Notes under the pieces: model-generated | Database searches by the model: none | Told to the model about the DNA's origin: nothing | What the model saw: the letters and a program-made list of their open reading frames with translations, nothing else | NCBI GenBank assembly: GCA_950295325.1 | Contig: OX485807.1 | Coordinates: forward strand, 20,121,666-20,185,665 | Source of the DNA: Polytrichum commune | Lineage: Eukaryota > Streptophyta > Polytrichopsida > Polytrichales > Polytrichaceae | Direction: 5' to 3' | Length of the DNA stretch: 64,000 nucleotides | Made by a program: the position numbers and the translations under genes | Shown: piece after piece, positions 1 through 64,000 of the stretch | How the letters are laid out: each line of letters opens with the position of its first letter | Numbering within the stretch: the stretch's first letter is position 1

Positions 1-86
1 GAAAATCATAATACCCTCTGCGAAAACCAAAGGGAGATTACACAACATTCATGGTCACGGCTCTTGGCTCGTGTGTGAAGTGGCCC
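1..86. mobile_element. Tourist-like MITE, right end only
   Basis: The last part of this segment reads as the inverted terminal repeat of the 498/499-bp MITE seen at 14523-15020 and 41389-41887 (core GGGCCACTTCACAC on the reverse strand), and it is followed by TTA at 87-89. The rest of the copy lies outside the window. The family assignment rests on those two full copies. Confidence 0.7.
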
Positions 87-89
87 TTA

Positions 90-444
90 CTAACTTATTA
101 TTCCCCACAGCAGGGGCTCTCGAGCCCTCCTGTCTGACAATAAGGATTGACACTGCTTGCATGGAATATATCTGGCCAAGCAAGCATCAGTATCAGCGCC
201 CCACTGTTCTTCTTCTTCTTCTCATTATAATAATAATACTGCTACTACCGCTCCTCACCAACTACCACTCGTTTGCTTTGGCCCAAAGCCACCCACTGGA
301 GCCTGGCCACCCCACCTGGGATTGGGACACTTGATCTGATGCGTCACTAAGTTAACATATTGTATTGGCAATGTGTCCTACGATACGCGGTATAAAGTGT
401 TTCGTGCCACTAGGGTAACTTCTCTAATGACACTTCTCGTGCAT
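90..444. other. Intergenic stretch, no gene seen
   Basis: Low-complexity TTC/ATA runs occur around 208-242. Short open frames here have no recognisable domain. I see nothing functional. Confidence 0.5.
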
Positions 445-1060
445 AGGTGTCTCGGGTGAGCTTTGGGCGTGATTGGTTGGGATCCCTCGCGTTTTCCAAG
501 TTCAACCGGTCAAGTGTTGACATCTGTCGGTTGTTCTTTTATTAAGTTGGGGTATATTCTCTAGATTCGTCGTCTAAAAGTGGTGGACAACCCTCTTGGA
601 GTCTTGAGGCATGAGCACATGACAACGGCCCGCCTCAGCCTCTTCCTGGCGGACTGTCAGGTGGCCCCTTGTGGTTGGCCGGCGGGGTAGGCTGATACGC
701 CAGGCGGGCACAAAGCGCCTTGTTGTGCCCGCCTCCGCCTTCCCCGCTTTCCGTTTACCCTGTCTCAATGTCGTGGGTAATCTCGGTGTCATGAAAGAGA
801 AAGGAGAGAGAGGAAATTTGAGTGCCGCAGTAAGAAATTTACAAAGAATTACATGGCGGAGGATGCCAAATCCGTGGGTTCTGGGTTGGGACGGAGGGTC
901 CGCTTCGCCACCCTCGCCGGAGGAGCTGGATGAGAATCATCCCCTCCGCTAGGCGGAACGGCTGATGATTGCTCATGTGCGCGGCACCTTGAACTTTAAC
1001 CGGTTTACTTCTCAACCTAAATTGGTTCTTATGTAACTAGCGGTCGGTAACGGGTGTTGT
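445..1060 (+). repeat. Dispersed ~230-bp repeat, copy 1, split by a GC-rich insertion
   Basis: The two outer parts (about 445-608 and 985-1060) align in order with uninterrupted copies at 4012-4226, 53518-53735 and 57818-58043. Shared landmarks are a 'gggatc..gttttccaag' block, 'ttgacatct', 'tatattct..agatt', 'ggagtcttga' and 'aaccggtt'. Between them lies about 375 bp (609-984) that is much more GC-rich and absent from the other copies. The insert has imperfect inverted ends (CATGAGCA near 610, TGCTCATG near 971). The class of the host repeat is not clear; no coding capacity is visible. Confidence 0.65.
609..984. mobile_element. GC-rich insertion inside the dispersed repeat
   Basis: This block interrupts a repeat that is continuous in three other places in the window. 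It is rich in CCGCC/GGCGG and its two ends look like degenerate inverted repeats. Open frames of 72-93 codons run through it on both strands, as expected from GC content alone, and show no domain. It could be a non-autonomous DNA element or a captured fragment. Confidence 0.45.
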
Positions 1061-4011
1061 CATGGATGACTGAAATTTGAATGAAATCCATGTCAATCGT
1101 GGAAACATCCAAGTTTGGTATGTTATGCATCCTAACAAATTATGTAGTGAAATATGGCTTGGATGATTGGATTCTGGATGAAAATCCCACTTGGGAAGTG
1201 ACAATGATTGGAACATTGTGGATTCATAAGCTCCAAAAAAACATTTAACAAGGAATGGCAAATAATGATAGGGTTTACGTTTAGTGTTGGTGACACTACA
1301 CGGGAAGTTAACAATTAGCAGTTGAGCAAGAGGAATAGAAGTGGTGGCACTAAGTGCTATATTTTATTGTAGTTCCCCTCTACCACCAACAATGTGGAAG
1401 TGTGGTTACTATGTCATAAATATATCTATATTGTCAAATACACATTTGTCACGTGGATGGTCACATTTTCGTGATGGCGTTTGTTCATCCATCATTTTTG
1501 GGCACCCTCGCATGATGCTCTTCATCATTGCCAAGCTTGCAAGGAGCACAAGATGAGATTCCAATTTCTAGTGCATTGTATAGTGCTCAAGCATGCATAT
1601 GTTAACACAAGGAAACATTATGGAATTTGTGATGAGCAATCAACTATGATGAGTATGCAATAGGGTATAATTTATTGTCGCATGTGTAGCAAGCATGGTG
1701 CTAGTATTCTTCAAAATTGCAAAGTGTCACAATTCCATCCATACCACGTTTAAGTATCATGTTTTCATCCCACCTTATTATCTTTGGTATCAAAACTCAT
1801 TTGTTAACTTCATTCACATCCACCAAGCCCTATCCACAAAAATCAATGTAAATGAAGCAAATGTAATTGCCCACCAACACTAAAACCTAACGTACTTACC
1901 AAGTGTGTTTTTGTGTCAAGTTTTGGTTCCTCTCAAATAGAAAATATAGTCTAGGCCTAACTTGCTTCGTTCTAGTGACCCTTTAACTATCACATGGCAG
2001 TGTATTTTAATGAACTTCATATTCTTAGTAATAGTACCGCCTTTGATGTTGAGAACATGTGACGCAACTATCATTGACATTTGTTATGATCATCCACTTG
2101 TATGTGGAAGACAACTCCTCATTGCAACAAAGAATCAGAAAATTAATCCTCGCTAAGATGTGGAAAGAAAAGACTCTTCATTGCAACGAAGACTAAGAAC
2201 AGGCAAAGACATGTGTCTTGTGCCTTACCTCTACAACACCTGTTAGTTTGGCCCGAGCGCGTGGCATCCGTGCACAAGTGGAAGGTAAGTAGGTGGGTGA
2301 GATGTGATTGGTAGGTAGGTAGGCAAGTTGATACCTTAATAAGTACCACATGCGTCTCAAACCAAAAGACAAACTTCGTCGGTGGAATAATAGATGTGCA
2401 ACCAACTTGATATACCATATATGTAAGTTTTTTATGCTTGTCATTAAACAAATTTGACGCATTCTTGGTCTAATGAATCTTCATGCTACTAATCTAACAT
2501 TTGTCGATGTCATCCACCCCAACAATATATCTTTCAACTGTCAATAGATTGCTCAACACCCCACCATCACAACATTGCACAACTGCTTGGTTGCGCTCCG
2601 CGGGATGAGGGTATCACAGTAGCATACTTCTCTTTTAATTCCGGGGGGTTCCCCATTTGTGGAGAGCACTCAAGTTGTGTACTATGAACTCTTCAACATA
2701 CATCTGTGAATTATCCGAGTGTTTTAATTGCAACCTCTTTCTATGAAAAGAGACCATCATATCCGGAAAGTCAATACCTTTCAAATAAAAATGTAACATT
2801 TTCAATGTTTCAATTGTCTTAGATAAGATTAGTTATGGTTCATCTCCAAGCATGCTATTCAACCCAACAAAAAAAACAAGAAGATTGGATGTCCAAGTGT
2901 AGGCAAAGACAATATATGCGCATGCATCGAAATAAACTCAAAAGTCTTCTCACATTCAAATCTGTAGATGTATTTAACGACCTCTCTTGTTAAGTATGTG
3001 AGAAAGGGGCTACTAATTCATAAGATTCTTAAATCTAAAAGTGTGTATACCTGGAATATTTCAAATTAAACATAATTGTCTAACAGTCAAAATTAGAGAT
3101 TAATTCTGAACTATTTATGGTTTCTCCGAGATTTAATCTTCATTGTCTCTACCAACAACATACCCCATGGAGTGTGGGTTTTCCTTACCAAACTAACAGT
3201 CGAGCAAATATTATGCAATTTCTAAGCATACAAGAAGAACATTTATCATGTGTCAAACACATTCTTCTTGTTCTCTAGAAAAAAATTAAAGTCTTCAAGG
3301 TTACAAGGTGAAACCAACTTGCTAATGCATTTGATAAGCCTAAACATAACTCTTCACACCAACATTTGCAAATGGAAATTTATTTATTTTGCACTCTTTG
3401 TTGTATCTATAGTGGGTGATCTTACATAAGTAGGGGCCGGTTATGATTGTTGTGAAGAAGCACACCGGTCAGAAAAAAGAAGGGGAATGGAGCAATACGA
3501 TTGACTACAAAATGGGCTCTTCGCTAGCCGGGGTTTACACAACGGCCAAGACTTCTGTGCTAGAGGACTTCAACCACGTATGAAAAAATGACATGGTTGC
3601 CATTGCAACATATGTTGCTAGGGGAGTTTTCCAAAGGTCAAGTTTGTTGGGCAACCTCAAACCCTCAAACATGAAACTTAACCTTTAAAGAACTCCAACT
3701 TGAAAATTTTTTTTTTTTAAATTAAAATTTTTTTGTTTCTTTTTCATCTTGTCCACCATACCAGCTATTGCATGAAATAGCCTTGTCTTGGGCGGATATT
3801 CTTGACCTCTTCTTTTCACTTCTTCACTATAGTCTAAACCAATCCTAAGGATATTGACAATCCTTACGATATTTTTGGAGGTTTCCTCCATCAGTTGTTG
3901 AGATCACCTTTGAATTAACATTGTAGTTTCCTCATGGTCCCCAAAGTGGATCAACCTAGATTAATTGTGACAATTTTATGTCATATAGTCATCTCAAACC
4001 GGCCCTTATTC
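1061..4011. other. Repeat-rich intergenic DNA, no gene
   Basis: The stretch 1061-1345 resembles the CACTA-ended MITE at 14141-14469: shared 'catggatga..gaa', 'atgttatgcatcctaac' and a final 'ggtgacact'. The remainder is AT-rich with many short frames and no domain or splice pattern I can defend. Confidence 0.45.
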
Positions 4012-4226
4012 CGTGTCCGGGGAGATTTCTTGGGCATAGTTTGTCGGGATCCTAGTGTTCTCAAGTCCAACCGATTTCATGTTGACATCTTTCGGCTTCT
4101 CTTATTTAGCTTGAAGCATATTCCATAGATTCCTCTCAAACAATAGCTAATCACCCCAAAGTTTTGAACTTCAACCGGTTCATTTGTAACTTTGTAGCGG
4201 TCTATTGGTTGTCCCCGTTCATTGCA
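4012..4226 (+). repeat. Dispersed ~230-bp repeat, copy 2
   Basis: Uninterrupted copy of the repeat described at 445-1060. It begins near 'gtgtccggggagat' and ends near 'ccccgttcattg'. Copies 2-4 share start, order of blocks and end, so the unit is about 215-230 bp. No terminal inverted repeat or poly(A) tail is obvious. Confidence 0.65.
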
Positions 4227-5299
4227 TTTATTATTCCCTTGTTAGTTATGCAAAGTTGTGGTGGGCGCCACCATAACATTATTCAAATCCATAACACTGT
4301 TTTGTGGGACTGAAAATATTCTATGGAATATTTTGTGATATTCTCACATTCAGACTAAATATGGGAATGTCAAAGGATATTTTGTGAAATAATGTGAGTC
4401 CACAAAACAATGTTATGGATCTGAATAATGTTATGACTCTATATGCCATGGTTTGGTATTAGGTGTTCCTTCGTGATAATAGATTTTTCCAATCTATCTA
4501 GTAATAGAAAAACAATTATAGTCACGAATCCCATGTGAAACTAGACTTTATGATAACGATGGATGGTTGTTGTCATCATCATCCTCGTTTGTTAAAGATA
4601 TTGAAGAAAATGAAATGGTAAAAAAAATGGAATATAATATACACAGTATTGTGAAGATAAAAGAACGACAATCATGCCGATTTGAATCTTATAAAGAAAC
4701 CAATAATTAAGAAATAAACTGTGTGGAGGGATTGTTAACTTGCCACTCTCAACGCAATCAATAAATACTTTAAATTGATGAATTTTCATCAAACAACTTC
4801 GTGAAACATCAACCATTCAAGTGCATGAAACCAAAGAAACATTTGATGGTAAAAAACATTTCCACGTCTTGTTTGGCATAGGTAATTGCAACCTCGATGA
4901 TTTGACGTAGTAACATGCAATCCAACTCCAGTATAAAGTGGCCTTGACTTATTGATGAGCCAAGTTCGTGTTTGTGTTTCTTCCAAGGGCTCTAGTATGC
5001 CGCACACTACTAGTGCCAACGCAATTTATTAAGTAAGGGAGATTGGGTGTGCATATTGTTTATGTAAAAGAGGGTTTAAACCCAAAGCCCCATTATTGAT
5101 CTCAAGTAAACTTTGAGGTTTAAGTTTCCCAAAATGGTCACATGTGATCATTTGGTGAAACTTGGTAATACCTTCCTACTTCACTTCACACTAGAGTTGA
5201 GGGAGTAAGGCATCAAGGAAGTTTGGATGGATCAAAGGCTTACCTACAATCTTATTTAACATACAAGGATAATGTTTTGTGGTCTAGTGGGATGTGTAT
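4227..5299. other. Intergenic stretch, no gene seen
   Basis: The block 4275-4440 contains an imperfect inverted repeat: 'gccaccataacattattcaaatcc' at the left and 'ggatctgaataatgttatgac' at the right, so it may be a small foldback MITE. Otherwise nothing is recognised. Confidence 0.4.
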
Positions 5300-6690
5300 C
5301 AAGCGCACCTCAAGAGGTAGGTCTAACACAAAACCAAGAGACCATGACACTTCAAAATCGTACAAAACCTCGGTCATTATAGCTTAATTTGTAGAAGACC
5401 CACATGAACGAGATGGTAACAAAACAACATTTGGTTAAGCGCCCCAGTCGCAAGTGTCTTTTACCCTATAAGGTATGTGGGTGTTATTCGGTTTGTTTTT
5501 CATGCTCTCCAACTTCTACTTATCAAATTTACACAATGAAACTTGTGTTGTGATGAAGCACAAGCAAAACTCGGGACCTTCCATGATCTGCTCAAGGTTA
5601 TCAGAAAGACATTTTTGTTGATTTCTTAATTGAACACATAAATCCTTTGAGTTGTGTTCACTATTGAGTGTGGTGTAATTAGCAAAATTTGTAGACGTAG
5701 TCCAATCTCTTTTAAGCGAACGTCTTTATGATGCTTGTCCTTTGATCCTCACCTAACCACACACCAATCAAACATAAGCAATTTGCATAAGAAAAGTAAC
5801 CAAATTACACCTACAAACCTTATACTTGAAGGCCCATGCCCACACACAAAACTTCAATTCAAGTCTCCATGGTACGACGTATGGAGGAGTTCAAGGGCGC
5901 TTGATAGTTTTAATCTTAGTCACAGCTCATGGCCATAGTGTAAAGTGGAGAGAGAGAGAGAGGCAATCATCGTATGCAAATGTACCTCTCATTCATCCGA
6001 CATAAAAGCCACGAAGTAGTATACAACTTGAGGCTACTTTGTTCAGTTGATTTGATACCAAAATAAGCTTTAAAGACCCCTAACAATTCCACCCAAAGTC
6101 ATATGAGATGAATCGGCAACAACCCTAAGGTAGATGGATCTTAAGTGGCTCGTTTCCTCAATCGGGTCCTTGTACTTAATTGGTACGTGGTTTGGCGAGG
6201 ATCAAAGAGCAAACATCATTAAAGACACATGTTTAAAAAAGATCGGACGACGTCTTCAACTATTAATAACTACTCCACACTCAACAGTCAACACAATCAG
6301 GACAACATGTGTATCTAGTTAAGAAATCAACAAACGAGCACTTCTAATAACCATAACTAAATAAAGGGAGCTCCATATTTCAATCCAATTCTTGCAGATC
6401 TTTAATCTTCAACGAGTTGACGCAACACGGAATATTATTTCTTGAGAGTGTGTACATCTAATCGGTAGAAGTTAAAGAACATCTTAAACAAACCAAATAA
6501 CACCCACATATCTTACAAGGTAAAACACACGTGCGACTGGGGCGCTCAACCAAATGTCGTTTTGTTACCATCTCATTCACGTAGCTCTTCTACAAAACAA
6601 GCTATAACGAATGAGATTTTGTACGATTTTGAAGTGTCACGGTCTCTCTTGGTTTTGTTTTGTTGTGTGTTAGACCCACCTCTTCAAGTT
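5300..6690. repeat. Long foldback (inverted repeat) of about 1.4 kb
   Basis: The left arm (about 5300-5790) and right arm (about 6170-6690) are inverted copies of each other over most of their length, with mismatches and small indels. Matching pairs include 5318-5345 with 6640-6680, 5455-5516 with 6461-6530, 5655-5690 with 6255-6300 and 5723-5775 with 6185-6225. The outer part of each arm is homologous to the interior of the MITEs at 14523-15020 and 41389-41887. A block at 39755-39830 matches the inner part. A transcript across it could fold into a long hairpin; that is inference. Confidence 0.7.
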
Positions 6691-8908
6691 CCGTCTTCGG
6701 ACGGACACGAGAGGGACGCGCGTAGACTACGATACAATTCCCTCTCTTCATGGTGTAAAGTGGCTCCCTTCATTCTCGTTATGCATACCTTAACTTTACT
6801 TTACTTTACTTTACTTCACTTTACTTCACTCCACTCCACTCCACTCTATCCACACGACTTTTGCACACCCACTAAAAGGTTGCCAAAAAGACAAGCCGTG
6901 CGACCTCCTCCTCCTCCTCCTCGTACTTCTTCTTCGTATTACGAATGATTATTATTACAACAAAAGAAGTGCAAAGGAGACGCGTGTCTTTTGTGTGTGT
7001 GTGTTGGGGGTTGAGGGGGGGGGGGGGTGGGCCCCGCCGGTGGTGCCCTTTAGTGGCCTACTTTACTTGAACGGGCTATGCCAATCCGGTTCAATCAGTA
7101 GCTAGAATGGGTGGCCATGCCCTTTTAACTTTCTCTCGCTCCTTTTCCTCTTCCTCTTTCCTTCCTTTAAACGCGAGGAGTGTTGGTAGTTTAATGGGGT
7201 CGAGGAGCATATAAGAAGTTATAATCCACACATGCCAATGATGAGTGGGGCTTGTGAGGAGCGAATATTATAGTATAGTAGTTTAATAAGGCCGCAATCT
7301 TGAGCAGGGATTTTGCTGTGTCGGCCTGGATGTGGAATGGGCAGGCTTTTAATTCATTTCCATCATTGACGAGGCCATTACTTACTTTTGTATACGCATC
7401 TTGGCAGTGGTTTTGGCTTGCATGCCTTGGAATCCATGGTGTAAGTTAAGCTCCGTAGTAATAAGTTGCATGCTAGGGTATCAATTCTCCCTTCCAAGTT
7501 TCTAAGTTCTCACCCATAACCCCTCGATGGCTCTTCGATGGTTTTTGTTTGTTAGGGTTAAAGGAAAAAGGAATCAATTTGTGTGTCTAGGAATTTATGT
7601 TTTGGGAGTGGCTTGGGATGTTCGAGCACAACATTGTCGTTCCCTCCCACCTTGCAATATCGAATGAGATTAGGGCATGTGGCTGGTCAATCACCTAAAC
7701 TACTCCTAAACATGATGTTTAGTGCCATGTACTATTTTTCATTTACATATTGTTATGTTTCTATACCATTGATGTATTTAGTATTACTAAATAACGTTGT
7801 TATGCTTTTATAGTGTCCAAGCTACAAATTTAGCATTTGTTGGTAAAATATAACATATATGGTAAATAGATATAGCATTGCGTAATGCTAAATAGTAAGT
7901 GACACTAACTATTGTATTTAGTGTAGTAAACTATGAAACTGATTAATTACTCACTTCACTAGGTAGATGTAATCCGAACAATCTCAACTTTTGTGTGAAG
8001 GCTCACTAATATAGCTTAGGAATATCCATCGTTGGATGTTTGGAAAAATCCATTTATTCATTGCCCATCCGCTATCTTCAAGTCCTAAGTCCCGAGTCAC
8101 TTAAACTCAATCCATGCCATCTGAACCGTCGAGAGCACGGGAGTTGGGGCTTACCACTTCACACATGGTCCCAAGTCCTACGTCCCAAGCATGATATGGA
8201 CGCCTACATGGTAACACTTTCTGGAGGCTGAGGACTTGTGTGTTGAGAGTGGGGTCAAGCAGAAAGCTAGACTCAACTCTCCACGGAAGTCCCGCAAAAT
8301 ATTTGTGCATAAAATAATCAAGATCCATCCTTGAAGACAATTAACCATATTTGTATGTTATCTTGAAGCTCAATAGTTGGGACTTTGCCTCCATGTAGGG
8401 ACTTGCCAACATGAGTGGGACTTGGGTCTTTGGGGTCAAAACACTAGTCCAAATTTAGCCTATGGTTAAGAATTTTGTGCGGAGAGTCAAGCAATTTAGC
8501 ATGACGTGAATAACAAGATAATGTAGTTTGCAAAACTCATGATTTATCTAACCATCCACATGTTAGAGCTTACATGAAAATATAAGAGCACAAGACTCAT
8601 CTAGGGGGACCGTTGTGCAAAACAACTAGAGATCGTGATACATGCGACTTTGAATATAGACTCCTATTCATTACTGGAAGATAAATTTTCTTTATGTAAG
8701 TCTAATATCTGCGAAACATTTTTATCTAAAATAACAAGACATGTGATGTACCTTTAGAAGCGTACTTGGAAAAGCTTCCAATAATATACTACGAACATGG
8801 TTTGATGGAGAAATGGACCCACTATTGTTAATGAGTTTTCTCAAGCCTTTTGAGATGGAGATTTATACTCCCTTTAGAACAAGTTCAACATGAGTGCTCT
8901 CAACCAAC
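6691..8908. other. Intergenic stretch with microsatellites, no gene
   Basis: Low-complexity tracts include TTTAC/CCACT repeats at 6790-6845, CTC/TTC at 6903-6930, GT at 6990-7002 and a G run at 7014-7027. The block 7750-7930 ends with the CACTA-type signature 'gacactaactattgtatttagtgtag' in split form and resembles the MITE at 11909-12127. No coding gene is defensible. Confidence 0.45.
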
Positions 8909-8911
8909 TAA

Positions 8912-9000
8912 GGGACACTTCACACACAAGCCAAGAGCTGTGACCATGAAATTGTGAGAGCCCAAAAGAAAGTGTCCAAAGGATTCATATATATACACTT
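8912..9000. mobile_element. Tourist-like MITE end, fragment
   Basis: The sequence begins GGGACACTTCACACAC after TAA (8909-8911) and continues with 'gagagcccaaaagaaagtgt', as at the left end of the copy at 41389. I could not find the matching right end, so this looks like a truncated copy. Confidence 0.55.
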
Positions 9001-9846
9001 CCTCATAATTGGTAATAGGCCGTGTGAAGACCAATCTCATAGACCAAGTAAATTTTTAACTTGTAACGTTTAAGTTTTAACACATGTCAAAGGGGTCTTA
9101 TAAACTTATGTGTATGCCATAGAACGTATAGATTATCGATGCCATGAGGGATTACCTTCCCACATGAGATGCTTCAAGCATGCCCACATAAACTTGGCTT
9201 GCTTGCTTGCTAAGTGGAGGCCTTTATTTCGGGGCACTCCATGCGGAGGGGATCTTCACCTAGTGCGATCGATATGGTCATTAGTGGCTCATTTGTGCAA
9301 GTGGAGTGAATGATTGCGAGGTGGCCAAACCATTTGTGAATGAGAACACATGATTGCCTAGTGTGTGTGAGCATGATTTTTCAACCACTCAAGTCAACTT
9401 GATTTGTTAAATAGATTTGTTAAATGGAGTCCCAATTCAACTCCGTCCCATCACATGCGATAACTTTGCTATATGATGTCCATACATAAGTTTGGCCGAT
9501 AGAATGATGTGGAAATTGTCTCATCCCGTTAGTAATTGCGAATCGCAAAGATGTAATCGTTTCAAAATCTTAATCAATGTTGAGATGCAAAACTTGTAAA
9601 AAGTGATTTTTTTTTTCTTCTTTTCTTCTTTTCTTTAAGTGGTCATCACATAGACCCTCCCAATTTTGTTGATTGTTGAACCCAGAGAACGATGCCTATG
9701 TTTTGAGAATGTAATCCGATCTCATTGTAACACATTTTTTTTAAGCTTTCATTCTTAACTCGTGCTTGCCTAGCCCTGCCATAACTTATACTACTCAAAG
9801 AGGCACCCGATTACGAAAAATCAACCACATAAGGGTCACAAAAAGT
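9001..9846. other. Intergenic stretch, no gene seen
   Basis: AT-rich sequence with a pyrimidine tract at 9608-9637. Open frames are short and without domains. Confidence 0.45.
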
Positions 9847-10130
9847 TACTCCCTCTGTCTCAAGATGATTGTCCATGCTCCTAACTTTGGTGAGATTCAG
9901 ATTCGTTGACCATTGACCGAGTAGTTGTAAGTATGACTCTTAAAATAAAAAAAACAACGACTACTCCGAAATGCCCCTGGAAGTTGTGTGTCGAAAGACT
10001 TCTTGATGATGAAAGTTTGACAGGAGAATATTTGACTTTGAGCCTCAAATTTCTAGCCAGGCAAGATAAACTGGACAATCATTTTGGGACAAACAATTCC
10101 AGGATGGTAGGACAATCATTTTGGACTATA
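9847..10130. mobile_element. Stowaway/mariner-like MITE
   Basis: The left end reads TACTCCCTCTGTCTCAAG followed by ATGATTGTCC. The right side contains GGACAATCATTTTGGGAC, its inverted counterpart. The CTCCCTC start after TA is typical of Stowaway MITEs related to Tc1/mariner (family knowledge). The right border is blurred because the inverted motif occurs twice, near 10073 and 10110, so the exact end is uncertain. Confidence 0.55.
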
Positions 10131-10131
10131 A

Positions 10132-10245
10132 GTTAATATTACTTTAACTACACGGGCAATTTACAATTAGTATCTTGCGAGACAAAGAGAATTGGTGACA
10201 CTAAATATAACATTTAGTGTAGTAAAGCAATGTAAACCAAGAGGT
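10132..10245. mobile_element. CACTA-ended MITE, 3' fragment
   Basis: The stretch 10148-10226 matches the right end of the MITE at 14141-14469 ('acacgg..caatttacaattag' then 'ggtgacactaaat..aacatttagtg'). No left end is visible. Confidence 0.5.
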
Positions 10246-10430
10246 GGTAGTAAGGTAGAGAGTGCTTAAACCAACACTTAAAGCTATTGCACATACATAT
10301 GGTTATGTGGTTCATATAAATAATTAATAAAATCATATTAGTCTTTGGGCTAAACATAGGTATAAAGAGAAGAAGAAAAACTTAGCCTCAATTTGATACT
10401 CGATGAAAATTCAAAGTCAAAACCATTACA
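10246..10430. repeat. Dispersed repeat, pair with 46340-46525
   Basis: These two blocks align over about 185 bp in the same orientation, beginning 'aaggtagag.gtgcttaaacc' and ending 'attcaaagtcaaaacca'. No terminal signature tells the class. Confidence 0.6.
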
Positions 10431-11908
10431 CTAAACATGATATTGGATTACATGCTCAAAACTTATCCACCATTTTGGGTTCAATAGTAAACACAATGGG
10501 GAGGGTCTACGCGACTACTCGAAAAGAAAGAGAAAATTCGCCTAGACCTCATATAAATGACTTTTGCAAGTCAACTCCAACTCACTAAAACTTGGAACAA
10601 TAATCGTAGTGATTCACAATGGGTTTGCAATTGCTAACCAAATGAAACAAATCCCAATCCAATCCACTAGCAAAAGCATGCAGGTGGAGTTGAAAGAGCC
10701 CATAATAGGGTCACATGTATTAGTGTGTAATTTTGTGAAAGATATCTTAGAGATGGTGAAGGTTGGAAATTAAACCCCCTCTTATGCCCTGATCACACCA
10801 AAATATCCGTCCGGTTCGAGCCATGAAATTGATGGGGATTATGTTGAAAAATAAATCATGGCCCATCACTTTTCACATTATTATAGCCGGAGATGTTGAT
10901 GGATGGTGTTTGAACTGGCTAGTGTGATTAGCCCCTTACTCAACAAATATGTTTAAATCTTGGTTCCTCAAATCATTTTGTTGTGGACCATCTAATTTAA
11001 AATAAACGACCTTACCTTCAACAAGATTAGACAGGATGTCAAGAAGGTTATGCAAAGTATTTGCCAATGTCTCAAGTTGATAATGCTAGAATTGTGTGGG
11101 AGAAAATTGCAAAGGATGCAGACAAGGCTTCCATCTACATAAATGTTTTAAAAAATTTTCTAGGGGGTGCATTCTTCATTAGAATTTTGAAATATGTTCA
11201 TGGGTGATTATGAAATAAAACCCCATGTAGAAGGAATATTCACAGAGATGAAAAAAAATACAATTACTAATGGATTTTTTAATTATAAATTCATATTCAC
11301 ACCAAGGTTCTTAGTTTAATATGATAAATGGCCCAACTAATACACAAAATATAAATATATGAAACAATGGGTCTTTACTATTTAGACAATCCACTTCACT
11401 TTGCAATGCGAAAGGCATTGAAATCTTTGTCACCCATGGGATGTAACTCATAATAGAATCATCCTACTACATATGTCATTGAAGCTAGGGCAATGCATCG
11501 GATGAAACTACCAAGTCTATTGCCAAATTTTTGTCTAAATTGTAGGACCTTTGTTTTTGTACAATTGCCTCCACTTAAAAATCTCATTAGCCTTTTTATG
11601 TGCACACACTAGACAAAAAAACGTTCCCTTTGGGTATATTATGTATGCTACTGTCTCAAATAATTCTCTTTTTACACTCACATTCATATGTACACGGTAT
11701 GACAACGAGTGCACCCTAGGGGATAAAATGGACATGTTGGAAGGGCCACCAACCTTCTCTATCATAGAAACCTTTAGTTTGGCATCCATTTTCTCACATG
11801 CTCACCTTGGTCACTTCTAGTTTAGGTGACCTTGTGTAAAACGAAGTGGGACTGCTGCTCATTTCTCAACCAATGAGAGATTTTAGCAAACAGTGGTCGT
11901 GGTCACTA
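10431..11908. other. Intergenic stretch, no gene seen
   Basis: AT-rich DNA. The overlapping frames at 11535-11820 on both strands have no recognisable domain and no supporting context. Confidence 0.45.
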
Positions 11909-12127
11909 CACTATAATATTGTATTTAGTGTCACTTATTATTTGGAATTACACAATGTTTTATCTTAATATTGTTAATGTAAATTTCTACCAAGTAGAGA
12001 TGTTAATGTTCTACTTTGTCCAAACAACCAATTCGACCTTTGTTGGCAAATAAATGAAATGTACAACCAATAGTTGTAGTGTTGTTTAATTCTAATTAGT
12101 ATGTGACACTAAATACAATAATTAGTG
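11909..12127. mobile_element. CACTA-ended short MITE, copy A
   Basis: It starts CACTATAATATTGTATTTAG and ends with AATTAGTG, so the ends are inverted repeats with CACTA/TAGTG tips. The interior aligns with 44923-45122 (shared 'ttacacaatg', 'aaacaaccaatt.gacctttgttg', 'gtgacactaaatacaat'). CACTA tips are typical of the CMC superfamily. At about 200-220 bp the element has no coding capacity. Confidence 0.6.
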
Positions 12128-12433
12128 TAGTCACTACACTAAATAAGATATTTAGTGTTGATTATATTTAATGTTGCTACCACCCTACCTTGCTCAACAC
12201 TAATTTTCATTTTTTGACAATTAGTGTTAGAAAATATATTGGATTTCTCTTTTTATCAATTTTTTTTTCATATCCTTACTAACACTAAATTCAAACATGT
12301 AGCTTCCACATATTACCATAGTGGATATTTAGTGTTTGAGTTTACATTTAATGTTACTTACTTTCATAGGGTTATCGATATTTAGTGCATGCGTTTGTAT
12401 TTAGTGTATCAAATACTAAATATCCTATTTACT
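12128..12433. mobile_element. CACTA-ended repeat, adjacent
   Basis: The sequence holds repeated inverted motifs of the form CACTAAATA..TATTTAGTG at 12136-12166, 12320-12345 and 12365-12430, and closes with 'ctgtagtg'. It may be a second element abutting copy A, or one larger composite running 11904-12433. Confidence 0.45.
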
Positions 12434-12639
12434 GTAGTGTAAACGGGCCCTCAATAAAGAAAGAAAAATAAAGGTGAATAGAGATGGATACAAGGATTGT
12501 GCAGATCTGCCGTTGGGTCTAATTACTAGTACACGAACAATTTCACAAAAAACGGAGGTTCAACTAGAAATAAAAAAGAGAATGCTTGTCACAACAACGG
12601 TAATTATAAGTAGCAAATTGATCCAAGGTATGTGGGCCT

Positions 12640-13540
12640 AATGAAACAAAATTGATTCTAGAGTCTAGGAAGCTGAAAGGCTTATGAGATTAAAGATACA
12701 TCATGGTGGTATCAAACTGGCTAATTCCTCATACTAGCGGAGTGCAATGGCCCTGTGAGAGTAGAGGCTAATATCAACTTGATGGTCTAATTGAAAAAAA
12801 AGACTTGAGAGTCCCTACTGTGAAGACCTCACTGAGGTTAAATAGGTAACAATTTACAATCCCTGAGGAGAGGCCAGACCAAGGTCCATACCGGGAAGGG
12901 CCCACAATGGGACCCGTGGCAACATCATTAAACCTACCACTGAAAGTAAATGAGTGAACTTGAGAGTCCCTGCTACTGCCTTCTCAGACATTGATTGAAA
13001 CTTATCTCTAATGGGGTTATATCGGGGGCACTCCAATACAAAGTGTGTTTCATTTTCAACTACATTATAAGAGAAACAGTGGCATAAACTATTATCTTTA
13101 AAGATAGGAATAGTTGGCCACTGTCCAATTCAATGGAAAATCTATGATTGAAGGTGTGGTAAGCAACATTGATCTTGTATTGTGGTGGTGTCAATGGTTG
13201 CTTCAAGTACGATTCACATTTGTATTTGAGGAAATCTTTGAGGTGTAGGTAATCTAGTTTCTTCCCCAAGAGATGGAAAGAGTTCCACTCTTTTGGCAAG
13301 AAAAGCCTCTTTGTTAAAATTAAAATGTGATATTTAATGTTGTTGGGTTGTCTCCATGATGAGATAGACCCCATGATGCTTTCCACACGGTTGTAGATTT
13401 ATGGCAGGTGTTAGCCCCTTTTTTGGCAAGGTGATGGGAAAGTGAGACTATTGTCGGAAGTCTTATTAATGGGACACCTATATTTGAGTGGTGTATGGCA
13501 AAATTTGCAGTCAAGAACAAACTTTGAAAAGACATGTGCT
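12640..13540 (-). mobile_element. Non-LTR retrotransposon 3' end, degenerate
   Basis: On the minus strand broken frames give 'VAYHTFNHRFSIEL', then after frameshifts 'HFVLECPRYNPIRDKF', preceded by a C-x2-C-like pair. The order matches the C-terminal zinc-knuckle region that follows reverse transcriptase in plant LINE-type elements. At least two frame changes occur near 13060-13130. The 3' part (12640-12830) recurs at 49850-50040, and the coding part recurs on + at 52590-52980. It is a dead remnant. Confidence 0.6.
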
Positions 13541-13676
13541 ATGATGAGATTGAACTATGTGTAAAAAAATGTAGAGATCATTACATTTTTGAAGAAAGAA
13601 AATCTTCACTTTGACCTCGTACAATATTTACATTTCTCTTAAGAAATGATATTGGTTTAGAGTCCAGGAAGTCGAA

Positions 13677-13727
13677 AGGCTAAAAGGCTTATGGGACTAA
13701 AAGGCTTATGGGACTAAAAGGCTTATT
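13677..13727. repeat. Short tandem repeat of about 19 bp
   Basis: Three head-to-tail copies of the unit 'ctaaaaggcttatgggac' lie just upstream (minus-strand sense) of the retrotransposon remnant. Such a local duplication could come from replication slippage. Confidence 0.7.
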
Positions 13728-14140
13728 GACCCACCCACACTCCAACACCAAAAAAGTTCCCCCCCTCCTTCCACTCAAACAAAGTTAACTAAACTCATCA
13801 CTTGTGAGCAAATACAATCAGTCTAGGCCCAATATAGGTCAATGAGTCCACCACTGATGTTGGCACTAGCCCTTGGACAAAGAGACTCTCCATTTATTCT
13901 CACTTCCATAGGAAGTTGCCCATCTCTACCTATTTTATATATATATGGATCTCAACTTCGTTTCTTGAAACTTGAAATGACAATCTTTGTGATCCACAAC
14001 TACCAACTGGATGAGACAATCTCCGTTCCAATCTAACAACCATAATTTTGAGTATTTGGAGTTGGAAGCGGCCCTACCTTATGGGATTACACATCTTGGT
14101 TTTTTTTAAATTTTTTTTTAAATGTAAAAGGATGAAGACT
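13728..14140. other. Intergenic stretch, no gene seen
   Basis: Contains a pyrimidine-rich tract near 13757-13771 and T runs at 14100-14120. No gene or clear element. Confidence 0.45.
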
Positions 14141-14469
14141 AGACTAAATACTGTATTTAGTGTCGTATGGTAATTTTTGTGGCACTTTTCTAAAGACACT
14201 TCTTATGAATAAGGTTACAAATATTGCCACCCCAACGTGCTTTTAGCTCATCTACTTTTGGTACATTATGCATCCTAACTTTTCGGTAGTGAAGTATTGT
14301 CATGGATGAATTGAAACTTGGATGAAAAATCATTTAGTAAGTGACGATAATTACAACTCTATAAAGGAATAAAATTCACAATTATTGAATAGTTTCACAA
14401 CACGGACAGTTTACAATTAAAATTGAGGAAGACAACTAGAATCGGTGACACTAAATACAACATTTACTG
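14141..14469 (+). mobile_element. CACTA-ended MITE, long form
   Basis: The left tip is a short palindrome (CTAAATACTGTATTTAGTG). The right tip reads GACACTAAATACAACATTTA. Related copies are at 43909-44215 (same orientation) and 42727-43048 (inverted), sharing interior blocks such as 'gacacttcttatgaata' and 'attgtcatggatga'. It is non-coding and about 330 bp. Confidence 0.6.
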
Positions 14470-14522
14470 TCGCTTGATGCGGCTTGGCGATTAATTACAG
14501 TCAGTCTAGAGTCCATCTCCAA

Positions 14523-15020
14523 GGGCCACTTCACACATGAGACTGAGAGCCCGCGACCATCTCACTTCAAACACTCTCATTGGTGGAAAAGGCGGAGCTG
14601 GTCCAAGTTCATTTCACATTATGCTCGAGGGACCAACATAGTAAGTGAATGCAAGATGGATGTAAAGTCTACATGGATTCCTACATGGCATCAAATGGAT
14701 CATGCTTCATGGTCACTCAAATTATTTTCAAAAACCACCTCTTGGAAGTAGGCCTAAGACAAAACCAGGAGACCATGGCACTCCGAACGCTCACAACTGT
14801 TGATTTCTTCTATTTTATCATGTGTGAGGACCCGCGTGAATAGAAATTCATTGAAATAGCATTTGGTTGAGAGCCCAGTCACATATGACTCACAGTACAC
14901 TTGAGAATCCATGACCACACTACATGATTTTGAAGGTGTGTTGGGACGGCCTTTGGACACTTTCTTTTGGGCTCTCACAATTTCAAGATCACAGCTCTTG
15001 ACTCGTGTGTGAAGTGACCC
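14523..15020 (+). mobile_element. Tourist-like MITE, full copy 1 (498 bp)
   Basis: Terminal inverted repeats: the left end reads GGGCCACTTCACACATGAG and the right end is GGGTCACTTCACACACGAG on the opposite strand. Flanks are CAA on the left and TAA on the right, a decayed 3-bp duplication. A copy of almost identical length lies inverted at 41389-41887 with a perfect TTA duplication. A 3-bp TWA target and a GGG tip fit PIF/Harbinger-derived Tourist MITEs. The 64-codon frame on + inside it recurs on - in the other copy and is a property of the repeat, not a gene. Confidence 0.8.
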
Positions 15021-16700
15021 TAACTAGTAACGAACGGGTGGCATTAACCCCCCCTCGAACAAAGAATCTCTCCATATATATATATACATACATACATACA
15101 AATGATGCATTAAAAAAAAAAAATTTGTACACTTGCCAAGTTAATAGGAGGAGCATGCATGTTATTAAGAAGTTAGCGATAGCAAGGAACACTAGCTTGA
15201 AGCGGCTCACCAGCTTCGCTTTAAAGTGCCTCATGTGCAGGTGGTACAATTGACATGCCCTGGAGGAGCTCGGAGTATTAGTGGAAGTAGTAGTAGTAGT
15301 ACTTGAGATCGGATCCGCACATAATAAATCGCTCATTCAACAGCACCTCTATCTGCTCAGCTCGACCTCGGCCTCTCCTTTGTGAGCTCGTGGCATGGGG
15401 CTTAGATGGATCAAGGCCCTTTTACAATCACCAATGTCAAATTATGTTCGTTTTTTCAGGGTTTTTGTTGTTGTGTTGTTTTTTTGTTTTGTTTTGTTGA
15501 GACAAGAAAATCTTTTATTTTTATTTTTAATAGTTTGGGCGATCACAAAGTGGTTGATTTTCAGGTCAAAGGGTCAAACCATCAAATGTTCGAATCTTTG
15601 ATGGGGTTCATCACTTTCATAAGATGTTTAAGTTAGGTTACGATGCATCTTTTGATCGTTGGGATTGAGCAAACGATCTTATTTTGTAGATTCTATGTCA
15701 ATTGAGAAACTTGAAATTTGAGTGTCTCAAATGTAAACCAAGTTTTAGGGGTGCTTCAATCATGTGCCTCTTGTAACTTTCTCCTTTGAATCTTCTTTAC
15801 CTACTAATGAATACATACCGTCTCTATCATAAATGAAAATTTGGATGATCTTCTATGTTTATAATATTTTTATGTTTATGTTTATCTTTTTTTACATGAT
15901 AAAACACATAACTAATCCAAATACGGTCCAATCATTATTGAAGTTTTGATTATAGTTTCAATATACATTTACCTACTAATGTAGGATTTTACCGTAGAAT
16001 ATGCGCTCCTTCAAATATAGAAAAAATCACTCATATCATGTAGTGCTTTGACTTTTTGATAATAGACCCACACATTTAAGGGTGGATATCCGAAGTCCGA
16101 TCAAACGTAGCAAGAACGGATCTGCCTAAAAACCCCCATCGAGCGTGGCTCGGAGGCTAGGTTCGGGAGGGGGTGGCAGGGTTGGGGTAAAACTTGCCCC
16201 CTATTTTTTTAATTGGGTGGGGCCTTACTTAATCTCATAGGGGGCTTCCTAGAGTAATTTGGGGCCGCAGGACCCAAATTTAGCAAAAAAAAAACCAAAC
16301 AAATTCCCCAAGGGGCCAAAATGGAGAGGGCCAGAAAAATGAACCGAACCTGGACTCCGAGCCTGACAGCTGCAACGCTCGTCGGGGGTATTTAGGGAGC
16401 CCCAGCAAGAACACCGTGCTTGGAAATCCGCATTTGTCTTGCATTTTTCTTGCATTTTTCTGCCGTTTGATTTATCACAGTCAGTCATGGAGTCCCACAA
16501 TGTTGCTTGTCGATGGACCTTCTGAAAACTTCACAGTTTCTGATCAAACAAAACGTCGTTAAGCTCTCGGTGATAAACATTCGAAGGAAGGAATGGATCG
16601 TTGCGGAGGTAGATGAAGCTCACAAAGAATCTTCGGCAGCGGCTTCTTGAGTTATCCATTGATTGAATCGGAGATTTGATTGTTTTGCATACAATGCTTT
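15021..16700. other. Intergenic stretch, no gene
   Basis: Simple tracts include TA/CATA at 15075-15100, A run at 15112-15122 and AGT triplets at 15277-15300. A GC-richer block at 16100-16500 has a purine/pyrimidine-skewed look and overlapping frames but no domain. Confidence 0.45.
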
Positions 16701-17830
16701 TCATGTTCAGTAAGTTTTAACTGCGTGTTTGGAGTCAGTGTGGAGGTTTGAACGAAGAAACTTTTTTATCAGCTCGTTGATGTTCAAACTCATTTTGGCA
16801 GGCCAAGAGATATCGCGATCACTTTGACCATCTTGAAAGGATTGATATGCAATGTTCGTTGTTCAAACCTCCACACCGACTCTAAACATGCACCAAAATC
16901 TTACCAAGCATAAGAAGTTTTGTATGCGACACAAATGACTCCCAACCAAAACTCCGGTTGAATTAAAGTATATTTACTTCATTGCATGAAGCTAAGCTAA
17001 ACAAGCATAGGGACTTAAAACATGTCCCGATGTGAATAGAGTTCTCATGTCATGTCAAAGCACTGCACCTCCAAACATGTTGGGCAAGCGGGCATTCGCT
17101 AATAAACAAAGGAACAAAGATGCAACCGCAGTCAAGCCATAATGTGGACTCCATGTATCTACCTCGTGCGAAACCCAAGCATCATACCACATGAATGCTG
17201 CTTGTGCTACATCACCATACCATGTTGTGGAGAGAATATCAATAAGAGCGTAGCTCCCCACTTCACACTAATCGGCCGTTTCAGCTCCCAAATGGGCATG
17301 AGCCATGACCCACGATCCTAATTATTTGGGAGGGTCTATGTACTCGGGGTGGCAACTATTTGTAGCACTTGCAAGGGTCGTTGTCTTTAGAATTTGGTTT
17401 GGAACTGCTAGCCATTGCCAAGAAGCAATTTTGGAGTCTTTTTTGGATTATGAGCAAATTTAAGCTTGTAAAATTCTAAAAGAACTTATTTTCTTAGAAG
17501 TGCAATTGAGTACTTAAGGGGATGCTTATTCTCCCAAGGAAGCCAACGCTTTTATCCATCAACCTATATAATCTAAGGGATTTGGATGGTGACTCCTATT
17601 GTAGACAATTTGCTTTAATTTAGCTCAAACAAAATGACATTCAAAGTTACTACAAACCTTTTATAATTCATACACAAATTGTAACGATGGAACGTGATTC
17701 CTCTCAATGCCTTTTTCCAATCATGTTGGGAAATAACAAAACATCAAATTATGAAAAGTATTAGAACGACATTGGTTTAAAGGGGGGGGGGGGTGTTGCC
17801 ACCCCAGGGGGGTTTGATTGTTTAAATCAA
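16701..17830 (+). repeat. Dispersed repeat block, intact relative of the one in receptor intron 26
   Basis: Blocks at 16712-16810, 17345-17420 and 17670-17815 recur in the same order and orientation at 30895-31005, 31185-31245 and 31425-31540 plus 32089-32112. This copy carries no MITE at TAA 17778-17780, whereas the other copy does. No coding capacity is visible and the class is unknown. Confidence 0.65.
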
Positions 17831-20726
17831 AAGATAATCTTCATTTTGACCTCTTGTAACTTTTGAATCTCAACCTTGATCCTTAAAATTGTTTTGACAA
17901 TCTAGAAGATGTTCAATTAATGATAACCGGATGAAATAATTCCGATTTGGTTCAAGGGCCAAAATTATATGTGGAGTTGGAAGTGTGCACAATAGATTAT
18001 ACAACCACATACTTAAGAACATCTCCAAATACCTTGCCATTGCAAATGCCAAGGTGGAAGGGTCCTTTGTGAATAAGTGAGAAGTAGGGGAGCGAGATTA
18101 CCATTGCGACCCCGCCATTGTAGAGGGGATAGGTCCCTAGTAAAATTGAAAGAACCTAAGTGTATCATGTTTTTCGTGTGATGGAGTATTATAGAAATAA
18201 CAAGTTATGATCTTAGAGTTGAACTTAGCTAATTATGATGACCCTGGGAACATAATTTAGTCAAAAATAGGGAGTGCTCCATAAAGATCTTGTGCGAGAT
18301 TTCAAGAATATGTAGGTGCTTTATCATCGGAAGATGGCCACTTACCTTAGGTTATGCTTAGTTGTGAAAACTTCTAATGCTAATGAAGGCAAATTACAAC
18401 CTTATGATTAGATTTTGAAGAGCATATTATGAAAGTATACAAGAAATCCAATCCAATGATATCTTATTTGTCAAAAATGGAAGAGTATAATATGTTGAGC
18501 ATTGGTTAGAAGTGGAAAATAAAAATAATCATAACACGGGGTTGTGCATATAGGGGCTGCAAGAATTTCAATCATAGTTCATAATCATAATTTTTTTATC
18601 ATTTAATATATTTCATTTATTTATGACAATGGATAAGTAAACTGTAAGAAAAACTGGAGAGCATGTGAACTCGTTATAGAGGTAGGTGACATCATACAAA
18701 AAACTTTCAAATCATAATTATTAATGTAATGTACCAATTTCACTTCTTACATACCTCTTATTAATAGAGTGAAGCTCCCTTATCATAAATGCATAAGCAG
18801 GGTTGAACCTTGATTATTATTTGCACACCCTTGCATATTCTTAGGAGTTGCCGCTAGAGACGTGTCATCCTCTCCTAGGATTAAGGGACTCGAGGTTGTC
18901 AAGGCCCTTTGACCAATGAAATTTAGCACGAAGAACATGCGGTGGTGGTATTAAAACTTGTTACTCCTCCTTACATCAGAGTTATAAATCTAAGGGTAAA
19001 ACCACATCATGATGTAGTATCGTAAATTAAGCACAAAGGCAAAGGGGTGCTAGATTGCGTTCTTAGTGTAGATAGGAGTAGTCCCTCTATATGTTTTGGA
19101 CGCAATTATCTTATATGCATACTTCAAGTTGTGGGTCTCGTGATTAAAAAAAACTATTATTAATACACATTATACTCAAGGTTTTATATAGGTATAGTTA
19201 AAGCTACATTTCTCTCCAATCAAAGATTTCGAGGTAAAGTTGCTTGATTCCCTTATAGAGGACTTGAAACTCTCCCCACTATAAGTTGCATATTTGAAGG
19301 GGCGGAAGAGTTTAGAGGGGAGAGAGCAATTTTGAGTTGGTTACAATGAGAACGCACGGGGCGCCTGCTTTGGTATGATTCACCTCTAAATGGATGGTAT
19401 AGTTTTACAGGTGCCTGTAATGGAAACATGCCATCTTGCTGCAAGTAATAACTTGGGGTGAAGATGCACTAACATAGGCATGCACCAAAAAGACACATGC
19501 CAAAAAAAATGGGGACAACGTGCTCAAATTACGCTGACAACTCTTGGCTCAATGATCAACATATTTGGATGGTGGGGGGAGGGGACCTATACGACCAGTT
19601 AACGAGCACAGGAACACCCTTTGATAATAAATGAGAAATGCATGAATCACGATTCATATAAGCTCCGAAAGTTATGAAGCAAATGGCTACTCGCACGATC
19701 TAGATTCGCTAATCATCTCACACAAATTCCGTGTCTCATTGTTTCATATGGCACGAGAAGTGGGCGGAGAGAGAGAGAGGTGTCCGAAGAACACACGTTC
19801 ATAAGCACCCGCCCGCCCACCCATTACCTTCCCTTACCTCACCTCACCTCACCTAAGAAACACCCATCGCACTCCTCTCCAGCCATGAGCGTCCGATTCC
19901 CGCGAGATTTGATGCGCGCAGGTGCCATGACGCCCAGATTTGGGAGTTGATGAATTTGATAGTCTACTCCTGTGTGGCAGGCAGGGCACCTCACCTCGAT
20001 TCAGGGAGTAATTAAGTAATAAGCTTGAGCGAGCGAGCAAGCAACAACTTCTAACTACTAGCTAGCTAGCCTGACCTGAGGAAACTTAAGGCAGGAATGT
20101 ATATATACGACACCTATAATGTGCAATGAAGTTGTCTTTGCGACTCGGTGGGTTGCCTCGTAACCCATGCAAATTGTCAAGTTGGGTCGAATTCAAATCA
20201 CCAAAAACTTACAACTTTATCCACATAGCAATCGCAGCTAAGAAAAGAAAAACACAGTTCTGTAAAAAAAATTTATCTGACTGTAGTCTGTGATAATGAA
20301 TACTCCAAATAGTGTGGAACGTTAACAAACGAGCATCAGGACAACCTTATTGCACATATCAGTGTACGCTAGACTAGACTATACTACACTACACTACACT
20401 ACACTATATACACTTCTGACTGCAGGCTGTTTGACTAGGTAGCTGGCTCCTCCTCTTCTGGAGCTGGTACTATCTCATTAGCTCCATACTTAACACCTTG
20501 CATAGACTTCAGCTGCAGTAACTTACCTTCCCCCTAGATATAGCTAGCGCCTGCTATGATCTATCTCATCTCTGCGCCTTACTAACTTCCTTCCTTACTC
20601 TCTCTCTTACACCCTGTGATTCTGCAGTCTCCTTTCTTACACTGCATGTTGTCATAACACTAGTACTCATTGCATCTGCCTCTGTATCTGTATCAGCAGC
20701 AGCAGCCCTGCAGGCTAGGAGATAGG
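17831..20726. other. Intergenic stretch upstream of the receptor gene
   Basis: AT-rich up to 19.7 kb with no gene. From 19.75 kb composition changes: GA repeats at 19769-19779, CCTCAC repeats at 19837-19855 and CTACA repeats near 20381-20404, as often seen in plant promoter-proximal DNA. Short frames at 19253-20040 show no domain. Confidence 0.45.
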
Positions 20727-20985
20727 GGATTATCGTATTATATGAGCGCACCTCTCATTCATCCAGCGTGAAAAAGCCCTGCAATACAATAGTATGCATC
20801 GTGGAGGCTAGATTTTTTTCACCGAATTTAGTTTTGGAGTTCACGACCCCGACTTACTGTAGGCTACTCGAAGTCATTTGAGAGGAATATTTGGGCAACA
20901 AACTTATAGGGCAGGTGGGAGGGGGGGGGGTCGAGTCTTTATATCGGGTGGATGAGAGGTACGCTTGTATACGATAATTCCCTCT
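20727..20985. mobile_element. MITE upstream of the receptor gene
   Basis: Inverted ends of about 38 bp: the left end is GGGATTATCGTATTATATG then GCGCACCTCTCATTCATCC; the right end, reversed, is GGGAATTATCGTATACAAG then CGTACCTCTCATCCACCC. A related left half occurs at 5965-6125. The element sits 0.9 kb before the receptor start codon, so it may supply or disturb promoter sites. Confidence 0.65.
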
Positions 20986-21853
20986 CTCCTGCAGGCCAGG
21001 CTAGGCTTGCCTTGGGCAGACAGGCTAGTTGCAGGAGGGAGATTGATATATAATATAAAAATAGCTGGGGTACTTACTCACAGCAGCAGCTTGTAAGGAA
21101 GGTAATATGTATATGTGAAAGCTACACTTGCGTCTGACTCAGGCCGATCCTCCCACCTTAACTTCAACTTACATCCGATGGATACTTGAAGGCTAGGCTG
21201 CTGCGGTTGCTGTTGCTGTTGTCAGATCACCCTCACAGCACCACAGCCAGAGCTGATGAGCAGCACAACTGTTGTTGCAGCAGCTCAGCTCAGCTCAGCT
21301 CAGCTCAGCTAGCCTCGAGCCTCGAGTCTCGAGTCTCGACTCTCTCCTTGCCTTGCCTTGCGTTGCCTTGCGTTGCCTTCAATTGCCTTGCATTGGGAGC
21401 TTTTTTCTCTAGTTTTGGAGCCTTAATTCCACTCTACCGAGTCGTAACTTAGCAACAGCCGCAGCTAGCAGCAACAACAAGTGGCAGGAACTCTGGGTCG
21501 GTGGTGGTCAAGTTGTAGGCAGGCTGGCTGGCTAACCATGCATGGTGCAGGCAGGGTGACATGCTGCTGATTGTTATATGTTGTCGGTCAATGTGTAGCT
21601 CATGACCTCGATCGATCTGCATCGGTGTCCTCGGGGGCATTGCAAGTTGTAGTAGTTAGTAGTAGCTCAAGGGAGCAGAGAGAGACAGACAGGCAGAGAG
21701 AGAGAGAGGGAAGCTGTTTGCTTGCTTTCTTGCTGAGACAAGGAGAGGAGAGTTGAAGAAGTTTGAGGTGAGAGTGAGAAAGGCGAGAGAGAGGGACAGG
21801 ATCCTGAGGAACCTTAAGCCAACAAGAAGAAGAGGAAGAAGAGGAGAAGAAAG
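20986..21853 (+). promoter_or_regulatory. Promoter and 5' leader region of the ERECTA-like gene
   Basis: A TATA-like stretch (ATATATAATATAAAAATAG) lies at about 21046-21065. Downstream are (CAGCT)n at 21281-21310, CTCGAGT repeats at 21311-21340 and TTGCC/TTGCG repeats at 21346-21390. The last 170 bp before the ATG are purine-rich (GAGA and GAAGAAGAG runs), a common property of plant 5' leaders. The transcription start cannot be placed from sequence alone. Confidence 0.45.
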
Positions 21854-24800
21854 ATGACAAGGTTACCATCAGCATTTGTTATGTCTGCAGGTGTATTGCT
21901 GTGGGTGGCTCTTCTTGTGTCGTGGAGCTCAACAAACTTAGCCATATCCCTACCAGACGAGGGTAAGTGGCAGTACTACTTGAGAGAGAGAGGGAAAAAG
22001 AAAGAGAGAGAAAGAGGACGAAAGCATGTAAACAACCACATTTGTAAGTATGTTAATATTCTTGAGGAGGAGCTGCAATAATTTTGTCCTCCACTGAACT
22101 CCAGCAGGAAAAAGAGAAACTTGGTGTGAGTGAGTGAGTGAGTGAGAGCGAGTCTGCTCAAGCATATTGTCTTCGGAAACGATGAGGTCGAGTGTTGATG
22201 TTGCTACTGGTATGATATCAACGGTGAAAACTTTGGTCCCACGTGCTAATATTTAAATTATGTCATCAACGTCCAATAATCCTCTCGGGAGCGCTACGAA
22301 AGGCAGGAAGCAATTTGTATATGATCATACAAACAACAATGCATTTCCATGGGTGTCCCCTCATTTAATACAGACACAAAGACAGACAGACAGACAGCGC
22401 CTATGCTGTTATATTAACCGTGTGTTTAATCGAGGGTGGGAAGGAAAGGGAAGGAAAGGAGTCACAAGTATTTGAAAACTTGGGGCCCGCCATGGCCGAC
22501 TTATTGAATAGGTTATATTTCACATTACAGGGCCTCGTGGATACCTCAGCATTTAAATGTAACATCAACTGCAAAACTTAAGCAGAATATGCTAAGTCTG
22601 CTCCTCGTCTCATTTCTACCACAAAACCATCAACCCACCAGCCAGTTCTTTGAGTGACATTACTCTCCCTGGAATACATTTTCAGCCTCAGACATGAGAG
22701 GCATTGTGTATCTTGAAGACACTGGAGCTGTGGTTGAAAGTTTACAAGAATGCAGGCTGCACTTGAAAGTTTACAAGAATTGAGGCACTTGTGAGGCAAT
22801 ATTGTTCATTGAGCACTCTTGACATTTCATCACTGAAAAGTTTGGGGCCTTCATTGCTGGTTTCGACAGCATTGGACTAGCCCAGCTCTTGCTTAGTTGT
22901 ACACAGAAATCACTTATTAGTTGTTGCGGTAACAGCATGATCAGCATTGGCGTTTGGAGTAATAAGGGCTAGCATCTTTCTGGGAACAGTTTGGGAAGGG
23001 AAAGTAAACATTTTATGTATGTCGGCACCGCATTCTTTGTTTCTCGTACAAGTGTAGTATTTGGAGTGGTATAAGTGTTGGTCCTAGGTGGTTGAGGTAT
23101 AAGCCTGCTTCTTCCCTCACTGTGGGCGGCTGTCCATCTGGACATATATATCTATTGTTGTTGCAGTGCATACTCTGGTGGACTTGAAAAATGCGTTCCT
23201 GAATGGGGAGCATGAGCTCCAAGATTGGGATGCGGGGAGCCAGTCTCCATGTGCTTGGAAGGGTGTGACTTGCAACAATGTCACATTTGAAGTCATAGCC
23301 CTGTAAGTTTTCAACTACCGCAACACTGACATACTCATAGCCTTGTAAGTTTTCAGCAAGAACAAACATTGAAGCGATAGCTTCGTAAGTTTTTAACAAC
23401 CACGACATTGAAGTGATAGCCTTTTCAGTTTTGAACAAGAACAACAAACCATCTAGTGTATAAAGGCTTTGTCTGCCGGTGCTATGTGGAAAGGTATGGG
23501 AAAATGGGTTGAAGGACCTGTTCTGATCATGTGGGCCCGCTTGATTTTCAGGAATTTATCGCAGCTAGCTCTCGGAGGGGCGATTTCTCCATCGATAGGA
23601 CTATTGCGCAGCCTCCAATCATTGTAAGGATCTGTTAATCCCACCATACCATTCCGAGCTATGTATTTATTCTCCATCCACTTAGTCAAATGCAGTATAA
23701 CAGGCATTTCTTTCTGCTGAGAACATTGCAAGTCTGTCTAAAATTGCTCACCATAACTTCAGGGTGCCGCAGTGAAAAGAAAAGAATCTATTATATTCCA
23801 TCAGCTTGTGGCCATGGCTCGAAGAAAATGATAATGTTTCCTGAATATTTACTTTTCTTTCTGGCAGGGACCTGAGCGAGAACAACATATCTGGACAAAT
23901 ACCAACAGAACTATGTAACTGCACGAGCCTGATAGTACTGTAAGCTACTTCTTTGGCACAAAGATAATTACATTCAGTAGACCTCGTGTTTGGAGAGAGG
24001 GGTTTGGATTCGACCTGAAACTTGAAAATGGCTATCTCCACATAGTGAGACCAATTTTTCCTTAACATTATGTGACCAAAAATATGGCAGAGAAGGAGGG
24101 AGCCAGTTTCCCAGTAGCAGCTTGAATATTGAAACTTGAAGATTTCTTTAAATTTAACTTATAATCTATTCTGCACAGAACCTCCTCCTGAGGCTTGAAG
24201 CTTAGAGGCATACTCACCAAATCTGGTTTGGTTGTGCTTTTAACTGTTTGCAGAGACCTGTCTTGGAATGACCTCACAGGCGAGATTCCATATCTCTTTT
24301 CACAGCTACAACTTCTAGAGACTTTGTAAGCAGCTATTATCCTCTGGTTATCCTATTACCATCCTTTACATCTGAGGTTTGGGTTGACCTCTTGCATTAA
24401 ATTTTAGATTGGTCTGTGCTTGATGTGTGTGTTTCGCGGTTTGGATCAAAAGGTGACATGATAGTGGAACTTGCTTTGCAGGAATCTGAGGTCAAACAGT
24501 TTGTCGGGACCCATCCCAACGTCATTTGCAAGTCTTGCAAGCTTGAAACATTTGTAAGCAGCCCAGCTCCTTTTGAGATCAGCTCTTATTTTATTGGCGC
24601 ACAGTACTTACCATGTGGTGATCATATTTGCAATGATATATAAATATGCTCGGGTTAGAACTTACGACCTTGTTTTCCTCACAATGCAATTTTGGTACTG
24701 TTACCGTATTAATGCAGAGTTTTTCGCCATTTTCAGAGACATGCAGTACAACTATCTGTCAGGTCCTATACCGCCATTAATCTACTGGAGTGAGACAGTT

Positions 24801-27800
24801 CAGTACCTGTAAGTCTCCTTGTCTTGCAAGCTTAATATCATTTTTTTCCATCTCAGATGTAACACTCTCCAACCCAGTGTTGTTCCATATCTGCCGTTTC
24901 TGTAAGTTTCTTTCAATCTATGTTTTATTCATGTCATACGTGCACTATTGAACCGGGATTTCGTGTGAATTCTGACAAATTGTGGTAATCTGGTCATGCA
25001 GAATGCTGAAATCAAACCGGTTGACTGGAGGTTTGACTGATGACATGTGCAAACTGACACAACTATCCTATTTGTGAGTCGCACAATTAATTCGCTCCAC
25101 ATTGTTTTGCAGCTTTCGATCTTGTGCAGGTGCCCTTTTGGTATTGTTTGGGACTGGTAGGAATGATAATCATACAGGTTACTTCAAATTTTACAAAAGC
25201 GAGGTCACTTTAAAATACATGTAGGACATGTAATAAAGGTATTCTTACAGCAATTGTTGTGACATTTAAGTAATCTGGGCTTTTCAATGTTGCAGCAATG
25301 TTCGTGACAATAATCTCACAGGACCACTCCCAGCTGGCATTGGAAACTGCACATCCCTTCAAATCATGTAAGTGTCGAGCATTTCTTCAGCTTTCATGTT
25401 TTTGGTTATTAAAACTCCACGAGAGCAACAATAGTGCACTTATCATAGATTCAATATGATGTTCAAATTTTACAAAAGCATGACTTTATGAGTTGACCAT
25501 GGACAGGGATTTAAGCTACAACGATTTTTCAGGAGAAATTCCCTACAACATTGGCTATCTTCAAGTTAGCACTCTGTAAGTTTCCAGTATATCCTTGTGG
25601 AATCTCTTGCCAGTTAACTCATGTCCTGTAATGCACAGGATACTCAGTTCTAGAATATCAGGAAAAACCTTCCCTGATCAACTTTTTCTAGTGGTTCAAA
25701 ATTACTAAGCTTTGTAATTGACAGGTCGCTGGAGGGCAATAGGTTCTCCGGAGGGATCCCTGATGTTATAGGGCTCATGCAAGCCCTCGTTATTCTGTAA
25801 GTTAAAGCAACATACTCGTACTTTTTTTCAAGGCAGGGAGTTCATATAAAGCTAGATGATGGAGCTTATGGATTTTGTGGGCGATGTTTGATATCATCTT
25901 TTATTGTATGGAATTCGTACATCTAGTAGTATGTGAGGTGACGTGTTCTAGAAAACAGAATAAGACACTTAGTTCCCGATTATTGCATATCAGATTCTTA
26001 CTATTGACTGTTGTATCTTCAGTGATCTGAGTGGCAATCAACTACAAGGAACAATACCTCCAATACTTGGAAATCTCACTTGCCTCACAAAATTGTAAGT
26101 TGAGACAGGATCACTTGGGTTTCTCATTATTGAATAATAAAAATTTCACTAAAGGTCTTATGCAGCGTTCTATCAAATTTTCTGTTCCTATTGGTTCATT
26201 GTTGATATGTAGCAGCAGTTGCAAGCTTCTATGCTGAAAAATGTCAGGAAGTTAGATAGAAAGTGGCATGTGCTGATAGAAAGCTAATTAATTTCAGCCA
26301 GGAAGGATTATGTCTTTTTTATCTGTATAGCTTTGATCTGAGGTTGACACACCAACATAGTAACATATCTTTGATCTGAGGTTCTGCAGATATCTGTATA
26401 ACAACAATCTCTCAGGACCGATCCCACCTGAATTTGGGAACATGAGTATTCTGAACTACTTGTAAGAATCTCAATTTTTGGATCTCAAATCCCTACCTTG
26501 GCAACTGTCCTTGATGTGAAAGTATGTTCATATGAGTAACTTGCTAAAAGGGAACAAAGAAAGAAAGAAAAGGATAGCATTTTTCTGACAATGTGATCAT
26601 GTTCCTGGACAGAGAACTGGACGGGAACAGTTTGACAGGCCCAATACCGTCCGAGCTTAGCTACCTCACTGATTTATTTGAAATGTAAGTAACGTTTTTC
26701 ATATAGCACCTTTTTTGGTTACAGTATTGAGTATGTAGTTTCTTTTTGTTGAACTTCAGGTAGTTAACAAGAAGTTGTCTCTCCCTTTGCTTGCAGGGAT
26801 TTGTCAAACAACCAGCTCTCAGGATCCATTCCTGAGAACATCAGCGCACTTGCTGCACTAAACACTCTGTGAGGAGATTTCTATCTGATTTTTGAAATGT
26901 TGATTTGCATATGACGTTATTAGGCTCGTCTTACTGCATGAATGGACAGATATGTAATGGCACCGTATTATGGCTTATTGAAGTTTGCTTTTTGAACAGG
27001 AATCTGCATGGGAATCAACTGAATGGAACTATCTCTCCAGAGCTTGAGAAGCTCACTAATCTCACCCTTCTGTAAGTGCTGCAATCTCCAAGATCATGCA
27101 ACAATTTAGCGGTCTGACCAAGAGTAACTAATTAAGCATCAATTGTGTTACACAAAAATAATTTCTTTTTTATGACTTGAAAGTTCTTCATCACACCTTA
27201 CTCCCATTTTCACAGACTAATTTCGTGTTTGTGCGTCTATTATCCAGGAATTTATCATCAAATCATTTGACTGGAAGCATCCCAGCGGAGATTGGAATGA
27301 TTTTCAATCTTGACAAATTGTAAGCTTGCGCCATAGCAGATTGTCATTCTCAGCTCAACAAAAGTGTAGTTCCAATCAATTCTGTAGAATCTTTGGCTTC
27401 TCATTCACCAGCGATGGTGCTCTAAAAGGCCAAAATTTTAGCATTGCAAACTCATGCAAGCTCCTGACATTCAATAAACTCTCTACAGGGATTTATCCAA
27501 CAACAATCTCACTGGACCAATACCCTCTTCAATTGGAAGCCTTGAACATCTTCTCACCATGTAAGCTCTTCTCTTCAAGTATCAATCTAACTTGATTAAT
27601 TTTCAAAAAACTGCAAGAATTTGACAGTATAGTTCTGTTCTATATATGCTGTGGTCCATAATACAAATAGTTTATCCCTTGTATCCAACACAGAGATCTT
27701 CATGGGAACAAGCTCAATGGAACAATTCCAAAGGTTATCGGCAATCTCACCAGCCTAAATGCTCTGTAAGTGATACTTTCATACACTCTTACGTCCTAGA

Positions 27801-30800
27801 AGAGGTCTGAAATTTACCCGATTAGTCCAAGTTTTAGAAATGTATAGTCGCCTGTGTTTCAACTTTCAAGATTTTGCCATGAGAAAAGCCTCGGGTCAAG
27901 TGTTTCAAGTGCCTATTGCATTCAAGCCAGTTGCTTTTGAGTCAGTCATTTCTTGACCAATAATCCTTGCAGATTGATATCAATGATGTGGTAACCTCCA
28001 CGTATATTTTGTGTTGGTGACAGTGACTTATCGCAGAACCAGCTTGGAGGCCAAATACCTCCAGAGTTAGGGCAGCTTCTAGAACTCAACTATCTGTAAG
28101 TGGATATATGTTTCAAATTCTTTGATTTTATTTATTTTTTAATCTCTCTTACCGATATTATGTTTCTCCTAGACAACATGGGCTGATTTATTTTTTCTTC
28201 ACCTCTTGCAGGAACCTAGGCCACAACAATTTGTCAGGTTCCATACCAGTACAGCTATCAGGATGTTTCAGCTTGAAGTACTTGTAAGTTGCAAGCTCTC
28301 ATGTCGACTTCTTCATGCCTATTCGGTGCATTAATTGGTGTGAATTTCAAGATAATGATGATATATAATATATAGGGCTAGGATCCAAGTTATTGTCATG
28401 TGATGCGTTGAAAATGCAGATCATAATTTTTATCAGTATTTGGGATTGACGGTTGTAAGGTTGAGAGTAGCATTCTAAGTTACCTTATACTTTGATGTGC
28501 AGGAATCTGTCCTACAATCATCTTTCTGGTTTAATTCCTCGAGACCAGAACTTCTCAAGATTTCCAGCCAGTAGGTCAGTTTTTAATGTGGAGGCTTTGT
28601 CCTATTGATCTCACAGGGCATTTACTCTAATTCAGTTTTGCAGGCGTTTTTCTAGACCTTCATTATGGAATTTTGTAATATTTTAAGAGCGTTGCAGGTA
28701 TCTCTTAGTACCTCTTGTTCCGCTAATTAACATCGTTGTATCTGGCAGCTATATTGGGAACCCACTGTTGTGTGCAAATAGCAGTTCCTCGTGTGGATTG
28801 AACTCTGTTCCACCTTCAAAGACAGCGTCACAATCTTCAGGTTTTCCCTCAACATTAAGATCCTTTTTTCTTGAAGGACATTAAAGTGTATATTTTATAC
28901 AAATGAGGTGAGATGTGTTTTTGGTAATACTTACGTGTGCCACCTTTGTGTCCAGGCTCTCTTGGAGCATCCGCTACATGGGGAATAACAATTTCGGCTC
29001 TGTGCTTGTTAGCCCTCATTATTCTTGCGGGTATCCGATATGCACAACCCCGAGTTTTTATCAAAGCATCCAACAAAACAGCTCAAGGTGAAGGCATTAC
29101 AAAATTTCATGAGACAAAATTATCATGTAGAAACAATAAAATGTTGAAATAACATAATAAATTCCTCATTGATACATTCTTATTTATCTTCCACAATGTG
29201 CCACATTCTGCTACAACGAAGCAAATTGTTACACATATAACAGTACGCATATTATGAGATAATTGCATTACACACCACTAGGCATAAATATAATGTAAAT
29301 ATTACATACTTTACCACCCTTTGGAAATTTGTGATGGGATGGTTAGCATGAAAGCATAATAAAATACTAGTTCGCATGCTGCCCTAGATCATGTGAAAGT
29401 ATTATTGATGTTATTGTGTAATTCATTGTGTGTTTGTGTTTTATTTTATCGTGAGCGCGCAGGCCCTCCAAGTTTTGTGATTTTCCACTTGGGCATGGCC
29501 CCCCAGTCATATGAGGAGATGATGCGTGTGACCGAGAATCTAAGTGAGAAGTATGTTATTGGACGGGGCGGTTCAAGCACAGTTTACAAGTGCAGCCTCA
29601 AGAATGGCCACCCGATAGCAATCAAGAAGCTTTACAATCACTTCTCCCAGAATGTGCATGAGTTTGAAACAGAGTTGAAGACGCTGGGCAACATCAAGCA
29701 TCGCAACCTTGTTAGCCTGCGAGGCTATTCCATGTCCTCAATTGGCAACTTCCTCTTCTACGATTTCATGGAGAATGGGAGTCTCTATGACCTCCTTCAC
29801 GGTACTACTACTAACAAACAATTATATAGAGGCCTCCAAGTCTCATCACATTTCTTTCTCGCCACTTTCAATTCATAAATACCTATGCAAGTGCTCTTTC
29901 TTTTGTCCATGGTGTAACCCGCAAGATGTCTTAACCCGGATCTCATGGGAACTCCAAGGATAAGCTGCCTAAAGCCGGAATATTACTTGGATGGGTGACC
30001 TCCCTAGCACTTGATTTCAGGTGCACCCTACTACCTACAGTCCACCCAATTATAGTGGGGGTATTGGGGTGAACTGGATATTTTGAACCAACTATTCGGG
30101 AACTTGAGGGTCTTGCCCTGGGGGGAGATTGGTGCCAGCCGGCTTCTCTATGCCCATTCAAGGTGTTCACCTTTGAAAGGAAGCAGGAGTCTTCAGGGCC
30201 CCTCTATTTCTTATGATGCCCATTTCGGGATTAAATATAGACTTAACCAACTCAAATAAGAACCATCAACACTATAATTCACGTCAGTAGCAACATTGGA
30301 GTCATCTTTCTTTCTTTTATTTGTTTCTTTCGAGTCACATTATGTTATGCAGTTTGTGCTAAACCTATCATCACTTGAAATTTGAATGTGTTAGGCCATG
30401 TGAAGAAGAAACTTGATTGGAACACCAGGCTCAGGATTGCTTCAGGAGCTGCGCAGGGACTTGCGTACCTTCACAAAGATTGCAAACCACAAGTTGTTCA
30501 TCGTGACGTGAAATCATGCAACATCTTGCTCGACGGCAGCATGGAGCCGCATTTGGCAGATTTTGGGATCGCCAAGAACATTCAACCAACAAGAACACAC
30601 ACCTCCACTCATGTGTTGGGCACAATTGGATATATTGATCCCGAATACGCACAGACCTCCCGATTGAACGAGAAGTCCGATGTCTACAGTTTTGGCATCG
30701 TTCTTCTGGAGCTTCTTACAAACAAAAAGGCTGTTGATGATGAGGTCAACCTGCTTGATTGGGTACGTTGTGTTCTTACTTTGTGATGTTGATGATATGC

Positions 30801-32571
30801 TTGGTCAGAAATCATACAGCCGATGGAGTTATCCTCTAACTTGACATGACTTTAGGTCAGGAGTTTGTTGTTTTGCATACACTACCTTCCATGTATGGTA
30901 AGTTTTGGGTGCATGCTTGGAGGTATGTAGTGTGGAGGTTTGAACAAAAAACATTCTATGACTGGTTCATCGAGGGTCAAACTCACTTTGGCATGCCAAG
31001 AGGTGCTAAAATTAGTTTGGCCCTCAATAAACCGAACCGGTTATAGCCATCAGAAAGAGTCCACCTCTTCTTAATTGAGGCAGCAGCCCGTGGGTGAAGA
31101 CTCAAAGAGACTCTATAATCCATGCTAGTGTTCGCAAACATAGGCGTTATCCTTGCTTAGTAAGAACAGTTCACATGCCTGGTGGCAACTATCTATAGCA
31201 CTTGCAGGGTCACCTTCTTTAGAACTTGGTTTGGGCCTGCTACTTCGTATTTTAAGCCTTTTTAAGGCTAATATTTCTAAGAGATTTTCTTAATTTTCTT
31301 AGTAAAATATGAAATTCAACACCTAGGGGGTTAGGATGGTGACCTTGTTTTTAAAAAATCGCTTCTGAATGATTCTAAAAATAACATTTGTAAATGCAAA
31401 CCTTTTCTAATTCAAATACAAATCATATCAATGAACTCCTCCCAATGCCCTCTTTCCAAGCATGTTTCTCCTCTTTGTGAAAGAACAAATCATCAATCCA
31501 TTCAACTTTATTAGAAGTGATTTAGAAACAACTGTTCTAAGGGCCAAGTTCCATGTGCCGGTCTCGGTCTGTTTTTTAAATGGGTGAGAAACGGGTGACA
31601 TCATCCAAAAAATGGGTGATGTCACCCATTTTATGGAGGGGTACTTCTATGTGGGGTGCCGGTTTATTTCGATTTCCTACTTTCTAACTAAATTTGGTGA
31701 GTGATAAGACATGACACTTTATGAAGGTCACCGGCAATGAAGGTCACCTAGATTCTAAAAACATCATAAAATACATGTTCCCTAGGAGTACTCCTCAAAA
31801 GAAGGGATTAGAAGAACAAAGTGGCCTTTAGTATCCAAGGGTGTACCCTAGGTGACCGGACGATCCGGTCACCGGAGCTTTCTAACCGGCACATGTCCTT
31901 CTCGTTACCGTTAGGACCGCCGGTCCTTTGGCACCCGTTCTTGCACAACACAAAATGTGGGACACCCATTCATGGGGGGTACCGGTCCTTGGGTGAGAAG
32001 GATGGGCACATGGCACCACCCTCTTTTCACCGGCCCACCCATTTATTTTGAAAAAAACGGACCGGGACCGGCACATGGAACTTGGCCCTAAAAGGAGAGT
32101 TGCCACCCCGTTGATTCACATTTTGGATTTGGACTTTGTTCCAACAGCTTCTGCATATCCTCCTCATTGACCAACACCTTGTTTTTTTTTTCGGACTGTT
32201 GTAATTTGCAGGTTATGTCGAAGCTCGAGGGCAAAACAATACAGGACGCGGTCGACCCACATGTGAGGGCAACATGCCGGGAGATGGATTCTTTGGAAAA
32301 GACATTAAAGTTGGCCCTATTGTGTACCAAGCTTAATCCGTCACTGCGACCATCAATGTATGACGTGTCTCAAGTCTTGCTTTCACTCCTTCCCATACAA
32401 TCACCGACATATAGTCCTACCTCAAATTTAAAGGAGTCACCAGCAAGCAAGCAGCGGCGATACGTTGACATGTACAGCACCAAGCAGTCCGAGGACATCT
32501 CTCATAGTGGCAGCTCATCTGGTGAAGAACTACTGAACCAATTCGAAGAGGTGATCTCACGAAAACTATGA
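21854..32571 (+). CDS. ERECTA: ERECTA-family LRR receptor-like kinase, 27 coding exons, 990 aa
   Basis: A plasma-membrane receptor kinase; known family members bind EPF/EPFL peptides with TMM or SERK partners and act through a MAPK cascade in organ growth and stomatal patterning. Exons: 21854-21962, 23167-23302, 23552-23623, 23868-23939, 24254-24325, 24482-24553, 24737-24808, 25002-25073, 25296-25367, 25507-25575, 25725-25796, 26023-26094, 26390-26461, 26613-26684, 26797-26868, 27000-27071, 27248-27319, 27489-27560, 27694-27765, 28024-28095, 28212-28283, 28503-28574, 28749-28840, 28956-29087, 29463-29801, 30395-30762, 32212-32571. Total 2973 bp, in frame. Order: signal peptide (about 1-31), CAWKGVTC cap, about 20 LRRs, CANSSSSC cap, membrane helix about 600-620, kinase with [10 protein letters not shown] (669-678), Lys690, HRDVKSCN (Asp786) and DFG (Asp804). 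All catalytic residues are present. The 69-bp exon 10 encodes the one 23-residue LRR, as in ERECTA. ERECTA is 976 aa. Least certain splice: donor GTTTTC after 28840. Orthologue versus ERL paralogue is undecided. Confidence 0.95.
29913..30030 (+). repeat. 5S-rRNA-derived segment in intron 25, Cassandra TRIM-like
   Basis: The intron contains a stretch that follows plant 5S rRNA in order: 'acccggatctcatgggaact' then 'aaggataagctgcc' and 'ttggatgggtgacctcc' (the box C region of the 5S internal promoter), ending 'ggtgcaccct'. It is too diverged to be a functional 5S gene. It is preceded by TGTAACCC. Cassandra miniature retrotransposons carry a 5S promoter inside LTRs (established knowledge), so a solo or partial Cassandra LTR is the likeliest origin. 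A plain 5S pseudogene or 5S-headed SINE is the alternative. Confidence 0.6.
30870..31540 (+). repeat. Dispersed repeat block in intron 26, left part
   Basis: Homologous in order with 16701-17770 (shared 'gtgtggaggtttgaac', 'tagcacttgca.gggtc', 'tcaatgc' blocks). The continuation of the repeat resumes at 32089 after a MITE. This block makes intron 26, at 1449 bp, the longest in the gene. Confidence 0.65.
31541..32088. mobile_element. Tourist-like MITE nested in intron 26 (548 bp)
   Basis: Inverted ends of about 50 bp start GGGCCAAGTTCCATGTGCCG on both sides (right side reversed), followed by 'gtc.cggtc' and a 'tttaaatgggtg'-like block. Flanks are TAA at 31538-31540 and TAA at 32089-32091. The related repeat at 17761-17815 has a single TAA at the matching place and runs straight through, giving the unoccupied site. 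It lies within an intron, so the protein is not changed. Confidence 0.85.
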
Positions 32572-35393
32572 TGGTTGTTGAAATTCATTGGAGCTGATGA
32601 CCCCCCACCCACAACGGCTATTCGATTCAAATTTTGAAGCTGTCCAATTCCTGCCAAGCTTGCAGTTTAATTGGCCAGGGCTGATGTGCATTTTCACCAA
32701 CACCACGTTCGATATCAGCTGAGCTGCTGGTACTGATGATGTGGCTCTGAGCTGGCACCTGGTTTTAAACAGCAAGGGTTGAGCATTGCCTTCCATTTAA
32801 TCTGGTGGTCTTAAGGTGCGAATGCCATCCTTCGTGTTGGCACCTACACAGAGCTAGCAAACCTGTCCTGAAGAAGCTGGAACACATGATGATATCACAT
32901 ATAAAAGTGTTGATTTTTCCGGACAGCTTTGCAGTTACGTACGTCACCGCTATTGATCATCTCCGATGCAGGCCCGGCCACTTGGAGCTTCAAGCATACA
33001 CCCTTTTTTTTCTTGTATCAAAAGCTTTTGTTACAGAAGACTCGAAGCAAGGTTTTGTGACATTACGTTTTTGACACGAACAGAGTTTTTCCCAAGGAGA
33101 GGAGGAATTAACTGAGAGAAATGATCAGATGGACATTGTGAATATTATTCTAGGCTGCAGAAGATGAGCATTTTTATTTTGACCTCCTAAAGGCTGGAGC
33201 TTAAGGCGAACATAGCACTGAAGAAGCAGGTCTACATTATAATGCCTTTGATGTCAAGAAAAGAGTTGGAAAAAAATTGTAATTACTCATGTTGTCTTCT
33301 CGCCTCACGTCTGTGATGTAGGTGTGCTTCTCTTCCTTACTTTTGATGTCTGCACTTGATGCCTGAGTCTGTTTCATCAGTATTCGCACTCCAAGGTGTC
33401 CACTATACAACCTAGACGATTATAGCAGTTGCTTGTTTACCTAACTGGTTGCTAGTAGTAGTAACTCTATACTCGTAATGTCTAAAAATTGCTGCATAGG
33501 TGCAACCAAGAACATCCATCTATAGACTGTCTTTTCTTCATGCTGCACACTCGATGCAGAAATAGAAGTTGAGAGTAAGGTTGAGTAGACCCAGGTGCCA
33601 TATCGAAGTTTCCGAGCCTAATCATAGGCAATATATGCACCACATAAGAACCAATATGCTCCTCAAAAAGACACCAATAAGCATCATGGATCATAACCGA
33701 AATCTGAAATCGGGGTGATTTAAGAGTTTCGCTGATGTGTTCAAATAATAACTTAAGTTCGTTTGAGAAGAATGCCTAAATACCTTTGGTTGTATTTGAT
33801 GGGTGTCCAAAATCCCCATGGAGAGGACCTGACTTGTCAAAAGCAATGGGACCACTTGTACATGGGAAGAGGTCCTTGCAAGCAAGCTTCTTTGTATTGC
33901 CAGAGTGGCCATTCATAAGGTAAAGTGGCGGACCTCCACATGGTCTTTCCACTAGAATGTTCATTCTACAATGTCACATAATTCATGGTCACACGTATTG
34001 AAAGCCAATAATCTCCAGGTATACAAAAAAAATGTCTGCACATCACAAGTTTTGAGCTAGTTGTGTCCATTTTCACAACCCATGTGCACACTTTCAAGTA
34101 GAATTCTAACTCTTATGAGGTGTTGTACAATTGAACAATTAAGGTGCATTCATTAAGAAGTGGAAAAATGACATTGATGTCCCCAAGAATTTATTATAAA
34201 TTTTCCTCCATGCATAGCAGTTATGGATAGACTTTCAACCCTTCCACTTTGTAATACAGGTTTAAAATAGCAGAAGGATGAAGGTTCAATGATGAAGCCC
34301 TTCAAAAATATACTACCTACTTGGAGGTAATGACTGATAGATACTTGAGAAATGGCAAGTGGTTATGTGCACACATATATGAGAACAACCATCAAATGGA
34401 CTTCTCCATTACACTTGTGCTATCACAAGTTTGCACTTGACTTGAGTCTTAGTCATGACATTGACCCATTTTCTTTAATTATCCATTCTGTTTGCTAAAT
34501 ATTTTTGGCATGGGAGTGGCACGGTGTGACTAAAGCTAAGGAATCAATTTCTGGTAGGGTCCCATATTAGTCAAGATATGACCGTTGTTTAGATCTCATA
34601 AGTGCACACCCACAGTCTATACCTTCAAACACTGCCAGGAATAGTGGTTCTTATACACATACTAAAATATTTCTTTTTGTGTAGATAAGAATGACAGTAA
34701 ATGGAGACTTGGAGGCGAAGTGACTAAGGGAGCCGGATGTGGTGCTCTCTAAAAATCAACTTGGCCGCTCTGATTATCATGGCACACCAAATTTCACATA
34801 TATCAAGTCCAGAACTTATTGTTCTGGCCATGTTCAGTGTAGCGTTGGTTCAAGTTCACTGTCAGCCCAGAATATTCTAGAGCACAGGGGTTCATCAGGC
34901 CCCAGCCACATATATAGAGTAGCCATATGTACAAAGTAATGCATAGCATAAGCTAGAAGCTACATGGAGTTTCAAACTGACGATATTCATGAAAATTGTT
35001 GACTGACTGAACACCAGACGCAAAGGAGATGCACATGGGACAGAGATTCAACCATGCCAACCACAATCAAGAAGCTACACCCTTTCTTGTGTGAGTAAAA
35101 TTTCTGCATTGAGAATACCGAATTCATAACAGTAAAGAAGTAAGCATCAACAACCATCCCAGGTACATAGGTAGATGCCTTTCATACACTAGGAGACACC
35201 CTTGCTCTAAATAACCATAAAACAAACTGCTTACAGGATCTAAGTAAGCTTGGTTGAATGGGTACCATCTGCAGTTGCAGTATGGAACCTTTGATTAATT
35301 AATATCCAAAAATGTGCTCAGCTCATCACAGCGCTTTGCACTTGCCTTATCAAACAATTCGATTGCACATTGTCATTGAGCAAAGTAATGGTT
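32572..35393. other. 3' flank of the receptor gene and intergenic DNA
   Basis: The first few hundred bases are the likely 3' UTR; no canonical AATAAA lies close by, so the end is not defined. Frames on both strands up to 34.9 kb are short and domain-free. Nothing else is recognised. Confidence 0.4.
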
Positions 35394-37087
35394 TTACTCT
35401 GGTAGCCACCCCAGCTTAGAATCACAATTCCCAAATGCTTGACAGTCTTCTTCTTTGATAATATCCAGTGGAGTTAAGTCATCGTCGTTCAAGTGATGAT
35501 TACCATTCCCATTGACCAGGTTATGTTTACCAGAGTCTACATCAGAAAACCTCTCGTCACCTTTACCTTCAATTTTGCAATCGACATTGTTCTCAAAGTG
35601 ATCAAAAAAATCAGTGCCACTCCATGCCCAATGGTCACTCCATTGACCCCTCTTTGCAGTTTTCCGACATTCCTGATCTTTTATCATATCAGGGGTCAGT
35701 CCCCATTTCTCAAGTTCCTCTTTTGTGTGATGAACTAGCAAACTGTATTCCCCACCTTCGCCCAGCTGCATCACTCGGACTTCACAGTTACTTGGGTTGT
35801 GGAGCTTCTCAAACTGCTGAGTGGTCCACTTAAACCACCGCATTAAGAATACCCTCATTGTTACTCCATGGGAAACTATAACTAGGTTGATTTCCTTTGA
35901 CTTGGTGTGCCTGTTTAACCGATTCATATCTATGTCTCGCCATAGACTCTCCAAAAAGCCTGCATTAAAGGTGGACTCCATCAGTTGAAGAGAGTAAGTC
36001 ATGGGGGTAGATGAAAACTGATAAAAAGGATAAAATTGAAATCAGGAATGGAGCCCCCTGGCTATCTTCTCATTCTTCCATATCCCTAAAATTCAAAACC
36101 GACCAATACTATATTAATCCGAAGACCACCCCATAAATTCTGTTTCAACATTGATGGACCAGTATTGACGATGCGAGTTTCAATAAGGAAAACAGCAGAA
36201 AATATTCCTATTAAGAAACATGCAATTGAGATTAATACACGCTCCTATTAAGGAACATGTGCCCCCTTAGACTTCTGGAAAACCTAAAACGCAAAATGAA
36301 TGCAACACAGCAGGTAAAAAAGACAATTTATCCTGGTTTCTGGTTTATCCAACATCGCTGTCACAGCGCCAAGAAACACATAGATGTCATATCCAAGTAC
36401 CACCAATCTCAAAATTTCCAAACATAGAGAGATCACAATGTCATGCAGGCAAGCGACCTAATCACACAAGTGCCCACAAAATTGGACACTACTAAGTCTG
36501 GATTATCAATTTGTGTGCAGTCATACCATACCACATACCAAGGTGTTACAATTGAGATAATTTATACTGATTTGAATAAGATTGTAGAAAAGGGGATATG
36601 GCGAATTCTGAAATAAGTGAAAGTAAGAAGCCATACTCGTGACCCGGTCGAAGACATCAGCTACCGACTCCCCTTCCGGGAATCTGTAAAAGAATCGACC
36701 AAATTCCTTCCTTAATTGGTTACTCCTCTTCATAGACTCATCATGTTGAAAATTCCCAAAATCCTGCTCCCGAATGCGGGGCTCCTCACGCACACCCACG
36801 ATATGTTCCTTCCCAAACGCTCGCCCAATCTCTTTCAAAGTGCTCAACGTCCTCTGATATGGAGACACATAAAAATGCACACACCAGTCATCTCCTTTGG
36901 GATTATGCTCAATAATCTTTCGAATTTTCTGCCCACAAAGTGCCGACTGCTGGGCTCCTGTTACTGTCAGACGGATTGTTGGATCTGCTGATGTGCAATA
37001 TATTTTTGGATCGACGTTTCCCTCACTCTGCCCATGCCGAACAAGAATTATGCGCACCGGCCTCCTTGGCATCCCGTCTTCAGCCAT
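35394..37087 (-). CDS. AT74/AT74H-type histidine phosphatase (phosphoglycerate mutase-like), 338 aa
   Basis: Two exons: 36637-37087 (start ATG at 37087) and 35394-35959, joined across a 677-bp intron (donor GTATGG, acceptor TTTAATGCAG). The joined codon gives ..RVTS-FLESLWRDIDM.. and the CDS is 1017 bp including the stop. The N-terminus has the catalytic signature LVRHGQSEGN with the phospho-accepting His18. The second arginine follows in YVSPYQRT, an acidic EEPRIREQDFGN loop comes next, and the second catalytic His is in VIVSHG (His181). This is the set expected of the histidine phosphatase superfamily. Plant AT74/AT74H proteins are about 300-320 aa and resemble yeast Det1; their substrate is not settled. 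The Asp/Glu/Asn-rich tail from about residue 275 looks disordered. No signal peptide is visible. Confidence 0.9.
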
Positions 37088-38777
37088 TCATGTCCTGATG
37101 GCTCCACCGATAATATCAAAATATCTTTCCTCACTATTCCCAAGCAACACTTTGACAGCGTCTATTAATACCCACGTGTCAATCTTCAGTTGTTGCTCGT
37201 CTGACCTAATTACAGAGGACTAACCTAATGAGACACCACAAAGATAACCACCAGGATCGAACCAGGGTAACGATGTCAAAAGTAGATGATACCAAAAGAT
37301 ACCGGCCTGTATAGCTCAGATCTCTGTGAAAGCATAAGTCAATGTATCAAATCCTACATGTGATTTGAACCTACATGCCTATAGATTACAATGCTCGATC
37401 AGAGGCTCGTCCTTCCCATTCCAATCAGGTGTGTCTGTTATATCACTGCATCCATAAACGCAGAAGCACTCAAAAACAATGGCCAGGTAACAAACTTTTT
37501 TTCCTCTCTTGCTCGCAGACAAGAATACAACTCCTATACGACTTGCTGTAGAGCAGCCAGTACATAGCAATTACTTAGATCTATCGACTTCGGAAGGACG
37601 CTAGCATACACAGGAAAGATGTACTATCGGTCACCAATAGGTGAGGAAGACCAAATGGCAAACCCGGCTGATATTATCAATCTTTGAAGGTCGTGACAAT
37701 CCAGCCGTTCAAAGAACACGAAACTTGTACCAGATCGCCAACACATAGAACTGCTAACGACGATCAATGAAGCATCTTCACAGAACACATCCAACGAACA
37801 CCTGAGGCCAGGAAAAACGAAGAGCACGCATGATCCACGAAAGGCGCTCACACAAACTGAACAGCTCCAGCAACCCACACCGAATCAAGAACCAGAAGAC
37901 TCCGAACTTCGAAGCTATCCCTGAATGAAATCCATCAACTCCATAGAAGAAATGCTCCCTCACATACTCACATCACTTCAAATCATCACATCAAAAGCAA
38001 GAAGACGCATCAAACAAACAAACAAACAAAAACAAAATACCAAAGCCTACCTGTGCAAACAGCAAATTCGAGAACCCTGTACTCGACTCCGTTAAGTTAA
38101 CCTACCCAAAACCAAATCAAACCAATTCCTAAAATAATGGAGCACAAGACTTGGATCACCACATCGACAAGTTCAAACTGCCATCAGAATGCACCAGAAA
38201 TCATTCAAAAGGAAATAAAAAAGTGCGCCACCGACCAGCGCAATAGTCCGCTTTACCCATCCCGCGTGTCCCTTCTATCGATCCTTTCAGGTAAGCGAAA
38301 GACTCGTAGACTTGACAACTGCTTTGATAGTACACATCCGGAGCTGAGATGGAGGGGAGCCTCTACACTCGGAGGCCGTAACTTCGTCTAAAGTTACTCG
38401 GGATCAATCTGAGCCGTCGATTGTTCTGCCATCGACGACCACGCGATGTCGATTCTCTGACTCGGGTTACTTCCCGGGGTTTTAAGTTAACCCTGGGTAA
38501 ATTGCACGGCTAAGATTGCCACGTGTTGTGTAACAGTGACCTGGATGTGGGAGCTGGGCCGGACGATCTTCCACGGTGGGCCGTTGGATGAGGATGGTGT
38601 AGTGAGGTCCAAGATTAAGCGGTAGCTGGCGGTTGGAATGGGTGAGGAATGGCGGCCACTGCACGCGGTGCTTAACTGGTGGAGGATAGACTTTGGAGGC
38701 GTTGCCGAGGTGGATTGGGCCAGGGCTGGACCCACCACCTCGTTGCGTTGGGCCCACACCACTATTAACCTAATAAG
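37088..38777 (-). promoter_or_regulatory. Upstream region of the AT74H-like gene
   Basis: This is the 5' flank of the minus-strand phosphatase gene. A GT at about 38050 on the minus strand (CACAG/GTAGGC) could be the donor of a 5' UTR intron, as the start codon at 37087 has no obvious TATA box nearby. From 38.2 to 38.76 kb the DNA is GC-richer with many CG dinucleotides, fitting a promoter; open frames there lack domains. Confidence 0.35.
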
Positions 38778-39248
38778 TACACTCTAAACTCCGTAGTATC
38801 ACACCTATGGCAACCAAAGTGCACGTGATATTACGGAGTTTTGCAGTGTAAACATGGATGCCGTGATATTATAGAATTAGTGTAGCATGTGATATTATGG
38901 AATAACACAAAGGAGATGTGAGGGCAATTTGAATTCGTTCTCCTGTCACCTACGTTGGTCCACTCCACTTGGCCTTCCCGAGTGATGTGGTAGACACATG
39001 CACCAACATTCAACAAGTGGAAGAAGAAGAAGAAGAAGAAGACTCCACATGTTGACACATAGCGCAATGCGAGGGTGTGGGTTGACTTCTATGGTGGTTT
39101 GCATTAATGACAAAATTTCGTGATATGAGGAAGAGAAATGTGACAATAAGGAGTGAGATTTGAACTACGAACATCCATTCCCTAGGGTTTCAGGATATTA
39201 GAGAGTGCGTGACATTATGGGAGTTGATATTACGGAGTTTAGGGTGTA
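38778..39248. mobile_element. MITE with ~24-bp inverted ends (about 471 bp)
   Basis: The left end is TACACTCTAAACTCCGTAGT and the right end, reversed, is TACACCCTAAACTCCGTAAT, both followed by ATCA. Inside, the end motif recurs at 38827-38845 and in weaker form near 38865 and 38890. Tips of TA-CACTC or CACTC leave Stowaway-like and CACTA-like both possible. A (GAA)n tract lies at 39018-39042. Confidence 0.6.
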
Positions 39249-41385
39249 CAAGAAATCTACACTGATTATACCATTTATTTAGTGAGTGTTATGATTCAGA
39301 TTTCCATAGTGCAATAATGTCTTACGCAAGAGTTCAATTTGTATCAACAAAAGTTCAATAGGTAGATTAATTATTATAGAACACAAATGATTTTTCTTGG
39401 TACAATGCTACATTCTCGTTAGATAGTTATAGCTTAACTCCGAGTAGTAACATGCACTTGGAATCCCACGTAAGTTTGTGGCTACATCAACCCAAGGTGA
39501 TACCCTTTAAACTAGCTCGGGTTTCTGATGCTAATTCCAAGGTCAAATTCTCTTGAAAAAAAGAATTTGCACATGTCATAATATAATCAACTGCATTTTC
39601 ACCTTGGATAATAGTGATAGGGGCCCAACTCAAGATAGGTGGGCATCTAGCATTGGTTGTTAAGTTGTACCGGGCACACCAACTAATACGGTGATGAGGC
39701 AAATATAAGGTATATGGGTGCTTTTGGGTACAATATTTAACCAAAGACCTTTGTTGGATTGGTTTGTGGTTGGGTAAAGATCAAAGAACAACCATCATAA
39801 AGACACATGTTTGAAAGAGAGTGGACTATGTGAACACTTTTCCAGCAAGAGATGACCCCTCATGTCACCAAGGCCAATAATGGGTGGTTGTGGTAGAGGT
39901 GGTGTCATATGAGTGCACCTTGGCAGGAAGGTCTTGTATCAAAAGATATGAAGTGGGCCTAAAATGGACACATCCTTTTTGACTAGTCCACCCACTTCTC
40001 CTACGACATTAAACATGTGATTGGTACAAGAATCATAGCAACTGCAAATCAAGTCCGCGGCCATTCCCTCATGTGTATAAATATCTTATTCATTATCGAA
40101 GTGATACAAATATATATTCTTATCTACCAAGCATGTGGGTTCGTCCTCCCAATTGTGTTGAATCTAGGGTAGAAAACAAAATATGAGCTTGTAGTCTATC
40201 TTTGTTGAACAAGCATCTACTATGGTGTTCGATTTTAGACGGCACAACTAACCACACATCACTCAATTATAGGTGTCCGGTTAAGATAAACGATTGAATA
40301 AGCTCCGCTTACCTACGATTAAAGGGTTCATATGTGAGCGCACACAAATGGTGATGTCAAATAACTCTCTTCATGCCTCGTTGGTCTCCTAGCCGGCTTG
40401 GAATTCATGACGTCTATGCAAACTCATTCATCGTGGATAAGGGGCTTTACATAATAAAAAGAAGTCCTTTGTACGATCAAGGATTGATTCATTCCAACTA
40501 TACTCCACTACAAACTAATTTGGGGTCTTTGATGTTATATCATGATCAGATCGTCTTAAAACAATCATTTGTATACTATATTGTAATTCACCATGTTCCC
40601 ACCTATGCAATGGGATGAGTTTACGTAGACACCACAAATCCATAGCCCTCCTTGCCCAGGTTGGAGTTAACCTTGTCCATAGCTTTCATCTATTTGATCA
40701 AGAAGTAACCGGAGCCACATGAAATGAATGTCCAACAAAGGTGAGTGACTGAATAAGGCCGGCTTGCCTTAATCCTTGGTGTCAATCAATGTTGTTTATC
40801 AATACAATTAGAGGCTCGAGCTGTCAAACATTGAACTCCGAGTTTCTCGATCCGTGGAGGTTAACATGTTCCATAACCACGTTTTGCATGTGCTCGTTTT
40901 GATTGATTTGATTGCAAATCAATCCAATCCACATGAGCATGATAAATTGGTTTGAATGTCACGAAAACATCATGAAGATGGATAGAGTGATTCTTTTGTG
41001 ATCGGTAATTATCGTGTGGTGGAGTGAGTGAAGATTACGTGCTCCACTTTATCAGCCAAAGGAGTTGACCAACCATCTCCTTCACACAAAAACCAAGAAA
41101 TAAGAAATAAGAACATTTGCAAAGTGTGATGTGAACTCTTAGGCCCCATTCATCTAACCAAGTTCCAAAACGGGCCCATGCAAGGATTGAGGCGGGTGGG
41201 AGGTGTTGTATTAAGTCAAGGAGGATCGACAAGTGCCCGGATTTGATGTTTTCTAAGTTTGTGTTAATTATGAATGATGTATGTAAGGTATTTGATGGAA
41301 GTGTATGCTTTGGAGGTTAGAGGGCAAGAGGATTCATTAGGGGTCTATGTATGGCGCCATGAACTCCAATGGTCGTTATGGACGC
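39249..41385. other. Repeat-derived intergenic DNA, no gene
   Basis: The block 39755-39830 matches the inner arms of the 5300-6690 foldback ('ggatcaaag.acaa.catcat.aaagacacatgttt' in part). Frames at 39487-41232 lack domains. Confidence 0.45.
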
Positions 41386-41388
41386 TTA

Positions 41389-41887
41389 GGGCCACTTCAC
41401 ACATGAGCCAAGAGCCGTGACCATGAAATTATGAGAGCCCAAAAGAAAGTGTTCAAGGTTGTCCCAAGACACCTCCAAAATCATGTAGTGTGGTCACAGA
41501 TCCTCAAGTATAGTGTGAGGTCATAGGTGACCGGGCCCTCAACCAAATGCTATTTCAAGGAATTTCTATTCATATGGGTCCTCGCACATGATAAAATAGA
41601 ATAATTCAACCGGTGTGAGCATTCGAAGTGCCATGATCTCTTGGTTTTGTGCTAGGCCTACCTCCAAGAAGTGGTTTTTGAAAATAGTCCAAGTGACCAT
41701 GAAACATGTTCCATTTGATGCCATATAAGAATCTATGTAGACTTTACATCCATCTTGCATTCACATACTCCGTTGGTTCTCCCAAGCATAGTGTGAAGCG
41801 AACTTGGACCAACTCTGCCGTTTCCACCAATGAGAAGGCTTGAAGTGTAATGGTCACGGGCTCTCAGTCTCGTGTGTGAAGTGGCCC
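41389..41887 (-). mobile_element. Tourist-like MITE, full copy 2 (499 bp)
   Basis: Inverted relative to the 498-bp copy at 14523-15020 and colinear with it over the whole length. Both ends carry GGGCCACTTCACACATGAG or its near match, and the element is flanked by TTA at 41386-41388 and 41888-41890, a perfect 3-bp duplication. It carries no gene. Confidence 0.85.
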
Positions 41888-41890
41888 TTA

Positions 41891-42726
41891 GTAGGTATAC
41901 CTCATTCCCTCAGGGGGTTCACTCCCTCTTATATTTTGCATACACGTGCGTTCGGGACCTATTTATTGGGGGGGGGGTTATTTACCTTGCAGAAAAGATT
42001 ATAAGGTGATGGTATTTTACATGTAAAAAGCCTAAAAAATTATATGTGATGGTATTCTACATGTAAACATGTTTCACTATTTTAAAATCCCCTATTTTAC
42101 ATGTATATTTTTTACAAAATGTATCTACAATGAATATATTGGACCCTATTTTTTATCGCACGTTGTTCTACGATTTTCGCCAGTGAACCCCCCGAGCTCA
42201 TTCCACGGTCTCCTCAATGTTTTGTCATAATTTGTGGAAGCTTTTGATGCATCTTTTGGCATGCATGCCTTGTCAGTGTGATTTTCAACCATCATTGGAT
42301 TTCAAGACATTGTTGATTGGAAAACAATGGTTGGTTCAAATGGATACATAGCATTCCCACATGTAAAGTTGATGATAGCACCAATTGGTGTTTGAGAGAA
42401 CACATCCAATAAGTTTGGTCATCATCATCATCATCTTAACCAACAATGCTGTGGAGAGTTTCTTCCTTTTTGTAATTATCATTAATACCATCATTCTATC
42501 AACACAATTCACAATGGACCTCACTTAGTACCCAAAACATTCATAGTTTGATGTGGTAATTCATAGTTGACTACCTAAATTATTTGAAAAATCATGGATT
42601 TGCAATTGATGTGGACCAACTTACGTTGATATTTAGCATAATATTAGCATAGCACTTCCCACTTCCTATGTCAAGTGGGATGTGTGTTCTACGATCATAT
42701 TTCCTACTAGTGTAGTAAGGGGACAA
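41891..42726. other. Intergenic stretch, no gene seen
   Basis: The G run at 41970-41978 is followed by a short duplicated motif ('gtgatggtattttacatgtaaa', about 42007 and 42046). CAT triplets occur at 42420-42436. No gene. Confidence 0.45.
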
Positions 42727-43048
42727 TACTAAATTAATTATTTGTATTTAGTGTCACCGATTTTATTTGTTTGCTCAACCGTAAACATTTTTTCGGGCAC
42801 TATAGTTTTACAATGTTGCAAATATTAAGTGATTTTTCATCCAAATTTCAATTACTCGTGAAAATATTACACTACATTAATGTTAAGATGCATAATATAT
42901 CAAACTTTGTTTCAAGAGTTGGCATGAATTTCATCCAAAATCCAATTATCCATGACGATGCTTGTAAACTTATTCATAAAAAGTGTCAAAGAAAGTTTAT
43001 TACAGTGACATAAAATGCCATATGACATTAAAAACAATATTCAATGTA
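42727..43048 (-). mobile_element. CACTA-ended MITE, long form, inverted copy
   Basis: Reverse-complement relative of 14141-14469 and 43909-44215. It opens with 'tttgtatttagtgtcaccga' (the right tip of the family, reversed) and closes near 'caatattcaatgtag'. Ends are more decayed than in the other copies. Confidence 0.5.
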
Positions 43049-43252
43049 GATGTTTATTGCTTTTAGAAATTGATTGTTCAAGACAAGAAAAGTCACATAC
43101 TCCATTATGAATAGGTAGAGTTGTAAGGAAGGTCAGTGTTCTCATACGCCAACGTACGAAGTCCGTTCACCACCTACTCCTCATGTCCTATGAATAGGTC
43201 AATAGAAATGAGTGGGCACCAAAAAGGTTTGCACCACTTTGACGAGTCATAG

Positions 43253-43880
43253 GAGTAGTACTGGAAGCCCATGCAATTTAAAAAAAAAAAAAAATTCAAC
43301 AAACAAGTGCATTACACATTCAAGCCCATAACATCATCGAGCAATGTGCGGCCGTTCGTGTGGGCCCCGAAGAATATGACCGTGGGATGCCGTAGCTAGT
43401 GCAATTTTGCACTAGCTACGGCACCTCGTGATTTATAATTCTTAGGGCCCACATGAACGAACACACATTGCTGACTAATGTTATGCCTGTGTGAGGTGAC
43501 CACACTTCAAAAATCAACTTGGGTGGGTTTTTCTAGAAATGTATATGGCCCTTACAAGTTAACATGTACATGAGTAGTATTGGAAGCCCATGCAATTTCC
43601 AAAATCAACAAACATGTGCACTACATATTCACACATGCCCATAACATCTTTAAGCAATGTGTTTGTTCATGTGAGCTTGAGATTATAACCATGGGATGCC
43701 GCAGCTAGTGGAATTTGTGCTAGCTGCGGCATCTCATGGTTATAATCTCAAGCTCACACGAACAAACACACATAACTTACTCATGGTTATGCCCATGTGA
43801 GGTGACCATGTTTCAAATATCAACTTGGGTGGGTTTTTCTATAAATTTACATGGCCTTCCAAATTAACATGTACATGAGC
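43253..43880. repeat. Tandem pair of 310-320-bp units, each with a ~130-bp foldback
   Basis: Unit A (43253-43571) and unit B (43572-43880) are direct repeats with a period of 319 bp. Each centre is a near-perfect palindrome: A at 43340-43472, B at 43650-43779. The core of A has 17-bp arms TGCCGTAGCTAGTGCAA and its complement around a 2-base loop. In B the matching arms read GCCGCAGCTAG and CTAGCTGCGGC, so a T-A pair in A is a C-G pair in B. No protein is encoded. Confidence 0.8.
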
Positions 43881-43908
43881 ATGTTGTGGTTTTTGGATCA
43901 AATAACTA

Positions 43909-44215
43909 CACTAAATATGATGTTTAGTGTCATATGGTATTTAATGTCACTATGGTAACTTTTTGGATGACACTTCTTATGAATACGTGAACAATATTGT
44001 CATGGATGATGGATGAGTTCATCCATTGGCCAAACCCCTACCTACTCATGTCAACAACTTGTGATGAAATATTGTCATGGGTGATTGAAAGTTGGATGAA
44101 GAACCACTTGGTAAGTGTTAGTAATTACAAGACTGTAAATCTATAATCCTCCCAAAAAATTACAATGAATGACAAATAATGTTGGGTTAACATTTTGTGT
44201 TGGTGACACTAATTG
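43909..44215 (+). mobile_element. CACTA-ended MITE, long form
   Basis: The left tip CACTAAATATGATGTTTAG is palindromic and is followed by 'tgtcatatggta'. The right tip has 'ttggtgacacta'. It shares interior blocks with 14141-14469. A stretch near 43990-44060 ('gtcatggatga' twice) suggests a short internal duplication. Confidence 0.6.
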
Positions 44216-44922
44216 CACAAAAAAATGCGTGGGTCTTATGTAGTCACTTTTCTTATACAAGTATCTATATTTGAGTGGTGTATGATGAGGCAAGTTGTAG
44301 TTAAGAACAACATTAGAAAGACGTGTTATGATGATATAAGAATTATGTGTTCACATATAGGCATCATTCTAGGGGAACCAATATTGTAGTTAACACAATT
44401 GGAAGGGTATATGTAAGTATCATAGAAAGGCCAAAAAAATAAATTCACTTTGACCTCTTATGACCTTGGTTACTCTACTTGGGTTAAGAAGTTTGATATG
44501 ATAATCTTTATGATTTGCAGTTGCTAACTAACTAAGGCGATTCCCAATCCAATCCAATGCTCAAAATGTGTCATTGAAATTGGAAATATTTACTCATGAA
44601 GGAAAAAAATGACCTCATTTGCACAATATAAGATTACTCAACAATGACATGTAGTCATCCTATTGACTTATTTCAAGGCCATTGTCTCTATTACCCTTAT
44701 TAATCTTGAATCAATTAATGAAGGCACAATTCGCCCATTATCCTTGAGACCTCCATAGTTGGTTTCGGATCCTAATACCTACCAAGGGGATAATAGGGAA
44801 AAATGCCCCGTGTAGGCTGGTTGTTGATATATCCTAATTTAAGCTCACTAGACAACTTTATGGTCTTTCATCTTGGTTTAGGTGTTAACTTTTGAAAATG
44901 ACAACCCTTGTGCTCTACACTA
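44216..44922. other. Intergenic stretch, no gene seen
   Basis: AT-rich, no coding signal and no terminal repeats recognised. Confidence 0.4.
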
Positions 44923-45122
44923 CACTAAATATGGTATTTAGTAGCACTCACTATTTGTAGTTACACAATGCTACATCTTTCTACTCTCAATGTAATTTCT
45001 TACCAAGTAAAGATTCGAATATTTTACAATGTTCAAACAACCAATTTGACCTTTGTTGACAAAAAATGAGATATAAAATAAGCAATTATACAAGTAAGTG
45101 ACACTAAATACAATATTTAGTG
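44923..45122. mobile_element. CACTA-ended short MITE, copy B (200 bp)
   Basis: It starts CACTAAATATGGTATTTAG and ends CAATATTTAGTG, giving inverted ends with CACTA/TAGTG tips. The interior aligns with 11909-12127. The recurring end motif 'gtgacactaaata' also lies at many other sites in the window. Confidence 0.65.
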
Positions 45123-45446
45123 TAATAATTGGTGTTTCCACCCTCTCCCTCCCCCTCGGTAGGTTTTGTGGACATCCAACCCCACAAAGCATGTTGACAT
45201 TATTGGGTTTTGTTTCCCAACACCTACCTTGGGGGTATAGTAAAAACCTACCCCCTATAGGTTTATTTCCCATTCATCCTAATCTAACCTCAATAGATAA
45301 GTTAAAATTTATGATCTTGAATTAGGTGTTGGTTTGAATTTTTAAAAAAAAACCATGCACACTCTACATAGCAGTCAATGTTTTCGCTCTCCCCTTTGGT
45401 AGGTATTGTGATATAAAACATCACCAGATGTTGCTTAGTAATGTTA

Positions 45447-46202
45447 TAGACCTTGGATAGTTGGCCAATTAGAATCACCTAGCTAAATTTTCCACGCCCC
45501 TATTTGTCACTGATTCCTTCAATCTAGGATTCTTACTTAGCTTTAGCTAGCTAACTTTTCCAGAACTTTCAATTTCACTCAGCTTCGACTAGCTGTAAAG
45601 TTGTGTGACATGCATATTCGTTGTAAACCAAAGAGAAATCCATTCAAATGAAACCAAACAATACAAATATGGTTGTATTGCTCTCGGTTGGCTCTATATT
45701 TTCATGTTGTTGCACAAGGATATTAAAAGGCTTTAAATTAGCACGTATAATCGGCTTCCTCACTTTCGACTGGCACTGGTGATAGATCATCATCTTCTTT
45801 GTGATCATCTTCTTCATTTGCATTATCATTGGAATCGTCAATGCAATCTGGCAATTCAAGACGAGATGGAATCAAGGTGTTCCAAATTGGAGATTCTGCG
45901 ACATCTACTAGATTATTAGGAAATAGGCTCATGTTTAGTTTCAAAAACATTGTTGCTTCAATGAGTCTGGGTTTGAGAGATGACCGTTTAGGTGCAATGA
46001 CATCATTCATTCCACCGAGATTACATTCAAATTCTCGCTAGCTATTAGTTAACTTCAACTAACTAAGTTTCCTCGCTTGGATTATGGCACTTAGTTTTAG
46101 CTAGCTATTCTTTTGAGACACCGAATTCATGCGTAGCTTTAGCTAGTTGGAGCTTTTAGCTAGCTAAAATAGCTGCTCACTTAGTTAGTTGTCCGAGGTC
46201 TA
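45447..46202 (-). mobile_element. hAT element, 756 bp, with transposase C-terminal remnant
   Basis: The left end reads TAGACCTTGGATAGTTGGC and the right end, reversed, TAGACCTCGGACAACTAAC. Flanks are TAATGTTA (45439-45446) and TAATGTTG (46203-46210): an 8-bp duplication with one mismatch, the hAT hallmark. Both subterminal regions are packed with TAGCTA motifs, as in hAT elements. On the minus strand the interior encodes 'KRSSLKPRLIEATMFLKLN', followed by an acidic tail; this fits the C-terminal end of hAT transposases. Everything upstream of that end is missing, so the element is non-autonomous. Confidence 0.8.
45738..46040 (-). pseudogene. hAT transposase C-terminal fragment
   Basis: The frame reads through 'GGMNDVIAPKRSSLKPRLIE' and 'MFLKLNMSLFPNN' to an Asp/Glu-rich end (stop about 45738). 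In full hAT proteins this sequence comes after the dimerisation region. The catalytic domain and BED finger are absent. The first ATG of the frame is not meaningful because the gene is cut at its 5' side by the element end. Confidence 0.6.
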
Positions 46203-46339
46203 TAATGTTGTAAACCATAGATGCTATTGTTAAGGGCTTCTTTGTGTTGGATTGGCACCAAAATAATTTCATCAAAGATTCTCAAAAGAATTCATTAAAA
46301 AAAAACACATGAACTGGTACGATTGCACTTCAAGGTTTT

Positions 46340-46525
46340 TGCCTATAAGGTAGAGGGTGCTTAAACCAACACTTTAAGCTATTGCACATACATATGGCTA
46401 CATGGTTGATATAAAAATATATATTCATATTAGCCTTTGTTCTAAACATAGGTACAAAGAAAGACAAAATATATTTAGCCTCAATTACATATTTGGTGAG
46501 TATTCAAAGTCAAAACCACTAGCTT
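46340..46525. repeat. Dispersed repeat, pair with 10246-10430
   Basis: Same orientation and same order of blocks as at 10246-10430. It is followed by the GC-richer block 46525-46910, which is not found next to the other copy. Confidence 0.6.
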
Positions 46526-46736
46526 CCTTGAACCAACATATAAGCCCCGTGTATGACAACCTTGGATATGATGAGGAACCCCCACCATCATTGCCTAGAA
46601 CCAACACAACATAGTTGGGTACTGGGCCCAAGCTAGATAAAAGACCAACTAGTAACAGTGTGCAAAGCCACATGGCCACCTCCATGATCCCACCTACTTC
46701 GCTTGCAAAACCATCACCTTGCATCATGGGTACCAA
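46485..46736 (-). pseudogene. Possible captured first exon with a signal-peptide-like start
   Basis: From an internal ATG at about 46685 the frame reads MEVAMWLCTLLLVGLLSSLG, a convincing hydrophobic leader, then 'PNYVVLVLGNDGGGSSSYP' and stops within the repeat. A TATA-like TTTTATAC lies upstream on the minus strand near 46815. The leader and the VLVLGND segment recall the start of GDSL-type esterases, but the active-site serine motif is not present, so this is only a suggestion. It may be a gene fragment carried by a transposon. Confidence 0.25.
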
Positions 46737-46910
46737 CCCCCTTTGTGCTTTGTGGGCCTACCTTCATGACTTTGTGAATAGAATGGGGCTATAACCCCTC
46801 CCCCTTGCAGTGTATAAAACGGCTAGAATAGGCATTGATAAGCCACCCTAAACCCACCTTGAACCAACCAAAGATAGAGTGGATCCTGTAGCCTACCCTA
46901 GATGAAGGTA

Positions 46911-48878
46911 GTGGAGGTTGCTATGAAATGGCGCCACTAATGACACCTAAAAACGTCACTTCATGGGCCCATACACTCCTACACCATGGGGAAAGCTTCA
47001 AGATAATAAAATGCTGGTAATTGGGAGGTGTTTATAAGTGTTGGTTTTAACACCCTCTACCTTATTTCTCATGTGCAACGCATGGATAGGGTAGTCTTTA
47101 CCTCCACACATGGGAAACAAAGTTTTGGTGATGAGGGAGCTCAAGCCTACTTGCTGCACCACTAGGGTCTATTCTATCCCTCGCAATTAAAAACAACTGC
47201 ACCCTCTCAAATTTGAATCATATCAAACAAATAGATAAAATTGAATAAATAATATAATATTAAATAAACCTTGGGAGTTTTACTTTATTTGTTAATGTGA
47301 ATGATGGCCTATTCTACCCACAACTTGTTGAATGGGTTTACCCCATGTGGATCTACTAGTAGTTGAACTTCCAATGTGTGGGTTCGGGGGCTTTGTGACT
47401 AACTTTTAAATCCAAGGTAAATATATTTTCTAATTTGTGTGGGGTTTCAAGTGGGGCATGTGATGTTGTAGGTTCGAGTGGGTGTGGTGGTCATGTTAAG
47501 GTTGCATGTTTCAAGGGACGGGTGATGCTTTGTTAGGGGCCAAGGTCGAATTCTTGTGAGTCCATGATGCTAATTGATGTAGGAAAATGTTTGCAGAAAC
47601 TAGGGTGACTCATAGGTTTCAAAATTTATGTGGACTGCAAATGGATTTTCGTTTGGGGTCATCTCAACATGTAAGTGCATCAAATGTGTTAGTGTGGTAC
47701 TAACTTGATGTGTCATGTTGATTTGAGCGTTCTTCATGACTTGTCAAGTCGCAACAAGTGTAACCTATCACTTTCTGTGGTTGCCATTCAATTATTGCCA
47801 GATTGTTTTATGTTGGTTGACGATAAATAATGTGAGCCACACTAAATCAAATGTATAGTGTGGTAGGTGAGTTGGGAGCAAGAAGACTAGTCCAATCCAA
47901 TCCAATTGATTTGGTGAAGAAACTCCCAAGGAACTATGACATATTTACATGCAAACTCATCTCCACTCGCACATAAGATGGAACTATCTTCTAATTTCAT
48001 GAAAATAAGATGCCCTAAGAATTCATGCATGCATTTTCTAAGATCGTGTATTTAAAGAACTTCTATAAGATGTCATAAGTTTGGAATATGAGAATCTATG
48101 ATGCACAAAGGAGAGGGACAACCCCGTCACTTTCTACAACTTATTGCATATTCATAACATGTCATCATACATCACCACATATTGTGACAGGTTCTTGAAT
48201 ATGTTATCATTTGAAACAAATTCTTATCATATTCTTATTACTATAAGTTCAAGATCTAACAAGTTAACCCCTAAGCATTCAAAAGGCCCAGACTGGGTCT
48301 CTCTAAGCAAAAAATAATGTATTCAAACTACATAATTTCATTTTCAGCTAATCATGTCAAAAGTAAGTGACCCTACCTAAATCAACTTAGTTTTTCAAGT
48401 GCATTGTTTGAACAAGTTAAACACTTTGATGTTATTGAAGATTTAAGTTCAACTACACAACATGGCTGCCCTTGGATGCAAATACATATGTTGTACCTTG
48501 ATCATCAATGTCTAGTATGAGTATATTTTCCTTGATATAAGGCAATGCATTCAATAAACTCTCAAACACATCAATATATAAAATACGGTTTCTGAACTTG
48601 GTGAAGCCCGTACAAATTGTGTGTGTATATGACCGTAAATCGAGACCCTGCATCCTTCAAGGGTTAATCTTCACAATTCATACACGGTCTCCGCCTTTGT
48701 GAAGTTAACAGGGAATCACCACTCAGACAGACATACAGACAGAGAGATCTGGAGAACCAATGAGTACAAATATTTTTTCTGGGTATTGATTACTTCAGGA
48801 ATCTTTGAATTCTACTGCCGTAGGCGTTACATTGACTTGATCAGTGTCATGAACATCTTCAGAACCGCATTTACTCAC
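46911..48878. other. Intergenic stretch, no gene seen
   Basis: AT-rich. The minus-strand frame at 48453-48653 ('FRNRILYIDVFESLLNALPY') looks somewhat protein-like and might be a downstream exon of the locus at 48879-49735, but I could not connect it by a clean splice in frame. Confidence 0.35.
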
Positions 48879-49735
48879 GTAGCCGTAGCTTTTGCTTCTG
48901 CCTCTTCGCTGGAGTCTCCGATGGTGGAGACGGTTGACGAAGTAGGCTCCCGGGGTGGGCTGTAATACGACCCCTCCGCACCTCCTCGTTTTCGATCCGC
49001 CGGTAAACTTGGAAGGGGGAAGCAAGAGCTCAGGAATTGATCTATGGAGCTACTACTGCCGCCAGTCTCTACAGGCTCTTCATGATCGTGGCGCGGCTCA
49101 TCCCCAAACGTCGCCTGCTAGCTTTTCATGAAGTCAGTTGAGTCATGTCATGGGAATCACTTAGCTGTGTGATAAGTAGCAAGATCCATGAGCTGTGATA
49201 TTTAGGTGAATTTGGACTTGTGATGGGATCTGGATGATTAAGTAAAAGAAGTTGAATGCCCAAATGGGTCTGAGGGGAAAAACAATATGTGGACTTTCCG
49301 GTCGACCACGCCAACTTCGTCGATTTTGATACACACTCTTACAGATGACTTACTAATCGACTCACACAAAGTTTTAATATGCTTCGATTCGCTTAACGCG
49401 CACCTTGAAGTCCATCGTCTCGGGATGGACGTTGTAGACGAACATATAGAGCTCCGTGTAAAACGGCTTGTGGGGGTCATCGGCAGCAAGTTGGGTGACG
49501 AGCTCCGCAAACACGTGCCTGTTGCGCACGATTTCTTCCCGGTTGAAGCACGATGCATCTTCGTCCTGCTTCGGATCACATGCAAACTTTGTGACCCCGA
49601 GGGACTCCGGTGACAACCCCAACACCTTCATGAAGTCCACATCCTGTTGGAGCTCATCCACAAACTGGTTCCAGAAAGAGTCTTTTGTTCCAAAAACACC
49701 AACGGCAACCCGCCCCAAGGAGTTTTGGTGAGATT
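48879..49735 (-). CDS. Unrecognised GC-rich locus, at least two exons, ends undefined
   Basis: Exon 49404-49735 (5' border uncertain; no ATG in frame) encodes 'SFWNQFVDELQQDVDFMKVL' and 'FYTELYMFVYNVHPETMDFK', ending at a CAAG/GTGCGC donor. After a GCTAGCAG acceptor, exon 48879-49114 continues in phase with 'ATFGDEPRHDHEEP', a Ser/Pro/Glu-rich stretch, and a GTGAGT donor at its end; reading through that donor gives an immediate TGA. The coding segments are much GC-richer than the surroundings, as in the neighbouring genes at 51 and 57 kb. I do not recognise the family. It could be a real gene whose first and last exons I missed, or a fragment. The second exon looks disordered. Confidence 0.35.
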
Positions 49736-51045
49736 CAGCATATGTACCCTTTCAGTTTCATCTATAAAGCTCAAATTCTCGAGTTGAGTTTTTATCTCTA
49801 AATGACGATGAGATGAATTGTCTTACATGAACTGCTCAACCGGATCTGCTCACGAAATGACATTGATTTCAAAGTCCAAGAAGCCAAAAAAGGCTGATGT
49901 AACTAGAAGTATATCAAGAGGGTGTCGAAAAGGCAAATTCCCTAGAGTAACGGAGTGCAGTTCCCCTCCATAAGATAGATGCTAATATCAACTTCATGAT
50001 CCAATTGGAAGAAAGACTTGAGGTTACCTAGCACTTATGTGGCTGCCACACACAACTAATTAACTTACACCCTAGAGCTTAGTCTCAAGGTTGGTCCCTA
50101 CTTTTTTCATGATCTATATTTAAGTTCAAGCCCAAGCTTAACCTTTTATAATCTTCAAGGGCAATGCCTACAAGTTCAAATTTGAGCTTGAACTTGAAAA
50201 CGGATCCAAGATAAGAAAGAATCAAAGCTCCACCATTTCAGGCACATTTAAGGGTTTGGTATGTTAACCCTCGCCCACCAAACTTACGAACTTGAGAACA
50301 AATTACGTTATATGTAATGGTAAGGACTTAGGTGGAACCTATTGATTTATGATCTATTATGAAGTTTGAACACTTAAAAAAATAAGAATATATGCTAAGT
50401 GGGATTTATGACCTACTCTTGTCTTGAGTTGGACACATTATATACGTTAGATGGTTTCCAAAAGATTAGAAACCAATTGGAGGTATAGCATGAGCTCTAT
50501 GTACTACACACTGCAAGTCCACCGCACAACATAATACATCATGACAAAGTGAAGTGAGCACATGCTCTAGTATGGGTCCATTGATTTGCCAATTTTACAT
50601 TTTAGTGAAAAATAACAAACAAGTGACGTGGCACGTTGCTTGTAGTCATACATCCTCACAATCATTCACTCTAGAATTTGCAGTAAGGTAGACGTGCCTA
50701 ATTTGGTTACTCATCTTCATTGAACACCTATATATTGCATGATATGTGATTAGGTGTGGTTGCAATAAGAGATACCAAAATGACATGTGTTTACATGAGA
50801 TTGAAATGTGTGCTCAAATATGATAACCGCTCTGGGCTCACTAATGAACATAATCAAGGGGGGGAGGGGAGGGGGCTATAGGTCCATTTGATGCGCACAA
50901 GAGAATCTCACTTTGATAATGAAGAAGATAATTCAGTCATACAAGCTCCAAAAGTAATGAGGAAAGTGGCTATGACCACAATTTGGAACTGCTAAGCATC
51001 ATGTGTGAATCGCGTGTTTCGCATTCTCCTAGGATGAGAAGTGGG
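49736..51045. other. Intergenic DNA with a LINE 3' tail copy
   Basis: The stretch 49850-50040 aligns with 12640-12830, the untranslated/3' end of the retrotransposon remnant there ('agtccaagaagcc', 'agcggagtgca' and 'atatcaacttgatg' type blocks). The rest shows nothing beyond a G-rich tract at 50858-50875. Confidence 0.45.
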
Positions 51046-51924
51046 CTAGTCGGAAAAAGTAACCATTTTAAGACCCATCCATCTTACATTGAAGGTCTTG
51101 GATGGCCACGCACCTTTTTTGAAGGTGCAAGGGGCGATGGAGTGGGCTTCCTGCGCAAATTCCCACAGGCCAGCCTTCCGGTCCGCCAGCTTCCCCAGCC
51201 GGGTATGGCCGCGAACTCCCTTGGAGCCTGCCGCCGCCGCCACCTGCCGCTGCAGCGCCTTATAGTGCCGGCCCCACAGAGTCGTCTCCGCAAGCTTGCG
51301 GCAGATGGCGTCACGGACATGGTCGTGGAACTGCCGCAAGTAGATGACGCGGATCGGGGAAGGCTCATCTTCCTCTTCCTCCGTTGCTTCGAGCTCTGGG
51401 CATTGTGCAGTCTCGTAGTCGGCTAGGGATTGGTATGTCTGTGCTTCGTGGATGTTGTGCTCCTGCTCCTGAATGCGATCCTCCAGCAGCCGAATCTTCT
51501 CGGTGAGGTCCAGCAAGTTGAGCTCCAGGATCTTGGTGTTGTGCTCCGCCACCGCGTACTTGGTGTGCAGGTCCTCCACCCTGTCGAGGAGCTCCAGGCC
51601 CTCGCACACGTTGTGGTTCTCGCTTAGGGTTAGGGTTTTTTCTTCTTGCTCCTGGTCATTTGACATCCTCACCGAAGGAAGTTCATTGGGCTCGTTGTGG
51701 CACATGGCTTCGATGAGGCTCTCCATCTTGTGTGAGCCTTTCAATCGCTCCGCGCACCGTTGGTAAATCGTTGCGTCATCGTCATCGGCATGGCTTAATT
51801 GGTCTTGGGTGATGTGGAGGCTTAATGATTTCTTTTTTCTATCCAAAACCTCTTGGTGATCTCCAGCTATGGCATCCATCATGTGACATGCACCACCCTC
51901 GCAAGCTTTACCCTCCATCTCCAC
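51046..51924 (-). CDS. Unrecognised coiled-coil protein, single exon, 292 aa
   Basis: One uninterrupted frame from ATG (51924) to TAG. Residues about 1-105 are acidic and low in hydrophobics. About 106-160 has a heptad-like pattern of Leu/Ile (ELLDRVEDLHTKYAVAEHN, then LNLLDLTEKIRLLEDRIQEQ) expected for a coiled coil. An acidic patch TEEEEDEPS follows, then a basic C-terminal half with RQFHDHVRDAICRKLAETTL and an Ala/Gly turn. No membrane segment or signal peptide. Codons are GC-rich relative to the flanks, which supports real coding. The C-terminal region has the general look of plant DUF641/GIL1-type coiled-coil proteins, but I cannot align the signature motifs, so I leave it unnamed. Confidence 0.55.
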   Translation of the reverse strand: MEMEGKACEGGACHMMDAIAGDHQEVLDRKKKSLSLHITQDQLSHADDDDATIYQRCAERLKGSHKMESLIEAMCHNEPNELPSVRMSNDQEQEEKTLTLSENHNVCEGLELLDRVEDLHTKYAVAEHNTKILELNLLDLTEKIRLLEDRIQEQEHNIHEAQTYQSLADYETAQCPELEATEEEEDEPSPIRVIYLRQFHDHVRDAICRKLAETTLWGRHYKALQRQVAAAAGSKGVRGHTRLGKLADRKAGLWEFAQEAHSIAPCTFKKGAWPSKTFNVRWMGLKMVTFSD

Positions 51925-52589
51925 TTAAATGTTCACATCCTCAGATGACTTCCTAAACAATGTTCCACGGTGAATGAATGAATGAATGAACGCATTTTCG
52001 AATCCTTGAGCCTTCAAGGTGCAGCAGTAAGATTGGCGACATTAGCTTCACAGTCCCCTCATTCTTGACCTAAGTAATCCTCTGTCACATGTTCACCTGA
52101 TCTTGAAGCACCTAGAACTTACCTCGATCTTCCAGAAGGTCGTTCTGACAATCCTAGAGGGGATGGGGAGAATTGAAGGCAAGAAGGGGTTTGGGATTCT
52201 AAGCGCACACATCAGGAGGACCAACCGTTTTTGATCGCAGAAAGTCCTCTGACATGCCCAGGCATGCAGCATTGAGCATGAGTGCCTAAATGAGTTAGTG
52301 CCGTTTGAGCTCCGTAGTTAATGAATGGCTGGGTGGTTTGCACCAGTTGAAGATTTTGGACCATAACATTCTTAAGTAGCCTATTTACGTTCCAATGCTT
52401 AGTATGGGCTTTCAACAATGGCTCATCCACCTATCTCCTTTTGGCTAGTAAGTAAAGCCTCACTATCCCAACACCCTGGCTGAACAAGGATTTGACACTT
52501 GGTACAAATCACAACCATGTGGAAGACATCAAGGGGTTTATCTCATTGGGAAACCCATGATAACCTAATCATATAAAAAAAAACATATG
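51925..52589. other. 5' flank of the coiled-coil gene, no other gene
   Basis: A GAAT tandem lies at 51973-51990. Nothing else is recognised. Confidence 0.4.
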
Positions 52590-52980
52590 TTAATATCAAG
52601 GAGGTTTTTCTTGCTAAAGAGTGGAACTCTTTCCATCTCTCTGGGAAGAAACTAGATTGGATGATGGACGAGCATCTTTATCTCTAGACATACTAGACTA
52701 TGCCACTTTTGCTCTTGTACTGCAATTGAAAATGAGGCACATTTTGTGTTGGAATGTCCCCTATACAACCCAATTAGAGATAAGTGTTCATCATTAATTA
52801 AGAACGTAGTTCGAGGGAGCCTCAAGTCTTTCTTTCAATTAGACCAACAAGTTAACATTAGCCTCTATTTCACAAAGACTATAGCACTCTGCCACTCTAG
52901 AGATAACTAGTTTGAAACCATCTTGATGTAATTTCAATCCTATTAGCCTTTTTGGCTTCCCGGACTTTAAAATCAATTTC
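52590..52980 (+). mobile_element. Non-LTR retrotransposon 3' end, degenerate copy on +
   Basis: On + the frame gives 'CHFCSCTAIENEAHFVLECP' then 'LYNPIRDKCSSLI', the C-x2-C...H-x4-C zinc knuckle that follows the reverse transcriptase in plant LINE-type proteins. The preceding piece 'KEWNSFHLSGKKLD' matches the remnant at 13060-13386, but the stretch between is deleted here. The frame ends in the untranslated tail that recurs at 12640 and 49850. Confidence 0.6.
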
Positions 52981-53517
52981 CTTTCATTCATTTCAATGCA
53001 AATGGAATAGTTCTTTGGTAACCTATATAACCTAAGTATGATTCTATTGGGGATGCCCCTCTTCATTTGAATCTTGGCAAGTTAGATGGAAGAAAGGCTG
53101 TGTCCAACGATAGGCAACAATGAGGTGCTGACAAAGAGCTTGTCACTTGCCTATCCTCGGCATTCATGCATTCTTCAAAATTCGTTCTTGAAGCTAGATT
53201 TCAAAGAGAGGATCCTTTGCACATGCTTATACAGTCAAGGCAGACATGCTTGAATGGTTGCTTTTCTTTGTTCATTATGAAATACAACCCCGATTCCCAA
53301 ATCCTATATTATGATCGATCTGCGAATGTGGATGGGAAAGCCAGGTCCAATCGCTAAGAAATTTGGAGCCTATTCTGAATTGAGATAAATTTTCAAAGGT
53401 GATGGCCAGGGATCCCTAACTCGATCACATAGGCCCCACCATTATGTTGAATCTACAATGGTAACATATTGTGAGCATGTAGTTTGATTCTTGTCATGTC
53501 TTTTTGGTGTCTGTTCT
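52981..53517. other. Intergenic stretch, no gene seen
   Basis: No domain in the short frames; no element ends recognised. Confidence 0.4.
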
Positions 53518-53735
53518 TAGTGTCCAGGGAGATTTTGGGCAAGTGATCCAAGTGTTTCCAAGTCCAACCGGTTACATGTTCATATCTTTTGGTTTTCCTT
53601 TATTGGTTTAAGATATATTTTACAGATTCCTCTAAAATGATCAGTGATTTGCCTGAAGTCTTGAACTTGAACCCATTAGTTCTCAAACTCAACCGACCCA
53701 TCTGTAACTAGAGGTCATATACCCCCATTCATATA
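53518..53735 (+). repeat. Dispersed ~230-bp repeat, copy 3
   Basis: Uninterrupted and closest to copy 4 at 57818-58043: shared 'gtgtccaggga', 'tttccaagtccaaccg', 'ttacatgtt' and 'aactcaaccg' blocks in the same order and orientation. Confidence 0.7.
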
Positions 53736-54656
53736 GCCAGACTGCTACAAATTCACTGCAAGAAAAACATACACCATTACCAACTGGCTATAATAGTAAG
53801 ATGTCTTTGATAACACAGTATGCTCCAATTTCCTGCAATTCCTGCCTTGCAAGACTTGCTTGGTTACAAATAGAACCCCTAGTCCTGTTTTCTAGACAGG
53901 ATATAAAGTCAAATCATTCGACTATCACTTCTTATAGGATCAGAAACGAGGACTTGATCAAAGCATTCATACAATTGACACTAACAACTCATATGTTGCA
54001 ATATAGCGATGTCCATATAAGACAACAAAGAAGTTCCCAGCTCTGTAATTGATAAAGAGTTTTGTACAAGCACCATGAGCAAAATGGTGGACTTCAGTGC
54101 GTTAGCTAATTTGTACACTTGCTTTTGTCACCTCAGCCGATGTTCAGAAGTAGTGGGTGCCAACTATGTACAAAATATGGGAGATTGTCGACCATGTAAC
54201 ATCCATAATTCTTCTATCTTCTTGTATTGCTGAAGGAAATCATGATTGTGTCCTATTGAGATCAATCAAGTATAATGTATAAGGTGGTTTTAATTTCCAC
54301 CAAAATACTCTAGCATAAGTCACAGGACAATTGCTCGTACCCTATGGAGATATCTTTGCTTCACGAAGACAACCATGGCACTGTCCAGCATTACTAGAAC
54401 CAGTTTCTACCAGCGAAGTCTCAGTATCCTGCTTGTCACCATATAGGTTTGAGAATCCGAATCTATTTCCTCATGCGCGAGTTTAAGAATGTGGACTTTT
54501 ACCATGTTCCCAAGGTCCGGAACATCAAACATACGATCCTATGCTCCTTTGAGGTTCCCATTGTTGAGCCATCAACAAATGTCAATTCATTTATCCTGCT
54601 ATGTGCACCAATAGTTACAAAAGTTTGTGAATACCTGAACAATTTCTCTGGGTGGC
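53736..54656. other. 3' flank of the conserved gene, no other gene
   Basis: Probably includes the 3' UTR of the minus-strand gene ending at 54657. The 89-codon + frame at 54449-54718 overlaps its last exon and has no domain. Confidence 0.4.
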
Positions 54657-57218
54657 TCAATCGATCACCTCAGTCTTGGCATGCTCCAACTTGCGGGTTG
54701 CATGACACCAATTGTTGAAGCAATTTTGTAGGTTAGGCCAATCTGATTGGGACATGGCATACTCTTGTAGCCAGGTGGACAAGATCAACTCCTGATCAGC
54801 CTGTGGAAGACCCATAATTGCTTGTTCCAAAAGCCTCTCGGCATCGCATTTCTCAGAAGAACTGAATATAGGACCATCCCCACCGTGTGTTGCATTGCAC
54901 AGCAACGGTAACCAAAGTAACACCAACTTCATGCATGCTTCTTGGGGAATGTTTGTCTCCACTACCAGACCTTTGCAAAGTAAAGCTACATCAAAAACCA
55001 CGCAAGTTAAAAAAAAAACAAATACCAGCTCTGAGACTAGATAGACAAATAAAATAGGGATCCTAAAAGACCTAATACTCCTGTAAATTTCTTTGACACA
55101 AGCTTATATGGTTGATGAACATGGTGCAAGCGTAACAAGAGGGAAAAAAGGAGTTTGAATGAAGAAGGTTCAAGACCAAATAACATAAAGTAAGAGAAAT
55201 ACCTGAAAGGCGGACAAGACTCTTTTGAACACGAGGAGATGCACACAGAGAAAGCTCTGCCAGAGATGGATTTGTGCTCCATTGTTGGATAGCTTCCTCC
55301 ATTCCACCACAATCTAATAACTTCTCAGCCAACCATAAGAGTTCTTTTGCAAACTTTTCAGGCAAATCTGCATCTGCCACGTTTCTGGGATATATTGTTG
55401 CTTTGCTATCAGGACTCGAGGTCCATGGGTTGACTGAGTATAATACTTGTGTCAAGAGTGATGGAATTTTGACCAGAGGTGCCAGAAAACCTATATTGGA
55501 GCCAATGGGCAAATTCTTTACAAGTCGCCTGCAAACAGAAACAAAAAAACAAAAAAACACTCACGAGTGTCATACTATGAAGATGGTGCAGTTGGAGCGA
55601 GGTATATCCAAGTCGAGCAAACCAAAAATTTCAGCCTGGAAACCCATCCAAGAGAGCATAAGCTTTCCTAGAGTCATGAGAATAAAGATTTACCCAAAGA
55701 TGGTCTCATGCTGTCTCCGACCCTCTAGAGATTGCCCAAGCAGGTAAATTGTTCGAGCAAATCCCGTTCCCAAGGCTTCCTGGTTGAGTGCTTCGTACGT
55801 GACACCTCCAACCTTATTCTCTTCTATAACCTTGTCAGCAAGAGACTGAAGATAAGCATACTTGTTGGAGGATGCAGGTACGTCATTGACCAGAAACAAC
55901 ACCTGCTTGGAGAAAAAAACTTGAATCTTAGTGAATAACAACCAGAAAAAACCAGAACAAAATTGCAAGCTACGTAGTTGTGTCACCACGAGGGTATATT
56001 TGCTTATGTACATGTCATTGGCAATGAGATTCGCAATGTGGAAAGACCATGGACTTTTCACGGTGAGAGTAACCTGTTAAAATGCTCTTAAGGTTACATG
56101 CCCAACTAGAGGATTCTTTGCAGGAGCTCCAGGATCGGATTTTTTACAGAATCTCAGACTGTAGTCATGGAAAATAAACGCACACCCATTTCCTTGAATG
56201 GGTACCCGAGGCCACATTGTCGCAACGAGGAAAGTTGACTATTGAGTTTGGCTCCTTGATAGATTCAACTCTGTTATACCACCATGTCACGAGATCTGCA
56301 GGAAATCAATCTATCTCCCATAATATGAATCAAATCAGCTCATCAACGGGTCTCAGATTTACCCAGAAACCGTAGGAATTTCACGCTATCAGGTTTAAAG
56401 ATTGACAGATGAACGATGGAAATCAAAAGCCTAAATTTCTTCAAAGTTTCCAGAACTCTGGAGCAGGGGCGAGAGAGAAGAAAGAACTCTCTCGTTTTCC
56501 GAGGTTCAATAACAATTTTATGTGTGAAATGAGCACGCAACACAGGTGAATGCCGATTATGGAGACTCGTTTTACAGCTCTAAAACTTTCACCTATGTTG
56601 GGCCTGGACTCGAGTCACATGTCGAGAAAAAAGGCAATGGACTCACAGACTTTAAAGGGAGCTCACCGAATTGGGACCGAATTCAAGCCAAGTTCTACAT
56701 ACATAGCGAGGGTTTGTCCCCCTCTCGATTTCAGGGGGAAATTGAATTCTTCTCTGTGAATTCTCCACAATTTCAACACAAAACAAGCAAGCAAAGCATT
56801 GCAACTTCACCTGTGTCAAAGCACGACCAATTGCGGTCCCAGAGAGCTTCACATGCCGGCGGCCGACCGACCTCTTCCCTTCCTGCTGCTGCTGCTGCTG
56901 CTGATGATGATGTCTCACCCCATGCCCTCCATCCCCAGCGGCACTCAGCTTTTCCAAAAAGTTTGTCAACAAAGGCAAGGGCAGCAACCCGGGTAAGACA
57001 GAGAGCAACAGCTTGGCCACACATGCCATGATCCACACCATCACCATTCCCAGCGCCCGAAACTGGTCCAGCATCAGGAATCGGCTGTCCAGCTCCACGC
57101 CTCCTCCTCCAAAACTGTTTGTTGTGCTCCCCAGCACAGGTTCTGGTAACCAGGTGGTGAGGGAACCCACGTCCGGCATGGCGAACCCCTCCATTTTGTC
57201 ACCACCGCCTCGGGGCAT
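54657..57218 (-). CDS. Conserved plant protein of unknown function, 4 exons, 418 aa
   Basis: Exons on the minus strand: 56811-57218, 55694-55902, 55203-55528, 54657-54970. All borders are GT/AG, phases match and the sum is 1257 bp, 419 codons with the stop. Residues about 57-88 are strongly hydrophobic (VWIMACVAKLLLSVLPGLL) and could be a membrane anchor. They are followed by a His/Gln run (103-112, encoded by a CTG/CTGCTG microsatellite read in reverse) and a basic patch. The globular part begins at TQVLFLVNDVPASSNKYAYL, runs through KELLWLAEKLLDCGGMEEAI and ends with LPQADQELILSTWLQEY and WPNLQNCFNNWCHATRKL. I remember this layout from an uncharacterised plant family, some members of which are listed with BTB/POZ-type names, but no BTB fold is visible here. 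Start: the second ATG, 8 codons on, is an alternative. Confidence 0.8.
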
Positions 57219-57391
57219 CGGTTCCCCCTTCCCCTCTCACAACAACAAGGCAAGGTGTGAGAGGACAGAGCGATATTGTGGAAGCCTTCTGTTGTGAGGA
57301 GACAGTCAGACAGACACACTGAATTTGTGGAATTCTTGTGTGTGAGGAATTAGCATACAGAGAGATGTTGTGAAATTCTTCGTGTGTGTGT

Positions 57392-57444
<53 letters not shown>

Positions 57445-57817
57445 TTAATTGTGTGCGAGGAGATTTGCAGGTGACAGAGCGGAGGGATATTTGTGGAAAT
57501 TAGTGTTCATTGCTCTGTGCGAGGGGTGGGAGGAGAGGCGGAGATTGCGTGGTGAATGGTGGTTACGTACTTTCCGTTAATGCCTTGAAGTGCGGGGGGA
57601 GCATTGTTCCTGACGGCCAAATTTGCTGCACATCCGGGCCATCAACATATATAGAAAGAAATGGAGAGTGACCTTGTAACCCTAATTGCTTGGCAAGAGT
57701 AGGCAGTAGGCAGGTATGTAAACGTCAGGCAAGTAGCTCTAGCATCTGGGGATCTTTCCGAAGATCTTTCACATTCTCACAACGAAGTAATTCTCTTCTT
57801 TTCCTTCAGGAGACAGC
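57219..57817 (-). promoter_or_regulatory. Upstream region of the conserved gene, with a long GT/GC/GA microsatellite
   Basis: A compound simple repeat runs 57381-57442: (GT)n, (GC)n then (GA)n of about 38 bp on +. The surrounding 57230-57540 is purine/pyrimidine skewed, with the CT strand as the sense strand of the gene, as is common in plant 5' leaders. Confidence 0.5.
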
Positions 57818-58043
57818 AGTGTCCAGGGATATTTTTGGACATCGTCGGTCAAGATCCGAGGGTTTCCAAGTCCAACCGCTTACATGTTGACATCTCTCAA
57901 GTTTTCTTTACCGATTTCAGGTATATTCTATAGATTCCCCGACAAGGATCCGTAATTTTCCTGGAGTCTTGAACTGCAACTGGTTATTTTCAAACTCAAC
58001 CGGTTCATCTGGGACCTAGCAGTTGGTTCTCTCCGTTCATTGT
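57818..58043 (+). repeat. Dispersed ~230-bp repeat, copy 4
   Basis: Uninterrupted copy ending 'ctctccgttcattgtcac'. It lies 168 bp before the Harbinger element at 58212. Confidence 0.7.
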
Positions 58044-58220
58044 CACAACATTTATGTTTCTTTTCATTCCTTTAGGGGTCTAAGGTAAGGGTGGGTCCAC
58101 GGTCAAAGAAACTCCAAATCAAGTAATACTATTGGTCGAGAGCAATCTTTGGACCCAACAAATTTACAATAGGGTTCACGTCTAAGATTTGAAAAAGAGA
58201 AGAGACACTTAGGGCAAGGC

Positions 58221-58291
58221 CAGTGGCCCTGCATCTGCATCCGCATCCCCGCTTTATCATCCGGGATGCGGATGCAGATGCAGGGCCACTG
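58221..58291. repeat. Perfect 29-bp hairpin at the left end of the Harbinger element
   Basis: Arms 58221-58249 and 58263-58291 are exact inverted copies around a 13-base loop. The arm contains the inner part of the terminal repeat (CATCTGCATCCGCATCC). At the right end a decayed version of the same fold spans about 62765-62834. A second hairpin lies at 58343-58385 (arms with AGCAGA and CCCTGCATAA). Terminal hairpins may be transposase-binding sites or simply older inverted duplications. Confidence 0.85.
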
Positions 58292-58554
58292 CCCAGTCTT
58301 CCCTGTAAACTGAAATCTTGGATGAATTTTTTTGCAGCATCTAGAGCAGACCCTGCATAACGGCAGGTTATGCAGGGACTCTGCTATAGTTATATAAAGC
58401 ATCATTACCCTGTCTTTATCCTACAAGACAATAAGTACCTGCCGGTACATGGGTAAAATATGACGCACCTGCTGGCACATGGGTAAGTTAGGGGTAATAA
58501 GTTAGTTAGGGTTTAGGTATATGAACTAATATGATGCGATTAATCTCGACCAGC

Positions 58555-58555
58555 C

Positions 58556-58586
<31 letters not shown>

Positions 58587-58690
58587 GTATATGTATATGT
58601 ATATGTATGTATGTATGTATATGTGCATGTGTATGTATGTATATATATATGTGTGTATATATGTATATATATGTATTTAATTTATTTTAT
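58555..58690. repeat. TA / TATG microsatellite
   Basis: Compound (TA)n, (TATG)n and (TTTAA)n tract within the left part of the Harbinger element. The 63-codon frame over it is a repeat artefact. Confidence 0.85.
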
Positions 58691-59246
58691 TTAATTTATT
58701 TAATTTTCCAAGTGCCGGCTAATTCCTTCTTCGTTGTAATGACAACCGGCCAAGAACTTATGTATTGATAAGTAAGCCGGTTTTTCCAATGTAGCAAAAT
58801 TATGAAATGCAATAATGAAGCAGAGGCTTTGCTTGTTCACCACTCACGAAACAACTACAAGCTTATAACAGACTCTTAATTTATAACTTGAATTAACTTT
58901 CTCGAATTAACTTTCCAATTGACATATTCACGAATTAACTGATTTTTTTGAATAACTTATTGACAAATAATTGACCTATTGATCATATAATGAACTGAAT
59001 AAATATTGTTTACTTTGAGTTGTTTAATATTAAATTAGTCAATGAATAAAGGGATAAATTTATTAGAATTTATTATGGATTAAGTTTAGAATTTGATATT
59101 AATAATCCGTTAAATTTTAATATTCACTGGAGCAATAAATAAATATTTACACAGTTAATGTCAAAGTTAGCCCACAATATATAGAAAAAAATGAATATGA
59201 TTATTTGAGTATCAAAATAAAAACATTACATATTAAACCGTCTTAT

Positions 59247-60275
59247 CTAAGAGCCACCCGCATCAGCATTCAAATCAAGTGTGCCATATAAACTAGAACT
59301 TCTTCCTAGACCTCCTTCTTCTTCTTCTTCTTCTTCCACTTCTTCTTCATCTATAATAATCACTGGAGGTTCTTGGGTTGAACGTGGGAGTTCTTTCCGC
59401 AACTTCATCACGTATTTTTGCCGCTCCAAGTATGCTTGTTCTTCTCTTAATTTGAAATATGCTTCAGATAACGTATCAGGTTGTCGCCCGGGACGACTGA
59501 ACAGTGCATCATCATTAGCATCCTTTAGTGTTCTGGCCTTCTCCGCAGACGATTTACTCATAAGTTTGAATGCCTCTGTTGCACTTTTCAATGCAGCCAT
59601 ATGTAGATCTTGGTTGAACCTTGCTGTTTTTGCACTTTTTTGTCCTTCCGGTCGTTGTAATTCGCCAGTTGGACTTCCACCCGAGCCTTGCCCTGCTTGA
59701 CCTTCACCCATAGTCAAATCGATATCAATAGCTCTGCGCTTATTAGGAGTGTTTTGTACCCCTCTTGCTAGATCTCTGTAAAACCACTGTGGATAGTCCT
59801 TCAAGTACAACCAACAATGCATAAATCTAAACGGTTGCTTGTCCTTAGGATTTCCAGCTTTATCAAAAATCGTCTTTTGCGCATCTTTGTACATCACTTG
59901 CGCCTTCTGTTGTACATCCTCCTTTGTAGTGCCTGATTCGTTTAGTGCTTTTACATTCAAATAGTATCCATTATATATACTGCACTCTCTTTGTATTAAG
60001 CACCACCTAGACTCCAAAGACTTTGGAGTTCTCTTGCAATTATTGACCTCCAATGAATTAAAATGATCGGCCACCTTTTGCAAAAATGTGGCCGAGGTTT
60101 GGTTGATGCCTTGTATAGGATCTTGCGAAATATGCACATGACTCCTACACAATTGAATATCCTTACATGGGCTAAATTTTTTGGATCGAAACGATTTGCC
60201 AACATTTCCACTAGAAACAGGTACACTTTCCATTTTATGTATTTGAGAATGATATTTTGCGACAAAGAATATCAT
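59247..60275 (-). CDS. Harbinger ORF1, Myb/trihelix-like DNA-binding protein, ~328-342 aa
   Basis: The accessory protein of the transposon, thought to bind DNA and bring the transposase to element ends in the nucleus. The frame is open for 342 codons from ATG 60275; ATG at codon 15 (MESVPVSSG) is an equally good start. Residues about 30-130 show the fold common to plant trihelix/Myb-like proteins annotated near NAM-associated domains: DIQLCRSHVHISQDPIQGIN, TFLQKVADHF, RTPKSLESRWCLIQRECS and a GYY turn, then FRFMHCWLYLKDYPQW. The C-terminal half has an Ala/Lys-rich helix and a Glu-rich tail (EEEVEEEEEEEGG). A tryptophan often found after the first helix is His here. No stop or frameshift is seen, in contrast to the transposase. 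Confidence 0.85.
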   Translation of the reverse strand: MIFFVAKYHSQIHKMESVPVSSGNVGKSFRSKKFSPCKDIQLCRSHVHISQDPIQGINQTSATFLQKVADHFNSLEVNNCKRTPKSLESRWCLIQRECSIYNGYYLNVKALNESGTTKEDVQQKAQVMYKDAQKTIFDKAGNPKDKQPFRFMHCWLYLKDYPQWFYRDLARGVQNTPNKRRAIDIDLTMGEGQAGQGSGGSPTGELQRPEGQKSAKTARFNQDLHMAALKSATEAFKLMSKSSAEKARTLKDANDDALFSRPGRQPDTLSEAYFKLREEQAYLERQKYVMKLRKELPRSTQEPPVIIIDEEEVEEEEEEEGGLGRSSSLYGTLDLNADAGGS

Positions 60276-60523
60276 AATTCTTCGTGTCGACTATGTATAC
60301 AAAATTTGGACAAAAAATCAAAAGATATATTTTTACTTTAGTATATTATAAAATAAAAGTATAGTTTGCTTTTATTTTATTTTTGATTATATAACTATAT
60401 TTTATTCAAAAATAACAACCAACTTTTACAAATGTAAAATTATGCAATTATTGCAATGTATACTTGATATAGAGACATGTTTTCGTTAATTGTGTGTTAG
60501 TTTGTATGTTAAAGTTTTTGAAA

Positions 60524-61742
60524 ATGGATGTATTTCATAGACAATCAAGAGAACGATTCAGAAGAATTTTAGAAGATGATGTTGATGACCATGAATTGGC
60601 AATGGGTTATAGTTTGTTGGAAGATCTGCTTGACGTGCAACCATTGCCCAAAAAACAAGGAGGGTCTGTACCTGGTCGTTTAGCATATCGCAAGAGAGGC
60701 AGATTAGTGCATCATGAGATAATAATGAGAGATTATTTTTGTGTATGATGATGTCCAATTCCACACTCGGTTTAGGATGTCAAAACGATTATTTTTAAAA
60801 GTGGTCGAGGCAATATGTGCGAACGATTCTTATTTTGTACAAAAAACTGATGCAACTGATACACTTGGCTTGTCAAGTATCCAAAAATGCGTAGCTGCTA
60901 TTCGCATGATAGGATATGGTGTGCCCTCTGATGCAACAGATGAATACACAAGAGCAGCAAAAAGTACAGCCATGGAGAGCAAGAAGCAGTTTGTGAGGGC
61001 TATTCGTGTTGTTTATGAAAAACAATACTTACGACAACCCACACGAGAAGATTTGGAAAAGCAAATGTCAATCAACAAAGCAAGAGGTTGGCCATGTATG
61101 TTTGGCTCAATAGATTGCATGCATTACCAATGGAAGAATTGTCCAGTAACATGGAATGGACAATATTTAGACAAAGATGGCAACATGTCTATTATTTTGG
61201 AAGCAATAGCAGACCAATCTCTTTGGATTTGGCATGCATTTTTTGGAACCGCGGGATCCAACAACGATATCAATGTTCTACAAAGAAGTCCATTGGTAAG
61301 AAATTTTTTATCTGGGGAGTATGACGATATATCCTTTGACGTGAACTCTCGACAGTATTCCAAATATTATCTTCTAGCAGATGGCATATATCCAAAGTGG
61401 TCAATTTTTGTGCAATCTATAAAAGATCCACAAGGTGAAAAAAGAAAACACTTTGCCAACAAATAAGAAGCAGCCAGAAAAGATGTGGAGAGGTGTTTTG
61501 GGGTGCTGAAAGCGAGATGGTCAATTCTACAACAACCAAGTCGTTTGTGGGGTCTGTGTGATATTGAGAATGTGGTAATTGCATGTTACATCATGCATAA
61601 TATGATCATCGAGGATGAAAGATATCATAATCTATCAGCAGTTCTAGAACCTGTGCGAGTTGAACATACACATCGAAATCTTAACTTTGAAGAGTATCTC
61701 CAAGGACAAGTTGAAATTCAAAACAGAGAGCAACATTTTTAA
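60524..61742 (+). pseudogene. PIF/Harbinger DDE transposase, one frameshift and one nonsense codon
   Basis: The gene starts at ATG 60524 (an upstream in-frame ATG at 60494 is possible) with MDVFHRQSRERFRRILEDD. The frame is lost in a T5 run at 60736-60740; homology continues in the next frame with YDDVQFHTRFRMSKRLFLK. The catalytic region follows: first Asp in MFGSIDCMHYQWKNCP, second Asp in GSNNDINVLQRSPL. A TAA at 61464-61466 then interrupts HFANK-EAARKDVERCFGV, just before the third acidic residue (Glu of DVER), so even a frame-corrected product would lack the full DDE triad. After the stop the frame stays open to 61742, ending in the usual 'IENVVIACYIMHNMIIEDE' helix region. Both lesions are single-base-type changes, which suggests recent loss. 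Confidence 0.9.
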
Positions 61743-62165
61743 TTAAGGAATGACCTCATAGAACATTTATGGAGTTTGAGGGGGAATTTATGACTTTTAG
61801 GTGTGTTGAGGGTGATTAGATTATGTTATATTTAGATTCATTTTAATAGATTCTAATCATCATTCAATATCGGATTATAAGGTGCTTGCATTTATTACGT
61901 TCATATGAATAGTAGAGACATGTGTATGAGGGATCCCGTGATAGCGGTTATTCTTGATGGACTGAATAAAATGCAATTATTTGTTTTTGGAATCTTGTTT
62001 TATACAAATAGATATATAATGGTGGTGGGTGGTTAAGTAATAAAATTCAATCATGGATTATTGAAATGTGGATTGAATAGCACTTAGTAAGTAATAGTAA
62101 TAGCAACATTGTGAATGTTTAATGCCCAAAATCTAAACCCTAAAATAATAAAATAGATGTAATAT

Positions 62166-62580
62166 ATGATTATCTAAATAATTTTTCATGTAATTATCTG
62201 ATTATAATGTAATCATCTGATTATAATATAATTATCTATTATAATGTAATTATCTGATTATAATGTAATTATCTTAATATGATGTAATCATCTGATTATA
62301 ATGTAATTATCTGATTATAATTTAATTATCTGATTATAATGTAATCATCTGATTATAATGTAATTATCTATTATAATGTAATTATCTAATTATAATGTAA
62401 TTATCTGAATATAATGTAATTATCTGATATAATGTAATTATCTGAATATAATGTAATTATCTGAATATAATGTAATTATCTGAATATAATGTAATTATCT
62501 GATTATAATGTAATTATCTGAATATAATGTAATTATCTGATTATAATGTAATTATCTGATTTTGTTGTAATTATGTGATT
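62166..62580. repeat. AT-rich minisatellite, ~19-bp unit, about 20 copies
   Basis: Repeated unit ATTATAATGTAATTATCTG with variants (gaatataatg, shortened 17-bp forms, one 'tgttgtaattatgtg' end copy). It lies between the transposase gene and the right end of the Harbinger element. Units abut with no spacers, so this is not a CRISPR array. Confidence 0.9.
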
Positions 62581-62853
62581 AGTTATATAAAAATAAGATA
62601 AATATAGTAATATATATAATAAAATAAATTTCTGAAATGAGTGACTAGGAAGGGCAGCCTGTCCTAGTCGAGTCGAGCAAAGTAAGAAGAAGTACCGTAA
62701 ATGAGTAATTATTACCTACTTTACGTCGACATGGTTGGGATGCAGGGTGATGAGTGGGTGCCCTTCCCTGCATATGCCATCGCATCCCGGACAGAGGCCC
62801 ATTTCTGTTTCCGGATGCGGATGCAGATGCAGGCAAGACTGGGCTTGCTCTTA

Positions 62854-64000
62854 TGTGGCATCACTTTCTTGTCAAATTTGGGGCAATTCTCACCTTAAGA
62901 AAATATTCCTAATTTGAGAAACCAATCCTCAGGCCCATATTAAGGTCCATTTAAAGGCATGTTTTGGGCCTCAAGTTATTGGACTTGGGGTCTAACTGGG
63001 TCTTGAAAAAACACTTTCAGCACGTACTGCACTCACATAGCATCATTTCTCAACCCAAGGGGAGGGTTTTGTACACCGGACATAATTTTAAGAACAGTTC
63101 TAGGGTAAATTTGAGGATATTCACATTCAATTGAAAGAGTAGAGTTGCATGCATGAGTTTTGAACCATAAATGATGCACTCAACTCGATTGATGTCTATT
63201 AGGAAAAGAACAATACCCAATTGTTGAACATTGTTATGGAACTATTGTGCATTTCTCCTAGGTTATTAAGCACGCGATTAGGACAAAATGAGTAGCAAGG
63301 CTATAGCCATATTTCCCACATTGATTTTTGGAGCTAATATGCATACTTTATTCATTATCGAATGGAAGAGTCTCTCTCTCATTGAATGATCATGTAGGTC
63401 TCTTCCCTCCCCAATTAAGTTGACAATTAAAATTAGAGCACCTAGTTCAATCTCTTCTTTGAACACACATGTGTTTTCGAATGTTTGTATTTAAATCCAA
63501 ACACAATATATTTATGTTGTCAAATTTCCCCCAACAATGCAGTAGAATTATCCCCTATAATTATGGACACTTTCCGCACTGTGCTTGAGAATTTTCTTTT
63601 GGGATTTTCAAGATTTTGAAAACCTCTAAGCAAGTTGATGCGTTTAGATTCATGAAATTTCAATATTGCCGTGGTCTAGATACAATTTATATATATGATT
63701 AGTAGAAGTCAAGCCTAGGGTCCTTTTTGATCGCATTCGATCTCAAGCGTTGCTTGCCCCCCAAGGTGGAGAACGTTGAACGTTGTCTTTTTGTCTCTCT
63801 CGACTAATGAGCGTTTTATGTCCTTTCATTTAATATTCATTTGTACTCGCATGGTGGTAACGCATTAGGACATCCTTTTGTATTGCTTTAGTCCAAAGGT
63901 TCTATTTTGAGCGTTTCTCATCTCAAGCTTGAAGACATTCTCATATGCTTATAAAGTATAGCCTTGAGGCGATATTTCAATGTTGGTTGAGTTTACGAAA
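62854..64000. other. Intergenic stretch, no gene seen
   Basis: AT-rich sequence to the window end. Short frames only, no domain and no element ends recognised. Confidence 0.45.

Follow-up and report, generated by a model that had tools for sequence, protein, structure and literature searches.

A full-length but inactivated Pong-like Harbinger transposon in Polytrichum commune

The locus analysed here lies in a 64,000-nucleotide stretch of contig OX485807.1 of Polytrichum commune (GCA_950295325.1), which we call the window, and raises the question of whether a transposon that looks nearly intact is a young copy whose sisters may be active. A preliminary description, made from the letters of the window, had reported a Harbinger element with both ends, a TTA duplication, an intact ORF1 and a transposase disabled only by one extra base in a run of Ts and by one TAA, and had proposed that the copy is probably young and that sister copies may still be active. 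Comparison with related copies supports this only in part: the element is an ordinary plant transposon of the Pong/Harbinger kind, full-length but inactivated. We put at about 93% the probability that it is a full-length Pong-like DNA transposon that was inserted at a TTA by a then-working transposase and was inactivated afterwards in place. The coordinates of its parts are collected in Table 1.

Table 1. Features of the window element (positions within the window; relatives carry L numbers)
Feature	Position	Strand	Remarks
Whole element	58212..62850	+	Pong-like PIF/Harbinger transposon, 4639 bp
Target-site duplication TTA, left copy	58209..58211
Target-site duplication TTA, right copy	62851..62853
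Left terminal repeat core	58212..58224	+	TWA-anchored matches in genome
Right terminal repeat core	62838..62850	-	TWA-anchored matches in genome
Left subterminal palindrome	58223..58289	.	Two 27-bp arms of GATGCR repeats
17-bp motif, third exact copy	62814..62830	+	Others, one per palindrome arm: 58231-58247 (minus), 58265-58281 (plus)
ORF1	59247..60233	-	Open; 328 aa from the Met common to relatives, 347 aa stop to stop
Region between the divergent genes	60234..60523	.	290 bp; presumed shared promoter, from gene layout
Transposase gene, broken	60524..61793	+	Pfam matches of its pieces: Plant_tran PF04827 (E 7e-60), DDE_Tnp_4 PF13359 (E 1.1e-6); blocks GSIDCMH, NMIIEDE
Frameshift lesion	60736..60743	+	Private 11-bp deletion behind T5 run; TTGTG microhomology
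Presumed first D of DD35E triad	61113..61115	+	By motif and spacing
Presumed second D of triad	61380..61382	+	By motif and spacing
Premature TAA	61464..61466	+	Private
Presumed catalytic Glu codon	61488..61490	+	By motif and spacing
Premature TAA, third lesion	61740..61742	+	Gln codon in 11/12 relatives with anchor; TAA also in L042
19-bp tandem repeat	62188..62581	.	About 21 copies

Membership in the PIF/Harbinger superfamily is indicated by a 3-bp TWA duplication with short terminal inverted repeats and by a Harbinger-type DDE transposase. Both ends and the TTA duplication are where the preliminary description had placed them. TWA followed by the left end occurs, with at most one mismatch, at 201 places in the genome compared with 2 for the reversed control, and the corresponding numbers for the right end are 455 and 7; since these counts lie far above the controls, the ends are not due to chance. 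The two ends also recur together, with identical TWA duplications, in seven other copies (L031, L032, L035, L037, L039, L042 and L047), whereas their failure to do so would have refuted the preliminary description. All five of the facing end pairs that we fetched were MITEs with matching TWA duplications, four measuring 386-390 bp and the fifth 791 bp. With Tourist-like MITEs the window element shares the kind of ends and the matching TWA duplications, but it is full length and carries coding genes. A literature text search, which papers containing only one of the search words would escape, found no published name for these ends. The listed matches of the two flanks (45 and 40) comprise only partial repeats and none of full length; thus no empty insertion site is shown, which counts against our reading. 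The left flank carries a dispersed repeat of about 226 bp, and the right flank carries partial repeats. A search of solved structures returned one irrelevant match (E 0.54).

Rice Pong and Ping resemble the window element in their TTA/TAA duplication, in the combination of ORF1 with a DDE transposase and in their associated MITEs. The genes of rice Pong run in the same direction, unlike those of the window element, where ORF1 lies on the minus and the transposase on the plus strand; the terminal repeat of Pong and Ping also differs, and the palindromic GATGCR left end sets the window element apart from both. The transposase blocks at which published Pong primers aim are GTIDCMH and NMIVEDE (PMC5543537), and each of the two blocks in the window differs from these by one residue. 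The PIF-like elements maize PIF, Medicago MtPH, DcMaster and PePIF1 agree with the window element in superfamily, size, 3-bp duplication and the presence of ORF1 and a transposase (PMC2213677, PMC6327408). However, the published PIF block GAMDGTH reads GSIDCMH in the window element. Furthermore, the Medicago survey demanded a terminal motif G(N)5GTT (PMC2213677), which is absent from the left end of the window element, and the two genes of PePIF1 lie head to tail (PMC6327408) whereas those of the window element diverge. The accessible literature gave no clear answer on divergent gene layouts in Pong-like elements.

The transposase does carry both lesions that had been reported, the stop at 61464 and a shift of frame at the T run, but the frameshift does not stem from an extra base. 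The T run occupies the same five positions in all nine alignable relatives, reading TTTTT in L031, L032 and L036-L039 and CTTTT in L033-L035. The preliminary description had predicted relatives with a run shorter by one base, and the four Ts of L033-L035 might be mistaken for these; they reflect a C substituted at the first of the five positions, which leaves the length of the run unchanged. Instead, 11 bp directly behind the run are missing from the window copy and present in 9/9 alignable relatives. The deletion lies at a TTGTG microhomology, both repeats of which are found in the sister L031, and it probably arose between them, shifting the transposase frame. The count of two lesions was also too low, as there is a third premature stop, beyond which the frame runs to a TGA at 61791-61793. 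Because it is shared with L042, this third stop may be recurrent or exchanged. The two stops would have arisen at codons that are Gln in close relatives, the first of them upstream of the presumed catalytic Glu, and deamination is their presumed cause. The TAA at 61464 had been placed immediately before the catalytic Glu; it sits eight codons upstream of the presumed Glu codon, given a triad in which the second D and the E are spaced by 35 residues in L034.

Neither of the first two lesions occurs in the relatives that can be aligned there (n=9 for the frameshift; n=10 for the stop, all with a sense codon), so the inactivation postdates the separation of the window copy from its sister copies, in line with the preliminary description, and the sharing of both lesions by all copies that would have refuted that description is not seen. 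With its ends intact and ORF1 open but its transposase broken at three places, it is not autonomous: it cannot encode a complete transposase and could at most serve as a non-autonomous element mobilised in trans by intact relatives. The likelihood that a transposase is nevertheless produced, by splicing, programmed frameshifting or readthrough, is practically negligible. Introns are known in some plant PIF transposase genes (PMC5543537), but in L033 (446 aa) and L034 (434 aa) an uninterrupted transposase frame spans the sites of the lesions, and the first two lesions are missing from the aligned relatives.

The closest clade consists of three copies, the window element and its sisters L031 and L032; L040, L041 and L043-L050, being fragmentary or more diverged, do not enter the core alignment or the counts for codons, dN/dS and the tree. 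Within this clade private substitutions are least numerous in the window copy, 46 in 3799 sites compared with 92 and 88, and 30 of these 46 are C>T or G>A. The age of the window copy would be about 1-2 My. The proposed youth is only partly borne out: the branch is the shortest in the clade, but a separate Harbinger family in the same genome has four copies with 1-2 differences in 1601 bp and looks far younger. As for active sisters, both genes are broken in L031 as well as in L032, although one more distant relative, L034, has both ORFs open, the only one to do so in a codon-by-codon check of 10 relatives, with no right end seen. It is hardly credible that the copy is disabled by just one extra T and one stop and is hence very young, its sisters being active. 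The short branch and the absence of the frameshift and the 61464 stop from every relative alignable there would fit such a history, but the constant T run and the 11-bp deletion refute its account of the frameshift, and the third stop and the broken sisters speak against the rest. A single intact-looking transposon is easily misread without its relatives, and this one, which resolves no open question, serves as a worked example, as its lesions, their absence elsewhere and its near-neutral decay are visible only by comparison. The better object of study in this genome is the separate Harbinger family, with its near-identical open copies.

The window copy is under relaxed constraint. The dN/dS ratios are 1.00 (transposase) and 1.45 (ORF1) with L031, and 0.58 and 0.75 with L032, these within-clade values being based on just 6-16 synonymous differences, compared with 0.15-0.30 for L033, L034, L035 and L037. 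After its insertion, the copy would thus have decayed at a nearly neutral rate. Against this reading, the 0.58-0.75 with L032 is below 1, the L036 transposase gives 0.55 although L036 lies outside the clade, and private substitutions are scarcer in noncoding (10/1644) than in coding sequence (36/2155; Fisher P 0.0026), a deficit that plain neutral decay does not predict.

ORF1 is indeed open, as had been described. It matches the Pfam profile NAM-associated (PF14303), whereas no model of the Myb/SANT-like domain expected of ORF1 in this superfamily was listed up to E 1; its product is presumably a DNA-binding, guiding protein, and the gene would be transcribed away from the transposase out of the common region between them. 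The private-substitution load predicts about 0.8-1.5 stops per gene and a probability of 0.33-0.47 that ORF1 has none, so that its openness requires no selection. Selection, whether for a host function or for help to relatives, is very improbable. A frame of 328 aa has stayed open, as have those of L034 and L037, but its dN/dS is 1.45 and 0.75 with the two sisters, in both of which ORF1 is broken, and it has accrued private changes (19/995) no more slowly than the dead transposase has (17/1160). With both sisters dead and a within-clade dN/dS of 0.58-1.45, the open ORF1 of the window copy looks like a chance survival.

We consider it unlikely that the window copy is still mobile in trans, with proteins from intact relatives. 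Its two ends and duplication are present, the MITEs and deletion derivatives with like ends suggest past mobilisation in trans within the group, and open frames exist (transposase in L033 and L034, ORF1 in L034 and L037). However, no recent copy of the subfamily was found, the closest two being about 4% apart in the coding core, and the many C>T changes point to long silencing. L034 was considered as a complete autonomous copy and rejected for now: its homology ends where the sequence is rich in TA, and the roughly 1.2 kb that follow show no right end, although an insertion nested farther away may account for this. A right-end-like match with one mismatch, about 330 bp inside the left end of L034, is unexplained.

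The left palindrome folds with a z of -10.35 and all 27/27 of its arm positions form Watson-Crick pairs. It is found in many relatives, and its arms vary together between subfamilies. A literature text search for palindromic or hairpin Harbinger ends yielded nothing clearly on topic in the accessible texts. We tentatively suggest, as a possibility rather than an expectation, that such a co-varying palindrome at one end is a docking site for two ORF1 proteins or a hairpin-forming end, which would make the ends unequal and order the assembly of the transposition complex, the palindromy being kept by selection or by arm-to-arm conversion. This putative function of the subterminal palindrome makes the co-varying end a testable candidate docking site. 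The count of palindrome pairs took 18 left ends; L041 (17/27 pairs) and a small element beside L037 (16/27) lie outside it.

The element described here is dead, relatively but not strikingly young, and of a known transposon kind. A preliminary description had presented it as a complete Harbinger copy, and in this the two ends, their TTA duplication and an intact ORF1 were borne out. ORF1 and the transposase are divergent, with a gap of 290 bp between them, and the transposase contains the blocks GSIDCMH and NMIIEDE, similar to the Pong blocks GTIDCMH and NMIVEDE as given in passages of one published account (PMC5543537). Judged by these diagnostic blocks, the element belongs to the Pong branch. 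The order of the two genes is variable among Medicago PIF-like elements, according to passages of another source (PMC2213677), so gene layout is a weak mark for classification. The left flank contains a dispersed repeat of ~226 bp (window 57817-58042), with 80-83% identity to the best 39 other places listed, out of 4232 first-look candidates.

Features of the window element and positions of four copies of another Harbinger family
Feature	Position	Strand	Remarks
Whole element	58212-62850		TTA flanking both sides
ORF1	59247-60233	minus	open frame, counted from the Met common to relatives; PF14303, E 7.8e-8
Transposase		plus	PF04827, E 7e-60 (main piece); PF04827 and PF13359 (C-terminal piece)
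19-bp tandem repeat	62188-62581		~21 copies, internal to element
Left-end perfect palindrome	58223-58289		GATGCR repeats; 27-bp arms, 27/27 pairs; folding z -10.35
L056	C1:54700600		489-aa transposase frame, other Harbinger family
L057	C3:21196392		as L056
L058	C3:49745470		as L056
L059	C5:40982880		as L056

A whole-element search of the same genome (408 Mb, 64 contigs; a plant, to judge by its protein families) returned at least 92 matching stretches, the window copy included. The coding core of the window copy was aligned with that of 10 relatives. The frameshift had been ascribed to an extra base in a run of five Ts, but the run spans five positions in the window copy and in all nine relatives comparable at this site (L042 is deleted there), reading TTTTT in L031, L032 and L036-L039 and CTTTT in L033-L035. 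The run is shorter in none of the nine; L033-L035 have four Ts because of a substitution, not a change in length. Instead, the window copy lacks 11 bases behind the run that all nine possess (L036 has 4 extra bases near this stretch). In L031, one of the two closest sisters, the missing stretch sits between two TTGTG repeats, an arrangement that usually marks a slippage or microhomology deletion. The TAA at 61464-61466 is confirmed as a lesion by a sense codon in 10 of 10 relatives (CAA in four, CAG in four, CAT in two). These two lesions had been thought to be the only ones; a third is a TAA at 61740-61742. The anchor for this site was located in 12 relatives; 11 of them encode Gln here, and the twelfth, L042, also has TAA. 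Beyond it, the window frame continues for 16 codons to a TGA (61791-61793).

In the open transposase frame of copy L034, 35 residues separate the D of YLLADGIYP from the E of KDVERCFG; this DD35E spacing is characteristic of the PIF/Harbinger superfamily. The stop at 61464, which had been placed right before the catalytic Glu, does precede its presumed codon (61488-61490), though by eight codons, so that the fragment upstream of the stop is without the Glu.

Gene status was judged codon by codon for both genes in 10 relatives. ORF1 is open and the transposase broken in the window copy and L037, the reverse holds for L033, and both genes are broken in L031, L032, L035, L036, L038, L039 and L042. 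Only L034 (1/10) has both open. The suggestion that sister copies may still be active is not borne out for the closest sisters, L031 and L032; on the right side of L034 no right end was seen. A right-end-like sequence with one mismatch lies at oriented positions ~1437-1451 of L034, ~330 bp inside the left end.

Anchored on the TWA (TTA/TAA) target duplication and with at most one mismatch, the left end occurs in 201 places (2 with the reversed control) and the right end in 455 (7 in the control). Both ends were located in nine copies, and TTA/TAA-flanked ends are paired, with identical duplications, in seven besides the window copy: L031 (its left end degraded in the first bases), L032, L035, L037, L039 (on a second reading of the ends as printed), L042 and L047. 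In L033 the duplications differ (TCA vs TTA), which leaves an exact match in 8 of the 9 copies. At L037, an element of ~1 kb bearing ends of this type (oriented positions ~419-1451) and the full-length copy (~1455-5762) are arranged head to head with a single TAA between them; it appears that one inserted into the target duplication of the other.

Inspection by eye of the first 100 places listed for each end showed several cases of a left and a right end facing one another at a distance of a few hundred bases. Five of these pairs were retrieved, and a script that sought TWA alone at each end found matching duplications in all five; four elements measure 386-390 bp, three of them 90-93% alike, and one 791 bp. 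Together with L047, an 891-bp derivative with a window-type left end, these MITEs suggest that elements with window-like ends were mobilised in trans.

The copy had been called young, which holds in relative terms. In the core tree it forms one clade with L031 and L032, in which the internal branch is very short and weakly supported, as might follow a burst, and within this clade it has the fewest private substitutions outside simple repeats (46/3799, vs 92/3845 in L031 and 88/3841 in L032); 30 of the 46 are C>T or G>A. With plant substitution rates set at 7e-9 or 1.3e-8 per site per year, the age comes to roughly 1.7 or 0.9 My, a rough figure because methylated elements have higher mutation rates. 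At this substitution load ~0.8-1.5 stops are expected per gene, so it is no surprise that the transposase has two and ORF1 has none.

L033, L034, L035 and L037 form a second, similar group. Between the groups, dN/dS is 0.13-0.31 for both genes; within them, where it is based on few synonymous differences (6-20), it is 0.58-1.00 (transposase) and 0.64-1.45 (ORF1) in the window clade; for the second group the values are 0.37-0.60 (transposase) and 0.39-1.07 (ORF1). The low values between groups and higher values within them point to selection in active lineages and relaxed constraint in individual copies. Against the window clade, L036 fits more poorly (0.51-0.55 for the transposase, 0.27-0.30 for ORF1), and its dS to the window copy is 0.132 for the transposase and 0.246 for ORF1. 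L036 thus looks like a possible mosaic, and exchange between copies may blur the dating. Besides this possible exchange, other observations count against the present reading. No empty insertion site was found among the matches listed for the flanks. Private changes of the window copy are nearly threefold denser in coding than in noncoding sequence (36/2155 vs 10/1644; Fisher P 0.0026), an excess absent from both sisters and unexpected under plain neutral decay, and the third stop is common to the window copy and L042.

The transposase search listed at least 150 matches, scored out of 669 first-look candidates; those outside the window copy's group have 38-67% protein identity, and the frame is open in many of them. 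Five matches whose frame spans 489 aa tie in score; any two of the four fetched (L056-L059, on three contigs) differ by 1-2 bases in 1601. This family probably moved very recently, to judge from these sequences; recent segmental duplication is a possible alternative source of the near-identity. The 489-aa family, rather than the window copy, is the best place in this genome to look for recent Harbinger movement.

The left-end palindrome has a weaker version at the right end (folding z -2.80), and a 17-bp motif occurs in three exact copies, two inverted at the left and one at the right. In a zebrafish Harbinger element, passages of one study (PMC2836001) have the ORF1 protein binding the ends and bringing the transposase to the nucleus. 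The left palindrome may be a doubled binding site, putatively for the ORF1 protein. Covariation was counted over 18 left ends (17 distinct), one of which supplied the structure. Cells changed on both sides of a pair number 24, vs 9.9 in shuffles (0/500 as high) and 0-11 in slid controls, and pairs with two-sided change 9 vs 5.7 (13/500 as high), counts inflated by kinship among the ends; pair types show no excess (24 vs 24.3). Forty more TWA-anchored ends, chosen among the places listed, were each compared with 40 home-made shuffles meant to preserve dinucleotides: 26 beat all 40, 14 do not, and 21 reach 16/20 pairs. The GATGCR palindrome occurs in many relatives, among them left ends of the L060-L099 set, and co-varies between subfamilies, and two perfect forms occur with swapped motif order, the window type and that of L073, L078, L094 and L095.
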